From assembly GCF_001721685.1 (NCBI RefSeq), contig NZ_CP012502.1, forward strand, positions 2,666,001 to 2,730,000: 64,000 bases of DNA. Direction: 5' to 3'. Under the pieces are notes generated by a model, which was not told the origin of the DNA, ran no database searches, and saw only the letters and a program-made list of their open reading frames with translations. This DNA is from Salisediminibacterium beveridgei. GTDB taxonomy: Bacteria; Bacillota; Bacilli; Bacillales; Salisediminibacteriaceae. Positions 1-64,000 of the stretch are shown piece by piece. How positions within the stretch are numbered: the first letter of the stretch is position 1; the number at the start of each line of letters is the position of its first letter. The position numbers were made by a program, and so were the translations under genes.

Positions 1-749
1 TGGAAAAAACCGGCGGCAGCGACCGGCAGTTGTGCAGGGTCATGACCATTCTCCTGTGCCGCTTCCCGGTAGGCTTCGATCTGTCGTTTAAAGACGCTGA
101 CGGGGCCGCCGAGCATCGCCATCATCATCGGTACCCCGCGATGACCTGCTTTCATGGCACTGGCGGGTGTGCCGCCGACGGCCCGCCAGATCGGGAGTCT
201 CCCCTCTTTGGGCTGTGGCAGCAGTTCCGCATGCTTTAACGGTTTACGGAATTCCCCCGCCCAGTTCACCGGTCCTTCTGTTTCATTCAGCTTGAGAAGG
301 AGTTCGAATTTTTCCTCATAAAGGGCCTCGTAATCGCGGATATCATAACCCAAGAGGTCAAAGAGACCCACCCGGGATGCCCGGCCGGCAATGATCTCCG
401 CCCGCCCGTTTGAAATCAGGTCCAGCGTCGAAAAATTTTCATACACCCGGACAGGATCCGACGTACTGATGATCGACGAAGAACTGCTGATCTTGATGTT
501 TTCTGTCGCCTGAGCGATGGCTGACAGTACCACCGCATGGGCCTGTGTGGCAAAGTATTCCTGATGACTTTCCCCCACACTGAAGAAATCGATCCCCGCC
601 TGATCAGCCAGTTTCGCAAATTCAATGATTTGCTGCAGACGTTCTTGTGCAGAAATCCGTTCTCCGGTATTCGGGTTCGGTAAATGGTCGCCTAATGTGT
701 AAATTCCAAATTCCATTCCTTGATCCTGATCGATGCGATAGTTATCCAT
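1..749 (-). CDS. LLM-class flavin-dependent oxidoreductase (luciferase-like), 3' end outside window
   Basis: The frame is open from the ATG to the window edge, so the C-terminus is missing. The start of the protein ([14 protein letters not shown], then a long helix and [16 protein letters not shown]) and the stretch [20 protein letters not shown] are typical of bacterial luciferase-like FMN- or F420-dependent monooxygenases with a TIM-barrel fold. The ATG chosen has GGGTGA about 7 nt upstream; an in-frame ATG 33 nt downstream is the alternative. The gene diverges from an HxlR regulator whose likely operator lies between them, so it may be induced by a reactive electrophile or oxidant. The substrate cannot be deduced. 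Confidence 0.85.
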
Positions 750-837
750 ATGCATTCACCCATTTCATATTTCTCTTGATCATAGTTTTATTATGATACA
801 TAAGTGCATTTCATGGAAGTACGCACTTCAAAGTGCT

Positions 838-859
838 ATAGTATCCAAAAAGATACTAT
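838..859. promoter_or_regulatory. 8-bp inverted repeat, candidate HxlR operator
   Basis: ATAGTATC and GATACTAT form perfect 8-bp arms separated by 6 nt. The repeat ends just before the ribosome binding site of the HxlR gene and lies in the divergent intergenic region. HxlR-family regulators usually bind such dyads and often repress themselves and the neighbouring gene. Assignment to this regulator is an inference from position. Confidence 0.5.
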
Positions 860-870
860 TGGAGGAATGC

Positions 871-1239
871 ATGATGGCCAACATTGAACCGGAACAGTGC
901 CGGGTGGACAACGCCCTGGGAATCCTCGTTGGAAAGTGGAAACCGATTATCCTCTTACACCTGTTAAAAGAGGGCACCCAGCGCTTCAGCGAATTAAAAC
1001 GAAGCATCCCCGGTATCACCCAGAAAATGCTCACGAATCAGTTAAGGGAACTCGAAGAAGAAGATATCGTCGAACGAAAAGTGTACCCACAGGTACCCCC
1101 GAAAGTGGAATATACCATCACTCCTTACGGACAGAGCCTCAGGCCGATCCTCGACGCCATGCACGAATGGGGTCAGAAACACATCGAGCACAAACGGCAG
1201 CTTCAAGAGGATGCGGAAAAGAAGCAAGGGGGAGCCTGA
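871..1239 (+). CDS. HxlR-family winged-helix transcriptional regulator
   Basis: The protein has the HxlR core ([15 protein letters not shown], then [25 protein letters not shown] and a [12 protein letters not shown] wing). A Cys sits near residue 10, the position of the redox-sensing Cys in family members such as YodB and HypR. The start is set at the ATG with GGAGG 5 nt upstream; an upstream in-frame ATG lies inside the probable promoter. At about 123 residues it has the normal family length. It probably regulates itself and the divergent flavin monooxygenase through the dyad in front of it. The sensing role of the Cys is an inference from the family. Confidence 0.85.
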
Positions 1240-1318
1240 CCACAGCCGAGGCGTTCCGGTTTTTCTCTGTTGGTCGCGGGAGTTTCCGATACCCGCATTC
1301 CAACTGACAAAATTGCAT

Positions 1319-1344
1319 GTTATTCAATCATTTGAATAGGGAAT
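1319..1344 (+). promoter_or_regulatory. Possible sigma-B-type promoter
   Basis: GTTATT and GGGAAT are separated by 14 nt. They resemble the sigma-B consensus GTTTAA-N12-14-GGGWAW: the -10 half fits fully, the -35 half only partly. The site lies about 40 nt before a YflT-like gene, a family known to be sigma-B controlled in Bacillus subtilis. Confidence 0.45.
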
Positions 1345-1381
1345 TAAAGCAACTAATCACACGAATAAAAGGAGGCTGAAA

Positions 1382-1726
1382 ATGGATCCCTTGTGTAAAG
1401 TCTATGAAAATCAGGACGACGTAGTGATTGCCGTTCGCACATTGCAAAAAAAAGGACTGGATGAAGACAATCTGTACATCCTTTACCTCGATGATGACAT
1501 TTCAGAGCACGCTTCAGAGAATCCCGAAGCGATAGCTGTCGGGATGAATGAACAGAAACTCGGTACCGCCGTGGACCGGATTTTTCCCGGGACTCTGACC
1601 GGTTTGAAAAACAAACTCATTAACATCGGCTTCGATGAAGCGTCTGTCACCGTATTCTCAGAAGCACTGCAGGATGGCAGCACGTTACTCGTCCTGGTTG
1701 ATCCCCCGGAACAAATCACTTTTTAA
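1382..1726 (+). CDS. General stress protein of the YflT / GSP17M N-terminal family
   Basis: This is a small soluble acidic protein of 114 residues. It opens with a VYENQDDVVIAVRTLQKKGL element in which a glycine follows a helix that would pack on a beta-strand, as in the heat-induced stress protein YflT family. AAAGGAGG precedes the ATG at good spacing and a strong terminator follows, so it is probably monocistronic. The molecular function of the family is unknown; in B. subtilis it belongs to the general stress regulon, in line with the sigma-B-like promoter upstream. Confidence 0.65.
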   Translation: MDPLCKVYENQDDVVIAVRTLQKKGLDEDNLYILYLDDDISEHASENPEAIAVGMNEQKLGTAVDRIFPGTLTGLKNKLINIGFDEASVTVFSEALQDGSTLLVLVDPPEQITF

Positions 1727-1732
1727 CAAGGA

Positions 1733-1770
1733 ACGCCCCTGTCACGGTTGCGACAGGGGTGTTTATTTTT
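1733..1770 (+). terminator. Intrinsic terminator after the YflT-like gene
   Basis: An 11-bp stem (CGCCCCTGTC pairing with GACAGGGGTG) is followed by TTTATTTTT. The T-rich tail overlaps the 3' end of the convergent tupC gene. Confidence 0.85.
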
Positions 1771-2515
1771 CGATCTTAAACAGGGGATGTTCGCGCCAGG
1801 GCTGTAAAAAAGCGGCCAATTTCTCAGATGGTTCATGCAACAGTGATGATGTATTCCCTTGATCACAGTTTATACCGTCTTTAAGATACAGGAGGCGGTT
1901 CGTCAGCTGTGTGATCTCCGTCAAGTCATGACTGATCAAGACAGCCGTTGTGCTGGTGTTTTTCAGGATCAGATCCAGTTCGGTAATCAATGTCATTTTC
2001 GTCGGGAAATCAAGTGCGGAAAACGGTTCATCCAAGAAGAGTACATCCGGCTCCAACACGAAAGCGCGGGCCAGATTCATCCTTTGGGCTTCACCACCTG
2101 ACAAGGCATATGCCTGAGCATCAGCCAGGTGATCGATCCGGAAAACAGCCAGCCACTTTTTGACCCGCTCTTTGATTTCAACTTGCGGCACCTTGCGAAG
2201 CTTCAACCCGATCGCCACATTTTCAAACACGCTCGTCTGAAAACGCTGGGAATGTTGAAACACACTGGCCAGTCGTCTTCGAACCTTGAGTGGCGGGTCC
2301 TCGAGGTTCACTTTCTGCCCTTCAAACATCACCTCGCCGGCGTCTGGTGCTTCAAGCATGGCCAAGGCTTTTAATAACGTCGATTTCCCGGCCCCGTTCG
2401 GTCCCATGATGCCAAGACGGTCACCCGCCAGCAAATCAAGCCGGTCGAGGCGGATGATCTCCTGAGAGCCACGCTTACACAGCACATTCCGATAACTCAC
2501 AATCGGATTGTTCAT
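1763..2515 (-). CDS. tupC: Tungstate ABC transporter, ATP-binding protein
   Basis: This 250-residue ABC ATPase has Walker A GPNGAGKST, the signature LSGGEAQR, and Walker B VLFLDEPFSALD. It supplies energy for oxyanion import with the permease directly upstream, whose stop overlaps this start. The operon order (regulator, binding protein, permease, ATPase) and the strongly TupA-like binding protein favour tungstate over molybdate or sulfate. It lies at the distal end of the operon. Confidence 0.85.
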   Translation of the reverse strand: MNNPIVSYRNVLCKRGSQEIIRLDRLDLLAGDRLGIMGPNGAGKSTLLKALAMLEAPDAGEVMFEGQKVNLEDPPLKVRRRLASVFQHSQRFQTSVFENVAIGLKLRKVPQVEIKERVKKWLAVFRIDHLADAQAYALSGGEAQRMNLARAFVLEPDVLFLDEPFSALDFPTKMTLITELDLILKNTSTTAVLISHDLTEITQLTNRLLYLKDGINCDQGNTSSLLHEPSEKLAAFLQPWREHPLFKIEK

Positions 2516-3210
2516 CAGACAAGCCTCCTTTGCTGCACTTTCAAGAGCATAAATGTAACCGTCAGTGCCAGCATCATCAAAATAAAGGACAGGGCAAGGG
2601 CCACGTGAAACTGCCCTCTGGACACTTCCATCACCATGGCCGTCGTCAAAATCCGTGTATCGCCACGGATATTCCCGCCGACCATCGATGCCGCCCCCAC
2701 TTCAGCCAGAACCCGGCCAAGGCCTGTCATAATTGCAGCCATAATGCCGAACCGGGCTTCCACTGCATACATCCGGATCGTCTGCAGGCGCGTCGGTGCG
2801 AGCGCCTTCATCTGCAAAAGGAGTCCCTGATCGAGTTTTTTGAAGGCCGCATAAGACAGACTCACAACAATCGGCAGGGACACCAGCACCTGAGCAATCA
2901 CAATCGCATGCGTCGTAAAAAGCCACTGAAGATCACCAAGCGGTCCTGAACGCCACAGAAACATCGTAACCCATAAACCCGCGACCACAGGCGGCAGTCC
3001 CATCCCCGCATGACTGAGAAGGATCAGTGCTCCTCTTCCTCTGAAGGATTTAAACGCCAGCATCATCCCCGCAGGTACACCCATCAGCGTGCTGATTACA
3101 ATGGAGGAAGTACAGACCTTAATGGTCACCCAGGTAATATGCAGGACGTCTTCATCGAGACGCACGATCATCTGTATGGCCTCAACGAGACCCCTCCAGA
3201 TCAGTTCCAT
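2515..3210 (-). CDS. tupB: Tungstate ABC transporter, permease
   Basis: This 231-residue integral membrane protein has about five to six hydrophobic segments and the EAA-type cytoplasmic loop of binding-protein-dependent permeases (around ALAPTRLQTIRMYAVEA followed by GLGRVLAEVGAASMVGG). It follows tupA after a short gap and overlaps tupC by one base, so the subunits are likely translated together. Family knowledge places it in the TupB/ModB group of oxyanion permeases. Confidence 0.85.
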   Translation of the reverse strand: MELIWRGLVEAIQMIVRLDEDVLHITWVTIKVCTSSIVISTLMGVPAGMMLAFKSFRGRGALILLSHAGMGLPPVVAGLWVTMFLWRSGPLGDLQWLFTTHAIVIAQVLVSLPIVVSLSYAAFKKLDQGLLLQMKALAPTRLQTIRMYAVEARFGIMAAIMTGLGRVLAEVGAASMVGGNIRGDTRILTTAMVMEVSRGQFHVALALSFILMMLALTVTFMLLKVQQRRLV

Positions 3211-3234
3211 TTAACTCCCCCACTTCCCTTTGAA

Positions 3235-4074
3235 TCAATCAACGAAAAACAAAGGCTCACCATACGCTTCTTCACCGAAACTGCTGATTTCATTCCTTGC
3301 CGTATCACTGACCATGAATGATACAAACGCCTCTGCCCCCTGCTCATTCACCTGGTCAAATCGTTCAGGGTTCACTTGCATCACGTGATAAGGATTTTGC
3401 AGCTCCTCTTTTCCTTCAACCAAAATTGTCAGCGTATCCAATTCATCGCGAAGAGAGAGATACGTTCCTCTGTCTGTCAGAAGATATCCTCTTCGTTCGG
3501 CAGCTATTCGTAACGTCTCGGCCATCCCCTGGCCGGTTTCCTCATAACCGTTGAATGCCGGTGCAACACCTGACTCCTCCCAGATGTTCAACTCCTGGAT
3601 ATGCGTCCCGGATCCGTCACCTCTCGAATAGAACATCGCTCCTTGTTCAGCGATCGTCTGAAAAGCCCCCACGGCAGTCCGGTTCCTGACCCCTGCCGGA
3701 TCATCTTCAGGACCGAGGAGGACAAATTCATTGGCCATCACTGCCCGACGGTTCACTACCTCACCTGACTCTGCGAGTTCTTCTTCGGCATCAGGAGCAT
3801 GCGTGAAGAGGACATCCGCTTCCCCTTGTTCCCCCATGGATAAAACGGCACCGCTCCCAACAGCAATCACTTTCACCCGGTAGCCGGATTCAGCTTCAAA
3901 AAGGGGGATGAGGGTATCCAGGAGCCCGCTGTCATACGTACTGGTCGTCGTCGCAAGAATGAACTCTTCCTGTGATTGCCCGGAGGAATCACTCCACGTG
4001 CAGGCAGAGGACAAAGTCACCAGACCCATCACAAACAAGGCAACGATCCACGGTCCAATCCGATGTTTCATCAA
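3235..4074 (-). CDS. tupA: Tungstate-binding lipoprotein
   Basis: The N-terminus is a lipoprotein signal peptide with lipobox LSSAC (Cys25). The mature protein starts with ILATTTSTYDSGLLD, the TTTS oxyanion-binding motif of TupA, and later has SRGDGSGTHIQE. It is a periplasmic-binding-protein-type receptor anchored outside the membrane. Its ATG overlaps the stop of the upstream regulator (ATGA), which indicates translational coupling. Tungstate may serve tungsten or molybdenum enzymes; none is visible in the window. Confidence 0.88.
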   Translation of the reverse strand: MMKHRIGPWIVALFVMGLVTLSSACTWSDSSGQSQEEFILATTTSTYDSGLLDTLIPLFEAESGYRVKVIAVGSGAVLSMGEQGEADVLFTHAPDAEEELAESGEVVNRRAVMANEFVLLGPEDDPAGVRNRTAVGAFQTIAEQGAMFYSRGDGSGTHIQELNIWEESGVAPAFNGYEETGQGMAETLRIAAERRGYLLTDRGTYLSLRDELDTLTILVEGKEELQNPYHVMQVNPERFDQVNEQGAEAFVSFMVSDTARNEISSFGEEAYGEPLFFVD

Positions 4075-5015
4075 CGTTCACCCCGGTTTGAATAACGCAT
4101 CAGCCCCATATCGTCCGTGATATACCCGTCTATCTCACCCAAGTGTTCTTTCAATGTGTTTGACTGCAAGGCTTCTTCAAGGCATTTCAAGGCTTCCTGA
4201 TTTCCCTTCGTCCACTTGACGATCAGATCAAAGGATTCTTCGGTCAATGGGATAAAATCCAGGCCCAGCATCGCAGCAATCGGTTCGATTCCAAGCGTCA
4301 CGTCTGCATTCCCATTCAGCACATGAGCCCCTGCATTGTAATGGGTCCACTCCACGTCCCCGTATCCGTTCAGATCCTCAGCTGGCATCCCTTCCTTCGT
4401 CAGGTGATAGTCCAGCAATTGCCTCGTGCCTGAACCTTTCTGCCTGTTCACAAAACGGATCTCCGGACGAATCAGATCCTGCCATGACTGAATGTTTTCC
4501 GGGTTCCCTTTTTGAACCATGAACCCTTGTGTCCGTTTCGCCAGGTGATACACTGAAACCGATTCACCAGCAAAGAAACGCTTCACAAATGGCAGGTTGT
4601 AGTCACCGCTTTCCGGATCGAGCATATGGGCTGAGGCTACGTCACAATCTCCCCGGTACAAAGCCATGCAGCCTTCCATACTGCCGATGTAAGATGAATG
4701 GATATGGAGGGAGTAGTCGGGATCTTCAAAGACTCTTTGGATGAATTTCTCCAAAAGAAGGTCGTGACTGCCGGCCAATCGAATAACATGATCTGATACA
4801 GTGTCAACTTCAACCGCTGTCGGTGTATCTTTTGTTTGGTCGATGAATGTGGAATGCCTGTCCATATAGGCTTCCAGCTGTTTCTCTTCGATTCGCATTT
4901 TGTTGCCCACTTTGAACGCAGTCAGTTCCTGACGTTTGATCAGTTCATACACCGTATGCTTTGATATTTGCAAAAGCTTTGCCACGTCGTCGGGCGTATA
5001 GATTTTATGATCCAT
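4071..5015 (-). CDS. Helix-turn-helix (MerR/excisionase-like) plus periplasmic-binding-protein-domain regulator
   Basis: The N-terminus (YTPDDVAKLLQISKHTVYEL, then KVGNKMRIEEKQLEAYM) is an excisionase-type HTH. From about residue 90 the protein is a soluble PBP-like domain of the kind that senses molybdate or tungstate (RQKGSGTRQLLDYHL, GIEPIAAMLGLDFIPL). I prefer the ATG at 5015, with AGGA 11 nt upstream, over the GTG at 5033. It heads the tup operon and overlaps tupA, so it most likely senses tungstate and controls the operon through the repeats at the promoter. Confidence 0.8.
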   Translation of the reverse strand: MDHKIYTPDDVAKLLQISKHTVYELIKRQELTAFKVGNKMRIEEKQLEAYMDRHSTFIDQTKDTPTAVEVDTVSDHVIRLAGSHDLLLEKFIQRVFEDPDYSLHIHSSYIGSMEGCMALYRGDCDVASAHMLDPESGDYNLPFVKRFFAGESVSVYHLAKRTQGFMVQKGNPENIQSWQDLIRPEIRFVNRQKGSGTRQLLDYHLTKEGMPAEDLNGYGDVEWTHYNAGAHVLNGNADVTLGIEPIAAMLGLDFIPLTEESFDLIVKWTKGNQEALKCLEEALQSNTLKEHLGEIDGYITDDMGLMRYSNRGER

Positions 5016-5060
5016 TGAGAAACACATCCTCACGTCACGTAATCGTTATGATATACACCC

Positions 5061-5103
5061 ATTATCTTTGTTTTTGTTTAGTTTCGTCAAGTTTTATTTA
5101 GTT
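5061..5103 (-). promoter_or_regulatory. tup operon promoter with direct-repeat operator candidate
   Basis: On the minus strand TTGACG and GATAAT are 18 nt apart, a good sigma-A promoter. Two copies of AACTAAAYAAAA (complement at 5072-5083 and 5092-5103) lie on the same side and flank the -35 box with a 20-bp period, about two helical turns. They are the best candidates for the binding site of the operon's own HTH protein. Confidence 0.6.
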
Positions 5104-5127
5104 CTATTTGATTTTATATCATAAAAG

Positions 5128-5152
5128 TGACCGCTCATCAATTGAGCGGTCA
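5128..5152 (-). terminator. Terminator between the hemoglobin gene and the tup operon
   Basis: TGACCGCTCA and TGAGCGGTCA form a perfect 10-bp stem with a 5-nt loop. On the minus strand it is followed by CTTTTAT. It lies just after the hemoglobin stop codon. Confidence 0.85.
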
Positions 5153-5157
5153 TTTAA

Positions 5158-5514
5158 TTACTGATGAACGACGCTGTCCTTCAGGCCATTGATTTTTGTC
5201 ATGATGGTCTCGATGTCTTCCTCTTCTGCACCGAGTTCTTCCAAAGTCGCTTGCAAATGTGTGGCAATCGCCAGAAATTCTTTGGGTTGAATATTCATCC
5301 CTTCATGGGCTTTCTCCATGGACGTGCCGCCATACTGATTGGGGCCGCCCAGTGCGAAAGAGAGAAATTTCGTCTGGTGCTCCCGCTGTTTCTCCATATC
5401 CGTGTGCTCAAAATAATGCTTCACCGTGTCATCTGCCAGCACTTTTGCGTAAAATCTGTCCACCGCGGTCCTGATCGTTTCTTCGCCGCCAAGCTTGTCA
5501 TACAATGTCGTCAT
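5158..5514 (-). CDS. Truncated hemoglobin, group I-like
   Basis: This 118-residue 2-on-2 globin has TLYDKLGGEETI, a B-helix FYAKVLADD with the distal Tyr, FLSFALGGPNQYGG, and KAHEGMNI with the proximal heme His. Such proteins bind oxygen or NO and often detoxify NO. AGGAGGT lies 7 nt before the ATG. It is flanked by a terminator and its own promoter, so it appears monocistronic. The promoter carries an Fnr-type box in activating position, pointing to expression under oxygen limitation. Confidence 0.9.
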   Translation of the reverse strand: MTTLYDKLGGEETIRTAVDRFYAKVLADDTVKHYFEHTDMEKQREHQTKFLSFALGGPNQYGGTSMEKAHEGMNIQPKEFLAIATHLQATLEELGAEEEDIETIMTKINGLKDSVVHQ

Positions 5515-5551
5515 GCACCATACCTCCTGTTCGAGTTTTTACACATGCCAC

Positions 5552-5594
5552 AGTATAAACGGTGCAAACCGGCATTTCAGTGATCCAGATCACA
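5552..5594 (-). promoter_or_regulatory. Fnr-box promoter of the truncated hemoglobin gene
   Basis: On the minus strand TGTGATCTGGATCACT fits the Bacillus Fnr consensus TGTGA-N6-TCACA/T. Its centre lies about 41.5 bp before the start point predicted from the -10 box TATACT (5552-5557), the class II activation position. The -35 region (CTGAAA) is poor, as expected for an activator-dependent promoter. Confidence 0.7.
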
Positions 5595-5644
5595 TCCTCC
5601 GATCAGGTCGATGTACCTTCGTTCAAGTCAACTGAGCTGATCAC

Positions 5645-5676
5645 GCAAAAGAACCGGAGGGAAGAGCCCTCCGGTT
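5645..5676 (-). terminator. Terminator of the nitronate monooxygenase gene
   Basis: AACCGGAGGG pairs with CCCTCCGGTT (10 bp, 5-nt loop). On the minus strand it is followed by CTTTTGC, directly after the stop codon of the preceding gene. Confidence 0.8.
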
Positions 5677-5693
5677 TCAATTCATCATTTAAT

Positions 5694-6650
5694 TTAAGCT
5701 GTCACAAGTCCCTCTTCAAATTCATGCTTCAACCGGCTGATCACTTCCCGGACCGGGATAATGTCTTTCACCTGATCCACGCCGGCACCGCTGAATACCA
5801 GTCCCTGATCCACGTCACCGTCTTTTGATTTCAGAAGTGCATCATAAATGCAGTACTGGTGGGAACATTTCTTCAGACAGCTGACACAGCGGTCGATCTT
5901 CACCTTGCCCCCATCGGCAATCTGTGATGTGAAGGAATTTTCGATCGCACGTCCTGGCAAGCCGACAACAGACATCATCATCGATGTCCCCGTGGCTTCG
6001 AGGTACCGCTGTTTGAATGCGTCATCGGCATCACATTCTTCGGTTGCTACAAATCGGGTCCCCATCTGCACACCGCTCGCCCCAAGATCCAGCATGTCCT
6101 GGATGTCTTTTCCGGTCATAATGCCGCCGGCGGCAATGACGGGAATGGTGACTGCATCTACCACTTCCGGCAGGATGTCTTTGACGGACCGCTCTGTCCC
6201 GAGGTGACCGCCCGCTTCGTGGCCTTCCACGACGACCGCCGCTGCACCGAGTCGCTGGGACATTTTTGCAAGTTTACCGGAAGAAACAATCGAGATCACC
6301 GGCGTATCATACGCTTTTCCCCACTGGTACATGTCCCTGGAAATGCCCGCGCCGGAGATGATGAAATCCACTCCTTCTTCCATGGCTGCTTTCATCGTAT
6401 CGGCAAAATCTGTCATGGCGTAAAGGCAATTGACGCCGATATACCCTTTCCCCTGGGTATTCGCCCGTGCTTTACGAATTTCTTCACGCAGTTCGTCCGG
6501 TGAGATTCCCGTTCCGGAAATAATGCCAATTCCCCCGGCATTACTGACGGCTGACGCAAGTTTGTGCAGGGAAATCCCTACGCCCATTCCCCCTTGCATG
6601 ACGGGCACTTCCGGCTCCATGTGTGCGATTTTCAATGCTGGCATTGTCAT
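5694..6650 (-). CDS. Nitronate monooxygenase / FabK-like FMN enzyme
   Basis: This TIM-barrel flavoprotein has VMQGGMGVGIS near the N-terminus, VVVEGHEAGGHLG with the conserved His of the nitronate monooxygenase family, and the FMN phosphate site AAGGIMTGKDI followed by LGASGVQMGTRF. Towards the C-terminus CVSCLKKCSHQYC is a four-Cys cluster that could bind a metal or Fe-S centre, seen in one subgroup. The ATG at 6650 is preferred (GGGGAG 8 nt upstream) over a GTG nine bases earlier. It oxidises alkyl nitronates, or could be an enoyl-ACP reductase-like enzyme. It is transcribed alone. Confidence 0.82.
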   Translation of the reverse strand: MTMPALKIAHMEPEVPVMQGGMGVGISLHKLASAVSNAGGIGIISGTGISPDELREEIRKARANTQGKGYIGVNCLYAMTDFADTMKAAMEEGVDFIISGAGISRDMYQWGKAYDTPVISIVSSGKLAKMSQRLGAAAVVVEGHEAGGHLGTERSVKDILPEVVDAVTIPVIAAGGIMTGKDIQDMLDLGASGVQMGTRFVATEECDADDAFKQRYLEATGTSMMMSVVGLPGRAIENSFTSQIADGGKVKIDRCVSCLKKCSHQYCIYDALLKSKDGDVDQGLVFSGAGVDQVKDIIPVREVISRLKHEFEEGLVTA

Positions 6651-6866
6651 ACTGACCACTCCCCAAATCTGGATTCACGTTTTTTGTGTGCCTTCATCGT
6701 AGCAATCGGGAGCTCATATTACTACTTACATTTGTCATCTGCTCCTAAGTTTTATTGTGACAATATTGTGACTACTCCCTGAAAACTAAATCTTTCTTTT
6801 TTCACTGAAAACTCATTTTTATGGCGTATAATACGGTTGAAGTTGTTTTGAAGGGAGGCGCGCATC

Positions 6867-7919
6867 GTGAAATGGATTTTTTCAGCAATGCTGCTGGTCA
6901 TACTGGGGGGCTGTGAGATGTTCGATGAATCTGAAGAGATGCAAACAGAACCGGAAACCGTTGAATCGGACCTGTCCGGTAATACACCATTTGAAATCAG
7001 GGAAATCCGTTTGCCATCAGGTACGGGGTATTTCGGGGAACCCATCCACTCTTCTCTCACAATCGAATGGCAGGAGGAACCCATTGAGCTCTGGATCGGC
7101 GAAAGCATTCAGGATGCTTCCGGAAAGTGGCATGACTTTGATCCTTCACCAATTCAAGATCAACCGCATGATGACCATCAGCGCCTGGACATCCGGTCTG
7201 AAAATATTCCTCCACGCGATACGCTTTTGACAGGACCGCAAACACATGTCGTTTCCTTTTGGGACCGCTCTCCTGATGAAGAAGGGGCCATCCGGTTGTT
7301 CCAAGCTAAAACTGCAGGAGAACTCATTCTGTTTTCAAAGCAGGAAACGTTTGAACAGGGGCCTGATACAGAAGGATGGACAGCCGCAGATCACCAGATT
7401 GGCCAGACCCGCTTCGATCCGGCGCAAATTGATACACATGATGAAGAAGGGATCGTGATCACCATGAATCCAGGAGGCAAAACCAGCGGTGAAATCCGCA
7501 CAATGCATCCCGTCAGCTATGGTTCCTATGAGATCGCGATGACCGTTCCCGATAATCCGGGTACCCTTACCGGCTTCTTTCTCTACGGTGCCCCGGACTA
7601 TGATCATGAAATTGATATCGAAGTCATGAACGACCAGACTGGAGAGATCTGGCTCACGACCTACGCCGACGGCAAAGAGCAGCATGCCTATAAAGAGGAA
7701 CATGCCATTGACCCTACAGATGGCATACACACATACAGGATCGATTATTTCCCCGACTATACCGGTTTTTTTCTGAACGGAGAAGAGCTGGCCCGTTTCA
7801 CAGACGGCTACAGCCATGAGCCGATGCAGCTGATGGTGAATTACTGGCGACCTTCCTGGCTGGATCAAACACCTGCCGATGAAGACACGCAACTGCACAT
7901 TCACTGGATGAATCACTGA
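6867..7919 (+). CDS. Secreted lipoprotein with glycoside hydrolase family 16 domain
   Basis: The GTG start has AAGGGAGG upstream and is followed by a lipoprotein signal peptide (lipobox LGGC, Cys16). Residues 30-150 form an all-beta domain of unknown type. The C-terminal half is GH16: EIDIE at 248-252 holds the two catalytic Glu residues with Asp between them, preceded by GFFLYG and followed by DGIHTYRIDYFPD. It should cleave beta-glucans or a related polysaccharide outside the cell. It has its own TATAAT box (6827-6832) and a downstream terminator. Confidence 0.82.
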   Translation: MKWIFSAMLLVILGGCEMFDESEEMQTEPETVESDLSGNTPFEIREIRLPSGTGYFGEPIHSSLTIEWQEEPIELWIGESIQDASGKWHDFDPSPIQDQPHDDHQRLDIRSENIPPRDTLLTGPQTHVVSFWDRSPDEEGAIRLFQAKTAGELILFSKQETFEQGPDTEGWTAADHQIGQTRFDPAQIDTHDEEGIVITMNPGGKTSGEIRTMHPVSYGSYEIAMTVPDNPGTLTGFFLYGAPDYDHEIDIEVMNDQTGEIWLTTYADGKEQHAYKEEHAIDPTDGIHTYRIDYFPDYTGFFLNGEELARFTDGYSHEPMQLMVNYWRPSWLDQTPADEDTQLHIHWMNH

Positions 7920-7935
7920 GTAGAGTGCGTAGAAA

Positions 7936-7965
7936 AAGACCCCGCTCACCAGGAGTCGGGGTCTT
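7936..7965. terminator. Bidirectional terminator between converging genes
   Basis: AAGACCCCG pairs with CGGGGTCTT around a 12-nt loop, between the converging GH16 and aldo/keto reductase genes. Confidence 0.75.
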
Positions 7966-7975
7966 CACTGCTATG

Positions 7976-8911
7976 TTACCAGGGCAGGCCATTTTCTTTC
8001 AATTCCTTTTCCCACATGCCTTCGATGGCGCTTCTGACTTCTGGGTCCATCGTTTTTTTGGCTGTTTCCATGTTTGATTTCAGCTGATTGACCGATTTTG
8101 CTCCCGGTATGACGGTCGCAACTTCCGGTCGAGCCAGAATGAACTGCATCGCATGATCAATCATAGACCGGTCATCCGGTACGATGGTTTTCAAGTGATT
8201 GAACATCGCGGTTCTTCGTTCAATGATCTCCGGCGTCCAACGGCTGCGGATATCCGTAAAGCTGCTTGTTGTATCATACTTGCCGGATAACCAGCCCGAA
8301 TCAAGCGGCACTTTAATAATGATCGCAACACCTTTCTCTTTTGCCAGCTGAAACGCCCGTGCCGGATCCTGGTGAAAGATGTTGTACATCACTTCAATGA
8401 CCTGACTGTCCGTCTCATTTAAGGCTTTAAACATCTCATCCGCTGTATCCACTGACACCCCGAAATGACGGATCACACCCTCATCCTGGAGCTCTTTCAT
8501 GATTTTGAAATGGGGATCGTTACCGGAGAGGATTTCATAAGGCGGGTTATGCAAAAGAAGACTGTCCAGATAATCGGTTTTCAGCCGCTCCATACTCTTT
8601 TGAACCGATTCCCGGATTCTCGCCGGGTTGAAATCAATTTCGCCGTCGTCATGATGGCCGAATTTACTGCTGATCACGACGTTCTCCCGAATGCCTTCCA
8701 ACGCTTTTCCCAGAATCATTTCGCTTCTGCCCAGGGCATAGTTCGGTGCCGTGTCAAAAAAGTTGCACCCCTCTTTCAGAGCTTCCTGTACAATGTGCAG
8801 GCCTTCTTCCTCTTTCATGCCATGATCACCATACTGATTGCCCAATTGCCATGCACCCAGTCCCACTTCAGAAACTTGAATGCCGGTATTCCCAAATGCT
8901 CGTCGATTCAT
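7976..8911 (-). CDS. Aldo/keto reductase
   Basis: The start was moved to the ATG at 8911 (AGAGGGG 8 nt upstream), giving MNRRAFGNTGIQVSEVGLG, the classical AKR N-terminus. The catalytic tetrad is visible: Asp and Tyr in FFDTAPNYALGRSE, Lys in SSKFG, His in LLLHNPP. The NADPH region VIPGAKSVNQLKSN lies near the C-terminus. At 311 residues it has the usual length. It reduces aldehydes or ketones; the physiological substrate is unknown. It is transcribed alone. Confidence 0.9.
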   Translation of the reverse strand: MNRRAFGNTGIQVSEVGLGAWQLGNQYGDHGMKEEEGLHIVQEALKEGCNFFDTAPNYALGRSEMILGKALEGIRENVVISSKFGHHDDGEIDFNPARIRESVQKSMERLKTDYLDSLLLHNPPYEILSGNDPHFKIMKELQDEGVIRHFGVSVDTADEMFKALNETDSQVIEVMYNIFHQDPARAFQLAKEKGVAIIIKVPLDSGWLSGKYDTTSSFTDIRSRWTPEIIERRTAMFNHLKTIVPDDRSMIDHAMQFILARPEVATVIPGAKSVNQLKSNMETAKKTMDPEVRSAIEGMWEKELKENGLPW

Positions 8912-9087
8912 GCCGCATACCCCTCTCTCATCGTTTTTGAAATTCACGAAACCGCTTTCGTTTTTATGTAAAAAAACGTCTTGCTGCGAGGGTATTGTAC
9001 CATATTTACATGATCTACACACCCCCTTTATACCAGCTTAACATCCGGCTGTTACGATGAACCTGTTAAGAGAAAAGGAGGGATTTT

Positions 9088-9876
9088 ATGAACATTCGTG
9101 CAGTAGTCATCGACATGGACGGCACGTTGCTGACTTCAGACAATCAGATCACCAGACGAAACGAAGAAGCGGTCTACAGCCTGATCAATCAAGGTATTAA
9201 AGTATTCCTCGCCACCGGACGGCAATTCGACATCACCGAATCTTTCCATCAGAAACTGCATTTGAACACGCCCCTGATCTGCCTGAACGGGGCAGCGGTT
9301 TATGATGGGTATTCGAGCATTCCCGTTTATACCAGAGCTGTTCACATTCAACGGCATCTCTTTTACCAGACAGCGGACGACCCTTCTGTCAATGCCATCA
9401 TTCACACAGCAGATGGTACGTATTGCAAAGAGCCGTCACCGGAAACCCGCGCCTGGAGCCATCAATCAAAACGGCCGGTTCACTATCTGAAAGATCTTCG
9501 CAACATCCCCCGAAGTCCGGTGCTGAAATACAGCATTCAATGTGGCCATCCGAACGAACGGGCCGCCGCGCTGTTCAAAAAGGATGCCCATGTGATCCAG
9601 TGGGACAAAGGCTTTGAAATCGTTGCACCGGGCACATCCAAATGGCAGGCAGCAAACAATCTTCTGCGTGCATACGGCATCCGAAAAGAAGAAAACGCCG
9701 CATTTGGCGACGGCCCGAATGATGTGGAAATGCTGAGAGCTGCAGGAACAGGAGTCGCCATGGGAAACGCATCGGCACATGTGAAATCTGCCGCAGATTT
9801 CGTCACCCTGCACCATGACCAGGACGGTCTCGCAGATTATGTGGAACGCTACCTGATCCGCTCGAAAGTCATCTGA
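9088..9876 (+). CDS. HAD-superfamily Cof-type phosphatase
   Basis: Motif I is VIDMDGTLL (nucleophile Asp and acid/base Asp), motif II lies in FLATGRQ, and motif IV is GDGPNDVEML, followed by GVAMGNA. This architecture and the 262-residue length are typical of Cof/YxeH-like type IIB HAD phosphatases acting on sugar phosphates or flavin precursors. AAAGGAGGG precedes the ATG. It stands alone between two minus-strand genes. Confidence 0.88.
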   Translation: MNIRAVVIDMDGTLLTSDNQITRRNEEAVYSLINQGIKVFLATGRQFDITESFHQKLHLNTPLICLNGAAVYDGYSSIPVYTRAVHIQRHLFYQTADDPSVNAIIHTADGTYCKEPSPETRAWSHQSKRPVHYLKDLRNIPRSPVLKYSIQCGHPNERAAALFKKDAHVIQWDKGFEIVAPGTSKWQAANNLLRAYGIRKEENAAFGDGPNDVEMLRAAGTGVAMGNASAHVKSAADFVTLHHDQDGLADYVERYLIRSKVI

Positions 9877-9895
9877 CATTGAAACCCCCTGGGAC

Positions 9896-10729
9896 TTATC
9901 CCGGTGCGTGAAATGCCGACCAGCGCTGATACATTTTCAAAAGGACTGGATCAAGATAGGTTATTGCCTGCTTTTCAATCCTTTTTGGCACTCCGTAATA
10001 AGCCTCTGCGATGCTCCCGGCAATCGCCGTCAATGTATCGCTGTCCCCGCCGCAGGAGATGGCCACGCGGATCACGTCCTCAAAATCCGCTCCATCAAGA
10101 AAAGCGGTAATCGCCTGGGGAACGGTCTCCTGACACGTTTCGTTGAATTCATACGTATCCCGGATGTCATCGATGGAGAAATCCAGGGAATAATAATCAG
10201 CGGTCATCCGTTTTCGGATGGCTTGTTTATCTTTGCCGTTTCTCGCCAGAAAAATGGCCATGGCACAGGCTTCGGCCCCTTTTATCCCTTCCGGATGGTT
10301 GTGGGTCACTTCCGTCACGGCCTTCGAAAGAGTCTTTACGCCCGACTCGGAATCTGCCAGCCAGCCGGCAGGACTGATCCGCATCGCTGCGCCGTTCCCG
10401 AAGCTGTTGTAAGGCTCCGGTTTCTCATGGAACACCCATTGTCCGAACATCCCGCCAAATCCGCAATCAGGATATCGTCTTCCGATCGTCTGCATGTGCT
10501 GAGTGACCAGAGACGAGAGATTTTTATATTCTTCCGGCTGTTCATTCATCCCCTTCAGAGGCAGCCCCACTCCTTCTGCCGCATCCAGCAGTGCCTCAGC
10601 CACAGCCAGGCTCATGATCGTGTCATCGGTCACCTCACACGCTGCCGTAAAAAATTCAAAATCTTTTTTCCTGTAATTATTCCACTCAAATCTCGACCCC
10701 ACAATGTCTCCGACCATCGCTCCAAGCAT
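9896..10729 (-). CDS. ADP-ribosylglycohydrolase family protein
   Basis: The N-terminus GAMVGDIVGSRFEW, the metal-binding EVTDDTIMSLAVAEALL and the C-terminal GGDSDTLTAIAGSIAEAYYG are the signature elements of DraG/ARH hydrolases with a dinuclear Mg site. They remove ADP-ribose from proteins or small molecules. The ATG at 10729 has AAGGAG 10 nt upstream; a GTG nine bases earlier overlaps the ribosome binding site and is less likely. The target is unknown and no ADP-ribosyltransferase is nearby. Confidence 0.87.
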   Translation of the reverse strand: MLGAMVGDIVGSRFEWNNYRKKDFEFFTAACEVTDDTIMSLAVAEALLDAAEGVGLPLKGMNEQPEEYKNLSSLVTQHMQTIGRRYPDCGFGGMFGQWVFHEKPEPYNSFGNGAAMRISPAGWLADSESGVKTLSKAVTEVTHNHPEGIKGAEACAMAIFLARNGKDKQAIRKRMTADYYSLDFSIDDIRDTYEFNETCQETVPQAITAFLDGADFEDVIRVAISCGGDSDTLTAIAGSIAEAYYGVPKRIEKQAITYLDPVLLKMYQRWSAFHAPG

Positions 10730-10840
10730 TTCCTTCACACTCCTTCAGCAATTTTTGATAAGCACTTGACTGGCATTCCATGCAGTTATTCAATAGACTC
10801 AATCTATAGATAAAATTTCTGCACACTGGGAGGGGCAACC

Positions 10841-11689
10841 ATGAATTTTCACCACAAGCCCGTTATTCATACCGGTCCTGTCAAACTGATCGTTTCCGAT
10901 CTGGACCAGTCCATCAGCTTTTATCAGGATGTCATCGGCCTTGTTCAACTCAGTCGAAATGAAGACACTGCCGTTCTCGGGACGTCTGAGAAACAAGCCT
11001 TACTTGAACTCAAACAGCCTGAACAGCTGAACGCAAAACCCGAGCGTTCAACGGGCCTTTATCACTTTGCCATCCTCCTTCCTGACCGGGAGCATCTGGC
11101 CGCATTCGTCCGGCATATCGCCGCATTGAAAATCCCCGTGGGCTCTGCGGATCATCTCGTGAGTGAAGCGGTGTACCTGGATGATCCCGATGGGAACGGG
11201 ATTGAAGTCTACCGGGACCGTCATCCGGATGAATGGCAGTGGGAGAATGGTCAGGTGAAAATGACTGTTGATCCCCTCAACGTCAAAGAGCTGCTCAGAT
11301 TGAAGCCCGATTTGACATGGGAAGAAGCTCCTGCAGGCACGGTTATGGGTCATGTCCACCTCCATGTCACCAACCTCGAAGAGACAGAGCGCTTCTACGT
11401 CGAGGGGCTCGGCCTCAAAGTCGTCTGCCGCTTTGGTAATCAGGCGCTGTTTATCTCCGACGGCGATTATCACCACCATTTCGGTCTCAATACGTGGATG
11501 GGGGAAGGTGCACCCCCGACAGCGGCAAACAGCGTCGGTCTCGTCCATGCCACCCTGCACTTTCCTTCCCAGGCAGTGCTGGATCAGCGCATCAACCAGC
11601 TCCATAAACTCGGCGCAAAAACCAATAAGCGAAAAAGCGGCTTGTTCGTCGAGGATCCGTCAGGGAATGGTCTCCTGCTCGTCGTTTAA
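10841..11689 (+). CDS. VOC-family extradiol dioxygenase, CatE-like
   Basis: Two tandem glyoxalase/VOC units are seen: GPVKLIVSDLDQSISFYQDVIGL ending in DDPDGNGIEVY, and MGHVHLHVTNLEETERFY ending in EDPSGNGLLLV. His in the second GHVHLHV, His in VHATLHF and Glu in EDPSG would be the metal ligands. Length (282) and layout match B. subtilis CatE (catechol 2,3-dioxygenase), which removes catechols. GGGAGGGG precedes the ATG. A short inverted repeat (ATAGA-CTCAA-TCTAT, 10793-10807) lies upstream and could be an operator. Confidence 0.75.
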   Translation: MNFHHKPVIHTGPVKLIVSDLDQSISFYQDVIGLVQLSRNEDTAVLGTSEKQALLELKQPEQLNAKPERSTGLYHFAILLPDREHLAAFVRHIAALKIPVGSADHLVSEAVYLDDPDGNGIEVYRDRHPDEWQWENGQVKMTVDPLNVKELLRLKPDLTWEEAPAGTVMGHVHLHVTNLEETERFYVEGLGLKVVCRFGNQALFISDGDYHHHFGLNTWMGEGAPPTAANSVGLVHATLHFPSQAVLDQRINQLHKLGAKTNKRKSGLFVEDPSGNGLLLVV

Positions 11690-11765
11690 CATCCAAATCT
11701 TATAACCCCATATTACCATGGCAGACAAAAGATCCATTCTTCAAATGGGAACTTATACATTTAAA

Positions 11766-11807
11766 AATCCCCTTCGAAGTCATTAAAATGAACCTTCGAA
11801 GGGGATT
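11766..11807 (-). terminator. Terminator of cstA
   Basis: A perfect 14-bp stem (AATCCCCTTCGAAG with CTTCGAAGGGGATT) is followed on the minus strand by TTTTTAAA. It may also stop transcripts from the CatE-like gene. Confidence 0.88.
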
Positions 11808-11822
11808 GAATTCTAATTTGGA

Positions 11823-13265
11823 TCAGGCGATTCGACTCACATCTTCATCCACCTGGATCTCATTGACTTGTCGTTCCCGGTTCAATTTTTTCGCAAACAG
11901 GCCGATGACAACGACTGTTCCAATGGCTGCGCCCAGGTATGACAACGGCATGGGTAACCCGAAACCGATTTGAGCATTCAAGATATAAGTGAACGTCACC
12001 ATCGTCATAAATGTCGCCGGAATACTGGAAATCCAGTGGTTTTTCCCTTGCAATCCCAGATACATCGCCCCTACCCACAAGGCAATCATCGCAGTCGACT
12101 GGTTCGCCCAGGAGAAGTAACGCCACAGGATGGTGAAATCGAGCTGCGTGAGTACGACTGAAATCATAAATAGCGGGATTGCAATCATCAAACGGCTTTT
12201 GATTTTGATCTGCTTGATTTTAAAATAATCGGCTATGATCATGCGCGCACTTCTGAAGGCTGTGTCCCCTGACGTGATTGGCAAAATAATAACACCAAGA
12301 ACCGCGAGCGTCCCGCCGATACTGCCAAGCATCACCAGTGACACCTCACTGACTACTGCAGCAGGGCCGCTCTCTGCAATCATCGCATTTAAATCCGTCC
12401 CGTAAAATAGACTCATCGCAGCCGCCGCCCAGATCATGGCGATAACCGCTTCAGTAATCATCATGCCGTAGAAAATCTTCCGGCCGTCTTTTTCACGCTG
12501 TGTGGTTCTGGAAATAATCGGCGACTGTGTGGCATGGAACCCGGACAATGCCCCACATGAAATGGTCAGGAACAGTAACGGGAAAATCATCAACCCATCG
12601 GGATGCATGTTCGTTAATGTCATCTCCGGGATCGGAGCACCTGTGACAACAAGGCTTCCGCCAATGCCTAAAGCACTGATCACAAGCAACAGTCCGAAGA
12701 TCGGATACACTCTGCCGATGATTTTATCAATTGGCAGCATCGTTGCGATCACATAATAGATAAATATAAATCCGATAATCATGCTGAGCGTTGTCCATCC
12801 GGACATCATATTATGAAGCAGTCCGGCAGGAGCGGTTACGAAAACCGTACCAACCAGTAACAGCAAGAGTACAGCAAAGCCGTTTACGACATGTTTCATC
12901 ACTTTCCCAAGGAATTTTCCTGCGAGTTCAGGAAGATGTGCTCCCCGGTTTCTGATGGAAATCATTCCTGTGAGATAGTCATGCACTGCGCCGGCAAAAA
13001 TAGCTCCGAACACAATCCACAGAAAAGCGACAGGCCCATACAAAGCACCCATGATCGGGCCGAAAATCGGGCCCACACCAGCGATGTTCAACAGCTGGAT
13101 CATCGAGTTCCGCTTCGTCCCCATCGGCACGTAGTCAACCCCGTCACCTTCACTCATCGCGGGCGTTACACGTTCTTCCTGCACGCCAAACACTTTTTCA
13201 ACAAACTTCCCATACGTAAAATACCCGATAATTAAGAGTCCAATCGCTAGTAAAAAAGTAATCAT
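11823..13265 (-). CDS. cstA: CstA-family carbon starvation / pyruvate transporter
   Basis: This polytopic membrane protein of 480 residues has family segments such as NIAGVGPIFGPIMGALYGP, GAVHDYLTGMIS and ISCGALSGFHATQSPIISR. CstA/BtsT proteins take up pyruvate or peptides. GGGAGGGG lies 8 nt before the ATG. The genes directly upstream on the same strand encode a LytT-type regulator and a LytS-type kinase, a pairing that in other bacteria forms a pyruvate-sensing unit. A good cre site lies about 55 bp before the gene, pointing to carbon catabolite control. Confidence 0.85.
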   Translation of the reverse strand: MITFLLAIGLLIIGYFTYGKFVEKVFGVQEERVTPAMSEGDGVDYVPMGTKRNSMIQLLNIAGVGPIFGPIMGALYGPVAFLWIVFGAIFAGAVHDYLTGMISIRNRGAHLPELAGKFLGKVMKHVVNGFAVLLLLLVGTVFVTAPAGLLHNMMSGWTTLSMIIGFIFIYYVIATMLPIDKIIGRVYPIFGLLLVISALGIGGSLVVTGAPIPEMTLTNMHPDGLMIFPLLFLTISCGALSGFHATQSPIISRTTQREKDGRKIFYGMMITEAVIAMIWAAAAMSLFYGTDLNAMIAESGPAAVVSEVSLVMLGSIGGTLAVLGVIILPITSGDTAFRSARMIIADYFKIKQIKIKSRLMIAIPLFMISVVLTQLDFTILWRYFSWANQSTAMIALWVGAMYLGLQGKNHWISSIPATFMTMVTFTYILNAQIGFGLPMPLSYLGAAIGTVVVIGLFAKKLNRERQVNEIQVDEDVSRIA

Positions 13266-13317
13266 TACTCTTACCCCTCCCTGTTACTAAGCGCTGTATT
13301 ACACGTTTATCTTAACG

Positions 13318-13332
13318 TGATAACGCTTCCAA
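13318..13332 (-). promoter_or_regulatory. cre site (CcpA) upstream of cstA
   Basis: On the minus strand TTGGAAGCGTTATCA matches every fixed position of the cre consensus WTGNAANCGNWNNCW. It overlaps the likely core promoter (TTATCA, 16 nt, TAATAC), a position expected to give repression by CcpA. Confidence 0.65.
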
Positions 13333-13408
13333 AAGAGGGTTTTGTCCTATGATGCGGCTATGATCATCCAACATGTCGAAATGGGTATGTAAGATGCACA
13401 GGTTTCAT

Positions 13409-14158
13409 TTAAAGTTCCAAGCGTTGCCTGAGAGGTTTCACATAGTTCCGGCTGACAGGTATTTGTTCTTTTACATCAATCAACTTCAACTGGTAGGCCC
13501 CATTGAACCATGGAGTGATTTCTTCAACGCGGTTCAAGTTAACGATGTATCCCTTATGGGTTCGGAAAAACGAGTGGTCCTGCAGTTTTTCGGCCAGTTC
13601 TTTAAGAGGATAGCGGGTCAGATATTCCACGTTTTGACTGACAACTTTCGTGACCTGGCCTTCCCGGTAAATGTAATCAATTGCTTTTGGGGCAAGGTAA
13701 TGAATCGTTTCACCCTGCTGAACTGCCAGCTTACTGAATTCGGCATTTTTCTGAAGATAAGTTTCTCCGGATGATGGTTCATCCGGCAAGGCAGACCGTA
13801 TCCGTTTAACCGCTTCGTGCAGCTGCACTTCTTCAAACGGTTTTAACACATAGTCCAGTGCCTGCACGCGAAAAGCACTTACTGCATAGTCCGGATAGGC
13901 CGTTGCAAAAACAATCAGCGGGACTTTCTTCAGCTTGTTCAGAATCGCTGCAAGCTCAATGCCGTTACGTTCACCCATTTCAATATCCAGAAATATCGCA
14001 TCCGGTTCAGTGGAGAGAATAACACCCAATGCTTCATCGACACTGCCCGCTTCTCCGGCGATCGTGACATCCGGATAGTTGGACAGGAGATATTTTAATT
14101 CATCGCGACTGAAAGGTTCATCATCAACAAGAACGATCTGAATACTGCTTGTTCCCAT
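13409..14158 (-). CDS. LytTR-family response regulator
   Basis: The N-terminal receiver domain contains LVDDEPFSRDEL, the phosphorylated Asp58 in DAIFLDIEM, and the switch Lys in DYVLKPF. The C-terminal LytTR DNA-binding domain includes FFRTHKGYIVNLNRVEEI. I set the start at the ATG with AAAGGGGTG upstream; the longer frame extends into the kinase gene. It follows the LytS-type kinase by 28 nt and precedes cstA, its probable target. Confidence 0.9.
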   Translation of the reverse strand: MGTSSIQIVLVDDEPFSRDELKYLLSNYPDVTIAGEAGSVDEALGVILSTEPDAIFLDIEMGERNGIELAAILNKLKKVPLIVFATAYPDYAVSAFRVQALDYVLKPFEEVQLHEAVKRIRSALPDEPSSGETYLQKNAEFSKLAVQQGETIHYLAPKAIDYIYREGQVTKVVSQNVEYLTRYPLKELAEKLQDHSFFRTHKGYIVNLNRVEEITPWFNGAYQLKLIDVKEQIPVSRNYVKPLRQRLEL

Positions 14159-14186
14159 GTATATACACCCCTTTCCACTGCCGTGA

Positions 14187-15926
14187 TTAGCTATTAACTG
14201 GAAGTAACGAAAACGAAATACTCGTTCCCGAGTCCGGACCGCTATCAATGACCAATCCTTTTTCAGAAGCGTTCATATCCGTTAATCGACGATGAACATT
14301 ATATAAACCGATCCCAGCCCCTTTTTCTGATGCTACAGGCTCTCTGGTCAATTTCAATAATCGGTAATCCGGTATCACATGGCCATTGTTGTAGATCGTA
14401 ACCACTGGATGTCCATCCTCTTTCCAGATCGATATGCGGATTCGAAAAGCGTTGTTCCCGGAACGCCTGCCATGTTTAATCGCATTTTCAACCAGTGGCT
14501 GCATGGTCAGGGTGGGAACTTTATAATGCAGCAGGGAGTCATCAATTTCCCACTCCACTTCCAATTCCCCGGAAAAACGGGCTTGCTGTATTTCCAGATA
14601 GGAATGAATCTGTTTGACCTCGACTTCGAGTGTCGACCAGGCTTGATTGGCTCCCGCCAGGTTCTGCCTGAAAAAACTCGACAGAGACAAAATTAATTTC
14701 CTCGCTCTTTCAGGATCTGTCCGAATCATCGAAACGATAATGTTCAATGTATTAAAAAGAAAATGCGGACTCACCTGTGCCTGGAGTGCCTTTATTTCCG
14801 TCTCCCGTGCGATTTTTCTCAGATCTTCGATTTTGGCCAGTTCCAGCTGATTACTTAAAAGACGGGCCAGACCGCCAATGAGTTCTTTTTGCAGCACCGT
14901 AATTTCTTTTTCTGATCGGAAATAAAATTTCAACGTGCCGACAATTTCATCTTTTTGTTTTAACGGAACAATCATGGCTGCATGAATGTCCGGTGATAAC
15001 GTTTCATCATTTTTCCCTGATTGTGTACCTACATAAGATTCACCTGTAACAAGGACTTCTTTTGTGGCATCGGTTTGAATCGGTCCGCCTGTTTGATAGA
15101 TATCCGAACCTTCACCAACATAGGCCAATATCCGCTCGCGGTTCGTAATGGAAACTGCCTTTGACTGGACTTCTTTCAGCAGAATTTCACAGGTTCTGCC
15201 CGCGGATTCACTGGTAAGCCCCTGTCTCATGTATGTGATCGTATCATCAGCAATGCTCAACGCCCGTCCGGACTGAACCGCTGCAGTTTTCTCTTCTTCC
15301 TTAATCACACTTCTGATAATCAATATAAAGACCATTGCCCCGATCCCGTTTGCCAGAATCATCGGTAAACCGATTTGTTCAACCAGTGAAAGAGCTTGTT
15401 CATAAGGTCTTGCCACAAGCAGAATGATTGCCATTTGAATCGTCTCACTGAGAGCGCCTACAAAGAAAGTAATCGGTAATGAAATATTCTTTCCCCGTTT
15501 CACATAGCGATGTGCAAAACCGGCAATTAAACCTGCAATGACTGCGGAGATTCCACAGGCAAACCCCGTGAATCCTCCCAATAAAAAACGATGCCCTCCT
15601 GCAATCAAGCCTGCACCAAGTCCGACTTTCCATCCTCCTAAGAGACCGGCTACAACAATGCCAATGACCCGGGCGTTGACTATCGCTTCATCCTGTGCCA
15701 ATTCACTGACCCACATCATATACCCTGCTTGACCGGTGGATACAACAACTCCGGTATATGTACCGATGATCCCAAAAAAGCCAAACAAGAGTGTCACGCT
15801 GATCTTTTGATATAATGTCACAGTCCGATCATCGATCAAGCGCCGAACAAAAGGTATTCTGGTCATGATAAATGCCACCATGACAATAATACCAAGCCGT
15901 TCAAGCATTATCACAAACAGTTCCAC
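14187..15926 (-). CDS. LytS-type sensor histidine kinase
   Basis: The N-terminal half is the multi-helix 5TMR-LYT sensor (about residues 1-210), followed by a GAF-like domain (about 235-365), the His-kinase block QVSPHFLFNTLNI with His388, and the ATPase lobe (QPLVENAIKHG, GAGIGLYNVHRRL). A GTG start at 15926 fits the AGGAGG 8 nt upstream; the GTG nine bases earlier overlaps that site. By analogy with LytST and BtsSR it may sense extracellular pyruvate and induce cstA through the adjacent regulator. Confidence 0.88.
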   Translation of the reverse strand: MELFVIMLERLGIIVMVAFIMTRIPFVRRLIDDRTVTLYQKISVTLLFGFFGIIGTYTGVVVSTGQAGYMMWVSELAQDEAIVNARVIGIVVAGLLGGWKVGLGAGLIAGGHRFLLGGFTGFACGISAVIAGLIAGFAHRYVKRGKNISLPITFFVGALSETIQMAIILLVARPYEQALSLVEQIGLPMILANGIGAMVFILIIRSVIKEEEKTAAVQSGRALSIADDTITYMRQGLTSESAGRTCEILLKEVQSKAVSITNRERILAYVGEGSDIYQTGGPIQTDATKEVLVTGESYVGTQSGKNDETLSPDIHAAMIVPLKQKDEIVGTLKFYFRSEKEITVLQKELIGGLARLLSNQLELAKIEDLRKIARETEIKALQAQVSPHFLFNTLNIIVSMIRTDPERARKLILSLSSFFRQNLAGANQAWSTLEVEVKQIHSYLEIQQARFSGELEVEWEIDDSLLHYKVPTLTMQPLVENAIKHGRRSGNNAFRIRISIWKEDGHPVVTIYNNGHVIPDYRLLKLTREPVASEKGAGIGLYNVHRRLTDMNASEKGLVIDSGPDSGTSISFSLLPVNS

Positions 15927-16092
15927 CCGGCTCACCTCCTGCTTCTGTTATCCGAACAAAACCTCAGTTGATTTCACTTTATACTGAATTCACAAAGAAG
16001 TCCACCACGTCTTTCAGCGGTATGATTCGCTCATGACATCACGGTGACAATGAAAAAATCCCAGACCTCTCTGCATTTGGGATTAAGCAAAA

Positions 16093-16137
16093 ACAGGACT
16101 GCCCGCTGTGCATTTGATGCACCAGGGACAGCCCTGT
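16093..16137 (-). terminator. Terminator after the pilus sortase operon
   Basis: On the minus strand ACAGGGCTGTCCC pairs imperfectly with GGGCAGTCCTGT around TGCATCAAATGCA and is followed by TTTTTGC. A second hairpin (AATCCCA/TTGGGATT, about 16056-16085) follows. Confidence 0.75.
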
Positions 16138-16150
16138 CATTAACCCCTGT

Positions 16151-16930
16151 CTATTCAATCCGCTCACCATGAACCAGGAGTCTGTATTCATTTGAACGAT
16201 AGGGATGGCAGGTGAGTAGCGTTGCCAGATCCTTCCCTCTCTGAATATTCAATGCCGAAGTCTCATGCGGTAATATGACATTTGTATCGTAAACCCGGTA
16301 GGATAATTTACCATCCGACGTATAGATATGAAAGACGTCTCCCGTCCGGAGCCGATCGAGATTTTTGAACATTTCTTTCGTTGCCATCCCCCGGTGTCCT
16401 GCCAGAACCGTATGTGTATTCGGACCTCCACCCGGGAATGATGACCCTTCAACCTGACCGACTCCTTTTGCCAAAACCGGTCTGCTTGCGCCTAAATAAA
16501 TCGGCATTTTCAAACTCAATTTAGGAATTTCAATGGAGGCAAACATGCCGGAAGACAAGCCATGTGAATCTAACCATTCCTCTCTTTGACTGTCATCATC
16601 ATCCGCACCAGTTTCCGGATTATAATCCCAATCCGCATACGCATTATTGTCATTTAATTCGGCCGTGGATTCACCCGAAGTTGCGTCCTCTGTATCCGTA
16701 AAAAATGGATCTATAAAACCCGTGTTATTCGTTGCCAGCTGCCGGTTATAATGATCGACCAGCTCCCTTTCCTGCGTACGGTCATGCTCGGGCATCTTAT
16801 CAAATGTTTCATACAGAGCAGAGACACTGGAGGCAAAGAAATAATCGTTAATCATTCTGCTGACTTGCGGATACAGAAATATCATCAGGCCCGTCATAAA
16901 CAAAATCAGGATGATTCCGTATTTTTTCAT
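16151..16930 (-). CDS. Class C (pilus) sortase, second copy
   Basis: Catalytic His179 (LAGHRGM), Cys241 (LATLLTCHPY) and Arg250 (NEYRLLVHG) are present. A lid motif DPF at 74-76 is typical of pilus-polymerising class C enzymes. One N-terminal membrane segment is present, but unlike the upstream sortase it has no C-terminal membrane helix. Its ATG overlaps the stop of that sortase (ATGA), with GGAGGT inside the preceding codons, so the two are translationally coupled. It probably polymerises the pilin or attaches the pilus to the wall. Confidence 0.88.
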   Translation of the reverse strand: MKKYGIILILFMTGLMIFLYPQVSRMINDYFFASSVSALYETFDKMPEHDRTQERELVDHYNRQLATNNTGFIDPFFTDTEDATSGESTAELNDNNAYADWDYNPETGADDDDSQREEWLDSHGLSSGMFASIEIPKLSLKMPIYLGASRPVLAKGVGQVEGSSFPGGGPNTHTVLAGHRGMATKEMFKNLDRLRTGDVFHIYTSDGKLSYRVYDTNVILPHETSALNIQRGKDLATLLTCHPYRSNEYRLLVHGERIE

Positions 16931-17775
16931 GGTGCACCTCCTTCTTCAAGCGCTGAGAGCGCCTTTTTCCGGCGCTTCAGATAGTACACGGTTGCAAGGA
17001 TTACGGAGATCACGATCGCTGCGATCAGATAAGGATTCAGGCCCGCACCTGCATCATCCGGGACAAACCCTGCCCGTTCCGGACCATAAGGGTCATATGG
17101 AACGCGCTCTCCGATCACAAGCATCCGGTGCGTATTCAGCATATACGGGTCACATGTGATCAGTGTAGCCAGATCTTTGTCCGGGCTGATTTCCAGGCTC
17201 TCTGTCTCATAGGGTTCCACAATTTTAACTTCTCCCACCTGATAGGCCATGATTTCATCAAGTGTGTTGATCAGGAAGATATCCCCCTCCATCATTTCGT
17301 CAAGCTCCCTGAACATTTTTGTGCTCGGCAGACCGCGGTGCCCTGTCAGGACGGTGTGTGTACCCACACCACCCACCGGTAATGAAGTGTTGGACATGTG
17401 GCCCACGCCTTGAGATAAGACATCATCACTGGTTCCGTGGTAGATGGGTAACTTGATATCGATTTTCGGGATTTCCACATAGCCCATCACTTCGCCGATA
17501 TTCAGTAAATTGTAATAGCCCGTCTCTCCATCCGTTCCATCGGATTCAAACGGATCTGACAGGAGGGAAGGCATACCGTACAGCTGCTCGTTATATGCCT
17601 GTGCATTGGCACGCTCGGTCTCCAGGTCAGCCGTATCCATGTTGCTGATCATTTCATCATAATCAGAGGTGATCGTCACGTGCATGTTCGTAAAATACCA
17701 GTTACTGATAAACGGAAAAAGAAAGATACTGAAACCCGCCACGAAGATCACAATCAAGATGACTTTTCGTTTCAT
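16927..17775 (-). CDS. Class C (pilus) sortase, first copy
   Basis: The sortase fold carries His146 (LTGHRGL), Cys208 (LATLITCDPY) and Arg217 (NTHRMLVIG), a lid motif DPF at 74-76, an N-terminal signal-anchor and a C-terminal membrane helix (about 247-267) followed by KRRKK. These are hallmarks of class C sortases that link pilins through a Lys of the pilin motif. It lies downstream of the major pilin, beyond a hairpin that may limit read-through. Confidence 0.9.
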   Translation of the reverse strand: MKRKVILIVIFVAGFSIFLFPFISNWYFTNMHVTITSDYDEMISNMDTADLETERANAQAYNEQLYGMPSLLSDPFESDGTDGETGYYNLLNIGEVMGYVEIPKIDIKLPIYHGTSDDVLSQGVGHMSNTSLPVGGVGTHTVLTGHRGLPSTKMFRELDEMMEGDIFLINTLDEIMAYQVGEVKIVEPYETESLEISPDKDLATLITCDPYMLNTHRMLVIGERVPYDPYGPERAGFVPDDAGAGLNPYLIAAIVISVILATVYYLKRRKKALSALEEGGAP

Positions 17776-17821
17776 ACTCTCCTCCTCCTTCTATGTAAGT
17801 CATTGAAGTTTATTTTAGAAA

Positions 17822-17850
17822 AGAGAAAGGGAGCAGAGCGCCCTTTCTCT
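17822..17850 (-). terminator. Hairpin between major pilin and sortases (attenuating terminator)
   Basis: AGAGAAAGGG pairs with CCCTTTCTCT (10 bp) and on the minus strand is followed by TTTCTAAAAT. It lies inside the pilus operon, so partial termination would make much pilin mRNA and less sortase mRNA. Confidence 0.65.
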
Positions 17851-17868
17851 TCCTGTTGTTACAAATCC

Positions 17869-19461
17869 TTAAGCTTCAACACTTCTGCGGCGTCTGGCAT
17901 ACATCACCAGGGCTGCAGTCATCAGCAGCAAGCCGATGATGGTGAACCAGGTGGAACCGATGCCGCCTGTTTCAGGAATCACGAAACCTGTTGGTGTGTT
18001 GGCAATTTCAACTGTGACAGTTTCTCCGTCTTCAGTCAGTTCTACTGTAATATCCTGTAGAAGTAATCTGAATTCTGATGGCGCCTCAATCTCAGTCAAC
18101 GTGTACGTGCCAAGCGGCAGGTCATTCCATTCCGCTGCGCCATCTCCGTCCGTTGTCTTGGTACTGATTAATTCTCCATCTGCATCTCTCAGTTCGAAAA
18201 CGGCTCCTTCAAGTTTTTCAGAACTGTTACCTGCTACGAATTTGTCAATGAGTATGCCACCTGCTGTAGCCTTGACTAGTGCACTGTCATCAACAGTGCC
18301 AGTCACGCTGTGCACATTCTCAAAATCCACGAATGCGGTGTTTGGAACACCTAAATAATCCGGATCGCCATCGGCTCTGATATAGGCATCGTAAGTGAAG
18401 GTTACAAAACTGTCGCCCTCAAGCTCACTGAAATCAGTTGCCGTCCACGTCAGTTCATTTCCAATTCTTGAGAAAGTAAACCCTAACGGTTCATTTGCAC
18501 TTTCTTCAACATAGTTCAAATCACTGAATAGACTGTCGGAGATGACAAACGATTTGTAGGATTTGATGTCATCCGGCAGATACACCTTCACACTGTAGGT
18601 GAACGGAGTTAATCTGTTAATTTCCAGTGATTCTTGCCCTTCAACTAATTTTTCAACATCCGGTTTCAGGAAGTTCTCAACCGTAACATCTTCAACCTTA
18701 CCAGATCCGTTCATTACTGTTCCGGATTCAGTAATGCTGAATTCATGCTTGGTTTCACCGGTTCCTACATAGCCATCCGGCGGACCAACTTCCAGGAAGT
18801 AATAATCTCCGAAGAGTAAGCCATCGGTCTGGAATTTACCGTCTTCACCAGTTGTGAATTCTCCTAAACTTACATCTGGATCGCCGACTTTAAACAGCTC
18901 GAATATTACGCCTGGAAGGAACCCTTCCATACCATCAGTCTTCGTCAGTTCAACGGCACCCCGGATAATTTCGTTTTTAGGGTACACATGAACATGGTAA
19001 TTCAAGCTTTTTCCATCGGCATTCGTCATTGGAATATCGATAGAGAAGTTGTCCGGATTCAAGTTCACGTTTGGTGGTCCATCCACTTCATCCACTTCAT
19101 AGCGACCTAATTTAAGATCGGCGAAGAATGCAATCCCGTCCGATCCCGTTGTCTCCGTTCTTGTTTCACCATTTTCAACCGGATCCCATGAGTCCGTCTC
19201 GGCGTTATATTTGTGCGTCATGGTCACTTCATAGACAACGCCTGCAAGAGGCTCGCCAGGTGGGCGATCTTCTCCAGTGAGTTCACTGCCATCGCCTCTA
19301 TCTCCTGGATTAAGTGGATCCTGTGCCAGTTTATGAATCGTTAAGCTCCCCATTTTTCCAGGATCAGGATCAGGAGCAACTGCAGCAAAACCTGCTGGCA
19401 AGACCAATGTGAAGAACAAAACCACCATAAGGAATATACTCAATACTTTTTTCATTGACAT
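17869..19461 (-). CDS. Major pilin backbone subunit, LPXTG-type (IPETG)
   Basis: A signal peptide is followed by about 490 residues of SpaA-type and isopeptide (D2-type) beta domains. VHVYPKN ends at residue 163 and supplies the pilin-motif Lys162 for intermolecular linkage. E-box-like LTEIEAP occurs near the C-terminus. The sorting signal is IPETG (495-499), a hydrophobic helix and an RRRR tail. It is secreted, polymerised by the class C sortases downstream and anchored to peptidoglycan. The ATG at 19461 (AAGGAG 10 nt upstream) is preferred to a GTG nine bases earlier that touches the ribosome binding site. Confidence 0.88.
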   Translation of the reverse strand: MSMKKVLSIFLMVVLFFTLVLPAGFAAVAPDPDPGKMGSLTIHKLAQDPLNPGDRGDGSELTGEDRPPGEPLAGVVYEVTMTHKYNAETDSWDPVENGETRTETTGSDGIAFFADLKLGRYEVDEVDGPPNVNLNPDNFSIDIPMTNADGKSLNYHVHVYPKNEIIRGAVELTKTDGMEGFLPGVIFELFKVGDPDVSLGEFTTGEDGKFQTDGLLFGDYYFLEVGPPDGYVGTGETKHEFSITESGTVMNGSGKVEDVTVENFLKPDVEKLVEGQESLEINRLTPFTYSVKVYLPDDIKSYKSFVISDSLFSDLNYVEESANEPLGFTFSRIGNELTWTATDFSELEGDSFVTFTYDAYIRADGDPDYLGVPNTAFVDFENVHSVTGTVDDSALVKATAGGILIDKFVAGNSSEKLEGAVFELRDADGELISTKTTDGDGAAEWNDLPLGTYTLTEIEAPSEFRLLLQDITVELTEDGETVTVEIANTPTGFVIPETGGIGSTWFTIIGLLLMTAALVMYARRRRSVEA

Positions 19462-19466
19462 CTTTC

Positions 19467-22400
19467 TCACTCTCCTTTTATGATATTTTCAGTTCTTTTT
19501 CTGCCTCTGATCCATGCACTGAGTGCTGTGAGCATTACGATAAGCCCAGCCAGATAGAATCCCAATGTGCCCATACCGCCAACCGCCGGGATTTCGTATC
19601 CCCTGAGGGTGTTTGCCACGGTAAGTTCAATCTCAAAATCTTCTGCTGTAATACTGAATTCGATCGGATTCAGAAGAAGCCTGTATCCATCCGGTGCTTT
19701 TGTCTCGACCAGCTTATAGTCGCCGATCGCAAGTTCGTCAAACATGAGTTTACCGTCGCTGCCTGTTACGCCACTGTCGATCACTTTTCCGTCTGCATCC
19801 TGCAGATCAAATTCAGCACCTGAAAGGACAGCTTGGGTCACGCTATCGATTTTAGTAAGGACAACCTGACCTGTAATCGGTGGCGTCACCGTAACGATAT
19901 TCGATTCCAACGATCCTGTGGTGCCGGAACCGTTCGTGTAATCAAGGAATGCCTGGTTATCGATTCCGATTTCGCCTGGTGCATCTGCATTGATTTGAAC
20001 AGTGAGTTCTACAAGCAGATTGTCAATGCCATCGAGTCCTTCGAAGTCTGTAATACTGATCGTGATCAGCTGACCATCAATCTCAAGGTCATAGCCTTCG
20101 AACAGATTATCATCTGCGAATACCGATACATCTTCCTCACCGTCAATTGTCAGCATGTCATCGAGTTCGTCTGTGATCACAAAACTCGAGTAGTCTGCAA
20201 TGTCTTTCGGCAAGTTGACCGACAGATCAAACGTGAAGTCTGTTTCCCGGTCAATCGTTAATTCTGTTTCTGTTTTATTGATCTTCTTTTCGATCATCGC
20301 TTCTTTGAAGTTCGTGATGGAGAATGGGTTCTCTTCGGTTACTTCCATACCCATGACCTTCACCGGTACATTCCCATCATCATCGGCGTCTTCATCGTCA
20401 CCGACCAGTACCGAGTAATACCTGCCGTCCACGACATACCCATCGACTGTCTTCGTTTCCTTGAGGAAATATAAGCCTGTCTTCAGATCTTCAAAGACGA
20501 TTCGGCCATCTACTACAACTTCCGGTCCGGCAGCGACTGTCTCACGGTCCGCATTGAACAGTGTGTATTCCACACCATCAAGGAATTGACCGTTCTCATC
20601 CAGTTTTTCCAGGTGAAGATTTGCGAAGAACTCGAACTCTTCCTCGATACCTGATCCTTTGGTAGAAGCGCAAGAGTAAAACTGAGCCGTGAAGTTCGAT
20701 CCGGTGATTCGCGCACAATTCTTGAATTCTTCAAAGCCATCCAATCTCTGTGTCTTCACCAGGATAAGGTAGGTGGTATCCAATCTGACATTACTGCCAA
20801 AATCCACATCGAAATTGTCTTTTTTCGTGTTAAGCCTGACTGCAGATGGACCATTACCTGGTGTCACTTGGGTCCCGTCCTCCAAATCAAACGTGCCGTC
20901 CTGCACTTGTATTTGAAAAATCCTGACGTCACTGTCGGGATCATTTGGTGTGAAGTAATCAACGGTCTGAGTGAACCTGCCATCTCCATCCGAATGACCA
21001 ACGAAACTGTCATTAAAAGAGATACTTTCAAATTCCCTCACTTTTGGATCATCTTCTGCGTTAACCACAATCGCCCATTCGATATAGTCTTCCGTGACAT
21101 CATAAACGTACTTTTGCAGGAAATTCTCATTCACTCTAAGATCAAACTGAATAACCGCCTCAGTTTCGAATGTCTGGGGACACAATCCGTCTCCGTAGAA
21201 AGCGTTATATTCCAAATCGTACGTGCCTGCGGTCAGGACTTCACCAGTATTCCTCTCAAGGAGTCTGATACTGAATGTCCCGCTTTCAGGGCCGTCAACG
21301 CCTAACGTAAAGGTCGCCGTTTGCTCAAAGACCTCAATTTGTCCGACTGATTCACCGTCACTCGTTCTGAACAAGTGGCTCGTCATCACAAAACGGAATA
21401 ATTCTTTTGGAAGCTCGAGGGTAAACTGATCCCCCGCTTTTGCGTCCTCCGGCACTTCCCATGTACCAAATACATCAATAAACTGCTGTTTGACAGAAGG
21501 GTCATCAGGAAGCCTGTAGAAGTCGGTATTATCAACAGACGTAACACCCCACTCGCAGCCCTCATCAAAATTCGTAAAGGATACTTCTTCTTCCGTTTCG
21601 ACTGCCATCATATTCAGAGGTTCCGGCTCTGTTGTATCGATTGGATTCAGCGATGAATACATGTCCAATAGTTCATCGTCTGTCAGATCTCTAATCCAAT
21701 ACATCATCAGAAGCTCGTACTCTTCGGTGGTCAATTCAGTGTCACCGAGATCGAGATACTCGTTTAATTCCTCCATGGACAAATCGAGCATCCAGCCATA
21801 GATGAAGGCTTCCATAAACTCTCTTGAGAGTTCTTCCTCATCGGAGGATTCGGATTCTTCCGGTGATTTACCAGAGTCATCCACCTTCTCGAATTTGGAT
21901 TGATCGGTCTCTTCAGTTACCTCCTCTTTTTCTTCAGCTGGAGTCTCCTCATTGGAGAGACTGTCTTCATCGCTTTCCTTATCTTTTCTGCCTTCGTCGC
22001 TCTCGTCTTTACTATCATCTTTCTCTTCTTCTTTCATTTCTTCTTTGCTTTCTTCTTCCTCTTCTTTCACTTCCTCTGTACTTTCCTCTTTGCTTTCTTC
22101 TGTACTTTCCTCTTTCACTTCGGAGTCTTTATCAGACTTTTTGTCTTCGGAACCCTCCGCTGATTCGGATTCACCGTCTTCCTTATCAGTTGACAGCTCC
22201 TCTTCTTCAGGTGTATCGTCATCTAAAGCGTCTGATGCTTCTTCTTCAGGCGCCTCCACCGTTTCCGGCTCATCGGCCTTTGGTTCTGGACCGTTGTAGT
22301 TATTTGTCACAGAGAACCCATTAATTACAATTTCGTAATGTTCCAGATTATCTGCTTTCAACTGATATTGATGCTTTTCGCCGTTGCTGTTATATTCGGG

Positions 22401-23000
22401 CAATTCTTGAAACACATGTGAATTCGTGTCGCCGCTTAAGGTTGTACTCTGAACTGTTTCGCCTGAATTTGCGTTTACTATGGATAATGACTGCTCAGGA
22501 TGAATCACGCCTTCGGGTACGTTGTTCCAACTGCGCTGTACTTCAAGATTGACAGTGGTATCAGGAATAACCTGTGCTGTCTGACTTGCTGAAAACGTGC
22601 CATCTTGATACGCTGCCGTTGCAGAGAGTGTATAGTTTATTTGACCCGGGTCGATAATCTTACCCGTGACAAGTAACGACACTGCTCCTGCATCTTCGTT
22701 CATTTGAATCTTATAGCCGTTACCTGATGACTGAACCTCCGCTTTCCCATTAAGGACGGTTGGCGCTGCGCCTTTTTCAAGACCAGAGCCCAAACTCAAA
22801 TCTGCGCTGATTTCTTCAGCAGATCCTTGCGACTTGTTGATGTCGACTAACCAGGTCACTTCCGATTGATTCGAATCCTGCAATGAAACATCCAGTCTTC
22901 CTGGTTGATCCGAACTGCCTGCTACTGTCTGCAGTGCGGGAACAAAGAATTGAGTGAGTAGCAGTAAAATCAGCCCAATATACAATAGTTTGTTTCTCAT
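19467..23000 (-). CDS. Large acidic cell-wall adhesin, probable pilus tip or minor pilin
   Basis: The 1177-residue protein has a signal peptide and a beta-rich N-terminal region. A Glu/Asp/Ser/Lys-rich stretch follows (about 237-395, with repeats such as KEESTEE). Then come a large adhesin-like domain (about 480-820, with several Cys), SpaA-type domains (around KLDENGQFLDGVEYTLFNA and TKIDSVTQAVLSGAEFDL) and a D2-type isopeptide domain. The sorting signal is IPAVG (1137-1141) with a membrane helix and an RGRKR tail, a departure from LPXTG. It is first in the operon, five bases before the major pilin start. The acidic region suits a saline habitat or acts as a wall-spanning stalk. The ligand is unknown. 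Confidence 0.85.
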   Translation of the reverse strand: MRNKLLYIGLILLLLTQFFVPALQTVAGSSDQPGRLDVSLQDSNQSEVTWLVDINKSQGSAEEISADLSLGSGLEKGAAPTVLNGKAEVQSSGNGYKIQMNEDAGAVSLLVTGKIIDPGQINYTLSATAAYQDGTFSASQTAQVIPDTTVNLEVQRSWNNVPEGVIHPEQSLSIVNANSGETVQSTTLSGDTNSHVFQELPEYNSNGEKHQYQLKADNLEHYEIVINGFSVTNNYNGPEPKADEPETVEAPEEEASDALDDDTPEEEELSTDKEDGESESAEGSEDKKSDKDSEVKEESTEESKEESTEEVKEEEEESKEEMKEEEKDDSKDESDEGRKDKESDEDSLSNEETPAEEKEEVTEETDQSKFEKVDDSGKSPEESESSDEEELSREFMEAFIYGWMLDLSMEELNEYLDLGDTELTTEEYELLMMYWIRDLTDDELLDMYSSLNPIDTTEPEPLNMMAVETEEEVSFTNFDEGCEWGVTSVDNTDFYRLPDDPSVKQQFIDVFGTWEVPEDAKAGDQFTLELPKELFRFVMTSHLFRTSDGESVGQIEVFEQTATFTLGVDGPESGTFSIRLLERNTGEVLTAGTYDLEYNAFYGDGLCPQTFETEAVIQFDLRVNENFLQKYVYDVTEDYIEWAIVVNAEDDPKVREFESISFNDSFVGHSDGDGRFTQTVDYFTPNDPDSDVRIFQIQVQDGTFDLEDGTQVTPGNGPSAVRLNTKKDNFDVDFGSNVRLDTTYLILVKTQRLDGFEEFKNCARITGSNFTAQFYSCASTKGSGIEEEFEFFANLHLEKLDENGQFLDGVEYTLFNADRETVAAGPEVVVDGRIVFEDLKTGLYFLKETKTVDGYVVDGRYYSVLVGDDEDADDDGNVPVKVMGMEVTEENPFSITNFKEAMIEKKINKTETELTIDRETDFTFDLSVNLPKDIADYSSFVITDELDDMLTIDGEEDVSVFADDNLFEGYDLEIDGQLITISITDFEGLDGIDNLLVELTVQINADAPGEIGIDNQAFLDYTNGSGTTGSLESNIVTVTPPITGQVVLTKIDSVTQAVLSGAEFDLQDADGKVIDSGVTGSDGKLMFDELAIGDYKLVETKAPDGYRLLLNPIEFSITAEDFEIELTVANTLRGYEIPAVGGMGTLGFYLAGLIVMLTALSAWIRGRKRTENIIKGE

Positions 23001-23420
23001 CTGTTCTCCTCCCTTCCTTTAAAAGGTGATTCCATAGACTTAAAGACTTGGCCCCTATGGAATTTAACAGCTTCGGCTTACTGCTACTATATGGTGATTT
23101 TGCTATTCTTTTTCGATATAAAGAATGCTTTTTCTAATATTCTGAATATTTTAATGACTTTTTTATGACGTTTTCTAAAAAAATAATAAAATCCATATTC
23201 TTCAACTAAAACTTTAATTTACTTTTTTATTGATCGCTTTGGCGTATAAAAATAGTGATTTTAAACGCCTGCAATTAGTTCTTATGAACCAGGATATATA
23301 TATATCAAAGATTGGACAGTTATTTTAATCCTTCTACACTAGTAAGAAACTGAATAATTAGACCTGTACATTTTATTAATATTCTGACGTATACTATAAA
23401 ATATAAAGGAGGGGAGCAAC
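23001..23420. promoter_or_regulatory. Divergent control region between pilus operon and AraC regulator
   Basis: This is an AT-rich region without a gene. In the pilus leader a perfect 9-bp inverted repeat (ATTCCATAG, 23029-23037, with CTATGGAAT, 23055-23063) encloses two GACTT copies. A minus-strand TATAGT (23086-23091) has no good -35 partner, which suggests an activator-dependent promoter. A short TA tract lies near 23295. Towards the regulator a TATACT precedes the AAAGGAGGGG site. Confidence 0.45.
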
Positions 23421-24179
23421 GTGAATAACGAGTACCTCTTCAACCAGCAGGTACAAGTGGAGCTTGTCATGTTTGACCCGTCAGAAATTTCAGAATTATT
23501 GGTTACTTATGAAAAGGAAGCTTTTCATTGTATTCTGAACGAAGAGTTTGACCTGGTTGAAGAACACCTGTCCAACTTGTTTTTTGCCATTGTCAAAAAA
23601 GAAAACGTGAATCACCTGCTGATCCTGAAGACCTTTTACACCATCTTTATTTGTGATCTTTTTCACTTGACCAGACTGAAAGAACACAATCAACTGCACT
23701 TCATCGTTCAGCCGTTTGCCCTGATCTCCACGATTCAACAGTGGAACGAAGTCTCACACTTTCTGAGCTCAATTCCCTGGATCATTAAAAAAATCAATGA
23801 AATTCTCGTTTCCGTTAATCATTCACCCCACCACTCCCAACTGGTGGCACAGGCAATCAATGTCATCCATCAACAGATTAAAAACCCGGATCTCTCGGTT
23901 CAATGGCTTGCTGAACAATTAGATGTAACACCTGCTCACTTATCCTATACATTCAGTCAGCAAAATGGATTCAGTCTTTCATCGTTTATCCGGGAAACGA
24001 AAATCAATGCCGTGCTCTTTGACATTGAGTACTCGAACCTGTCACTGAAAGAAATTGCAGAAGAGTACAACTTCAGGAACTACAGCAACTTTATCCGCTC
24101 CATGAAAAAACAATGCGGCATCACACCGACACAGTATAAGAAGAACTGCATCGCGATTACAGCAGATGCTCAGATGTAA
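23421..24179 (+). CDS. AraC-family transcriptional regulator
   Basis: The last 100 residues form the AraC double HTH (DLSVQWLAEQLDVTPAHLSY and LSLKEIAEEYNFRNYSNFIR, ending GITPTQYKK). The N-terminal 150 residues show no cupin motif I can name and may bind a ligand or mediate dimerisation. The GTG start has AAAGGAGGGG upstream. Transcribed away from the pilus operon with a shared control region, it is the likely regulator of that pilus, as AraC-type proteins are in some streptococcal pilus islands. Confidence 0.85.
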   Translation: MNNEYLFNQQVQVELVMFDPSEISELLVTYEKEAFHCILNEEFDLVEEHLSNLFFAIVKKENVNHLLILKTFYTIFICDLFHLTRLKEHNQLHFIVQPFALISTIQQWNEVSHFLSSIPWIIKKINEILVSVNHSPHHSQLVAQAINVIHQQIKNPDLSVQWLAEQLDVTPAHLSYTFSQQNGFSLSSFIRETKINAVLFDIEYSNLSLKEIAEEYNFRNYSNFIRSMKKQCGITPTQYKKNCIAITADAQM

Positions 24180-24248
24180 TAAAAAATCGGAACGTTAAGG
24201 AGAGGATCAGCCATTTTGACCTATCGGAAAACGCCATCAGACAAAAAA

Positions 24249-24311
24249 ATGCCCTGTGCTAAAACCGGCTTTGTAAAAAGACGATGTTAGCACAGGGCAT
24301 TTTATTTTTTT
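24249..24311. terminator. Bidirectional terminator between araC-type gene and tad operon
   Basis: ATGCCCTGTGCTAA and TTAGCACAGGGCAT form a perfect 14-bp stem around a 24-nt loop. It is flanked by an A-run on one side and TTTATTTTTTT on the other. Confidence 0.88.
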
Positions 24312-24326
24312 AAATGAAGCTTTTCA

Positions 24327-25247
24327 TTAAAATGTCTCGAGAATTTGAATCACGGCCGGTCCGAGAAGAATAATAAAGATCCCGGGAAAGATAAACAAGA
24401 CGAGAGGGAACATCATTTTGATCGGAGCTTTCATGGCCGATTCCTCCGCCCGCTGCTTTCGCCTCGCTCTCACTTCATCCGATTGAATTCTCAGCACCTG
24501 CACCATCCCGATCCCCAGCTGTTCTGCCTGGATGATGCTGCCGATGAACGCATGAATATCATCCACATTCAAGCGCTTTTTGACACCGGTCAGTGCTTCT
24601 CGCCGGGTTTTGCCAAGCCGGATTTCCTCCAGACACCGCTGGAATTCCGTCGACAGGGTTCCCTCTTTTTTCGCAACCACCTTACTCATGGCTGCGTCAA
24701 AACCAAGGCCGGCTTCAATGCTGACGGTTAACAGATCGAGAAAATCCGGCAGTTCCTTAACGGCTGATTTTTTGCGTTCCGCCGTTTTACTCTTCAAATA
24801 GAAGGAGGGAACATATTGGGCAATCAGAAAACCGACGCCTGCGTAAAGAGTGATTCCCATGACTGTCCCACTGGCTGCAAAACCTAGTAATGCAAAAACA
24901 CCGGTAATGACGGTGGCAACCACCAGCTTGGCGATTCTGAATTCAACGACAGTCATTTTCATCGGATTGCCCGCTTCTTCAAGCTTCACTTCGAGCTTTT
25001 GAAATTGTTTATCGGATGTCCGCTGTTTAAACAGCCGTCTTACCTTCATCCAAAACGGTTTCAAGATCCGCTTTGATAAACTTCCCTGCAGCTCTTCCTC
25101 CTGAAAAGGCGCTTCCACCGCGGCCGTCCGCTCCGGATTAAAAATCGCGGCAATCCGTTCCTCATGGACTTTCACACGTTCTTTTTTCAGTAAATACAAG
25201 CCATACATAATGAAGAGCATGGTCAGGGCATAAGTGATAATGGCCAT
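24327..25247 (-). CDS. tadC: Tad pilus inner-membrane platform protein TadC
   Basis: This 306-residue member of the type II secretion F superfamily has an N-terminal helix, a central segment LPDFLDLLTVSIEAGLGFDAA that is the T2SSF signature, and C-terminal helices (FPLVLFIFPGIFIILLGP). It forms the membrane platform of the Flp pilus with TadB and closes the operon, before a terminator. It is 3 nt from tadB. Confidence 0.88.
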   Translation of the reverse strand: MAIITYALTMLFIMYGLYLLKKERVKVHEERIAAIFNPERTAAVEAPFQEEELQGSLSKRILKPFWMKVRRLFKQRTSDKQFQKLEVKLEEAGNPMKMTVVEFRIAKLVVATVITGVFALLGFAASGTVMGITLYAGVGFLIAQYVPSFYLKSKTAERKKSAVKELPDFLDLLTVSIEAGLGFDAAMSKVVAKKEGTLSTEFQRCLEEIRLGKTRREALTGVKKRLNVDDIHAFIGSIIQAEQLGIGMVQVLRIQSDEVRARRKQRAEESAMKAPIKMMFPLVLFIFPGIFIILLGPAVIQILETF

Positions 25248-25250
25248 GTT

Positions 25251-26237
25251 TCACACCTCGATTGCTGTGACTTTTCTAATTAACAGAAAGCCGATCAGAC
25301 TGGATACGGCAGCCAAGGCGATCAGTGCCATGCCGACAGGATGGGTAAACATCACCATAACGTAGTCCGGCTCAATCAGAAACAGTATCATCCCGAGGGC
25401 AATGGGGAGGCTGCCAACGACTGCACCGGACATCCGTCCCTGCGCAGTCAGAGTTTTGATCTGTCCCTGCACCTGGATGCGATCGCGGATCGTCTGACTG
25501 ATCTTCTCCAGAACGGTGGCCAGGTTGCCACCGATCTGCCGCTGAATGATGATGGCCTGAATCATCAGGTTCAAATCCTCACTGGGCACCCGGTCCTTAA
25601 ACCGGTTCAGGGCTTCTTCCACGGTCATGCCGTACTGCATTTCCTTGACGACGAGCCCGACCTCTTCTTTCATTGGCGATGACGCTTCCTCTTCAACGGA
25701 TTTCAAAGCCTGGGTAAAACTGAATCCCGCCCGCAGGGCACCGACGACCGTCGTAATCATATCCGGCAGATGATCATTGAATGCCTTGATCCGTTTACGT
25801 TTCTTGGATTTGACGACCATACCTGGAATCATCCGGCCAATGAAGGCACCAATCACGAGCAAGAGGATGCTGTCACTGATCAGGTAGAGGATCCCTGCCG
25901 TCAGCATTAGGGAAATCCATCTGAACATGACATATTCTTCCGGCTTCAGGGGCACCCCCGCCTGGCTTAACAGTAATTCAATGACTTCGTTCTTATTGTT
26001 CTTCTTCAAAGCCGCCCGAATCCGCCGCTTCGCTTGAGTGAAATTCGGCACGGGGAGCTTTCGTTTTTGCTTTACTTCATCCTTGGTTGAACCCGGGTCA
26101 GGCTGGTCACGCAGATACCGGTTGACCCGCTCTTCCATCACGGTTTCTTTTTTGACAAACAGCTGCAATATGCTGAGGAAAACCAGTGTACTTGTGATCA
26201 GGAGCATTGTCAGTAATAAAGGGGTCATCCTGATCAC
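25251..26237 (-). CDS. tadB: Tad pilus inner-membrane platform protein TadB
   Basis: This 328-residue T2SSF-domain protein has [42 protein letters not shown] and [18 protein letters not shown], the TadB signature, with membrane helices at both ends. Its start overlaps the tadA stop by 4 nt. It pairs with TadC to form the assembly platform driven by the TadA ATPase. Confidence 0.9.
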
Positions 26238-27703
26238 TCCTCATTGGGGATGAAAACATCCGGGGAAATCGTAATGCCGGCATGTTCAAGCCGTTCGTAA
26301 AATTTGGGCCGGATGCCTGTCGGAACCAGTTTGCCGATAATATTGCCGTGGGTATCTTTGCCCCGCTGTTCATAAGTAAAGATATCCTGCAGGACAATCA
26401 CATCGCCTTCAAGTCCCTGCACTTCGGTGATTTTCACGATTTTACGTGACCCGTCCTTGAGCCTGGACTGCTGAATGATGACGTCGATGGCTCCGGCGAT
26501 CTGTTCACGGATCGCTTTCACAGGAAGGTCAACCCCTGCAAGCAGGACCATCGTTTCAAGCCGGGCGATCATATCCCGGGGGCTGTTCGAGTGCCCGGTG
26601 GCAAGTGATCCGTCGTGTCCGGTGTTCATGGCCTGAAGCATATCGAGGGCTTCGCCGCCCCGGACCTCACCGATGACGATCCGGTCCGGACGCATCCGAA
26701 GGGAGTTCCGGACGAGATCGCGAATGGAGATCGCTCCCTGCCCTTCGATATTCGGCGGACGGGACTCCAGCCTGACTACGTGGTCCTGACCGAGCTGCAG
26801 TTCTGCCGCATCTTCAATGGTCACGATCCGCTCGTCGTTTGGAATAAAGCTTGACAGCACGTTCAGGGTCGTTGTTTTCCCTGAGCCGGTACCGCCGCTG
26901 ACAAAGATATTCAATCTTGCTTTTACACACGCATCCACAAATTCCGCCATCTCATCTGTCAATGTCCCGAACTGTACCAGATCACTGATGGTCAATGGAT
27001 CGGTGGCAAACTTCCGGATCGTGATGGTCGGTCCGTTTAAGGCCAGCGGTGGAATGATCGCATTCACCCGGGATCCGTCGGGGAGCCGGGCGTCCACCAT
27101 CGGACTGCTTTCATCAATTCTGCGTCCGATGGGGGCAACGATTTTTTCGATGACATTCAATACGTGTTCATCATCCCGAAACGTCACCCCGGAGAGGATG
27201 ATCTTGCCTTTTTTTTCGCAGTAGACCTGATCCGGACCGTTGACCATCACTTCAGAAACGTCTTCGTCCAGGAGGAGCGGATTGATGGGACCAAAGCCTG
27301 TCAGATCGTTTTTCAAATCCGCAATAATGGTTCTGCGATCCATATTGAACTTGAACTGCTCATTTTCCTTGATAATTTCAAGGGCGATTTCATCCAGTTT
27401 TTCGATGACTTCATCGATATCGTCTTTCCCTTTCATTTCTTCGAGCACCCGGTTATGAAGCTTGTTTTTCAATTCCTTTGCTTCTTTGTTTTCAACCGGT
27501 TTCTCCTGCTTTTTGGGCGCTGATTCGTGTTTAATCGCCAATTCTTTCAGCTTTGGCGGCTTTTCTTCCACTATTCGTTCTGCTTTTTCAGCAGGTTTTT
27601 CATCGCTCTTTTCCACGGGCTTTTCTTCTTGCGCGTTCTCTTTTACTGGTGTTTCCGGTTGTTCAGATTGCTTTTTTTCCTGTAAGCGATCGAGTAATCC
27701 CAT
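26234..27703 (-). CDS. tadA: Tad pilus assembly ATPase TadA/CpaF
   Basis: The first 90 residues are charged and of low complexity (Lys/Glu/Pro). The rest is a type II/IV secretion ATPase: [16 protein letters not shown] is Walker [14 protein letters not shown] the Asp/Glu box, [17 protein letters not shown]alker B, and [14 protein letters not shown] the His box. It powers polymerisation of the Flp pilin at the cytoplasmic face. Confidence 0.93.
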
Positions 27704-27719
27704 CCATCCTCACCTCCTG

Positions 27720-28547
27720 TCATCCGTTTTCAGTCAGCCACTTCTTAAAAAAAGATGGCTTTTCGGGCTTGGCTGTCATGTTTCGCTTCGGCTGGTGTTC
27801 CTCGTTCTGATCCAAAGGCTGATTGATCGCCTGCGCCATTTTGAATACCGCTTTTGCAAGATCCGATTTCGATTGACTGATGACAAAAGGCAGCCCGAGA
27901 TTTAAGGACTGGCTTGCGATTTTATAATTATTCGGGAGAAAGTGGGCATCTTCAAAACCGAGCATTTCGGGGATTTCTTCCCCTTTCATAAGGCTCTCCA
28001 TCGTGAATCGGTTGACGACGAGAGAGGTTTTATCCCGGTAGTTTAACTCCTTCATCGTCTCAAGCATCAGCCGGGTGTTCTTGAGTGCGCTCATTTCCAG
28101 ATTCGTCACGATGAGGATGTCATCTGCCATTTCCATTGTCTCAACGGTCAGATCCAAAAGTCCGATGCCGTTATCAATAATGATGTAATCATGACTTCGT
28201 TTCAGGTCGTTCAGAACCACTTTCATGGCGTCTGTCGTAACCATTTCCGCAAATTCCGGCCGTTCAGGTGCAGGCAGTACCCGGACGCCTGAAGCATGTT
28301 CGGTCAAATAACGCATCACCGTATTCGGCTTTGCCATGCCCTGATCCTCAACCAGTTCCTTGATCGAATCTTCCGGCTGAAGGTCCATCGACAGACTCAC
28401 GTCACCAAACTGCAAGTCCCCATCGACAATAGCCACATCCAGATTCGTTTTTCCAAGTGCCACAGCCAGATTGACGGAAATTAACGTTTTTCCGATCCCG
28501 CCTTTTGCACCACATACGGCGATGACCCGCCCCATTTTTTCCGTCAT
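27720..28547 (-). CDS. tadZ: MinD/ParA-like ATPase of the Tad system (TadZ/CpaE)
   Basis: The deviant Walker A AVCGAKGGIGKTLISVNLA and VAIVDGDLQFGDVSLSMDL place it in the CpaE/TadZ group, which localises the Tad machine at the pole or membrane. I moved the start to the ATG at 28547 because GGAGG lies 8 nt upstream; the longer frame begins at a GTG without a site. It precedes tadA by 16 nt. The N-terminal receiver-like domain common in proteobacterial CpaE is absent. Confidence 0.85.
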   Translation of the reverse strand: MTEKMGRVIAVCGAKGGIGKTLISVNLAVALGKTNLDVAIVDGDLQFGDVSLSMDLQPEDSIKELVEDQGMAKPNTVMRYLTEHASGVRVLPAPERPEFAEMVTTDAMKVVLNDLKRSHDYIIIDNGIGLLDLTVETMEMADDILIVTNLEMSALKNTRLMLETMKELNYRDKTSLVVNRFTMESLMKGEEIPEMLGFEDAHFLPNNYKIASQSLNLGLPFVISQSKSDLAKAVFKMAQAINQPLDQNEEHQPKRNMTAKPEKPSFFKKWLTENG

Positions 28548-28592
28548 CCTGCTCACCTCCGCGACTGACACATCAATCGACTGATTCTTTTC

Positions 28593-29270
28593 TTACTCTT
28601 CTTCATGTATGAGGCTCGAGTGCAATGTGAGATGAATGGCCCCTTTTTCATAGGCATCAATGACGGTCACCGCATCTTCCGGGAGTAATTCCAGCGTCAC
28701 GGCGACATACTCCCGGGTCCCTGTTTCAGACAGCTCTTTCTCCATACGCTGACCGACAGCGAGGACACGGACATCTTCGAGAATGACCGTTGATTCATTG
28801 ACTTCTTCGTCATCGACCACAACGGTTTCAGACAGCACGATGTCCACCTGATCCTCCGGGTCAATCAGCTGGGTGACCAGCTGGACATTGGATGCTCCGA
28901 TGGATACGGCACGGTGTCCGTCCTGAATCTTTTCGGAAACCTGCACCGTCGACTGTTCCGATGTTTTCAGACGGTGACTGAGAAGTATTTCCCCTTCTTC
29001 GATATACGTTGATGCAAATGAGCCTGCCACTTCCTCCGCCGACTTAACGGCCATCGGATGCACATCCGCTTCATATACCGTATCCGTTGTAATCATGTCA
29101 TCGGTAATGACCGTATTTTCCTCAATGGGTGACGCGGCCTTAATGACTTCCACTGTGTCAGGAGCCTCCTGCCCCGTTGCCTCATCGGCTGCAGTGATGT
29201 ATTGATAAAATAAAGCGGTTGTAATGATCCCCATGACAACGGCCAGTAACAGGACAAAACGAGCTCTCAT
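28593..29270 (-). CDS. cpaB: CpaB/RcpC-like SAF-domain protein of the Tad system
   Basis: One N-terminal membrane helix (LLLAVVMGIITTALFYQYI) is followed by a SAF domain (VIKAASPIEENTVITDDMI, then GSFASTYIEEGEILLSHRL) and the RcpC region (AVSIGASNVQLVTQLIDPEDQVDIVL). It probably binds peptidoglycan or stabilises the extracellular part of the pilus machine. An ATG start at 29270 fits AGGTG upstream; the previous gene stops within that site. Confidence 0.82.
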   Translation of the reverse strand: MRARFVLLLAVVMGIITTALFYQYITAADEATGQEAPDTVEVIKAASPIEENTVITDDMITTDTVYEADVHPMAVKSAEEVAGSFASTYIEEGEILLSHRLKTSEQSTVQVSEKIQDGHRAVSIGASNVQLVTQLIDPEDQVDIVLSETVVVDDEEVNESTVILEDVRVLAVGQRMEKELSETGTREYVAVTLELLPEDAVTVIDAYEKGAIHLTLHSSLIHEEE

Positions 29271-29279
29271 CTCTTTCAC

Positions 29280-30179
29280 CTACTCCATCAGACTGATTGT
29301 AAACGCTCCGCGGTATATGGCACCTTCTTCAACATAACCATGGGTGGTCCGTTCAATAAATTTTCCTCTGATCTTCGTATCCTTCGGGTCCAGCGGTTCG
29401 AGAATATAAAAGTGGGCAAATCCGGTGATTTCCACTTCTTTCACCTGATTCCCGACGGGGTCAATCGGCTTATAGACCGGGATCAGAATCGTCCGGCCGC
29501 ATTGCCGGTCATACGGATCGTCGCAAAGACTGATCAGATGATCAATGGCCCTTCGCGTCGGATTGGCGATGTTCCCTGTTTGCGTACCGACGATCTCACC
29601 AATCGAAAATTCTTCTTCCGAGCCATACTTCAACGTATCTTCGTATGTGTTTGCCCCTTTGCCCTCCAGGGCGAGGATCCCGAAATTACCCGTGTCCACG
29701 TCTTCTTCATCCACTCTCAGCAAATACTCTTCTTCATATTCCAGTTCGATGGATTCATCGATGCCAAGTGGCGCAACGCCGTCTGCACGTCCAACCGGCC
29801 CGATACCGGCTTTCGCTTCCGCAGTGATTTCCACGGCATCAATTCCGAAGATCATCATAAACGCCGTCTGCATGTCTCTCGATAACGTCAGGGTGACCCG
29901 TTCTTCCATGAAAACCGCCAGCTGGTCAACAGAAGCCGCTTCCCCGTGCTGATCGAGCACTTCATCAACGATCAGTTCCACTTCCATCTCATCTTCCATC
30001 AGTTCCTGTGCGCCGGACAGCACCGCAGCATTGGCTGCTTTTTGCAGCGACGTCTTCTCCATATAGAACATGCCACCGTCTATGACGAGACCCACCATGC
30101 CGAGAAAGGTGGTGAACCCGAGTGAGACAATCATCAGCACGTTCCCACGTTCATTCTTCACATGGCGAAACGGGTTCAT
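29280..30179 (-). CDS. TadG-like pilus assembly / pseudopilin protein
   Basis: The N-terminus (NERGNVLMIVSLGFTTFLGMVGLVIDGGMFYMEKTSLQKAANAAVL, here cited as landmarks) is the TadG-type start: ERG before a hydrophobic helix, then a segment rich in Ala and Asp. The remaining 250 residues are exposed, acidic and contain two Cys (LCDDPYDRQCGR) that could form a disulfide. The gene lies between tadE and cpaB. It likely acts as a minor pilin or stabiliser. Confidence 0.75.
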   Translation of the reverse strand: MNPFRHVKNERGNVLMIVSLGFTTFLGMVGLVIDGGMFYMEKTSLQKAANAAVLSGAQELMEDEMEVELIVDEVLDQHGEAASVDQLAVFMEERVTLTLSRDMQTAFMMIFGIDAVEITAEAKAGIGPVGRADGVAPLGIDESIELEYEEEYLLRVDEEDVDTGNFGILALEGKGANTYEDTLKYGSEEEFSIGEIVGTQTGNIANPTRRAIDHLISLCDDPYDRQCGRTILIPVYKPIDPVGNQVKEVEITGFAHFYILEPLDPKDTKIRGKFIERTTHGYVEEGAIYRGAFTISLME

Positions 30180-30190
30180 CACAGCACCTC

Positions 30191-30574
30191 CTACTCGATC
30201 CGGATCGTTGAATCAGCACGTAAGTGGATCGGCCCACTGAACACCTGGCTGGCAAATGGGGTAATCGGATCCACATCGTACCCGAGTGTAATCGTGATAT
30301 ATTCCCCTGATTTGCGAGCACTTTCGTCCGGTGAAATCGACACGCTCAGCTGACTGCCGTCTCCCGTTGCGAAATGATCCGATGCGAACTCGGCAATTTC
30401 ACCGTCATTGTAACCGAATCCACCGACACGCACCGTTTCCTGCACCGTAAAATGAAGCCCGCTATAGGTGTACAACACACGCCCAAAGTCCACAATCCCT
30501 ACAATTAATAAAAGCAATAACGGTAATACCAGTGCGAATTCAGCCAGGGATTGCCCTTTTTCATTCTTCAGCAT
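30191..30574 (-). CDS. tadE: TadE-like minor pseudopilin
   Basis: This 127-residue protein has the TadE signature KNEKGQSLAEFALVLPLLLLL: a Gly processing site with Glu at +5 in front of a hydrophobic helix, then VDFGRVLYTYSGLHFTVQE. It should be processed by the prepilin peptidase encoded directly upstream, whose stop overlaps this ATG. Confidence 0.87.
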   Translation of the reverse strand: MLKNEKGQSLAEFALVLPLLLLLIVGIVDFGRVLYTYSGLHFTVQETVRVGGFGYNDGEIAEFASDHFATGDGSQLSVSISPDESARKSGEYITITLGYDVDPITPFASQVFSGPIHLRADSTIRIE

Positions 30575-31086
30575 CAGAGCATCACCCCGGGGAAAAAGAA
30601 TGCCCCGGCTGCGCCAAGCACAATGGCCACCCCGTAAGGAAATGCGGTTTGTTTCAGGAGCCTATCTTTATCAAGCTCCGGTTTGATTCCATATTTCATC
30701 AGTTTCACCGCACGGAAACTGCGCTTCAGTCCTTCGATCATGCGCCCGCGGCTGATGATCATCACCAGTCCGATCGCCCCGCCGATCAGGGCCATAAACA
30801 GTGCCGTCATCAGGACAAAACCCGCCCCCTGCACTGCACCGATAAACGCCAGGAGCTTGACATCGCCCGCTCCCATGCCACCGATCAAATATGGAATCAA
30901 CAGGATCAGAAACCCCGTCAGAAGCCCCAAAAGGCTGGTCGTAATACCTGACCAGCCAAACAGGATTCCGTTCAAGAGAAAGGCCATGACGACGCCTGGG
31001 AACAATACCTTGTTATAGATTTTCCGACGGGTGATGTCGGTGAAAAAACAGATGATCAGAACGCTCAATAACAGGATTTCCAGCAT
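30574..31086 (-). CDS. tadV: Prepilin peptidase (CpaA/TadV, family A24)
   Basis: This polytopic membrane protein has the two catalytic aspartates of A24 proteases: CFFTDITRRKIYN near the N-terminus and GGMGAGDVKL in the middle (GxGD motif). It cleaves the leader of Flp and TadE-type prepilins. The ATG at 31086 has AGGAGG 8 nt upstream, better than the ATG six bases earlier. It follows the flp gene by 40 nt. Confidence 0.88.
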   Translation of the reverse strand: MLEILLLSVLIICFFTDITRRKIYNKVLFPGVVMAFLLNGILFGWSGITTSLLGLLTGFLILLIPYLIGGMGAGDVKLLAFIGAVQGAGFVLMTALFMALIGGAIGLVMIISRGRMIEGLKRSFRAVKLMKYGIKPELDKDRLLKQTAFPYGVAIVLGAAGAFFFPGVML

Positions 31087-31125
31087 TGTCATGTCCTCCT
31101 TTTAATAGTCAATTAATTATTAACC

Positions 31126-31308
31126 TCATTCAGTATTTACTTCAGTTTGAAAACTTTCAACAATATTATCGAAAACAGTTTCAATTTCATTTCCAAAAAC
31201 CACGAGAACTGCTATAACACCAACCGCAATAACACCCAGCACCAACGCATACTCCGCCATACCCTGTCCTTCTTCTTCTGTGAGTAAATTCTTCATCATT
31301 TCCATCAT
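31126..31308 (-). CDS. flp: Flp-family major type IVc pilin
   Basis: This 60-residue prepilin has a short leader MMEMMKNLLTEEEG, cleavage expected before QGMAEYALVL (Glu +5, Tyr +6, the Flp motif), and a hydrophobic helix VIAVGVIAVLVVFG with a short acidic tail. Small size, motif and position before tadV are diagnostic. It forms the pilus fibre after export through the TadABC machine. Confidence 0.93.
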   Translation of the reverse strand: MMEMMKNLLTEEEGQGMAEYALVLGVIAVGVIAVLVVFGNEIETVFDNIVESFQTEVNTE

Positions 31309-31351
31309 ACGTCCCCACTCCTTCTGTTTTTTTATCTTTGATACTTTTCCT

Positions 31352-31696
31352 TTACGCTTCCAACAGCCACTGTTGCCCTGGCTGAATCTTCTCGGCTGTG
31401 ACTTTACCTTCTGCCAACTCTACGACTTTTTTTGCGCCCTTTGCATGCATCCCCATTTTCCAGGGAGCCAGACTGCATTCGGTTGCAACCACCACGTCTT
31501 CAGCATCAAGGTAGACGACATCGATTGGGATCTTCATGAACCATGTGTGAATGGACCGGCAGGGAGATAGATAGAGCCCGCTCTGCTCATTGACCGCTTT
31601 CGTAAACGTGAGACCTCTCAACCGACTCCAGAACGTTTCCGCTCTCCTGACATCGTTTGCAATCAGCTGGCCATTATCCTTTCGAATGACCTTCAA
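31352..31696 (-). CDS. DUF192 family protein heading the tad operon
   Basis: This 114-residue protein has the DUF192 pattern: ETFWSRLRGLTF, then SIHTWFMKIPIDVVYLD, and a C-terminal VELAEGKVTAEKIQPGQ. It has no signal peptide. The start is TTG with a G-rich site upstream. It sits 43 nt before flp, and DUF192 genes are often linked to tad loci. Function is unknown. The riboswitch terminator lies just before its start, so it is the first gene under that control. Confidence 0.8.
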   Translation of the reverse strand: MKVIRKDNGQLIANDVRRAETFWSRLRGLTFTKAVNEQSGLYLSPCRSIHTWFMKIPIDVVYLDAEDVVVATECSLAPWKMGMHAKGAKKVVELAEGKVTAEKIQPGQQWLLEA

Positions 31697-31715
31697 TCCC
31701 GCACCCCCCCATCAA

Positions 31716-31752
31716 CAAAAATAAACCCTGCCTTTTACCAAAAGGAGGGTTT
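31716..31752 (-). terminator. Intrinsic terminator of the riboswitch expression platform
   Basis: On the minus strand AAACCCTCCTTTT and AAAAGGCAGGGTTT form a long stem (one bulge) followed by ATTTTTG. It lies between the c-di-GMP aptamer and the DUF192-flp-tad genes. A second hairpin (ACACC...ATCCATTT with AAATGGAT-GGTGT, about 31763-31802) sits between aptamer and terminator. Confidence 0.85.
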
Positions 31753-31810
31753 GTAAAGTTAACACCATCCATTTATAGAACAAAATGGATATAATGGTGT
31801 AAACTATGCA

Positions 31811-31909
31811 CTGACTCCTTCGGTAACTGGCTGGCATCGGACGATTTCCCTTGTCCGGAAGCCCCTCTAGCTTTGCGTCCCTGACTTTCATCAGGTTTGC
31901 CTTTATCGA
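31811..31909 (-). promoter_or_regulatory. Cyclic-di-GMP-I (GEMM) riboswitch aptamer
   Basis: On the minus strand the core elements of the GEMM-I class appear in order: GGCAAACC, a helix capped by a GAAA tetraloop (CCTGAT-GAAA-GTCAGG), GGGACGCAAAGC, a second arm with a GGAC...GTCC helix, and GCCAGCCAGTTACCGAAGG, which matches the tetraloop-receptor side and closing strand. It senses the second messenger c-di-GMP. A terminator follows 60 nt downstream and then the DUF192-flp-tad operon, so ligand binding probably changes read-through into the pilus genes. The direction of the switch (on or off) cannot be told by eye. Confidence 0.9.
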
Positions 31910-32451
31910 GAACCAGTGATCTGTAGTAATCAGTACTGATCTCTTAGTTAATATGATAATCGATGGAAGACCAAAGCATAATCCTTCAATAGGATCAATC
32001 TTTCTTTACCTTCATTTACTTTTAATTCCATTATTTCTTGTTATATGTGTATAAAATCTGTCGAATGTCTCATATAATCAATAATATTGCCATTATATGG
32101 TTTTAAAATTCCCTGAATAGCACGGATAAAAGTACAGGATTCAAGAAATCATTTCTTTTATTTCGACACAGTTTGCAGTTATTTTCCAAAAGGTGCGGCA
32201 TTCCCTGTTTCGATTCGTTGATCACCCGAAGCCTGTATACAGGGGTTCAACCCTTTACCGCAAAGACTTTCGACAATTTCTGCTTTTGTTCAGACGGTGG
32301 TATTCGTTGTTTTTCATTATCGGGCATTCAGGACCATGAATGGATCATACATTGGGTTTGATGGAAAAAAACGAATGAACCGATCTATTTGTCTTGGTTC
32401 TTCTCTAGATACAGGCAGATTGTCATGTGGTTTGACATTCACCCCTCTGCA
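31910..32451. other. Intergenic region, riboswitch promoter side, no gene recognised
   Basis: The tad operon promoter should lie in the part nearest the riboswitch, but no convincing -35/-10 pair was found. The rest shows no ORF with a ribosome binding site. A 12-bp palindrome CCTGTATACAGG occurs at 32232-32243. Short minus-strand coding-like stretches suggest decayed DNA. Confidence 0.4.
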
Positions 32452-32961
32452 TTAACGCATCTTCAGGTTCATCAATACTGCATCATAATCAGTGCCCTTG
32501 ATATGAAAGAAGCTTTCAAACCGGCCGATTTCCTGAAACCCCAGTCCCTTGTATAGGCGGATGGCCCGCTCGTTATCGGCTTTGACCTTTAGATGTAAAA
32601 TCCGGATCCGTTCAGACTTCGCTGCCTCGTCAATGAGAGCCTCAATCATCTTCCTCCCGATGCCTTTTCCCCAACAGGCCTTCTTCACCGACACCGCCAG
32701 TTCGGCGTGATGGGCGATCCGCTGATTTGAAGATGCCTGGTAGCTGGCAATCGATACCAGCTTCTCATCCATTTCACCCACCAGCATACACGCGCCCGGA
32801 TCGTCCTTCATCTTCTGAAGGATTGAGATTTCCTCCGCTTCTGAAATCGGCAGTCCCCACCCGTCAATCAGCAGGTGATCCGACTCCCCGCCAACCTGCT
32901 TCAAATACCCGAGAATGTTCCGGGCGTCCTCCGGTACTGCCACTCTGATCCGAAACGTCAT
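32452..32961 (-). CDS. GNAT-family N-acetyltransferase
   Basis: The acetyl-CoA site appears as AELAVSVKKACWGKGIGRKMIEALIDEA (motif A, with Gly-x-Gly at GKGIGRK) and motif B as LKVKADNERAIRLYKGLGF. At 170 residues it has the family length. The ATG has AGAGG 8 nt upstream. The acceptor may be a protein N-terminus or a small amine and cannot be inferred. Confidence 0.85.
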   Translation of the reverse strand: MTFRIRVAVPEDARNILGYLKQVGGESDHLLIDGWGLPISEAEEISILQKMKDDPGACMLVGEMDEKLVSIASYQASSNQRIAHHAELAVSVKKACWGKGIGRKMIEALIDEAAKSERIRILHLKVKADNERAIRLYKGLGFQEIGRFESFFHIKGTDYDAVLMNLKMR

Positions 32962-32991
32962 GTTTGTCACCTCTTTACGATCTACTGAAAT

Positions 32992-33660
32992 TTAAAATCC
33001 TCTTGTCTGCCCTTTCCAGGGGGCTTCTTTTCCTGCGATGAACTCGTCCACACCAGGTCCCCCCAATTGGCGCAACCGCCAGATCCCGTAAATGTAGCTG
33101 ATAACGAGCACCGTCACGATCCCGGGCCAGCCGAGGATCGTATTCACCCAGACCAGTGCCAGAGCGTTCCCGTCAATCAGCAGGACCACATGGACAATCA
33201 GCCTGAACAGAAAAAACAGCAGCCAGAGCCACGTCACTTCCCGGTATGCCGCTTTCACATCACTGCGCCAAAACCATTCCAAAGGCCACCCCCGGGTCAA
33301 ATGACTCACCCATGCCGCGAGAGGCTTGCCGATGACCAGCGTCGCAAACGCAACGAAGACGAGTGCTGCACTGCTGATGACCGTTGGGATGAAGTAGTTT
33401 GCCGCACTGTCCGTCACATAGGCAAATCCCGATGCAAAGCCGACGCCAAGAAATCCGCCAACGGCATAGAGCCAGTTCTCTTTTCGTATGAGTCTGAGGA
33501 CGCCCAGGAGCACCGCACTGAACAACGCAATGCCCACTGCTGTATTCAAGCCGAAAAAGCTGTTGCTGAACACAAATAAGAATGGCGGAAATACTGCGTC
33601 CAGTGTTTTGCCGGATACAACGGATTTTGCTTCTTCGATCAGTTCCTGCCATTTCGCCAT
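32992..33660 (-). CDS. Integral membrane protein, DUF3159-like
   Basis: About six hydrophobic segments, with FPPFLFVFSNSFFGLNTAVG, LIRKENWLYAVGGFLGV and the cytoplasmic RGWPLEWFWRSDVKAAYREVTW. The pattern resembles DUF3159 membrane proteins, whose function is unknown. I chose ATG 33660 (AGAGG 9 nt upstream) over a TTG nine bases earlier. It lies directly downstream of another small membrane protein, so the two form an operon with a GNAT gene behind. Confidence 0.6.
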   Translation of the reverse strand: MAKWQELIEEAKSVVSGKTLDAVFPPFLFVFSNSFFGLNTAVGIALFSAVLLGVLRLIRKENWLYAVGGFLGVGFASGFAYVTDSAANYFIPTVISSAALVFVAFATLVIGKPLAAWVSHLTRGWPLEWFWRSDVKAAYREVTWLWLLFFLFRLIVHVVLLIDGNALALVWVNTILGWPGIVTVLVISYIYGIWRLRQLGGPGVDEFIAGKEAPWKGQTRGF

Positions 33661-33665
33661 ACCAT

Positions 33666-34016
33666 TCAACCTCTCTTCTCTAACAGAGTCTCTTTTTTCC
33701 CACCGAGAAAAAAGGTCAGCCAGTCGCCATCACTTTGATACAGTTTCAAGAGGACATACAGACTTGCCGTAAAAAATCCCAGTGTCATCATCAAGACAAT
33801 CCACACTGCAGCGATCCATTTATTCGCCTCGCGAAAACCGATCCAGACTGAAAACAATATGAATCCGACATACAAATCCACCAGCGATACAATGCCCCAT
33901 GGATTCGCGAGGATCTCCCCGCCGTCCCGGGTGAAATCCCCGACCGCAAACCCGTAACCAATCACAGCTGTCATCGCCAATAATCCGAGAAAAGCCACTG
34001 CTTTTGCCAGTCCCAT
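33666..34016 (-). CDS. Small membrane protein, DUF1475-like
   Basis: This protein has 116 residues with three predicted membrane helices. NPWGIVSLVDLYVGFILFSVWI is the recognisable block and resembles DUF1475 proteins. The C-terminus KKETLLEKRG is cytoplasmic. Its stop codon lies 5 nt before the start of the next membrane protein. Function is unknown. Confidence 0.6.
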   Translation of the reverse strand: MGLAKAVAFLGLLAMTAVIGYGFAVGDFTRDGGEILANPWGIVSLVDLYVGFILFSVWIGFREANKWIAAVWIVLMMTLGFFTASLYVLLKLYQSDGDWLTFFLGGKKETLLEKRG

Positions 34017-34211
34017 TCAAAACACCCTCTCTTTGCCATCTCCTTTTATTTTCTCACAAAAACAAAAAAAGCACGCATGATCTGCCTGCATCGGGCGTTT
34101 TTTCCCGAAGAATGCCCAATTGATCCGAACGGACCCGCGATCAGCTGCAATCATACAGAAAACCGGACACAAGGCCCGGCTGTTTGTTATCCTATATCTA
34201 TGTATGGCTCC

Positions 34212-34493
34212 TTACGATCGCAATGCTTTTTGCTTCAGTGTATAGATTTGCTCATCATGTTCAATTAACCGGTGCTGGATAAATTCCAACTTCTCATCCA
34301 CCCGGACGATGCGTTTATTCGTGTCATCCTGCCTGGCTGTTAAGACGTCCAATTTCCCTGACACCGACTTTTGATTCTCAGTCAGTTCCGTTTGATTTCT
34401 TGCCAGTTCATGTAATGTACCGGACATTTCTTTTTGACTGTCTGACAATTCTTTAATGGCCTGCAGCAGGGTGTTCAACTGATCATCTGTCAC
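34212..34493 (-). CDS. Coiled-coil protein of unknown function
   Basis: The protein has 93 residues, nearly all helical, with heptads of Leu/Ile (QLNTLLQAIKELSDSQKEM, then QTELTENQKSVSGKLDVL). No signal peptide or membrane segment is seen. It resembles the short coiled-coil DUF proteins common in Bacillales. A GGAGG site precedes the ATG. The 195 bases between this gene and the next minus-strand gene hold no ORF. Confidence 0.55.
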   Translation of the reverse strand: MTDDQLNTLLQAIKELSDSQKEMSGTLHELARNQTELTENQKSVSGKLDVLTARQDDTNKRIVRVDEKLEFIQHRLIEHDEQIYTLKQKALRS

Positions 34494-34711
34494 GTCAAGA
34501 AACCTCCTCCGAAATCTTTTACTGACTCAGTATACCATGAAACACCTTCTTTTTTGAATGGATCATTTGAAGAAAAAACAAGGATAAGAGAGTGATTGGC
34601 TGTGATCCCTGTAGGCTCCTTTTCCAGCCGGGAAAACTTTAACGTTTCAGAAAACAAACGAACGGATACAGGAACATCATACTGCTTTACAAATAAAGGA
34701 GGACACCGGTT

Positions 34712-34798
34712 ATGGAAGGAAAAAAGATCCCACTCTTTATTTTCCTGTTTCTCGCAGGCGTACTTATCGGCATATTTGTCATTGCACCACTGTTTTGA
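34712..34798 (+). CDS. 28-residue single-pass membrane peptide
   Basis: The ORF reads MEGKKIPLF then a hydrophobic helix with a GVLIG turn and ends in IAPLF. AAAGGAGG lies 9 nt before the ATG, a near-ideal site that argues for real translation despite the size. It stands alone on the plus strand. Function is unknown; small single-pass peptides often tune membrane complexes. Confidence 0.6.
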   Translation: MEGKKIPLFIFLFLAGVLIGIFVIAPLF

Positions 34799-34974
34799 TA
34801 AACAACTGAAGAACCCAAAACATCACGCCTTCCAGGATCCTCCTGAAAGGCTTTTTCAATCTGGTGAATCCACAGATGCCATGGATTGTTTCACTTTCTG
34901 ACACTGCGAGATCCGTTCAACCACTGTAATAACGATCATCACCCTGAGAAAGCCGCTGCCGAATCCGATTCCGG

Positions 34975-35403
34975 TTATTCGGAGTCACTTACGATGTCCC
35001 TGATGCGCCTTTCCAACTCATTGATCTCGTCGTTTTCCACTGAATCATTTATGGCATTGGCGATTTCGGTTCTCTTTCCAGGATCCAGATCAAGGATGTG
35101 ATACTGCAAATCTGACGTCAGCATCTCATGGACGATCGTCACATTCTGCCATACCTCATTTGCAGCGTCTTGGTTTTCCATCATGTTTCTCGACAGGATT
35201 TCAATATCGGTAAATTGCTGGTCCATCCGGATGTAGTTCTCCTCCGTCATCTCCTCCTCAATCTCAACCGCCGCGTTGAACAACAGGCGATGAAGCGTCT
35301 CTTCCACACCTTCCTCCGTCCCACGATCTGACAGACTGACGAATAGAAACACGTTCAACAGCAACGAAGCTATCAAAGAGACAACAAGCAGCTTCACGTT
35401 CAC
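34975..35403 (-). CDS. Single-pass membrane protein of unknown function
   Basis: A GTG start (GGGGGTG 5 nt upstream) gives MNVKLLVVSLIASLLLNVFLFVSL, an N-terminal membrane anchor, followed by about 120 acidic helical residues outside the membrane. No family was recognised. It lies 50 nt downstream of a lipoprotein gene on the same strand and may share a transcript with it. Confidence 0.55.
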   Translation of the reverse strand: MNVKLLVVSLIASLLLNVFLFVSLSDRGTEEGVEETLHRLLFNAAVEIEEEMTEENYIRMDQQFTDIEILSRNMMENQDAANEVWQNVTIVHEMLTSDLQYHILDLDPGKRTEIANAINDSVENDEINELERRIRDIVSDSE

Positions 35404-35454
35404 TACAACACCCCCAAACTCCACAATTACACCATGAACATTCACTGCAACGGG

Positions 35455-35796
35455 TTATTCAGGTTCGTTCCACATACTTGCAATCCGGAACTCCCCATCG
35501 ACTTCATAGCCAATAAACCCTCCTATCCCTTCTTGAACGATCTCTCTGTCCTCAATTTTATAGAGCACCGTTCCTTCAGGCAGGTCTCTCGCCTCGCTGT
35601 TTGCTGCGGCGGTGCCATTCACCTCTTCCGTCAAGACGCCAATCTCCTTTTCCAGATCTTCTTTAGTCAACGGTTCATACGTGGCAATATAGAGATGCCC
35701 TTCCCACATGAAATGGGGTGCATCGATCGATGAATCACATGCCGTCAACACCGTCCCGAAACAAAGGATCAGCAAACCGGTGACAAGATTTTTCAT
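35455..35796 (-). CDS. Small lipoprotein of unknown function
   Basis: Lipobox LTAC (Cys20) follows a typical signal peptide. The 94-residue mature part is acidic, with KEDLEKEIGVLTEEV and GFIGYEVDGEFRIA. AGAGGGGG precedes the ATG. No family was recognised. It belongs to a run of small exported or membrane proteins on the same strand. Confidence 0.6.
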   Translation of the reverse strand: MKNLVTGLLILCFGTVLTACDSSIDAPHFMWEGHLYIATYEPLTKEDLEKEIGVLTEEVNGTAAANSEARDLPEGTVLYKIEDREIVQEGIGGFIGYEVDGEFRIASMWNEPE

Positions 35797-35868
35797 GTTC
35801 GATCCCCCTCTCCTTCAGGCATCCGGTCGATTCTTTGTTTGTGGAATAACAACTGTCTTTCCATGGGT

Positions 35869-36039
35869 TCATGCCGTCAGCCATCTGCTCACTTGGGAGA
35901 TGATCAAATGATTCATGATTACAACCAGGACAAATACGATCAATGGCTCAGACGTGCTTCCCACCGCAAAAAGAAGCAAAGGAATCAGCACGGAAAAGAA
36001 TAGCATGAAACCGATATAATACCGTATAACATTAGACAT
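35869..36039 (-). CDS. 56-residue two-helix membrane protein
   Basis: The ORF MSNVIRYYIGFMLFFSVLIPLLLF, turn GSTSEPL, second helix IVFVLVVIMNHLII ends VSRWLTA. AGAGGGGG lies about 10 nt before the ATG. Two membrane helices linked by a short loop suggest a hairpin membrane protein. Function is unknown. Confidence 0.5.
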   Translation of the reverse strand: MSNVIRYYIGFMLFFSVLIPLLLFAVGSTSEPLIVFVLVVIMNHLIISQVSRWLTA

Positions 36040-36155
36040 GATTCAGTTCCCCCTCTTCATTGATCAAATCACTGCACCCGATTGGGACGATTTCCCTTCA
36101 GCGATTTGAAATTTACTTTTTGTGCTATCAATGTTTACTGATTAACCGTTCATAC

Positions 36156-36356
36156 TCATTTTCGCCAATCAACATGCTGTTTTAACACATCATCAATATA
36201 TTGAGCCACCGGATTTGAATTCCGATTGGTCTTCCTAATCAGGTGCTGATAGATGTGGACAAAGCCTTTAAACAAGACGTATCCGATCATGACACCAATG
36301 AAATTTAAAAACACATCATCCATTATCACTAAACGCAAATGAAAATCAATTAGCAT
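36156..36356 (-). CDS. 66-residue protein resembling the C-terminus of VanZ-like proteins
   Basis: DDVFLNFIGVMIGYVLFKGF resembles the last membrane helix of VanZ-family proteins (pattern D-D-V-x-L-N-x-x-G-x-x-x-G-Y), but the three upstream helices are missing. AAGGGG lies 8 nt before the ATG, so it may still be translated. It is either a remnant of a VanZ gene or an independent short protein. Confidence 0.4.
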   Translation of the reverse strand: MLIDFHLRLVIMDDVFLNFIGVMIGYVLFKGFVHIYQHLIRKTNRNSNPVAQYIDDVLKQHVDWRK

Positions 36357-36427
36357 GCGTTCTTCCCCTTGATACCGCGGACTGTATGCATATCTGACCC
36401 AACTTCATCAAGCGCGTTTTTGCAGCT

Positions 36428-36856
36428 TTATGACCTCTTGTTCAAGAACACCGCAATGCATGAGTAAGCCAGTAATCCCACAGTGATCACAGCAGGCCCT
36501 GCCAATTGCTGCACTGCATTTCCAACAGGAACATCAAAGATTACAGATGTGATATACCCCAACACAATAAAAGCCGCTACAACCGCTGCGTTTAAATAGT
36601 TCAGTGCCTTTATACTGGCTCGTTGTTTCTTAATCACCCAGATCGCAACCAGAAACATGAGCAGTGTCATCGACACTTCGATGGCAGTTGTCCAGTCGCC
36701 TAACCTGGTCAGCTCAGAAAAGGCTTCAGATCTTACGCCATCCTGATTCGTCCATCCTTCCCTCAACTGATGCTTATAGATTTCAAGGCCTGTATACAAA
36801 CTGTTCATGAATAATATCAGCGTGACATACACAATCGAAAACATTTTGATATTCAA
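36428..36856 (-). CDS. Four-helix membrane protein of unknown function
   Basis: This 142-residue protein probably starts at TTG (GGGGG 6 nt upstream). Hydrophobic segments lie at about 5-22, 57-75, 85-108 and 115-138. The first extracellular loop is hydrophilic (EIYKHQLREGWTNQDGVRSE). No family was recognised. Confidence 0.5.
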   Translation of the reverse strand: MNIKMFSIVYVTLILFMNSLYTGLEIYKHQLREGWTNQDGVRSEAFSELTRLGDWTTAIEVSMTLLMFLVAIWVIKKQRASIKALNYLNAAVVAAFIVLGYITSVIFDVPVGNAVQQLAGPAVITVGLLAYSCIAVFLNKRS

Positions 36857-36904
36857 TCTCTGCCCCCTCTCCCTCGTGCACCCGCTGGTAGTTAAGACCT
36901 TTGA

Positions 36905-37054
36905 TTATCCTGCCAAAAACAGAACTGCAAACAGAGCAAAAGCCACGAACGAACTTGCAACATAAGGCAGAGGGGCACCCATGTGAACAACACGACAGCA
37001 AGTACAAAGAAAGCAATTCCCATCGAAACCGGAAATAAAAAAATTGTTGTTCAT
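36905..37054 (-). pseudogene. Small membrane protein gene with apparent compensating frameshifts
   Basis: The ATG has a good site (GGAGG, 7 nt) and the frame stays open for 49 codons, but residues 9-27 (GFDGNCFLCTCCRVVHMG) look unlike a protein. Reading that stretch in the neighbouring frame gives FPVSMGIAFFVLAVVLFTWVP, a clean membrane helix, and the original frame then continues LPYVASSFVAFALFAVLFLAG. A run of seven A (37037-37043, plus strand) is the likely slip site. Confidence 0.35.
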
Positions 37055-37317
37055 CGCATTGCCTCCTCACGGTTGATCAAAGCCACATTGTCTGTTGTTC
37101 AGTCGTTCGCTGACCACAATACCCAAATTTCAACCGTTTATCTCTGATGCATTGAGCGTATCATACTTTTCTATATTTGGGTTTAAATCCCTTGAAAATT
37201 TCTGGTCTTTGTCATATCCATCAACAGTTAAATAATAAAGTATTCTCATCTATGCTTACAGATCAATGATCTTTTATCGTTCAGATGAAACATGTTCCGA
37301 TTAAGAAAACGCGTGAT

Positions 37318-37773
37318 TCAGTCATCCTTGACTTCATTTGAAAATACTGCCCGTACCTTCTTATGAAGCCTATTATCTTCTTCAGGTATCTCATATTGAG
37401 TGTCATACATTTGAGCACTGTCATATCCTAATGTGATTACATATTCATTGCCTTCCTTTGTTTCAAGACGAATTTCATAATCCCAAATTGGTATTTCATC
37501 ATTTCTCTTCATGACCATATCTGAACTTTCATCGATCACATCTATCATCTTTTCAGGGGACTCGACGACGATTTGCTCTTCCTGGCCCTCTAATTGGTCA
37601 TAAGCTCTTTTTCGGGTATTATGGAGCTTCATTTCCACAATTTCCTCCTCGCCTATCCATTCTTCCATGATTTCACCATAGGTTGTGTATTTCATTTGGT
37701 CATAGATAACAAAGCCCACAATGAATACAACGAATCCGGTTACGAATAGAATCGTCTTTTTTCTCACGTACAT
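37318..37773 (-). CDS. Membrane-anchored protein of unknown function
   Basis: An N-terminal anchor (TILFVTGFVVFIVGFVIYD) is followed by about 125 acidic residues, expected outside the cell. AAGGGGGGG precedes the ATG. No family was recognised. The gaps on either side (about 260 and 300 bases) hold no convincing gene. Confidence 0.55.
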   Translation of the reverse strand: MYVRKKTILFVTGFVVFIVGFVIYDQMKYTTYGEIMEEWIGEEEIVEMKLHNTRKRAYDQLEGQEEQIVVESPEKMIDVIDESSDMVMKRNDEIPIWDYEIRLETKEGNEYVITLGYDSAQMYDTQYEIPEEDNRLHKKVRAVFSNEVKDD

Positions 37774-38070
37774 CCCCCCCTTTTATAAATCATCCACTTT
37801 CAAATCATTCTATTTTTTATTTTATTACATTCTTTTTATTGGAATCATACGTATTTGTCGTCACTTATGATCGTTGACGAAAGTGACCAGAATGGGCCTT
37901 TTTTCTCAAGAGTTTCGATTGCGATGAGAAGAACCTTTAAAAAAACTAACCGTAATCGGCAAAATGAAGTGAAGACGATTAACATTTTTATTACAGGAAT
38001 TATAATACCATATATAGAAAGATATGATACACTTTGATTATCTTCATTCATTGTAAAAGGGGGAAAGGAT

Positions 38071-38574
38071 ATGCAAAATAAAGAGAAAATCAAAACGTAT
38101 GCACTTATTTTATTAACCATTTGCTTTGTCATCACTGCACCCATGCTTTTTCAAGCTAAAATGGAAGATAGAAGACAATACGAAGCTTTTTTAAATGAGT
38201 TTTATGCTAACCTGGACAATACATTATATTCAATTGAGTATTTTTTATCTGAAGAAGAAAAAGGTGTAACAACTTTAGCAAGTATTGAACATAATTTAGA
38301 AACGACTCATTTACTATTGCGTATGGGTGACAAAACGGTGAATAGCCATATCAGTGCCCAACCAAGGTTTTTTGCAGGACGAATCACACAACACCCTAAT
38401 GATGAGGGAACCTTAACTGAAGAGCAGCAATCAGAATTGGAGAAAGTTCGGGAAGGCCTTCAATACATGAAGGAAGGGTTGTATTCTGAGGAAACCGGAC
38501 AGGAAAATAAACATTTATCGGCAAAAGAATTCAATGCAATCATTGAACAAGGCGCAAGTATCGGTGCACCATGA
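38071..38574 (+). CDS. Single-pass exported protein of unknown function
   Basis: The N-terminal helix (TYALILLTICFVITAPMLF) acts as anchor or uncleaved signal. The rest is helical and hydrophilic with TLTEEQQSELEKVREGLQYM. AAGGGGGAAAGG precedes the ATG. It is first in a plus-strand run of three genes of similar type. An 11-bp inverted repeat (TTCATTTTTCT/AGAAAAATGAA, 38591-38640) follows it. Confidence 0.55.
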   Translation: MQNKEKIKTYALILLTICFVITAPMLFQAKMEDRRQYEAFLNEFYANLDNTLYSIEYFLSEEEKGVTTLASIEHNLETTHLLLRMGDKTVNSHISAQPRFFAGRITQHPNDEGTLTEEQQSELEKVREGLQYMKEGLYSEETGQENKHLSAKEFNAIIEQGASIGAP

Positions 38575-38643
38575 CAAAACGCATTCGATGTTCATTTTTC
38601 TCTGCATTTCAAGATAGCTTTTTAAAAACAGAAAAATGAAAGA

Positions 38644-39027
38644 TTGGAGTTGATTTTATTTAGTACTAACAAATACATTCCATTTTATCTGGCGTTCTTA
38701 TGTTTCGTGTCATTCGTGAATGGGCTTACTTTTTGGAGAGACGATCAAATGATTTCAGCAGCAGTTGGCATAATTGCTTCGGCATGGTTGCTCCTGACTT
38801 TAATCGGTTATCGTAAAGGGATTAATTTATTCTTGTGGTCAGGAATGATCATTCTTTCAACGTATACGCTTTATATGATGGGTTCGTTTATCTGGTCATT
38901 CACATCAGAAACGGTTTCTTTATTTTTAGTTGTACTGGTCCTTTTGCTGACAACAGTTAATCTATTCGTCATTGTTAAATTGAAAGAGGCGATTAACCTT
39001 CATCAACAACCAAACAACGCCAGCTGA
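38644..39027 (+). CDS. Four-helix membrane protein of unknown function
   Basis: The protein has about 120 residues with four membrane helices (YIPFYLAFLCFVSFVNGL, ISAAVGIIASAWLLLTLIG, and two more) and a short cytoplasmic tail. The start is uncertain: the frame opens at TTG, but the only site-like sequence (TTGGAG) overlaps it, so translation may begin a few codons later at a non-ATG codon. No family was recognised. Confidence 0.5.
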   Translation: MELILFSTNKYIPFYLAFLCFVSFVNGLTFWRDDQMISAAVGIIASAWLLLTLIGYRKGINLFLWSGMIILSTYTLYMMGSFIWSFTSETVSLFLVVLVLLLTTVNLFVIVKLKEAINLHQQPNNAS

Positions 39028-39132
39028 ATAAGACAAGAAAACTGCATTAGACTTCCATTTTTATGAAGGTTTTTTATACATATCAGAATTGAACGTTCAA
39101 AGAACGATAAAATAAAAAGGGATGATGATTAC

Positions 39133-39636
39133 ATGAAACCATTTTTCAATATATTCGTTTTGATATTCTTGTCAACAGTTCTCACAGGCTGCCAAGGTGA
39201 AGATCAAATAAACGAATTAGATTGGGGAGAAACCGCCGAAACGGGGACATTGGAAATCACCCCAACGGATATTCAGGTGAATCGTGATCATGATGAGACT
39301 GTGTTCTGGGATGTAAGTGAATCGGGACAAGAAGTCATCATCGATTTGGAAATCAAAAACATGTCAGACTCCGTCGTCATCATGGACCGGGATTTTTATT
39401 ATGAGTCATTCGGTGTACTGCACGAGGAAGACGTGATGGAGGGAGAAATCACTGTTGCAAGAATGGACCTGGACATCATGCCGCTCCCAGTTTACCAAGA
39501 TGATTTGGATGAAGGCGCGTCCATCGAAACCCAAATCATAGTAGTTGTGGATGAAGGGGAATTGTTCTCATTAGCATTTGATGCAGATGGATATTCTGAA
39601 AATGAATCATATGAAGTGAGTTGGGCGATCGAATAA
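39133..39636 (+). CDS. Lipoprotein of unknown function
   Basis: Lipobox LTGC (Cys20) ends a clear signal peptide. The mature 148 residues are acidic and beta-rich (EVIIDLEIKNMSDSVVIMD), like the DUF4352-type beta-sandwich lipoproteins, though I cannot assign the family firmly. AAAAGGG precedes the ATG. Extracellular, membrane-attached. Confidence 0.6.
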   Translation: MKPFFNIFVLIFLSTVLTGCQGEDQINELDWGETAETGTLEITPTDIQVNRDHDETVFWDVSESGQEVIIDLEIKNMSDSVVIMDRDFYYESFGVLHEEDVMEGEITVARMDLDIMPLPVYQDDLDEGASIETQIIVVVDEGELFSLAFDADGYSENESYEVSWAIE

Positions 39637-39717
39637 GCACTGTAAAGGGGCAATCTTCAATTTTATCAGACAATTTCTGTTCACTTTCATCTGACAGTAA
39701 AGGGGGTATATATAACG

Positions 39718-39819
39718 ATGAGCAATGTAGGAGTTCCAGGGTTACTGTTAATTCTGATTGTACTTGCCTTAATGGTTGGAGGTATTTGGCTATTATTTCG
39801 TGCACTATCAAAAAAGTAA
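39718..39819 (+). CDS. 33-residue single-pass membrane peptide
   Basis: The ORF reads MSNVGVPGLLLILIVLALMV followed by GGIWLLFRALSKK. AAAGGGGG lies upstream, and a strong terminator follows at 39884, so it looks like the last gene of the plus-strand run. It resembles a short anchor peptide; no family is assigned. Confidence 0.55.
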   Translation: MSNVGVPGLLLILIVLALMVGGIWLLFRALSKK

Positions 39820-39883
39820 TGACTCTTGAATGAACGGGTATTGAACAATCAGGCGTGTTAGTTGAATAAGAAACGATAAATTT

Positions 39884-39914
39884 AAAAGCGGAGAAATTCT
39901 CCGCTTTTATTTAC
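39884..39914 (+). terminator. Intrinsic terminator of the plus-strand small-protein run
   Basis: AAAAGCGGAGAA pairs with TTCTCCGCTTTT and is followed by ATTTACTTTC. Confidence 0.85.
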
Positions 39915-40008
39915 TTTCTTCATTTTATGAGTCAAGGGGATACTCCTTTTAATTCCAAAGAAACTATCCCTTTATTTCTTTAGATAATCAATCATATGCC
40001 CAGGTTAT

Positions 40009-40929
40009 TCAATCCACTAAAGATAACCACAATTTTTCAGACTCGATGACATGTTGCGAAATCAGTTCAATGAATGGTTCATAATTCATCGTTGTGTGTG
40101 CCAGATCAAGAACATCATAATATCTTGCACGTTCCTCATTTTTTATAATGATTGGAGGATAACCATTTTTCATTAACTCAAAGTTAAGAAGTAACCTCGA
40201 AGTACGCCCGTTCCCATCAATGAATGAATGAATTTTCACGAATTCACCATGGATCAGCGTTGCCCTGACAATGGGATGATGCGCTTTCCATTCATTCTTA
40301 TATTCCCCAAGGAGTTTCTGCATGAAATCCCCAACTTCAAAATGCTTCGGCGGAATGTGCTTTGCACCGCTGATGACCACATTTTCACTCCGGTACTTGC
40401 CTGCATTTATATTATCTATTTCTTTTAGTATCAATGAATGAATGTTTTTTATATTCCATTCAGAAAGTGGTTCCTCATTTGCAACCAAATCTTCTATAAA
40501 CGTGATCGCATCCCGATGGTTAATGGTTTCCAGATGTTCCACCATGCTTTTACCGCCGACCGTAATCCCTTCAAGAACGACTTTTGTCTCTGACAGTGTC
40601 AAAGTATTCCCTTCAATGGCATTGCTGTGGTAGGTCCATTCCACAACAAGTTTTTCCCTGAGAGAATTGGCAAGCCCTTTTGTAAAAGGTCTGCGCCCGT
40701 CGATCTTTTTTTTGAGTGAATCGATATAACTGAAATCATATTCCAAGCCAGTGTAACGCTTTTTATTTGCCTGTCTTGCGTCCACAGGTTTAGCCGCTTC
40801 AACAGGTATGGACCAATCCCGACCAATTCTAATTGCCCCTTCAATACGCCCCTCACCGCACAATACCCGAACTCGCCGATCGCTTATTCCCCATTTATTA
40901 CTTGCTTCTTTTGAGTTCATATATTGCAT
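40009..40929 (-). CDS. Fic-domain protein with N-terminal excisionase-like HTH
   Basis: The Fic motif is HSFIDGNGR at 234-242 (His, Asp, Gly, Asn and Arg present), so AMP-transfer or a related activity is possible. SNAIEGN at 102-108 is the inhibitory helix motif of class II Fic proteins, placed before the Fic core. Residues 1-45 (MNSKEASNKWGISDRRVRVL, then IRIGRDWSIP) form an excisionase-type HTH, so the protein may bind DNA. The ATG at 40929 has AGGTGG 6 nt upstream. A dyad overlaps its own -10 box and suggests self-regulation. The target is unknown. Confidence 0.85.
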   Translation of the reverse strand: MQYMNSKEASNKWGISDRRVRVLCGEGRIEGAIRIGRDWSIPVEAAKPVDARQANKKRYTGLEYDFSYIDSLKKKIDGRRPFTKGLANSLREKLVVEWTYHSNAIEGNTLTLSETKVVLEGITVGGKSMVEHLETINHRDAITFIEDLVANEEPLSEWNIKNIHSLILKEIDNINAGKYRSENVVISGAKHIPPKHFEVGDFMQKLLGEYKNEWKAHHPIVRATLIHGEFVKIHSFIDGNGRTSRLLLNFELMKNGYPPIIIKNEERARYYDVLDLAHTTMNYEPFIELISQHVIESEKLWLSLVD

Positions 40930-40951
40930 AACCAACCACCTCACCTAAATA

Positions 40952-40971
40952 TTATACCGCTAACGGAATAA
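40952..40971. promoter_or_regulatory. Palindromic operator overlapping the Fic gene promoter
   Basis: TTATACCGCTAACGGAATAA is a dyad (TTAT-CCG / CGG-ATAA) that contains the minus-strand TATAAT box. The half ATACCGYTAA recurs at 41011-41020, 57 bp further upstream. The N-terminal HTH of the Fic protein is the natural candidate to bind it. Confidence 0.5.
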
Positions 40972-41023
40972 TGTAAAGTTGGATCATGAGATAATCTTTC
41001 CTTTTTCAGTATACCGTTAAAGC

Positions 41024-41057
41024 AAAAAACACCCTTCAGATGATTTCTGAAGAGCGT
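41024..41057 (-). terminator. Terminator of the toxin-antitoxin operon
   Basis: On the minus strand ACGCTCTTCAGA pairs with TCTGAAGGGTGT (two G-T pairs) and TTTTTTGC follows. Related hairpins recur in the R1 repeat. Confidence 0.75.
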
Positions 41058-41091
41058 CGCTTATAAGTATAGTTTTTTCTAGGGTGGAATA

Positions 41092-41406
41092 CTAATGTGA
41101 CATCGTATCTACTTTTTCTTTTTTGAATTCGATTTTCAGCTTTGCTCCTGTATTGGTCCTTTCCAGAATACGCTGAAGTTTGTGAACTGTGATATTCTGT
41201 GAGCCATTTTCCAATCGCGATATCAAGGGTTGCTTTTCACCAGTTAATTCTGCGAATTCTTTCTGTGTTAATCCCATTTCCAAACGGAGTGTAATCAGTG
41301 ATTCTCTTAATTCCTGGTTCATCTCTCGGCTTGAATCCTCTATTAAGGATTTAAATTCAGCATCTTCTGGTGATCGTTTCTTTGTATATCTTTCTCTGAA
41401 TCCCAT
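41092..41406 (-). CDS. HigA-like XRE antitoxin
   Basis: This 104-residue protein has a central HTH-3 domain: LITLRLEMGLTQKEFAEL, TGEKQPLISRLENG and TVHKLQRILER. It ends in a charged tail KLKIEFKKEKVD. AAGGAG lies 8 nt before the ATG, and the start is 2 nt after the toxin stop. The toxin-first order is that of HigBA systems. It should neutralise the neighbouring toxin and repress the operon. Confidence 0.85.
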   Translation of the reverse strand: MGFRERYTKKRSPEDAEFKSLIEDSSREMNQELRESLITLRLEMGLTQKEFAELTGEKQPLISRLENGSQNITVHKLQRILERTNTGAKLKIEFKKEKVDTMSH

Positions 41407-41408
41407 GA

Positions 41409-41771
41409 TTAATTCTCCTTCCTGTCTAACCAATCCTTTTTAATCTTAATTGCAAACTGTATTTCTCTCAAAGGGGTTTTGCTGCTTTTTTTATGAAATC
41501 CATGAGTCAAGAGCAAAAGCGTTTCATCATCTTTAAAGAAGAAGATACGGTAAATGTTACTGCTGTGTTTTATACGCAATTCATAAAGATCATGTTTTTT
41601 AAAATAATCAACATGAGGATGACCCCAGCGCGGTCCAAACCTTTCCAGCAATTCAATATCACGCATGATTTTTTCTGCAGCTTTTGCGGGCAATTGATCC
41701 AGAAATGCCTCTACATAAGATTCACCGTCTCGTGTTGTATAGTCTTCGACACGCCAACTTAAATGATCCAT
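41409..41771 (-). CDS. RelE/HigB-type (Gp49-like) toxin
   Basis: The 120-residue protein has the phage-derived Gp49 pattern: SYVEAFLDQLPAKAAEKIMRDI, LYELRIKHSSNIYRIFFF and LLLLTHGFHKKSSKTP. These are mRNA-cleaving or translation-inhibiting toxins of the RelE superfamily. The start was set at the ATG with GAGG 8 nt upstream; the open frame upstream of it runs into repeat R1. It is co-transcribed with the HigA-like antitoxin behind it. Confidence 0.85.
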   Translation of the reverse strand: MDHLSWRVEDYTTRDGESYVEAFLDQLPAKAAEKIMRDIELLERFGPRWGHPHVDYFKKHDLYELRIKHSSNIYRIFFFKDDETLLLLTHGFHKKSSKTPLREIQFAIKIKKDWLDRKEN

Positions 41772-41876
41772 CTGATATACCTCATAAGTTATATCTTCTT
41801 TTATTATATGATTTCCAAAAGCCGTTGTCCAGTTAACTAAAGATAGCATTTGATACTTCTCTTCATAAAGAATACT

Positions 41877-42130
41877 CTCCAGGATCATCCCTGAAGAGCG
41901 TTCATCTACTTATCCATATTCAAAATCCATTTACACCGCAGGCTTTCAGTCTTCTCTGTACATCACGGTGACCGCTTCCACGTGTGATTGTGGAACACCT
42001 CAATACAATTCCGCGAAATGATCGCATGTTTTTGCGGAAAAGTGTCCCCCCCCTTAGAAAATGACTATAGTCAGTTAAGGTTTAATTGGCAGGTGTGTTT
42101 TGTTACTGGAAAGAAGGACTTTGTAGCGGA
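41877..42130. repeat. Repeat R1, copy 1 (uninterrupted)
   Basis: About 215 bases match 53557-53779 in the same orientation with few differences, including a hairpin (minus strand CTCTTCAGG-GATGAT-CCTGGAGAG). The similarity resumes at 57484-57530 after an insertion in the other copy (GGTGTGTTTTGTTACT and AGCGGAAAGCGT are shared). The minus strand reads like the end of a decayed gene (FAEL, then GVPQSHVEAVTVMYRED between stops). The function is unknown. Confidence 0.75.
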
Positions 42131-42334
42131 AAGCGTCCCATTCTAACAAGCAATTTCTGTTCACTTCAGTCTAGAAATTACAACGTCCGTTTGAACAAAG
42201 CATGCATTATATTTGTGTATGAGTCGATTTATATAATCGTGAGATTATTGGGTTCAGCGCCAGTCCTCATAAAAACGTTGAATTAGTTAAACGTACCTTT
42301 GTGCATCGTCTCCTACAATCTAAATCGAATCAAG

Positions 42335-42388
42335 ATGTTTCATACGGACAGAGGCAGTGAGTTTAAGAACCATGTGATCGACCAGGCA
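42335..42388 (+). pseudogene. IS3-family transposase fragment
   Basis: The plus strand reads MFHTDRGSEFKNHVIDQA, part of the integrase core (second catalytic Asp) of an IS3-type OrfB. No continuous ORF surrounds it. Bases 42131-42429 otherwise hold nothing recognisable. Confidence 0.6.
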
Positions 42389-42429
42389 CACTTATCAAAT
42401 GTTTAAGCATCCTTAGCTTTATTTAGTTC

Positions 42430-43299
42430 TCAGTTTACTAGCATAGTTCTTATACTCTTCTCCTCGGATAATAATTTATTCCTCAAACTCTGATTCTTCA
42501 TGACTTTAGAGATTTCATATGCTTCTCTTTTTAACTCCTCAGCATACTCTATATCCTTGTGATGAAGTCTTATCATACTTTTCCGGAGCAAGCATATCGA
42601 AATTTGAATGTAATAGTTTTTTTCTATGAAAGTGTTTAACATCTCGTCATTTATTATTTCGGCTTTCTTTGTCATTTTTCTGCGCAATAATAACTGAACT
42701 AAATTAAATTTTATCGGTAAAAATACATTCTCATATTTAGAATAAGGAATGTATTTTTCTCCCTGTTTCAAAGCGAATTCTGCTATATGTTGAGCTGTTT
42801 CTATCGGGAAAGCAAATAGAATATTATTAATTAGTTTAATATCTGACAGGTACCAACTGTCGAGTTTCTCTAATCTACCCCAAACTAAATTCCCATATTT
42901 GGAAGCTTCATTATAATCCTCATTTTGAATAGCTAAAAGCGCTTTTGACACACTTAGTATATCTTTAAGTAATACATCGTTTTGAACACTGAGATAGTTC
43001 TTTATCTCCTGTATGATCCCATTTATTTTTTTATTATCAATAAATGTTAGGCTGTTGAATTCACGAATGATTTTCTCTTTTTGTGATTCATTATCATGAT
43101 AATACAAGTAATTAAATTCTGCTATATCCATATCCATATTAAGTAATATCTCATGGAGTTTTTGATAGCTAATTTCAATTTTCCCTAATTCAAACTTGGA
43201 ATAATTAGTTTGGTGCATGACACCATCAGCAACATCAACCTGACTCATGCTTTTTGATAATCTAATTTCTTTAATTAAATATCCAATTTTTGTATTCAT
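42430..43299 (-). CDS. Rgg/MutR-family peptide-responsive regulator
   Basis: The N-terminal XRE-type HTH (IGYLIKEIRLSKSMSQVDVADG, then NYSKFELGKIEISYQKL) is followed by about 220 helical residues forming a TPR-like repeat domain (SVSKALLAIQNEDYNEASKYG, TAQHIAEFALKQGEKYIP). Length (about 289) and layout are those of Rgg-type regulators that bind short signalling peptides. The ATG at 43299 has AGGTGG 5 nt upstream. The gene is AT-rich compared with the chromosome side. A divergent 15-codon ORF with a strong ribosome binding site begins 183 bp away and is a candidate pheromone gene. Confidence 0.8.
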   Translation of the reverse strand: MNTKIGYLIKEIRLSKSMSQVDVADGVMHQTNYSKFELGKIEISYQKLHEILLNMDMDIAEFNYLYYHDNESQKEKIIREFNSLTFIDNKKINGIIQEIKNYLSVQNDVLLKDILSVSKALLAIQNEDYNEASKYGNLVWGRLEKLDSWYLSDIKLINNILFAFPIETAQHIAEFALKQGEKYIPYSKYENVFLPIKFNLVQLLLRRKMTKKAEIINDEMLNTFIEKNYYIQISICLLRKSMIRLHHKDIEYAEELKREAYEISKVMKNQSLRNKLLSEEKSIRTMLVN

Positions 43300-43355
43300 T
43301 TCATCCACCTACTTTAATCATTTATGCTTAAATATCTTAAAATTCATTTTACAGA

Positions 43356-43405
43356 ATATACAATGAAGTCATGATTTTATCTATTTGGTAAATGTCAGTG
43401 TATAT
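43356..43405. promoter_or_regulatory. Inverted repeat between rgg-like gene and peptide ORF
   Basis: ATATACAATGA (43356-43366) and TCAGTGTATAT (43395-43405) match as inverted arms at 10 of 11 positions with 28 nt between them. Sited midway between the divergent regulator and the peptide ORF, it is a candidate operator. Confidence 0.45.
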
Positions 43406-43482
43406 ACTTCGTGAATTTCCTTTCTTTCTACTACTTTATTCTATTCTTGGCATTTATCCAACTATTGAAAGGGGGTAATTAG

Positions 43483-43530
43483 ATGGATTTTATTAAATTG
43501 CTATCAGATTGGTTAATTGGATGTTGTTAA
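43483..43530 (+). CDS. 15-residue peptide ORF, candidate Rgg pheromone
   Basis: The ORF encodes MDFIKLLSDWLIGCC. GAAAGGGGG lies 7 nt before the ATG, a strong site. It points away from the Rgg-type gene, the layout of Rgg/SHP and similar systems. The sequence is short, hydrophobic and ends in two Cys. It lacks a normal signal peptide, as do many SHP and ComS precursors. No known pheromone matches it. Function is inferred only from position, size and translation signal. Confidence 0.5.
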   Translation: MDFIKLLSDWLIGCC

Positions 43531-43745
43531 TTAAACAAAGAACATGATTTAAAGATATTTACGATCAACAATTAAATTAAAAGGAGCATAGACATCGCGA
43601 GACATGGGAGGGTACTCCTTTGTAGGATTGTAAAGATCCAATAGTATGAATATATCAACCGCCAGAAAAATGGAATCATAGACTATTGTAATTATTGAAT
43701 GGATTTAAACGTTCCAATAGTCCACTGATGAAATAAGCCTGCATC
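43531..43745. other. Intergenic region after the peptide ORF
   Basis: No ORF is recognised. AAAGGAG near 43583 and CTCCTTT near 43615 could pair across about 25 nt, a possible terminator or leader structure for the peptide transcript. Confidence 0.3.
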
Positions 43746-44190
43746 TCACATTTTCTTTTTAACACAAGACAAGTAGATTAATGCAATAAATTCTGCAAAC
43801 AATTTCCCATTTAATGATAATTCATAAGAAACCTGCATTCTTCTGAAGTTCAAACGGTCTTTCAAATTGCCGAAAGCCTTTTCTACGATGTCCATACTCC
43901 GATAGAGAGATAGGGCTTCAAAAGGTTCTTTCACTTCGTTTGACAGGAGTGCGAAATATCCATAATTTCTTACTGTATCGCGCACGACATCTTCTTTTGG
44001 AATGATTTTCTTACTCCGCTTCGGCCTTTCAGTGACTTCAAAAAACTTAGTATAATCTTTCATACGGTACTCTTTCAGTGTATTCTCACTGATATCCCGT
44101 TTTAGGGAAGAGAGAAGTAGTCATTCATGTCGGTCTGAATACATTCCGGTAAAGCAGGATGTAATGGTTCCAATTTAGCCATAAAAAACA
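43746..44190 (-). pseudogene. Truncated IS1634/IS4-like transposase remnant
   Basis: The C-terminal 105 residues (YGYFALLSNEVKEPFEALSLY, DIVEKAFGNLKDRLNFRRMQV, LFAEFIALIYLSCVKKK) match the end of an IS4-superfamily (IS1634-like) DDE transposase. The frame extends upstream a little (SLKRDISENTLKEYR). The rest is missing. A different short start (MAKLEPLHPALPECIQT at about 44182) abuts it, another transposase scrap. Confidence 0.7.
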
Positions 44191-44410
44191 CCTCAAAAAT
44201 TTAGATTTGGTGATCTAACTTTTGGGGGCGCTTCATCAGAGTAAATATCAGTGCGTACTTTAAATAATTACGGTGAACAAGAAAACACCTTTGTTATTTT
44301 TTGTTAATATATTAAATTATGAGAAAGTTATGATACTGTAATTCAGAAGTCTTCTAGATAATAAATTTCAATTAGGCAGAAAATAAATTTAAATTTGAGG
44401 GGTTTTGTAA

Positions 44411-44569
44411 ATGATGAAAAAAGGTGTAATTAGTTTATTGGTGTTTGTTTTGTTTTTCATTAGTGCAACAAATACGACTATTGCTAATGGCAATTCAGAT
44501 CAGGAAAGATTCTCTAATGAGACAATTGATACTACGTTAACTGAAATAATTGATATTATCTCTGAGTAA
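44411..44569 (+). pseudogene. Secreted protein gene, 5' part, interrupted by IS66
   Basis: The ATG with GAGGGG 8 nt upstream opens a signal peptide (KKGVISLLVFVLFFISATNT) and continues to LTEIIDIISE. The stop TAA belongs to the IS66 terminal repeat (GTAAGCG). The sequence before the element ends ATCTCTGA, and exactly the same 8 bases resume after it at 47020 in the same frame. Joined, the parent protein was about 240 residues with the C-terminal part now at 47020-47579. The signal peptide shows it was exported. Confidence 0.85.
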
Positions 44570-44630
44570 GCGTCAAAAATCCGCACCTATTAATTTAGAT
44601 GCGGATTTCCTATACTGAGTTTAAATTCGA

Positions 44631-46202
44631 TTATTTGATCCGAATTTCCTCTGGTAATGATTCTGACCAGGGTAGAAACTGATCCATTTCAGATTGCTTG
44701 CTATTGGGCAAATGTTCAAACAAGTAATCCAGATAAGCTTGAGGCTTTAAACGATTCTCTTTTGCTGTCTCAATGATACTGTAAATAACACTACTGCTCT
44801 TTGCACCTCGCGGTGTATTGGAGAACAGCCCGTTTTTTCTTCCAATCACAAAAGGTTTTATGCTGCGCTCAGCTCTGTTGTTATCTATATCAAGGCGGCC
44901 ATCCTTTAAGAAGTTTCTCAGGTGATCCATTTGATTGATAGAATAAACAATGGCTTTTCCAAGGAGCGTTTTCGGTAAGGTTTTGGCTCGCATCGTTTGA
45001 AGCCATGCTGAATAAGCCTCCAAAACAGGTTTTGAACGTTTTTGACGAACGTCATAGACTTTTTCCGGAGAGAGGCGCTCTTCCTGTATATGCTTTTCGA
45101 TGCGATAGAGCTGGTTGATAAAATCCAGACCCTCCTGTGCAGAACTTTTGGTTGTCGAACCATCATCAGGTAAGGATTTCACAGCATCTACGAATTTCCT
45201 GCGTGCATGAGCCCAGCACCCAACAAGTTCGACTTTCGGTTTTAAGCCGTGATAGCCTCCATATCCGTCTACGTGCAAGTATCCTTTAAATCCTTCAAGG
45301 AAACGAATTGGATATTTACTGGCGCGTCCGGGTTGATAGTCGTAGATCACAATCGGCACACTGCTCATGCCTGATCGGTACAACCACATATAGGAGGTAG
45401 AGCTCGCTTCCTTCCCATCCTCTTTGAGAACTTGAACAGTCGTTTCATCGGCATGAAGAACATCGAGCAATGTTAAAGTCTCAACCATCCGATCGTAGAT
45501 CGGTTCCAGCCACTGTTCAGAACCTTCAAGAATCCAATTTGAAAGGGTCTGCCTTGATAAAGGAACACCCAAACGATTGAATGCCTGTTCCTGGCGATAA
45601 AGCGGCGTCCCCTGAACAAATTTCTGGTCCATGATGTAAGAGACCATCGATGGTGAAGCAAGGCTTCCTGGGAATGCCCGCTCTGGAACAGGTGCTTTAA
45701 CAATCGGGTTTCCCGTACCGTTTTTCTCACAGTCTCTGCAACTGTATAGATAGGTAACATATCGAATTACTTTAACCTCTGCCGGAATGATTTCCAATTC
45801 TTCTTTGACTTGTTGCTTCATTGTATGGAGCTTTCCATTGCAGCACGAACAAACCTGATCCTCAACCGGGAGTGTATGCTCAATGGTTTTTGATGGAAGG
45901 TTTTCTGTAAGGTCCTTTCGGACTTTGCGCTTTTTCTTACGTTCATATGTAATCGATTCGACCGTTGGTTCTTCTTCGGACGGATGTTGTTCTTGCTCTG
46001 CTTCATTAAACAGAGGCAGCTCCAGCTGATCCGGATCCGTTTTTTCACTGGACTTACCGAATTTTTGTCTTTGCTGGAGGCTGAGCTGTTCCTTGTACCA
46101 TTTGAGTTGAAGTTCAAGTTCAGCCTTTTCCCGTTCAAGTTTCGAGACACGGTCTTCGAGATGTTCAGTTGTTTTGGGTGAGATCGCAGAAGATTTTTTC
46201 AT
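44631..46202 (-). CDS. tnpC: IS66 transposase TnpC (copy 1, Trp458 replaced by Gly)
   Basis: This 523-residue transposase has a coiled N-terminus (LEREKAELELQLKWYKEQLS), a zinc-binding CSCCNGKLH, a DDE core (HADETTVQV, HVDGYGGYHG, DNNRAERSIKPFVIGRKN) and the Cys-rich CRDCEKNG. Copy 2 reads GRKNWLFSN where this one reads GRKNGLFSN. The Trp is in a strongly conserved IS66 motif next to the third catalytic region, so this copy may be impaired. Confidence 0.93.
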   Translation of the reverse strand: MKKSSAISPKTTEHLEDRVSKLEREKAELELQLKWYKEQLSLQQRQKFGKSSEKTDPDQLELPLFNEAEQEQHPSEEEPTVESITYERKKKRKVRKDLTENLPSKTIEHTLPVEDQVCSCCNGKLHTMKQQVKEELEIIPAEVKVIRYVTYLYSCRDCEKNGTGNPIVKAPVPERAFPGSLASPSMVSYIMDQKFVQGTPLYRQEQAFNRLGVPLSRQTLSNWILEGSEQWLEPIYDRMVETLTLLDVLHADETTVQVLKEDGKEASSTSYMWLYRSGMSSVPIVIYDYQPGRASKYPIRFLEGFKGYLHVDGYGGYHGLKPKVELVGCWAHARRKFVDAVKSLPDDGSTTKSSAQEGLDFINQLYRIEKHIQEERLSPEKVYDVRQKRSKPVLEAYSAWLQTMRAKTLPKTLLGKAIVYSINQMDHLRNFLKDGRLDIDNNRAERSIKPFVIGRKNGLFSNTPRGAKSSSVIYSIIETAKENRLKPQAYLDYLFEHLPNSKQSEMDQFLPWSESLPEEIRIK

Positions 46203-46245
46203 AACGAGATTTATTTTATATGGAAACGCGATTCACTTCAATAGT

Positions 46246-46602
46246 TTATACAACTTTTTCAGGAGATAACTTTCTGTGGGCTCCTTTTTGATCAATCGGA
46301 AGCCCATCCAGAAGCCATCTTAACTGCCTGTCTGTAATGAGTAAGGGTTGATGGTCATCTGCTTTGGGCCAAGGAAACGTCCCTTTTTCAAGGCGGCGAT
46401 AATAAAGCCAGAAACCATTATGATCCCAATGCAAGATTTTAATCTTATCCCTTTGTCTGTTACAGAAGACAAAGAACGACGGTGAGAAAGGATTCAGTTG
46501 GAACCCTTCCTGCACAATGGCAGCTAATCCGTCGATGGATTTCCGTAAATCTGTTGCACCTTTTGCAAGGAAGACTTGTTTAGGCTGAGCATGAGACATC
46601 AT
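46246..46602 (-). CDS. tnpB: IS66 accessory protein TnpB (copy 1)
   Basis: 118 residues with the Orf2 signature VFLAKGATDLRKSIDGLAAI, SFFVFCNRQRDKIKILHWD and GFWLYYRRLEKGTF. Its start overlaps the tnpA stop. It is identical to the copy 2 protein. It is needed for IS66 transposition; the biochemical role is unclear. Confidence 0.92.
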   Translation of the reverse strand: MMSHAQPKQVFLAKGATDLRKSIDGLAAIVQEGFQLNPFSPSFFVFCNRQRDKIKILHWDHNGFWLYYRRLEKGTFPWPKADDHQPLLITDRQLRWLLDGLPIDQKGAHRKLSPEKVV

Positions 46603-46934
46603 AATGCATTCACTGCTCGAAGAAGATTGGTGAGGTCCGACTGATCTAATCCCGAAGGGATTTCAAGTCGGCTATCATTTGGAAGGGTAAGATAGATCAT
46701 TTGGGGATCAGGTCGGGATGTGGCATCAACGTTTACGGGTATCCAATTAGTTTGCGGCTGTTCTGCGGTTGCAAGTGATTTGGATTCTTCTTTAAATTTA
46801 CGAATCCAGTAGCGCACTTGATGGACCGTGAATTCATCATTTTGACGAACCCACTCAGCTACAGACAGTCCAGATTTTTGGACCTCTTTAACTTTATGTT
46901 CCCAGAAATCTCTGAGGTTAGCATTCCTATTCAT
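46599..46934 (-). CDS. tnpA: IS66 accessory protein TnpA (copy 1)
   Basis: 111 residues with a helix-turn-helix-like start (LRDFWEHKVKEVQKSGLSVA) and QVRYWIRKFKEE, the IS66 Orf1 pattern. It is the first gene of the element, overlaps tnpB by 4 nt and is identical to the copy 2 protein. Confidence 0.9.
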   Translation of the reverse strand: MNRNANLRDFWEHKVKEVQKSGLSVAEWVRQNDEFTVHQVRYWIRKFKEESKSLATAEQPQTNWIPVNVDATSRPDPQMIYLTLPNDSRLEIPSGLDQSDLTNLLRAVNAL

Positions 46935-47019
46935 CGCGTCAACTCCTTCGTACTTTTACTATAATCACAGTATGAAGGAGCTAATAATAAAATTACACGT
47001 GCTTATTTTTGACGCTTAC

Positions 47020-47579
47020 ATCTCTGAGGAGATAGTTATTGATCAAACTGGAATTAAACTAGAAAACAGAAGAGTTGTTATTGAAGAATTAAACAAATTG
47101 GATTTTGAACTTTTAAACGAAATAGCTAAATCTCAAGGAATTGAATATAATGGTAAACTTAATTCTCAAAGATTACTAAACATGTACCTTAAAGGCATAA
47201 AAGACTTGAATAAAGAAATTAAAAACAAAGATGTATTAGTTCTAGAGAATGGAACTCTAGTTGATGCAGTTGACGATGGTTTTTATGTGCAAGGTGGATC
47301 AACATACGATGTTAGACGTTGGTGGGGAATAAAAAGATACAAAAGTAATTCTAATGCGAGAAGATGGGAATTTGATATAAGAGCAGCTGGACAGGCTAAT
47401 GCTGCTGGAGCTATAGTAGGTGGTCTAGTTTTCGGACCGTGGGGAGTAGCAGGTAACGGAATCACTTCTGTTTATCTTTTCAACCTAGCTGATAGGATTT
47501 CATATCATAACGGCAGAACTAGTAGGGGAATTATTGCTAATATGCACTATACATTAACTTTTAGCATAACAACCCAATA
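47020..47579 (+). pseudogene. Secreted protein gene, 3' part, separated by IS66
   Basis: The frame continues the 44411 ORF across the duplicated ATCTCTGA (ISEEIVIDQTGIKLENRR). The C-terminal 90 residues are distinctive: RRWEFDIRAAGQANAAGAI, a Gly-rich hydrophobic GGLVFGPWGVAGNGITSVYLF, then HYTLTFSITTQ. No family was recognised. The glycine-rich hydrophobic stretch after a helical acidic region recalls bacteriocin-like or membrane-active proteins (inference). An ATG inside the IS66 end could start a fusion, but no ribosome binding site supports it. Confidence 0.8.
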
Positions 47580-47594
47580 ATGTTTATTTACTAA

Positions 47595-49020
47595 CTCAAC
47601 TTTCGCAGACTGAAATAGGCAAGTAAGCCTTGATATAATTGGGCAAAGCATCAATCCATTGCATGAGTTGATCTTTGACCATCTTTTGAATCTTACGATT
47701 CACATGTTGCAGCGTATCTGGAAGAAGCTCGATGAGCTGCTGGAGTGCAATGGCCCAATCAAGATCTTCAATTTGGTCGCATAATTCATAAAATAGACCA
47801 CCAAGTGTACGGTCATCCGTGCTGCATCGATGTTGCCAGGACAAAACGATATATCTTGCAAACACAATGGTCGTGTGACTGATCAAAGCGTCGTATGACC
47901 GGCTTTGAAATTCTTTTTGAAGTCTTATTAATGACTTGGTTGTCTTGAAAAAAACTTCAATATCCCAACGCATGCCGTAGATCTTGATGATTTCCCGGTC
48001 ATCAAGTGTACAGTCGGTTGTCAGTATTGCTAGCCATTCACTTTTCTTATTTCGATTGCGAACAAAGACAATTTTGACACGGATATCGTTCGCGGTGATT
48101 GTGTGAACCGATCGAAGGATACTTTTGCTTCCAGACACTAGATTTGCCTGCTTATAAAGCTCTTTTAAACCGACAAGTTTACCGTTAATCAGGTAACACT
48201 GTTTTGAATTCTTGATCATGCCAATGACATCTAGTCCTTGTTCTTTTATTTCTTTGATCAGTGGCTGATGCGTGAACTAGGAATCCATCAACATATAAGA
48301 GGCATCAATTCCCTGATTCATTGCCCTTTTTAACATGGATGGGATGATACCAAGAGCTTTTTGAAGCACTTCGGTACGACGTTTATATCCGGAAGTGCGT
48401 TTATCAATCTCTTTCGAAATACCGTTGATCTAGCATTTCTGAGATCTGAGCAAAGTAAAGTCGAGTGGAATGAAGGTAGCACCGTCGAACCAACCTTAGG
48501 TCAGCATCCTGAAACCTTTATAATAGCTCATTTTTTGAGTCGCATGGTCAAAGCAACGAGCAAGCAGTTCCACAGATTTACTGCGGTTCCGGTCATAAGA
48601 GGAATCATCCAGTATGAATACTTTAGGACGTGTATGATCCGTCAATCTCGTTATACGTTTAATCACATCAGCACTGAAAAACAAAAGGAATCGTCGCCAG
48701 GAAAATGTAGATTGATTCAAAAAACGATAAACAGCATCTTTAGCAGGGAAATCGGAAGATTTCTTCCCTTCCAATGTTTGGAACCAATATTTGTGTTCAA
48801 AAATCAATGAGAAGATCAACTGAAACAAATAGCTGCATGAAAAACCAAATGACTTTGTAATACCAGCGTTTCTCAAGTGTGTGAATACATTCAATTCCTT
48901 AAATGTTCCATTCAGGTCCACAAACAGTTGCTTCTGATCATTGTTTTTCGCTATCATATAGTAGGCACCTCTTCTATTTGGTAGTGTGATTCTGTCAAAT
49001 CCAATATACCAAAAGTTGAG
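47595..49020 (-). mobile_element. Decayed IS4-family insertion sequence
   Basis: CTCAACTTT at 47595 and its complement AAAGTTGAG ending at 49020 are the likely terminal repeats (about 1.43 kb). It contains a broken transposase. No target duplication is evident. Confidence 0.7.
47596..48957 (-). pseudogene. IS4-family transposase with three in-frame stop codons
   Basis: The reading frame from the ATG at 48957 (AGAGGTG upstream) to the end is continuous except for TAA at 48496-48498, TAG at 48430-48432 and TAG at 48277-48279, all in one frame. Recognisable parts are KVFILDDSSYDRNRSKSVEL (first Asp), ASYMLMDS before the last stop, and IYGMRWDIEVFFKTTKSLI (YREK-like region). Point mutation, not deletion, killed it. 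Confidence 0.85.
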
Positions 49021-49144
49021 GTGGTTTTCTTTTGCAAACAAAAGTATCAATCAATATATCCATTCTTGATGCGCCATTGAGAGTCAAGAATTGAACAGCA
49101 GTTTATCGGTACCAAAGTTGAATTACTAAGAAAGAGGTTTTATT

Positions 49145-50137
49145 ATGAACAGTGCATTATTTATGACAATATGGTTTATTCTTCTTCTTATTGCTCTTAT
49201 ACTACATAAACAATTAGGCTTAGATAAGTATCCTATTATTAGATATTCAGTAATAGGCTTAATGGTATTAGTTTTCATATCTGGTATATTAGTTATGTTT
49301 ACTGGTATTAGTTTCGGTACGAGCAAATGGAGCGAAGAATATGGTTGGCACGTTGATTATATGGGGTATGAAGAAATTCACACTTATTCCACAGGGGAGT
49401 CACAAAGGATTGCCTTGATAGATACTGGGGTTTCAGATTTCCAAGAAGTCACGAACTTAATTGCGTTTGTAGATAGTGATGGTGTGGATTATAATGGTCA
49501 TGGTACGATGATGTATTCTATTATTAAGGGCCATGAAGATGAAGTACTTGGTATTGCCCCGAACGCTGAAATAAACTCTATTAAAGTAATGGATTTTGAG
49601 GAGTCTATTACCCCAGAAAACTTAACAAAAGCAATTGAAAAGGCGATTAATTTAGAAAGTACAGTTATTAGCTTAAGCCTAGGAAGCTATCTTTATAGCG
49701 AGTCTGTTTCAAAAGCAATAGACCTTGCACTAGATCAGGGAATTACAGTTGTTTCTTCAACAGGTGATTTCGAATCAGCAGATATGCTTTTTCCAGCATC
49801 TAAATCGGGTGTGATTTCTGTTGGCTCTATATCTGATAATATGAAGGTTTCTAATTTTACCAACGCCCCTAATGAAGCGGTTATTAACGCTCCTGGTGAT
49901 GGAATAAAGAGTGTTTTGAACAATAAAGAGATAGAGTACAACTTTGGTACTTCCCAAGCAACAGCCCTTATCTCCGGTTATGTTGCTCTTCTAAGAGATT
50001 ATGCAATTCAGGAAGGCGTAGATTTAACTAACGAGGATATTTCCTCCTTATTAACTGTTATCAATAATAGTAAAACTGATTATATAAATGCCTTCTCAAA
50101 ATTGACTGAAGAAAGAGGGCAGAATAGTTTCAGGTAA
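49145..50137 (+). CDS. Membrane-anchored subtilisin-like (S8) serine protease
   Basis: Two N-terminal membrane helices (about 5-21 and 34-54) precede an S8 domain with the full triad: Asp93 in IALIDTGVS, His119 in NGHGTMM and Ser270 in FGTSQATALISGY. The usual oxyanion Asn is Asp208 (SSTGDFE). No propeptide is visible. AGAAAGAGG precedes the ATG. The protein is unusually small for S8 and fixed in the membrane, as a dedicated processing or signalling protease would be. It is flanked by IS elements and followed by a strong terminator. After helix 2 comes GISFGTSKWSEE, similar to the small membrane protein at 57702. Confidence 0.85.
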   Translation: MNSALFMTIWFILLLIALILHKQLGLDKYPIIRYSVIGLMVLVFISGILVMFTGISFGTSKWSEEYGWHVDYMGYEEIHTYSTGESQRIALIDTGVSDFQEVTNLIAFVDSDGVDYNGHGTMMYSIIKGHEDEVLGIAPNAEINSIKVMDFEESITPENLTKAIEKAINLESTVISLSLGSYLYSESVSKAIDLALDQGITVVSSTGDFESADMLFPASKSGVISVGSISDNMKVSNFTNAPNEAVINAPGDGIKSVLNNKEIEYNFGTSQATALISGYVALLRDYAIQEGVDLTNEDISSLLTVINNSKTDYINAFSKLTEERGQNSFR

Positions 50138-50193
50138 CTGTCACGTCCAAAAATTATACTATGCTATCGGGTATAATTCATGAGTAAGAAATA

Positions 50194-50246
50194 AAAGGGT
50201 GATACATATTATACTTTACTAATATGTATCACCCTTTATTTTTTAA
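50194..50246 (+). terminator. Terminator of the S8 protease gene
   Basis: A 17-bp perfect stem (AAAGGGTGATACATATT with its complement) around a 10-nt loop is followed by ATTTTTTAA. Confidence 0.9.
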
Positions 50247-51826
50247 GGCTCTAAAATATATGTTGGGGTTTAGAAACAATTGCGGTTCTCTCTTCGAGGT
50301 GTTTTTCAAACGCTCACGGCGGACGCTTGCCAAGGGGCTTGTCTTCAGCTAATTCTGTCTCAGCTTTGCATCGTCAGAATGGATCTTCAGACTGCGCTGA
50401 TCCCTCTGGCGTCGCCGCCTTTCACTCATGAAAAACAAGCTGATTTGTTCCAAGTCAACATGGTGAATTGCTATAAATTTGGGCATAAAAAACACGCAGG
50501 CTCCTCTATCCTTTACACTTGAATTGTCCAGAAACAAAGTGAAGGAGAGGATCTGCGTGCATACTACTGATTTTAACATGAACTTTCCGGGGTTAGAAGA
50601 AGCGATCGTCACGAAAACAGCCATTGTTGATGGGGAAGTACACATTCATATCGAGATGGAACGCGAGCCGCACAGGTGCCCATGTTGTTCTGAATGGACG
50701 AGTAAAGTCCATGATTACCGGGTCCAGAAGGTGCAACACCTGAAGATGTGGGAACGACCTACGGTCTTGTTCTATCGTCGAAGACGTTACGTGTGCCGAT
50801 ATGGAAAACGATTTTCTGAACAGATCAAACTGGTGGAGCGTTACCAACGACACACTTTGGAATGGAATCAGGCGTTGGGACTCCGTGTGATCCAGGGAAA
50901 GAATTTCACGGATACGGCCAGACAGTTTCATACGTCTCCAACCACCGTGATGAGAAGGTTCGATCAGATCGCTGCCCCTATGTTGTCCGAGGTGAAGGAG
51001 CTGCCTTCGGTCATTGCCATCGATGAGTATAAGGGAGACACCGAAAAAGGGAAATATCAAGTCATGATTGCAGATGGTGTGACAGGAAAACCATTGGATA
51101 TTTTACCGGACCGTGCGGTCCAAACCGTCAAACGTTATTTACAACAGAAAGGCAGTCAAGTCCGCATCGTGGTCATGGACATGAGCCATTCCTTTAAATC
51201 AGCGGTAGACCAGGCATTGGGCAAACCTGTTATTGTCGCCGACCGGTTTCATTTCTGTCGTTATATCTATTGGGCGCTGGACCGAATTCGGCGCCGTGTA
51301 CAGAAGGAATTCCACGAATATGATCGGAAAAAGTGTAAACGGATGAAGCATGTTTTTCATAAACACGCGCAAGACTTAACGGAGAAACAACACTGGTATC
51401 TCCAACGCTATCTGTCTTTGTCAGAGGAGCTTCGTGAAGCCTATGAAGTGAAAGAAGCTTATCGCGATTGGTTTGAAACGGCGAAACAGGTTGGGCAACA
51501 TGATGTGCGAAGCGTAAAAGAAGAACTTCATGCGTTCTATCAATGCGTGGAGGCATCGGAGATGCAAGAGTTTCAAGACGTCCTGAAAACATTCCGAAAT
51601 TGGGAAGTGGCCATCCTGAACAGCTTTGCATATGGTTATACAAACGGTCCGATCGAAGGGTTAAACAATCAGACGAAAGTGATCAAACGGAATGCATTCG
51701 GATTCAGACGATACGATCGTTTCCGATTCCGGGTATTACTGCATCATCAATTCAAAAATGAACATTTTCAAGTAGGATAAAGGGGCAGCAGCAAAATGCC
51801 ACTACCCCAACAATTGACTTAGAACC
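50247..51826 (+). mobile_element. ISL3-family insertion sequence
   Basis: The left end GGCTCTAAA...TGTTGGGGT and the right end (complement GGTTCTAAG...TGTTGGGGT) are imperfect inverted repeats. Flanks TTTTTTAA and ATTTTTAA resemble an 8-bp target duplication with one mismatch. It holds one intact transposase and lies directly behind the protease terminator. Confidence 0.85.
50557..51780 (+). CDS. ISL3-family transposase
   Basis: About 407 residues with a zinc finger (HRCPCCSEWTSKVHDYR), a DDE core (VIAIDEYKGDTEKGKYQVMI, VVMDMSHSFKSAV, and NGPIEGLNNQTKVIKR with the last Glu), and a C-terminal RRYDRFRFRVLL. The GTG start at 50557 has AAGGAGAGG upstream. A normal full-length member, probably active. 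Confidence 0.93.
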   Translation: MHTTDFNMNFPGLEEAIVTKTAIVDGEVHIHIEMEREPHRCPCCSEWTSKVHDYRVQKVQHLKMWERPTVLFYRRRRYVCRYGKRFSEQIKLVERYQRHTLEWNQALGLRVIQGKNFTDTARQFHTSPTTVMRRFDQIAAPMLSEVKELPSVIAIDEYKGDTEKGKYQVMIADGVTGKPLDILPDRAVQTVKRYLQQKGSQVRIVVMDMSHSFKSAVDQALGKPVIVADRFHFCRYIYWALDRIRRRVQKEFHEYDRKKCKRMKHVFHKHAQDLTEKQHWYLQRYLSLSEELREAYEVKEAYRDWFETAKQVGQHDVRSVKEELHAFYQCVEASEMQEFQDVLKTFRNWEVAILNSFAYGYTNGPIEGLNNQTKVIKRNAFGFRRYDRFRFRVLLHHQFKNEHFQVG

Positions 51827-51943
51827 ATTTTTAATCACTTTCTACAATTTAGGTCTTGATAAATTTCAACGCTCGTTTACGAACTAGCCCATATTTTAAA
51901 AATGATCAATAAATCGGTTATACTTAGTTGGACAGATCAACAC

Positions 51944-52069
51944 GAACTTGACCTTGCATTATTTGATTACGTAAATTGGTACAATAACATACGCATTCAT
52001 GGATCATTGAATTATTTATCACCGATTGAATTCAAGTCGAAGAGACCTTTAAAAATTTGTTCGATTTAG
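51944..52069 (+). pseudogene. IS3-family OrfB C-terminal remnant
   Basis: The plus strand reads DLALFDYVNWYNNIRIHGSL then NYLSPIEFKSKRP to a stop, the end of an IS3/IS150-type transposase. It is preceded by the terminal-repeat sequence TACTTAGTTGGACAGATC, so the middle of the element has been deleted. Confidence 0.75.
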
Positions 52070-52172
52070 TGTTGACATACCACTGTTGATAATTTAGAAA
52101 AAGATAAACTCTTTTTAAATTGGGAGTTTTGTTAGTTTTATTGTCTTCTTTAATTAGGCCATTCAACTTATA

Positions 52173-52361
52173 TTACAAAGAACAAGGTGTATCGTCAATA
52201 GAGTTAGCAAGTATTATATATATAATTAAAGACAAAGGCATAGTGAAAATAAATATTAACCTCACACCTAAAGGTGAAATTCCGAAAAAGTCCGCTAGTC
52301 CTCCGCATACTCCTAAAATTGACCTATTCTTGGTTGACCTTAGTAATTTTTTATTATTCAT
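52173..52361 (-). CDS. PspC-domain membrane protein
   Basis: This 62-residue protein has the PspC signature: LLRSTKNRSILGVCGGLADFF, GISPLGVRLIFIF and a single membrane helix. GGGGGGG lies before the ATG. PspC proteins belong to membrane-stress responses. It is a small intact gene between IS3 remnants, probably carried in on the accessory segment. Confidence 0.75.
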   Translation of the reverse strand: MNNKKLLRSTKNRSILGVCGGLADFFGISPLGVRLIFIFTMPLSLIIYIILANSIDDTPCSL

Positions 52362-52429
52362 TACAAATCCCCCCCAAAATTTAATCAAATATATCTGCTC
52401 TTGCGTTCGATTGTTCTATTCTTTGAACG

Positions 52430-52655
52430 ATTTACTGTTCTGGTATTGTTTAACCCATTATCAAAGGCAGAAGGCGTAAGCTTGTATTCCTTGATAAGAT
52501 GGGCTCTGGGCTTACCTGCTTGATACAGTTGCACCATTTGGTCCTTAAAAATCTTTCGAGATTCGTCACCGTTTGCGAATAGCTCTCCTTGGTTTGCATT
52601 TGAACCAATTGTACGGGACCTTAACGAATCTGTCCAACTAAGTGTAACCGATCCA
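52430..52655 (-). pseudogene. IS3-family OrfA remnant with terminal repeat
   Basis: The minus strand starts with the terminal sequence GGTTACACTTAGTTGGACAG and then reads RKIFKDQMVQLYQAGKPRAHLI followed by KEYKLTPSAFD, the HTH of IS3-type OrfA, in a frame without its own start. The terminal repeat forms the last codons of the recombinase fragment upstream. Confidence 0.7.
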
Positions 52656-53537
52656 TTTCGACCACCGACTCATCTAGGAAGTGAAACCGCAACGTCTGTT
52701 TATCCTCGACCACCACACGCTCTAGGAACCGTCGGACCAGCTCCGGTTGATAGTCACTCAATTCTTGATGGCTCCTGGCCCGTTCGAGGAATTGGTCCAG
52801 TTTATAGTTGAGGAGTGGATCTGCCTGTTCTTTGGCCTCAGTCCACTTTTTTATGTTGTTCTTGCGAAGGAGTTCATTCAATCCCTTCATAAATGCCGGT
52901 GCTAAGTCCAGATCATTCACATGATGATTCTTCACTCGGCAACGCTTCTCGCCTTTCACGTATCGGTTCTTACAGAGCCACACATGCCTTCTGGCTTTTG
53001 GGTCATTGGCATGCCAGGTTCGTCTGCCGAAGGCGCTGCCGCAATGACCGCAGATGACTTTCCCGAAGAATACATAGTCATCACCGTTGTAGGTCATCTT
53101 CTTCGACCCGGTTTCTTCGACGAAAGCGATTCTGCGCTGCTTCTCCAACTGGACTGCTTCCCAGGTATCACGCTCGATGATGGCGGGGTGGTTGTCTTCG
53201 ATCAGGTACATCGGCAGTTCCCCCTCGTTCTTCATCCGTTTTCGTGTGAGGAAGTCGACCGTGTACGTCTTCTGCATGAGGACGTCGCCTTTGTATTTCT
53301 CATTCTCCAGCATCCGCTCAATGGTGCTCGCCCGCCATTTCGATTCGCCGTTCCAACCTGGAACCCCTTCTTCTTTCAATTCCTCTGCGATCTGCACAGA
53401 TCCTTTGCCGTCGAGAAAATCGTGATAGATGCGCTTTACCGTTTTTGCTTCGGATGGGACGATCATTAACTCGCCATCGCTGTTCTTCTGATAGCCTAAG
53501 AACCTCACATGGTTGATTTGTACCTGTCCGGACTCAA
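52621..53537 (-). pseudogene. Large serine recombinase fragment (zinc-ribbon and C-terminal part)
   Basis: From ESGQVQINHVRFLGYQ to the C-terminus it matches the complete recombinase at 59382, with Recombinase domain (GWNGESKWRASTIERMLENEKYKGD) and zinc ribbon (CGHCGSAFGRR...CKNRYVKGEKRC). The catalytic N-terminal domain is gone, cut at the R1 repeat, and the last dozen residues come from an IS3 terminal repeat. It cannot be active. Confidence 0.85.
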
Positions 53538-53540
53538 TTG

Positions 53541-53779
53541 AACCGCAAAAAACGCCCTCCAGGACCATCCCCGAAGAGCGTTCATTTACTTACCTATTTT
53601 CAAAATCGCTCTACACCGCGGCCTTTCAGTCTTCCCTGTACATCACCGTGACCGCTTCCACGTGTGATTGTGGAACACCTCAATACAATTCCGCGAAATG
53701 ATTGCCTGTTTTTGCGGAAAAGTGTCCCCCCCTCCCCTTAGCAAATGACTATAGTCAGATAAAGTTTAATTGAAAGGCT
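53541..53779. repeat. Repeat R1, copy 2 (interrupted by IS110)
   Basis: This is the same sequence as 41877-42090. On the minus strand it ends in a terminator-like hairpin (ACGCTCTTC...GGGCGT then TTTTTT). Its continuation, present in copy 1, is found at 57484-57540 beyond the IS110/IS66 insertion. Confidence 0.75.
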
Positions 53780-53884
53780 ACCCTGAAAATAAAACTCGGT
53801 TTTTAGGCCGAACTAAATTAAAGGGCTCCGATATGTTTTTTAAAAAGCCCCTGCTATGAAATATTCAGAGGAACTTAAATGTGT

Positions 53885-53933
53885 TTAGGCCGTCTGTGGC
53901 GAAAGATCAACCTTGTATCCAAGCAGTTGTAAA
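53885..53933 (-). pseudogene. IS110 transposase, C-terminal end
   Basis: The minus strand reads LLGYKVDLSPQTA and a stop. Joined across IS66 it continues the frame AIKHLQ of the main part. The 8 bases GTTGTAAA are duplicated on both sides of IS66. Confidence 0.8.
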
Positions 53934-54018
53934 GTAAGCGTCAAAAATAAGCACGTGTAATTTTATTATTAGCTCCTTCATACTGTGATTATAGTAAAAG
54001 TACGAAGGAGTTGACGCG

Positions 54019-54354
54019 ATGAATAGGAATGCTAACCTCAGAGATTTCTGGGAACATAAAGTTAAAGAGGTCCAAAAATCTGGACTGTCTGTAGCTGAGT
54101 GGGTTCGTCAAAATGATGAATTCACGGTCCATCAAGTGCGCTACTGGATTCGTAAATTTAAAGAAGAATCCAAATCACTTGCAACCGCAGAACAGCCGCA
54201 AACTAATTGGATACCCGTAAACGTTGATGCCACATCCCGACCTGATCCCCAAATGATCTATCTTACCCTTCCAAATGATAGCCGACTTGAAATCCCTTCG
54301 GGATTAGATCAGTCGGACCTCACCAATCTTCTTCGAGCAGTGAATGCATTATGA
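54019..54354 (+). CDS. tnpA: IS66 accessory protein TnpA (copy 2)
   Basis: Identical in sequence to the copy 1 protein, first gene of the element, overlapping tnpB by 4 nt. Helix-turn-helix-like N-terminus of the IS66 Orf1 type. Confidence 0.9.
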   Translation: MNRNANLRDFWEHKVKEVQKSGLSVAEWVRQNDEFTVHQVRYWIRKFKEESKSLATAEQPQTNWIPVNVDATSRPDPQMIYLTLPNDSRLEIPSGLDQSDLTNLLRAVNAL

Positions 54355-54707
54355 TGTCTCATGCTCAGCCTAAACAAGTCTTCCTTGCAAAAGGTGCAAC
54401 AGATTTACGGAAATCCATCGACGGATTAGCTGCCATTGTGCAGGAAGGGTTCCAACTGAATCCTTTCTCACCGTCGTTCTTTGTCTTCTGTAACAGACAA
54501 AGGGATAAGATTAAAATCTTGCATTGGGATCATAATGGTTTCTGGCTTTATTATCGCCGCCTTGAAAAAGGGACGTTTCCTTGGCCCAAAGCAGATGACC
54601 ATCAACCCTTACTCATTACAGACAGGCAGTTAAGATGGCTTCTGGATGGGCTTCCGATTGATCAAAAAGGAGCCCACAGAAAGTTATCTCCTGAAAAAGT
54701 TGTATAA
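54351..54707 (+). CDS. tnpB: IS66 accessory protein TnpB (copy 2)
   Basis: Identical to the copy 1 protein, with the Orf2 block GATDLRKSIDGLAAIV. Followed by tnpC after 43 nt. Confidence 0.92.
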   Translation: MMSHAQPKQVFLAKGATDLRKSIDGLAAIVQEGFQLNPFSPSFFVFCNRQRDKIKILHWDHNGFWLYYRRLEKGTFPWPKADDHQPLLITDRQLRWLLDGLPIDQKGAHRKLSPEKVV

Positions 54708-54750
54708 ACTATTGAAGTGAATCGCGTTTCCATATAAAATAAATCTCGTT

Positions 54751-56322
54751 ATGAAAAAATCTTCTGCGATCTCACCCAAAACAACTGAACATCTCGAAGA
54801 CCGTGTCTCGAAACTTGAACGGGAAAAGGCTGAACTTGAACTTCAACTCAAATGGTACAAGGAACAGCTCAGCCTCCAGCAAAGACAAAAATTCGGTAAG
54901 TCCAGTGAAAAAACGGATCCGGATCAGCTGGAGCTGCCTCTGTTTAATGAAGCAGAGCAAGAACAACATCCGTCCGAAGAAGAACCAACGGTCGAATCGA
55001 TTACATATGAACGTAAGAAAAAGCGCAAAGTCCGAAAGGACCTTACAGAAAACCTTCCATCAAAAACCATTGAGCATACACTCCCGGTTGAGGATCAGGT
55101 TTGTTCGTGCTGCAATGGAAAGCTCCATACAATGAAGCAACAAGTCAAAGAAGAATTGGAAATCATTCCGGCAGAGGTTAAAGTAATTCGATATGTTACC
55201 TATCTATACAGTTGCAGAGACTGTGAGAAAAACGGTACGGGAAACCCGATTGTTAAAGCACCTGTTCCAGAGCGGGCATTCCCAGGAAGCCTTGCTTCAC
55301 CATCGATGGTCTCTTACATCATGGACCAGAAATTTGTTCAGGGGACGCCGCTTTATCGCCAGGAACAGGCATTCAATCGTTTGGGTGTTCCTTTATCAAG
55401 GCAGACCCTTTCAAATTGGATTCTTGAAGGTTCTGAACAGTGGCTGGAACCGATCTACGATCGGATGGTTGAGACTTTAACATTGCTCGATGTTCTTCAT
55501 GCCGATGAAACGACTGTTCAAGTTCTCAAAGAGGATGGGAAGGAAGCGAGCTCTACCTCCTATATGTGGTTGTACCGATCAGGCATGAGCAGTGTGCCGA
55601 TTGTGATCTACGACTATCAACCCGGACGCGCCAGTAAATATCCAATTCGTTTCCTTGAAGGATTTAAAGGATACTTGCACGTAGACGGATATGGAGGCTA
55701 TCACGGCTTAAAACCGAAAGTCGAACTTGTTGGGTGCTGGGCTCATGCACGCAGGAAATTCGTAGATGCTGTGAAATCCTTACCTGATGATGGTTCGACA
55801 ACCAAAAGTTCTGCACAGGAGGGTCTGGATTTTATCAACCAGCTCTATCGCATCGAAAAGCATATACAGGAAGAGCGCCTCTCTCCGGAAAAAGTCTATG
55901 ACGTTCGTCAAAAACGTTCAAAACCTGTTTTGGAGGCTTATTCAGCATGGCTTCAAACGATGCGAGCCAAAACCTTACCGAAAACGCTCCTTGGAAAAGC
56001 CATTGTTTATTCTATCAATCAAATGGATCACCTGAGAAACTTCTTAAAGGATGGCCGCCTTGATATAGATAACAACAGAGCTGAGCGCAGCATAAAACCT
56101 TTTGTGATTGGAAGAAAAAACTGGCTGTTCTCCAATACACCGCGAGGTGCAAAGAGCAGTAGTGTTATTTACAGTATCATTGAGACAGCAAAAGAGAATC
56201 GTTTAAAGCCTCAAGCTTATCTGGATTACTTGTTTGAACATTTGCCCAATAGCAAGCAATCTGAAATGGATCAGTTTCTACCCTGGTCAGAATCATTACC
56301 AGAGGAAATTCGGATCAAATAA
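54751..56322 (+). CDS. tnpC: IS66 transposase TnpC (copy 2)
   Basis: 523 residues, identical to copy 1 except Trp458 in GRKNWLFSN, the conserved form. The DDE motifs, zinc-binding Cys cluster and coiled N-terminus are intact, so this is the copy most likely to supply active transposase. Confidence 0.94.
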   Translation: MKKSSAISPKTTEHLEDRVSKLEREKAELELQLKWYKEQLSLQQRQKFGKSSEKTDPDQLELPLFNEAEQEQHPSEEEPTVESITYERKKKRKVRKDLTENLPSKTIEHTLPVEDQVCSCCNGKLHTMKQQVKEELEIIPAEVKVIRYVTYLYSCRDCEKNGTGNPIVKAPVPERAFPGSLASPSMVSYIMDQKFVQGTPLYRQEQAFNRLGVPLSRQTLSNWILEGSEQWLEPIYDRMVETLTLLDVLHADETTVQVLKEDGKEASSTSYMWLYRSGMSSVPIVIYDYQPGRASKYPIRFLEGFKGYLHVDGYGGYHGLKPKVELVGCWAHARRKFVDAVKSLPDDGSTTKSSAQEGLDFINQLYRIEKHIQEERLSPEKVYDVRQKRSKPVLEAYSAWLQTMRAKTLPKTLLGKAIVYSINQMDHLRNFLKDGRLDIDNNRAERSIKPFVIGRKNWLFSNTPRGAKSSSVIYSIIETAKENRLKPQAYLDYLFEHLPNSKQSEMDQFLPWSESLPEEIRIK

Positions 56323-56387
56323 TCGAATTTAAACTCAGTATAGGAAATCCGCATCTAAATTAATAGGTGCGGATTTTTGACGCTTAC

Positions 56388-57483
56388 GTTGTAAATGTTT
56401 AATGGCTTTTTGTTTCTTCACTTCAAGTGCTTTTTCGTTATAGTGTACAGCTCCTTTTTCCAGATACATTTCTTGTTTGGTTAAAAGATGATACACGATG
56501 ACCAATAGAGTTCGAGCGATCGCAATTCGTGCTTTTTTGGCGCCCCGGCGAAGTTTCAATCGTTGATATTTCGCATACAAGTAGGTATTTTTTCTTCTTG
56601 TCGCACTCGTAGCGGCTTCGACCAACGCACTTCGAAGATATTTATTTCCATCTCTGGTTCGGGCAGACCGTTTTTTCCCTGCACTTTCGTTTTGACCTGG
56701 AGCCAATCCAGCCCAAGAAGTTAAATGGTCTGCACTGGCGAATCGGTCCATGTTCGTTCCGATTTCTGCGATGAGGTGCTGCGCTGTAACACGCCCGATG
56801 CCAGGGATGGAATCCAATCGCTCCAGATCTTCTTCAAAAGGGGTCATGCGTGAATCAATTTCCTGCGTGATTTCATCAATTTGTTTTTCGAGAAATTCGA
56901 TATGCTCTAATTGCGTTTTTAACATTTTTCGTTGATGCGAACCGATTAATCCATTCAAAGAACGTTCGAGAAGATGAATCTTCTTTCGAAGATTACGTTT
57001 CGAATGTTGGGCCAGCGCTTTGGCGTCTGTATGGCCGTGAATCAAATCCCGAAGAATAAGTCGACCTGATACACCAAGGATATTGGTTGCCACGGAGCCC
57101 AATTTGATATTCGCTCCTTCAAGAACCTTTTGAATACGATTAGCTTCTCGCGCTCTTTCATCAATGAGACTGCGACGGTATCTGACTAATTCGCGCAGTT
57201 CACGTTGCGGTCGATCAGGGATATAACTCGGCTTCAGTAAACCATGTTTCAAAAGCTCAGCGATCCATTCTGCGTCTTTAACATCTGTTTTTCTTCCAGG
57301 GACCTGCTTGATGTGTTGGGCATTGACGACGAAGACCTTTAATTCACTTTCTAATTCAAGAAGATTGTAGATCGGTTTCCAATAGACTCCCGTACTTTCC
57401 ATCGCCACATGGGTACGGAACTCCCGATTTAATGGGAGTTTCTTTTTCCTATCAATATCAACAATGAACTTTAACAGAGCCAA
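56388..57483 (-). pseudogene. IS110-family transposase, 5'-truncated and split by IS66
   Basis: The protein starts inside the DEDD domain (HVAMESTGVYWKPIYNLLE) and lacks about 50-60 N-terminal residues including the first catalytic Asp. The rest is typical: QVPGRKTDVKDAEWIAELL, then the C-terminal transposase_20 region LDSIPGIGRVTAQHLIAEIG and WAGLAPGQNESAGK. After AIKHLQ the open frame runs into IS66 for 16 codons. It is inactive through both defects. Confidence 0.88.
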
Positions 57484-57540
57484 TTGAAAGGTGTGTTTTG
57501 TTACTCACGAAAAGTCATTGAGCGGAAAGCGTTCAATTAA

Positions 57541-57705
57541 GAACTTGAAATTGCATTATTTTATTATGTGAATCGGTTCAACAACATTCGAATTCATGGA
57601 TCATTGGATTATTTATCACCAGCTGAATACAAGTCAATGCGACCTCAATTTAAAAGCGAACCTAGTTATGTGTTCCGGGATTGCAGGATATACTATCGCA
57701 TTTAA
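57541..57705 (+). pseudogene. IS3-family OrfB C-terminal remnant
   Basis: The plus strand reads ELEIALFYYVNRFNNIRIHG, then SLDYLSPAEYKSMRPQF and a 20-residue tail to a stop. It is related to, but distinct from, the remnant at 51944. Its stop lies 3 nt inside the end of the next minus-strand gene. Confidence 0.7.
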
Positions 57706-57989
57706 TCATTTGTATTCCTGATACCATGAAATAAATAAACGAAATAAGTCAATGTAACCGTCAGTAAACCTGTACCAAATAAGATTCCCCCTGAAACTAA
57801 AAAGGACCTTATATAATTTTCAATAACCATCATATATTGGTCAGCATTTGCCGCACCACCTTCTTGATTAAACAGCCACGATTTCCCTAAAGAGGTTCCA
57901 AACGAACCCCCTGACAACATCAAAGTGAACCCTGCGATTACAAGTATTAATGAAATAACACTCAATTGTAAATAATGTTTTTTTAACAA
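57702..57989 (-). CDS. Two-helix membrane protein, partner of the exported protein upstream
   Basis: About 95 residues with helices LSVISLILVIAGFTLML and FLVSGGILFGTGLLTVTLTYFVYL around an external loop. The loop starts GGSFGTSLGKSW, resembling GISFGTSKWSEE after helix 2 of the S8 protease at 49145. The start is a TTG behind a G-run; a TTG five codons earlier is possible. It follows the exported protein by about 40 nt. The pairing suggests an immunity or export partner (inference). Confidence 0.55.
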   Translation of the reverse strand: MLKKHYLQLSVISLILVIAGFTLMLSGGSFGTSLGKSWLFNQEGGAANADQYMMVIENYIRSFLVSGGILFGTGLLTVTLTYFVYLFHGIRNTND

Positions 57990-58029
57990 CCTATCCCCCC
58001 CCAATTTTAAAATTGACGTATTAATTAAT

Positions 58030-58773
58030 TTAATATTCTACATAAATTGTTCCCGTTGCAACACCATCTTCTTTTTGTGGACTGTATCCTACAACTCGAG
58101 TCTCACTTAAAACAGTCCCTTGAGCAGTTACTCTTTGAACTACTCCTGATGTTGCATCAAAATTTGGCATGTATCTAGCATGACCGGTTTCACCTCTTGG
58201 CACTGCAACAGTTTCAGAAAGAGATTGAGAAACAACTGAACCCGTATTCCATGCAAATGATGCACCTCCGGAAATAATACTTCTCCAACCCACCTCTACA
58301 CTTCCACTAAATTCCTGACTAATTGTTGTTTCTTCGGAAAAGGAAATAGGACAATCACTTACCAAGTCCTCTGAACATGATATATTTCTAGACAACCTTA
58401 CAGAATTCCCCACTCGAGGGTAAGTAACTTGTTCTACATAGCGGTTAGTTATACTACCAGATCCATCAAGAGGACCAATATCATTTTCATTGGATTCCAT
58501 ATTAATTTTATTGTATGGAATATTTTGATTTAATAGCTCTTTATTAATCAGTTTCTTCTTAAACTCTTCTAAATCTTGTTCAACTATTAACCCATCTTCA
58601 ATACTAATAGGATTCATAAATCTCCTATCTTCTTTCTTATCATAAATATAATTTTCTCGAATTTCAAAACGATCTTTTAGATCCTCTTCAACTACCTCTT
58701 CTTTTGCCATTATAACTCCACTGAAAAGAAAAAAATACAAACATAAAACTAAGATTAATCTCAATTTAAACAT
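58030..58773 (-). CDS. Exported beta-rich protein of unknown function
   Basis: A signal peptide (LRLILVLCLYFFLFSGVIMA) is followed by about 95 acidic residues and then about 130 beta-rich residues: NISCSEDLVSDCPISFSEE, alternating Ser/Thr-rich strands (TTISQEFSGSVEVGW), SLSETVAVPRGETGHARYMP. The alternating strands followed by a VP-containing turn recall aerolysin/ETX-type pore-forming toxins, but this is only a pattern resemblance. The Cys pair ends CPI, as in the exported protein at 61663. AGAGGG precedes the ATG. The upstream 51-bp element is shared with the second gene pair. Confidence 0.6.
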   Translation of the reverse strand: MFKLRLILVLCLYFFLFSGVIMAKEEVVEEDLKDRFEIRENYIYDKKEDRRFMNPISIEDGLIVEQDLEEFKKKLINKELLNQNIPYNKINMESNENDIGPLDGSGSITNRYVEQVTYPRVGNSVRLSRNISCSEDLVSDCPISFSEETTISQEFSGSVEVGWRSIISGGASFAWNTGSVVSQSLSETVAVPRGETGHARYMPNFDATSGVVQRVTAQGTVLSETRVVGYSPQKEDGVATGTIYVEY

Positions 58774-58776
58774 AAT

Positions 58777-58827
58777 TAAACCCTCTCTCTATAACATAAA
58801 TAATACTTGCGATATCTCACGATATCT
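58777..58827 (-). promoter_or_regulatory. Shared upstream element, copy A
   Basis: 44 of 51 bases equal those at 62490-62540. On the minus strand it begins with the dyad AGATATCGTGAGATATC and continues AAGTATTA and TTATAGAG, then the ribosome binding site of the exported-protein gene. It probably holds promoter and operator. Confidence 0.65.
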
Positions 58828-58860
58828 ATGTTTTCTTATACCTCGGATGGTGTTCTTGGT

Positions 58861-59595
58861 GGATCAGTTACACTTAGTTGAACAGATTCGTTAAGTTCCC
58901 GTACAATTGGTCCAAATACAAATCGAAGAGAATTATTTTACAACAACTCGCAAACGAAGAAGTTTTTCGAAAGAATTAAAGGAACAGATTGTTCGATTGC
59001 ACAAAGCTTGAACATCCGAGTTGATGCTTTTTAACTTTGATTAGTAAACGGCTTTCTTTTAACGGATTCTTTTAGAACTTCCACAATCAAGGGTTTTTCT
59101 TCCCTCTTTAAAACTAATCCAAATCATCATAAATACACATGTTCTCTCACCCACTTTCACTTGAAATTACATCGACCTTACCATTTTTATCATCCTGTTC
59201 AAACTGCTTGATAGATCCAACAAATGGCCTTAAAAAGGAATATTCAACAATTTTCCACAAATTTCAACATCGTGAAAACTTGAGAGTAACAAAGATCATC
59301 CCTTCTTTCGTTTCTCATAAATAGATTAAAATGGCATTTAATCAAAAGGCACCCTCCTTTCGTTATATTTTGTTAAAATATTTATTTTATTCGGTTCTTC
59401 CACCCTTCCGCATAACGATTTGCCTTCATTTCGACCACCGACCCATCCAAGAAGTAAAACCGCAGTGTCTGTTTTTCCTCGACCACCACACGTTCCAGGA
59501 ACCGTCGAACCAGTTCCGGTTGATAGTCACTCAATTCTTGATGGCTCTTTGCCAGTTCGATGAATTTGTCCAGTTTATAGTTGAGGAGTGGATCT
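58861..59595. repeat. Long direct repeat R2, copy 1
   Basis: It matches 63266-64000 in the same orientation with scattered differences and at least one single-base indel. It covers an IS3 terminal end (GGATC..TTACACTTAGTTG), an OrfA start remnant (KEQIVRLHKA) and the 3' end of the serine recombinase gene. The other copy runs off the window, so the full length is unknown. Bases 58828-59381 hold no intact gene. Confidence 0.85.
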
Positions 59596-60818
59596 GCCTG
59601 TTCTTTGGCCTCAGTCCATTTTTTTATGTTGTTCTGATTGAGCAACTCCTTCAATGCCTGCATAAACGCCGGTGCTAAGTCCAAGTCATTCACATGATGG
59701 TTCTTCACCCGGCACCGTTTCTCGCCTTTCACATATCGGTTCTTACAGAGCCACACATGCCGTCTTGCGTTCGGGTCGTTGGCATGCCATGTTCTTCTGC
59801 CAAAGGCGCTTCCGCAGTGGCCGCAGATGACTTTGCCGAAGAACACGTAGTCATCACCGTTATAGGTCATCTTCTTGGATCCGGTTTCTTCAACGAAAGC
59901 GATTCTCCGCTGTTTCTCCAATTGGACCGCCTCCCAGGTATCACGCTCGATGATGGCCGGGTGGTTGTCTTCGATCAAATACATCGGCAGTTCGCCCTCG
60001 TTCTTCATGCGCTTTCGTGTGAGGAAGTCCACCGTGTACGTCTTCTGCATGAGGACGTCGCCTTTGTACTTTTCATTCTCTAGCATCCGTTCAATGGTGC
60101 TCGCCCGCCATTTCGATTCGCCGTTCCAACCCGGTATGCCTTCTTCCTTCAACTCTTCTGCGATCTGCACAGATCCTTTGCCGTCGAGAAAATCGTGGTA
60201 AATGCGCTTCACCGTCTCTGCTTCGGATGGCACTATCGATAACTCGCCATCGCTGTTCTTTTCATAGCCCAGGAACCGGGCGTGATTGATCTGGGCCTGT
60301 CCCGACTCAAACCGTCTGCGAATCCCCCAGGAGGCGTTCTCGGAGATGGAACGGCTCTCGTCTTGGGCCAGACTCGATAGAATGCTGAGAAGGACTTCGC
60401 CTTTCGCATCCAGCGTATCAATGTTTTCTTTCTCAAAGATGATCCCCACACCTAAATCCTTCAACTGCCTCACGTAGTTCAAACAGTCCAAGGTGTTTCT
60501 CGCAAACCGTGAGATGGACTTCGTGATGATGCGGTCGATCTTCCCTTGATGGCAGTCCTCAATCATCTTGTTGAACTGTTCGCGCTTCTTCGTCGAGGTC
60601 CCGGAAATCCCTTCATCAGCGTAAATGCCGGCCAAGTCATACTCGGGATGGTTCTCAATGTGGTCGGTATAATACTTCACCTGCGCTTCATAGCTCGAGA
60701 GCTGTTCAGCATGATCCGTTGAAACACGGCAATAGGCTGCGACGCGCTTTTTGTGTACCGTGGTCTGATCTTCGGTCTCTCTACTCTTTGCGGGTATAAC
60801 AGTAATGGTTTTCCCCAT
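59382..60818 (-). CDS. Large serine recombinase (complete)
   Basis: The 478 residues comprise the resolvase catalytic domain with nucleophile Ser in AAYCRVSTDHAEQLSS and RFARNTLD, a Recombinase domain (ESKWRASTIERMLENEKYKGD), a zinc ribbon (CGHCG...CRVKNHH) and a C-terminal coiled part. Enzymes of this class integrate or excise mobile elements. The start lies inside the 3' end of the upstream recombinase gene (38-nt overlap), typical of tandem recombinases in transposons and SCC-like elements. Confidence 0.92.
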   Translation of the reverse strand: MGKTITVIPAKSRETEDQTTVHKKRVAAYCRVSTDHAEQLSSYEAQVKYYTDHIENHPEYDLAGIYADEGISGTSTKKREQFNKMIEDCHQGKIDRIITKSISRFARNTLDCLNYVRQLKDLGVGIIFEKENIDTLDAKGEVLLSILSSLAQDESRSISENASWGIRRRFESGQAQINHARFLGYEKNSDGELSIVPSEAETVKRIYHDFLDGKGSVQIAEELKEEGIPGWNGESKWRASTIERMLENEKYKGDVLMQKTYTVDFLTRKRMKNEGELPMYLIEDNHPAIIERDTWEAVQLEKQRRIAFVEETGSKKMTYNGDDYVFFGKVICGHCGSAFGRRTWHANDPNARRHVWLCKNRYVKGEKRCRVKNHHVNDLDLAPAFMQALKELLNQNNIKKWTEAKEQADPLLNYKLDKFIELAKSHQELSDYQPELVRRFLERVVVEEKQTLRFYFLDGSVVEMKANRYAEGWKNRIK

Positions 60819-61590
60819 TAGTTTTTGCCTCCTCTATCATCCATTGATGGTTGAAATCAAGATCCTGTAATGCTTTATCTTTTACAGTTGTGCCTCGACA
60901 GGCTTGTTTACCGTTTCGGATATAGGTGCTACACTGCCATACAATCGTTTCGTACGGTTTCCCTTTATTCCAAACCCGGCGCTTTAAGGATCCTCCGCAC
61001 TTGCTGCAGAGAAGTTTCCCGCTGGCTGGGTAACGCTTGTTCATCTGGTGATTCCGTTTTCTTCTCAACCGTTCTTCTTGCACGGCCCCCCACACGTCTT
61101 TTGACACAATCGGTTCGTGATGGTCTTTAATCAGGTACGCTTCAACCTCACCTTGGCTCTTCCGTTTTCCTTTTCGCACTCCCGGTGTGTACGTTTTCTG
61201 TTGCAGGAGATCTCCTTTATATTTCTCGTTTTCAAGCATGTATCGGATACTTGAATCTCGCCACGGTTTCGCTGAGATCGTTGGCACTCCTGATTCATTC
61301 AAGGCTTTAGCAATCCGGTGTGTCCCTTGTCCCTCTAGGTAAGCATCATAGATGCGTCGCACAATGGCCGCTTCTCCAGGTATGATTTTCAAGGTCCCGC
61401 TAACTTTTTCATAGCCATAGAACCACTCGGCGTTTAAGATAAGTTCTCCTTGTTGAAAGCGCCTCTGAATTGACCAGCGTACGTTTTGACTGATGTTCTC
61501 ACTTTCCTCTTGGGCAAAAGAAGAGAGGACCGTCAGCATCAGCTCACCGTCCCCTGTACTCGTATCAATCTGTTCTTTTTCAAAGCGCAC
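60781..61590 (-). pseudogene. Second serine recombinase, 5' part lost
   Basis: From RFEKEQIDTSTGDGELMLTV it has the end of the resolvase domain, the Recombinase domain (PWRDSSIRYMLENEKYKGDLL) and a zinc ribbon (CSKCGGSLKRR...CSTYIRNGKQAC). The catalytic Ser region is missing. Upstream an ATG at about 61649 opens MTKFTELIELDTLQTMH, which looks like IDTLQT of the same family and then shifts frame, so a small internal deletion joined distant parts. Confidence 0.85.
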
Positions 61591-61662
61591 AGCATAAATG
61601 CATAGTTTGCAAAGTGTCTAATTCAATAAGTTCAGTGAATTTCGTCATCTTTTTTCTTTCAC

Positions 61663-62106
61663 CTATTTAACATCCTCTTCAGGAACACTCACAGGCACTA
61701 TAGGACAAGGATAACTCACACACGATCTAGTTATCACTTGCGTGTCAGGATTTATGTTTATATTCACGTTATCCCAAGTACCTCCCATAGAATTATAATA
61801 ACTTAATACCTCAGTTACTCCTGTACTACCCCATTCACCAGGCGTTCTTCCAGTAGCATATTCAAATGCAGTATCTACTCCATTCTTAACAATGTCTCCC
61901 ATGTAAATAGCACCTATATAGACAGCAACTACCTTCCACCAAGCTTCTGTACCAACTTCACCTTCTATAAAAACTTCATCTCCCTTAACTAACGCCACTT
62001 CTTTCACTTCTTTCACTTCTTTCACTTCTTCTGCTCCAGCAAAACCAGGTGATGCCACCAGAGCTAATACCACTAAAGTCAATAATGAATACATAGTTTT
62101 TCTCAT
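61663..62106 (-). CDS. Exported protein with VKE repeats, unknown function
   Basis: Signal peptide SLLTLVVLALVASPGFAGA is followed by three exact EVK repeats (9-bp DNA units), a hydrophobic helix WWKVVAVYIGAIYMGDIV, YATGRTPGEWGSTG and a C-terminal TRSCVSYPCPIVPVS with two Cys. GGCGGAG lies 8 nt before the ATG. It follows a two-helix membrane protein gene. SC-x3-PCPI recalls SCSEDLVSDCPIS in the exported protein at 58030. Perhaps a secreted toxin or bacteriocin-like protein (inference). Confidence 0.6.
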   Translation of the reverse strand: MRKTMYSLLTLVVLALVASPGFAGAEEVKEVKEVKEVALVKGDEVFIEGEVGTEAWWKVVAVYIGAIYMGDIVKNGVDTAFEYATGRTPGEWGSTGVTEVLSYYNSMGGTWDNVNININPDTQVITRSCVSYPCPIVPVSVPEEDVK

Positions 62107-62271
62107 CTAAATAACTCCGCCTAAGATAAATGTTTACCGCATAAATGAAAACTCCACATCTAAATTCCAATAAATATTTTATTAACTAAATTATACATTG
62201 ATTACTCTGTTAATATAATGAAAATTCAGAAATCATTATATTTTCTTTTTTATAACAAAAAGTGATATCAC

Positions 62272-62457
62272 TCACCCCGACTTTTTATAGTTTACTATTA
62301 ACTTTTCTATGAAATAAACTGCTACATAAAACAACAATCCCAAAATCAAACTATACACTATACCTACCAATAATCCGTCGCCAATACTTCCCAAAAGCCC
62401 TGCTGTAATACCTCCATAAGCTGCTACCATAGGATACCTAAATAATTTAGTCTTCAC
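62272..62457 (-). CDS. 61-residue two-helix membrane protein
   Basis: GTG start with AGGAGGG 5 nt upstream. Helices cover about residues 9-25 (AAYGGITAGLLGSIGDG) and 30-52 (LVGIVYSLILGLLFYVAVYF), with a basic C-terminus VNYKKSG. It is first in a two-gene unit with the exported protein at 61663, 165 bp further on. Possible immunity or export partner; not proven. Confidence 0.6.
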   Translation of the reverse strand: MKTKLFRYPMVAAYGGITAGLLGSIGDGLLVGIVYSLILGLLFYVAVYFIEKLIVNYKKSG

Positions 62458-62489
62458 AACAACCCTCCTAATTCTTAAAAATCAACAAA

Positions 62490-62540
62490 TAAACACTCCC
62501 TCTATAAAATAATTAATACTTCTAATATCTCACGATATCT
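62490..62540 (-). promoter_or_regulatory. Shared upstream element, copy B
   Basis: It is homologous to 58777-58827 (44 of 51 bases), with the same AGATATCGTGAGATAT dyad, AAGTATTA block and TTATAGAG. It lies 33 bp before the GTG of the small membrane protein gene. Confidence 0.65.
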
Positions 62541-63057
62541 CCGAATTCCTGCACCATCTGTTTTCAATACACGAAGCCGAATAGACATTTATACCACCAT
62601 ATTAATTATATGGAAATTACGCATGCATCCAACAATCAAAATGGGTGATAATACCATTTAATGGGTGGTTGATATGGTCGCACTAGCGGATCTCCACAGT
62701 ACTCACGGTGGTGTAACCTCCCATGACACGCGGAGTCTATGCTCCAAAATGCCTTCGTTCATCCTGCCCATGAGGTGGAGATTGGATATGCTCCTTTGCT
62801 GGGTCATCTTGCCTTTACAGTGAAATATTAACCGGCTTCTCCGCGCTTCATTTGTCAAAATAATTGATACTGAACCTATTATCGTGAGATCAACATCAGT
62901 GACTCTTTAGGCAGCTTTCTGTGTGTCTCTAAACACGAATCCTGCGTTCTTTATCGAAATCACACTCTCTTATCCCGATCACAAAAAAGATACGTATCAG
63001 TTTGCCGCAAAGGACAATCAGGGACTGTTTACCGGTCAAAAGATGATCAGATCGGTT
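62541..63057. other. Degenerate intergenic DNA, no gene recognised
   Basis: No ORF with a ribosome binding site is present. Several short stretches look like decayed coding DNA but I cannot assign them. TATTATCGTGAGATC near 62878 partly resembles the shared dyad. Confidence 0.3.
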
Positions 63058-63250
63058 TCAATAATAATCATGCAGTTTCTTAAAGGCTGAATTTTGGGAT
63101 GACAACGGCATGGCAACGCTGAAAAACAGGGCTCTGAGTTTTCTTCTTCCCCGCTTGGAAATCCTGGTTTGACCTTTGTGAGTACCGGATTCATTTCGTC
63201 GAAGATAGAGTCCCCTGCCACTCGATCCTAGAGATAGTAGACCTAGGCGG
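63058..63250 (-). pseudogene. IS110/IS1111-like transposase C-terminal remnant
   Basis: The minus strand reads ESGTHKGQTRISKRGRRKLR, ALFFSVAMPL and NSAFKKLHDYY to a stop. This is the conserved C-terminal block of an IS110-type transposase, unlike the copy at 56388. The upstream codons decay quickly. Confidence 0.7.
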
Positions 63251-63265
63251 AACTCGATGCAAGTT

Positions 63266-64000
63266 GGATCGGTTACACTTAGTTGGACAGATTCGTTAAG
63301 TTCCCGTACAATTGGTCCAAATACAAATCGAAGAGAATTATTTTACAACAACTCGCAAACGAAGAAGTTTTTCGAAAGAATTGAAGGAACGGATCGTTCA
63401 ATTGCACGAAGCTTGAACACACGAGCTGATGCTTACTAACTTTGATTAGTAAATGGTTTTCTTTTAACGGATTCTTTTAGAACTTCCACAATCAAGGGTT
63501 TTTCTTCCCTCTTTAAAACTAATCCAAATCATCATAAATACACATGTTCTCTCACCCACTTTCACTTGAAATTACATCGACCTTACCAGTTTTGATCATC
63601 CTGTTCAGACTGCTTGATTGATCCAACAAATGGCCTAAAAAAGGAACATTCGACAATTTTCCACAAATTTCTACATCGTGAAAACTTGAAAGTAACAAAG
63701 ATCATCCCTTCTTTTGTTTCTCATAAATAGATTAAAATGGCATTTAATCAAAAAGCACCCTCCTTTCGTTATATTTTGTTAAAATATTTATTTTATTCGG
63801 TTCTTCCACCCTTCCGCATAACGATTTGCCTTCATTTCGACCACCGACCCATCCAAGAAGTGAAACCGGAGCGTCTGTTTATCCTCGACCACAATACGTT
63901 CCAAGAAGCGTCGGACCAGTTCTGGTTGATAATCACTCAATTCTTGATGGCTCTTCGCCAGTTCGATGAATTGATCCAGCTTATAGTTGAGTAGTGGATC
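63266..64000. repeat. Long direct repeat R2, copy 2 (runs off window)
   Basis: Same sequence as 58861-59595, including the IS3 end, the OrfA remnant and the beginning of a recombinase 3' end. Both copies lie in the same orientation and flank the recombinase and exported-protein genes (4.4 kb apart). Confidence 0.85.
63788..64000 (-). CDS. Serine recombinase, C-terminal part (5' end outside window)
   Basis: The minus-strand frame ends exactly like the recombinase at 59382 (SVVEMKANRYAEGWKNRIK) and upstream reads QELSDYQPELVRRFLER. Only 70 codons are visible. It is a fourth copy or fragment of this recombinase group in the window. Confidence 0.8.
   Translation of the reverse strand, partial: DPLLNYKLDQFIELAKSHQELSDYQPELVRRFLERIVVEDKQTLRFHFLDGSVVEMKANRYAEGWKNRIK

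Follow-up and report, generated by a model that had tools for sequence, protein, structure and literature searches.

Tad pili are widespread, and to our knowledge their regulation in Gram-positive bacteria has been little described. The locus considered here, on the minus strand of a 64-kb stretch of Salisediminibacterium beveridgei DNA (the window), raises the question of what a highly structured leader does in front of such a pilus operon. An earlier note on this DNA had proposed that a class I c-di-GMP (GEMM-I) riboswitch sets Flp pilus production by transcription attenuation, and attenuation stays the best reading of an aptamer and a terminator that precede a Tad operon. The note gave no direction; the conserved antiterminator described below points to repression of the pilus operon by c-di-GMP. 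The explanation favored here, with a probability of roughly 0.8, is that c-di-GMP would switch off transcription of the Tad/Flp operon through this leader.

The Tad/Flp operon

The leader is followed by ten genes in the order DUF192-flp-tadV-tadE-tadG-cpaB-tadZ-tadA-tadB-tadC (Table 1). Their Pfam matches support the earlier description of a complete Tad/Flp operon, with the provisos that Flp falls under its family cut-off and that TadZ is named by position. The flp product carries, by sight, the processing motif GMAEYALV. The monoderm Tad (type IVc) gene set, as given in the excerpted text of PMC6916266, is represented by a pilin, a prepilin peptidase, two platform proteins, an assembly ATPase, TadZ/TadG and minor pilin genes. 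The locus is a Tad/Flp (type IVc) pilus operon, predicted to make pili.

Most homologous loci of the window's TadA clade begin with DUF192; in a second, lower-scoring TadA clade, the gene is found divergently oriented next to many of the Tad operons. Past tadC and an AraC-type regulator (23421-24179, plus strand), a putative sortase-pilus locus occupies 16151-23000 on the minus strand. It holds two SpaA/Cna-B pilin-like genes, one with a Gram_pos_anchor match in Pfam, followed by two sortase-like genes recognized by sight at 16151-16930 and 16927-17775.

Table 1. Leader elements and genes of the Tad/Flp locus, in window coordinates.
Feature	Position	Strand	Basis or detail
Candidate -10 box TATCAT	31953..31958	-	by sight
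5' hairpin P0	31908..31943	-	predicted from antiterminator-state folds; its 3' arm doubles as the 5' strand of the aptamer closing stem
Class I c-di-GMP (GEMM-I) aptamer	31819..31911	-	RF01051 74.3 bits; RF03167 63.8 bits; core G, A, C
Putative antiterminator 5' arm UUACCGAAGGAG (aptamer 3' end and closing stem)	31815..31826	-	cotranscriptional folds, constrained folds, duplex test
Intermediate hairpin	31757..31805	-	0/200 shuffles as low; nested inside the antiterminator
Putative antiterminator 3' arm CUCCUUUUGGUAA (terminator 5' arm and loop)	31735..31747	-	same fold series, constrained folds, duplex test
Intrinsic terminator	31716..31752	-	stem 31723-31752; U tract 31716-31722 (AUUUUUG)
DUF192 protein, TTG start, first gene	31352..31696	-	PF02643 60.2 bits, cut-off 27
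flp, major pilin	31126..31308	-	PF04964 E 8e-7, 29.2 bits against cut-off 32.2 (3 bits under)
tadV, prepilin peptidase	30574..31092	-	PF01478 63.1 bits
tadE	30191..30574	-	PF07811 54.2 bits
tadG	29280..30182	-	PF13400 42.4 bits
cpaB/rcpC	28593..29279	-	PF16976 69.2 bits; PF08666 SAF 26.7 bits
tadZ	27720..28571	-	PF13614 67.4 bits, ParA/MinD-type ATPase only; name from operon position
tadA, assembly ATPase	26234..27703	-	PF00437 225.4 bits
tadB	25251..26237	-	PF00482 71.4 bits
tadC	24327..25247	-	PF00482 73.2 bits
Terminator hairpin with T run, end of unit after tadC	24243..24300	-	by eye; hairpin at 24250-24300

Class and identity of the aptamer

A cmscan with curated thresholds gives a single Rfam match in the whole window, at 31818-31910 on the minus strand, which is labelled RF03167 (c-di-GMP-I-GGC; 63.8 bits against a cut-off of 59, E 9.7e-13); one overlapping clan member was omitted from that output. 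A covariance-model search with RF01051, the check that the earlier note had named for its proposed GEMM-I aptamer, matches the minus strand at 31819-31911 with 74.3 bits, far above the cut-off of 35. The same RF01051 search of 14 control genomes gave none.

The core residues G, A and C, which we take to be G20, A47 and C92 in the usual numbering, are present in the window aptamer and, by alignment, in 59 of 61 tad-linked aptamers. The GGC in the name of the RF03167 family presumably denotes the core bases. The consensus of that family, GACGCgAA, has a G where c-di-GMP-I carries an intercalating A; the window reads GACGCAAAG, with A at this position. RF01051 exceeds RF03167 by 10.5 bits for the window aptamer, and it is the best Rfam family for every tad-linked aptamer that was rescanned (7 in L041-L047 and 15 in 14 further loci). 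On these grounds an identity as c-di-GMP-I-GGC was rejected: the element is a class I c-di-GMP (GEMM-I) aptamer, and the RF03167 label is a near-tie. It also has G at the position where an A is associated with cyclic AMP-GMP. The family and the core bases suggest c-di-GMP as the ligand.

The GNRA loop is GAAA in the window aptamer, and the usual receptor CUAAG...UAUG reads CUUCCGG...CCGAUG there in the alignment. Within the organism's own family (L041-L048 and the window), most tad-linked aptamers are without the usual receptor, having CUUCUG...CAAUG or similar, and retain the GAAA loop. The usual tetraloop-receptor CUAAG...UAUG is retained in the L048 aptamer.

Architecture of the leader

The leader as a whole (31712-31960) folds 4.1 standard deviations below its dinucleotide shuffles, with 0 of 200 as low. 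Its transcript probably starts near 31945 (AAGAGAUC), and TATNAT-like hexamers about 7 nt before AAGAGATC recur, by sight, in many homologous leaders. TATCAT is absent from the output of a consensus promoter scan, which has no minus-strand entry immediately upstream, and inspection of the leader promoter by eye assigned no sigma factor. Spo0A-box-like TGNCGAA sites lie within 150 nt upstream of 14 of the 61 tad leaders, against 2.6 expected from single-base shuffles (maximum 9); the window has TGTCGAA at 32162-32168 on the minus strand, further upstream of the leader.

At the 5' end, a hairpin over aptamer nucleotides 1-4 appears in the predicted fold of 41 of the 44 distinct leaders whose aptamer starts with TC. 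The pair types of this P0 hairpin vary at several positions, one of which is U-A in 16 cases, A-U in 6, C-G in 4, G-C in 1 and U-G in 2; the pairs were taken from predicted folds and are thus standard by construction. Taken singly, P0 beats at least 190 of 200 shuffles (10 or fewer as low) in 16 of 45 leaders. Its 5' strand resembles, by sight, the 3' strand of the aptamer closing stem. A role for P0 as a competitor is plausible from these folds and forms the weaker part of the model.

Downstream of the aptamer, the intermediate hairpin and the intrinsic terminator proposed in the earlier note both stand out from shuffled sequence, the former with 0 of 200 as low and the latter, for the stretch 31712-31760 at -13.8 kcal/mol, with 4 of 200; the terminator stem begins 66 nt past the aptamer, a small correction to the 60 nt given there. 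A simple terminator scan does not list the 31723-31752 hairpin because the stem holds a bulge. Homologous terminators occur in the leaders of relatives. The interval between aptamer and terminator, including the intermediate hairpin, shows no sequence conservation among relatives and is unaligned in the homologues, and in L157 and L172, for example, the terminator stands some 22-24 nt past the aptamer. For these reasons, a part for the intermediate hairpin in sequence-specific switching is not supported.

Antiterminator and predicted direction of control

The duplex between UUACCGAAGGAG and CUCCUUUUGGUAA contains one bulged U and one G-U pair. In folds of the growing transcript, this antiterminator appears as the terminator 5' arm emerges, before the terminator is complete, and it is the free minimum at transcript lengths of 217-220 nt. 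At full length, constrained folds give -74.1 kcal/mol with the terminator and -73.0 kcal/mol with the antiterminator, a gap of 1.1 kcal/mol that a bound ligand could tip. Folding was carried out without tertiary contacts, and the predicted fold of the terminator state differs from the textbook aptamer fold. When the aptamer tail was set against downstream sequence in a duplex test, 12 of 1000 shuffles were as good in the window; the same test in nine leaders gave 9 to 99 of 1000.

Because the aptamer 3' strand pairs with the terminator 5' arm and loop, the aptamer and terminator together exclude the antiterminator. The antiterminator takes the strand that is needed for the ligand and the closing stem; a bound aptamer would therefore free the terminator, which predicts an OFF switch. 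At low c-di-GMP, P0 would hold the 5' strand of the closing stem, leaving the aptamer 3' strand, with its ligand-pairing C, free to pair with the terminator 5' arm and loop. The terminator would then be blocked and the polymerase would read into DUF192-flp-tad. Once c-di-GMP is bound, the aptamer and closing stem would lock the 3' strand, the terminator would form and the operon would fall silent.

Conservation of the expression platform

Most homologous leaders carry CUUUCGGUAA or a near form in the terminator, opposite UUACCGAAAG. A second platform type, belonging to flp-first tad operons, sets ACUAUUCUUCGG against CCGAAAAUAGU with the same logic. An exact 5-nt complement of the aptamer 3' end lies in the called terminator 5' arm or loop of 33 of 58 tad leaders versus 0 of the family's 31 non-tad GEMM-I leaders; with G-U pairs allowed, the figures become 38 of 58 and 3 of 31, and the window qualifies only in this second count. 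The leaders are related, so these counts are not independent and serve as descriptive figures. The 58 are the tad leaders, out of 61, with a called terminator: automated calling gave none in L079, L202 and L207, and doubtful calls (L182, L183, L188, the first copy in L200, and L205) were kept in the counts. One non-tad leader, L032, was omitted from the 31 controls for no stated reason.

A swap test over all 58 leaders distinguishes a leader's own arms from foreign ones (0 of 2000 permutations as good). In the main platform class of 39 leaders, own arms fare no better than swapped ones, with 1022 of 2000 permutations as good, and 1650 of 2000 when only the part outside the aptamer is taken. 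Covariation was tested within this class and none was found among its 39 leaders because both strands are near-invariant. With variable spacing and a fixed antiterminator, the homologous leaders form a natural series of platforms that would be useful for studies of the switch decision in class I riboswitches.

Linkage of GEMM-I and Tad across relatives

Among the matches listed, RF01051 finds GEMM-I in 35 of the 35 genomes examined from the organism's own family, and TadA reaches E 1e-80 or better in 21 of them (32 TadA matches, a second copy in G003 lying outside the stretches examined). In all eight own-family loci with a TadA 74-100% identical to that of the window (the window, G013, G017, G018, G019, G020, G021 and G022), GEMM-I lies on the strand of tadA, 4.2-4.9 kb before it and immediately ahead of DUF192. 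Two other own-family loci, L048 and L050, have it directly before flp. A model, R1, was built from 25 aptamers, nine of them tad-linked, so that own-family R1 matches arise by construction; these aptamers were first found with RF01051. Of 14 R1 matches, two are the window genome's other GEMM-I copies (L071, L072), and two more, in tad regions, were set aside from the tad leader counts: L054 2498-2583 lies some 10 kb before tadA, and L047 13320-13404 lies downstream of the tad genes.

Of 299 genomes drawn at the level of the order, 69 have TadA at E 1e-150 or better; 77 new tadA places were considered, each with up to 8 kb upstream. The higher-scoring TadA clade (69-78% identity) comprises 40 loci, of which 36, from 36 genomes, 21 genera and 15 families, have a GEMM-I upstream on the strand of tadA; among the four that lack it, L165 extends no more than 867 nt upstream. 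The lower-scoring clade has GEMM-I at 7 of its 37 loci, two of which carry it in duplicate. A GTDB scan of 80 named loci, several with short upstream sequence, found GEMM-I in 5: Neobacillus muris, Fredinandcohnia onubensis and three Bacillota or Clostridiales metagenome genomes. Nearly all loci of one Tad clade thus show the linkage, which is sporadic in the other, and the arrangement is an inherited control system of known type. The coupling to a Tad locus that the earlier note had singled out in a "Bacillales-like" genome is thus real and is not special to this genome. The epithet fits the nearest named TadA matches, in Alteribacillus (69%), Virgibacillus (66%) and Salinicoccus (66%), a list from which very near records may be excluded.

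Two GEMM-I copies precede a single tad operon at L198 5303-5808, L200 5465-5909 and L112 4903-6159. An A at the G20 position of GEMM-I, the change associated with cyclic AMP-GMP, occurs in L205 5343-5431 (minus strand) and L207 3845-3933 (plus strand), and also in L014 and L015. The aptamers of L205 and L207 each stand in front of a second Tad operon. In G188, the genome of L205, the other Tad operon (L158) is led by a standard GEMM-I, so that each Tad system there may have a ligand of its own.

Known systems and alternative readings

With the RF01051 class at large, the window element shares a score above the cut-off, the core bases and a place upstream of a motility or surface operon; it differs in its Tad operon target, its extra conserved P0 and a tetraloop receptor that has diverged in its own family. 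Cd1, a class I riboswitch before flagellar genes of C. difficile, has the same OFF layout: as described in PMC9262584, formation of its antiterminator opens up the binding pocket, ligand binding leads to termination, and the terminator coexists with the bound aptamer. Its target differs, and the two are likened by layout, not by platform sequence. The reverse polarity, in which c-di-GMP binding would favor read-through and high c-di-GMP would bring pili, has in its favor that c-di-GMP usually accompanies attachment. It also has a precedent in excerpts of PMC6200980, where c-di-GMP turns on C. difficile pilA1 through the Cdi-2-4 riboswitch in front of it. The clostridial type IV pilus example invoked in the earlier note therefore exists, and it shares with the window a c-di-GMP riboswitch controlling a type IV pilus; neither its RNA class nor its polarity carries over, since Cdi-2-4 is a class II ON riboswitch for a type IVa-like pilus and the window element is class I, predicted OFF and placed before Tad. 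In the same excerpts, C. difficile class I riboswitches are off and class II on, with one class I gene up in transcript data. Moreover, the aptamer and terminator of the ON switch pilM are mutually exclusive (PMC9262584, in excerpt), unlike those of the window, where the terminator stands 66 nt clear of the aptamer with no overlap. The conserved pairing of the aptamer 3' strand with the terminator 5' arm predicts OFF, and an ON switch at this locus appears very improbable.

A constitutive or locked attenuator, with the operon controlled mainly by other factors, would resemble Bc1 of B. thuringiensis, which stands before mcpE; according to the available text of PMC11218506, downstream expression there hardly changed with c-di-GMP in vivo. 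Bc1 shares with the window a class I aptamer, a Bacillales-type host and terminators in a long platform, and the two further GEMM-I copies of the window genome likewise precede chemoreceptor genes. The excess of TGNCGAA sites upstream of tad leaders makes other inputs likely. Bc1 differs in having two terminators and a slight response in vivo (PMC11218506, in excerpt). Against a locked attenuator, the aptamer core and antiterminator have been kept in many genera while the interval between them drifted, a pattern not readily accounted for unless switching is under selection; this leaves a locked attenuator very improbable. The lowest probability falls to recognition of another ligand, whether through a c-di-GMP-I-GGC variant or as cyclic AMP-GMP. 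It draws on the best cmscan label, which is above its cut-off, and on the tad-linked aptamers of L205 and L207 with A at the G20 position; it is opposed by the higher RF01051 score, by the A that replaces the distinguishing G of the GGC model, by the uniform RF01051 assignment of the rescanned aptamers, and by the G kept in the window aptamer where A goes with cyclic AMP-GMP.

An OFF switch responding to c-di-GMP thus remains the preferred reading. No report of GEMM-I before a Tad operon was found in the open-licence full-text literature among the matches listed, a scope outside which most subscription papers, including the original GEMM surveys, lie. Further literature cited in this connection, likewise in excerpt, comprises PMC3543383, PMC7266159, PMC12452182, PMC13234629 and PMC12564702. 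The locus appears to present a known kind of switch in an apparently undescribed setting.

Signal supply and implications for Tad pili

GGDEF is matched 30 times and EAL 16 times in the window genome, a few of these matches being pieces of one gene, and this set would provide the means to make and break c-di-GMP. Its two other GEMM-I copies (L071 4485-6602 and L072 4975-6678, both on the minus strand) each precede a methyl-accepting chemotaxis gene; c-di-GMP would thus feed into both Tad pili and chemoreceptors.

A wider reading, held at even odds, is that an ancestral three-part switch, made up of a P0 with a mimic of the closing stem's 3' strand, a class I aptamer and an antiterminator/terminator, was inherited with one Tad clade across the order and assigns Tad pili to a low-c-di-GMP, motile, chemotactic state. 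If so, the usual pairing of c-di-GMP with pili would be reversed, and the GEMM-I regulon found in this genome would consist of two chemoreceptor genes and the Tad operon. Should the OFF direction hold across the order, Tad pili would belong to the motile phase, that is, to exploration, first contact and perhaps DNA uptake, and not to the settled biofilm.
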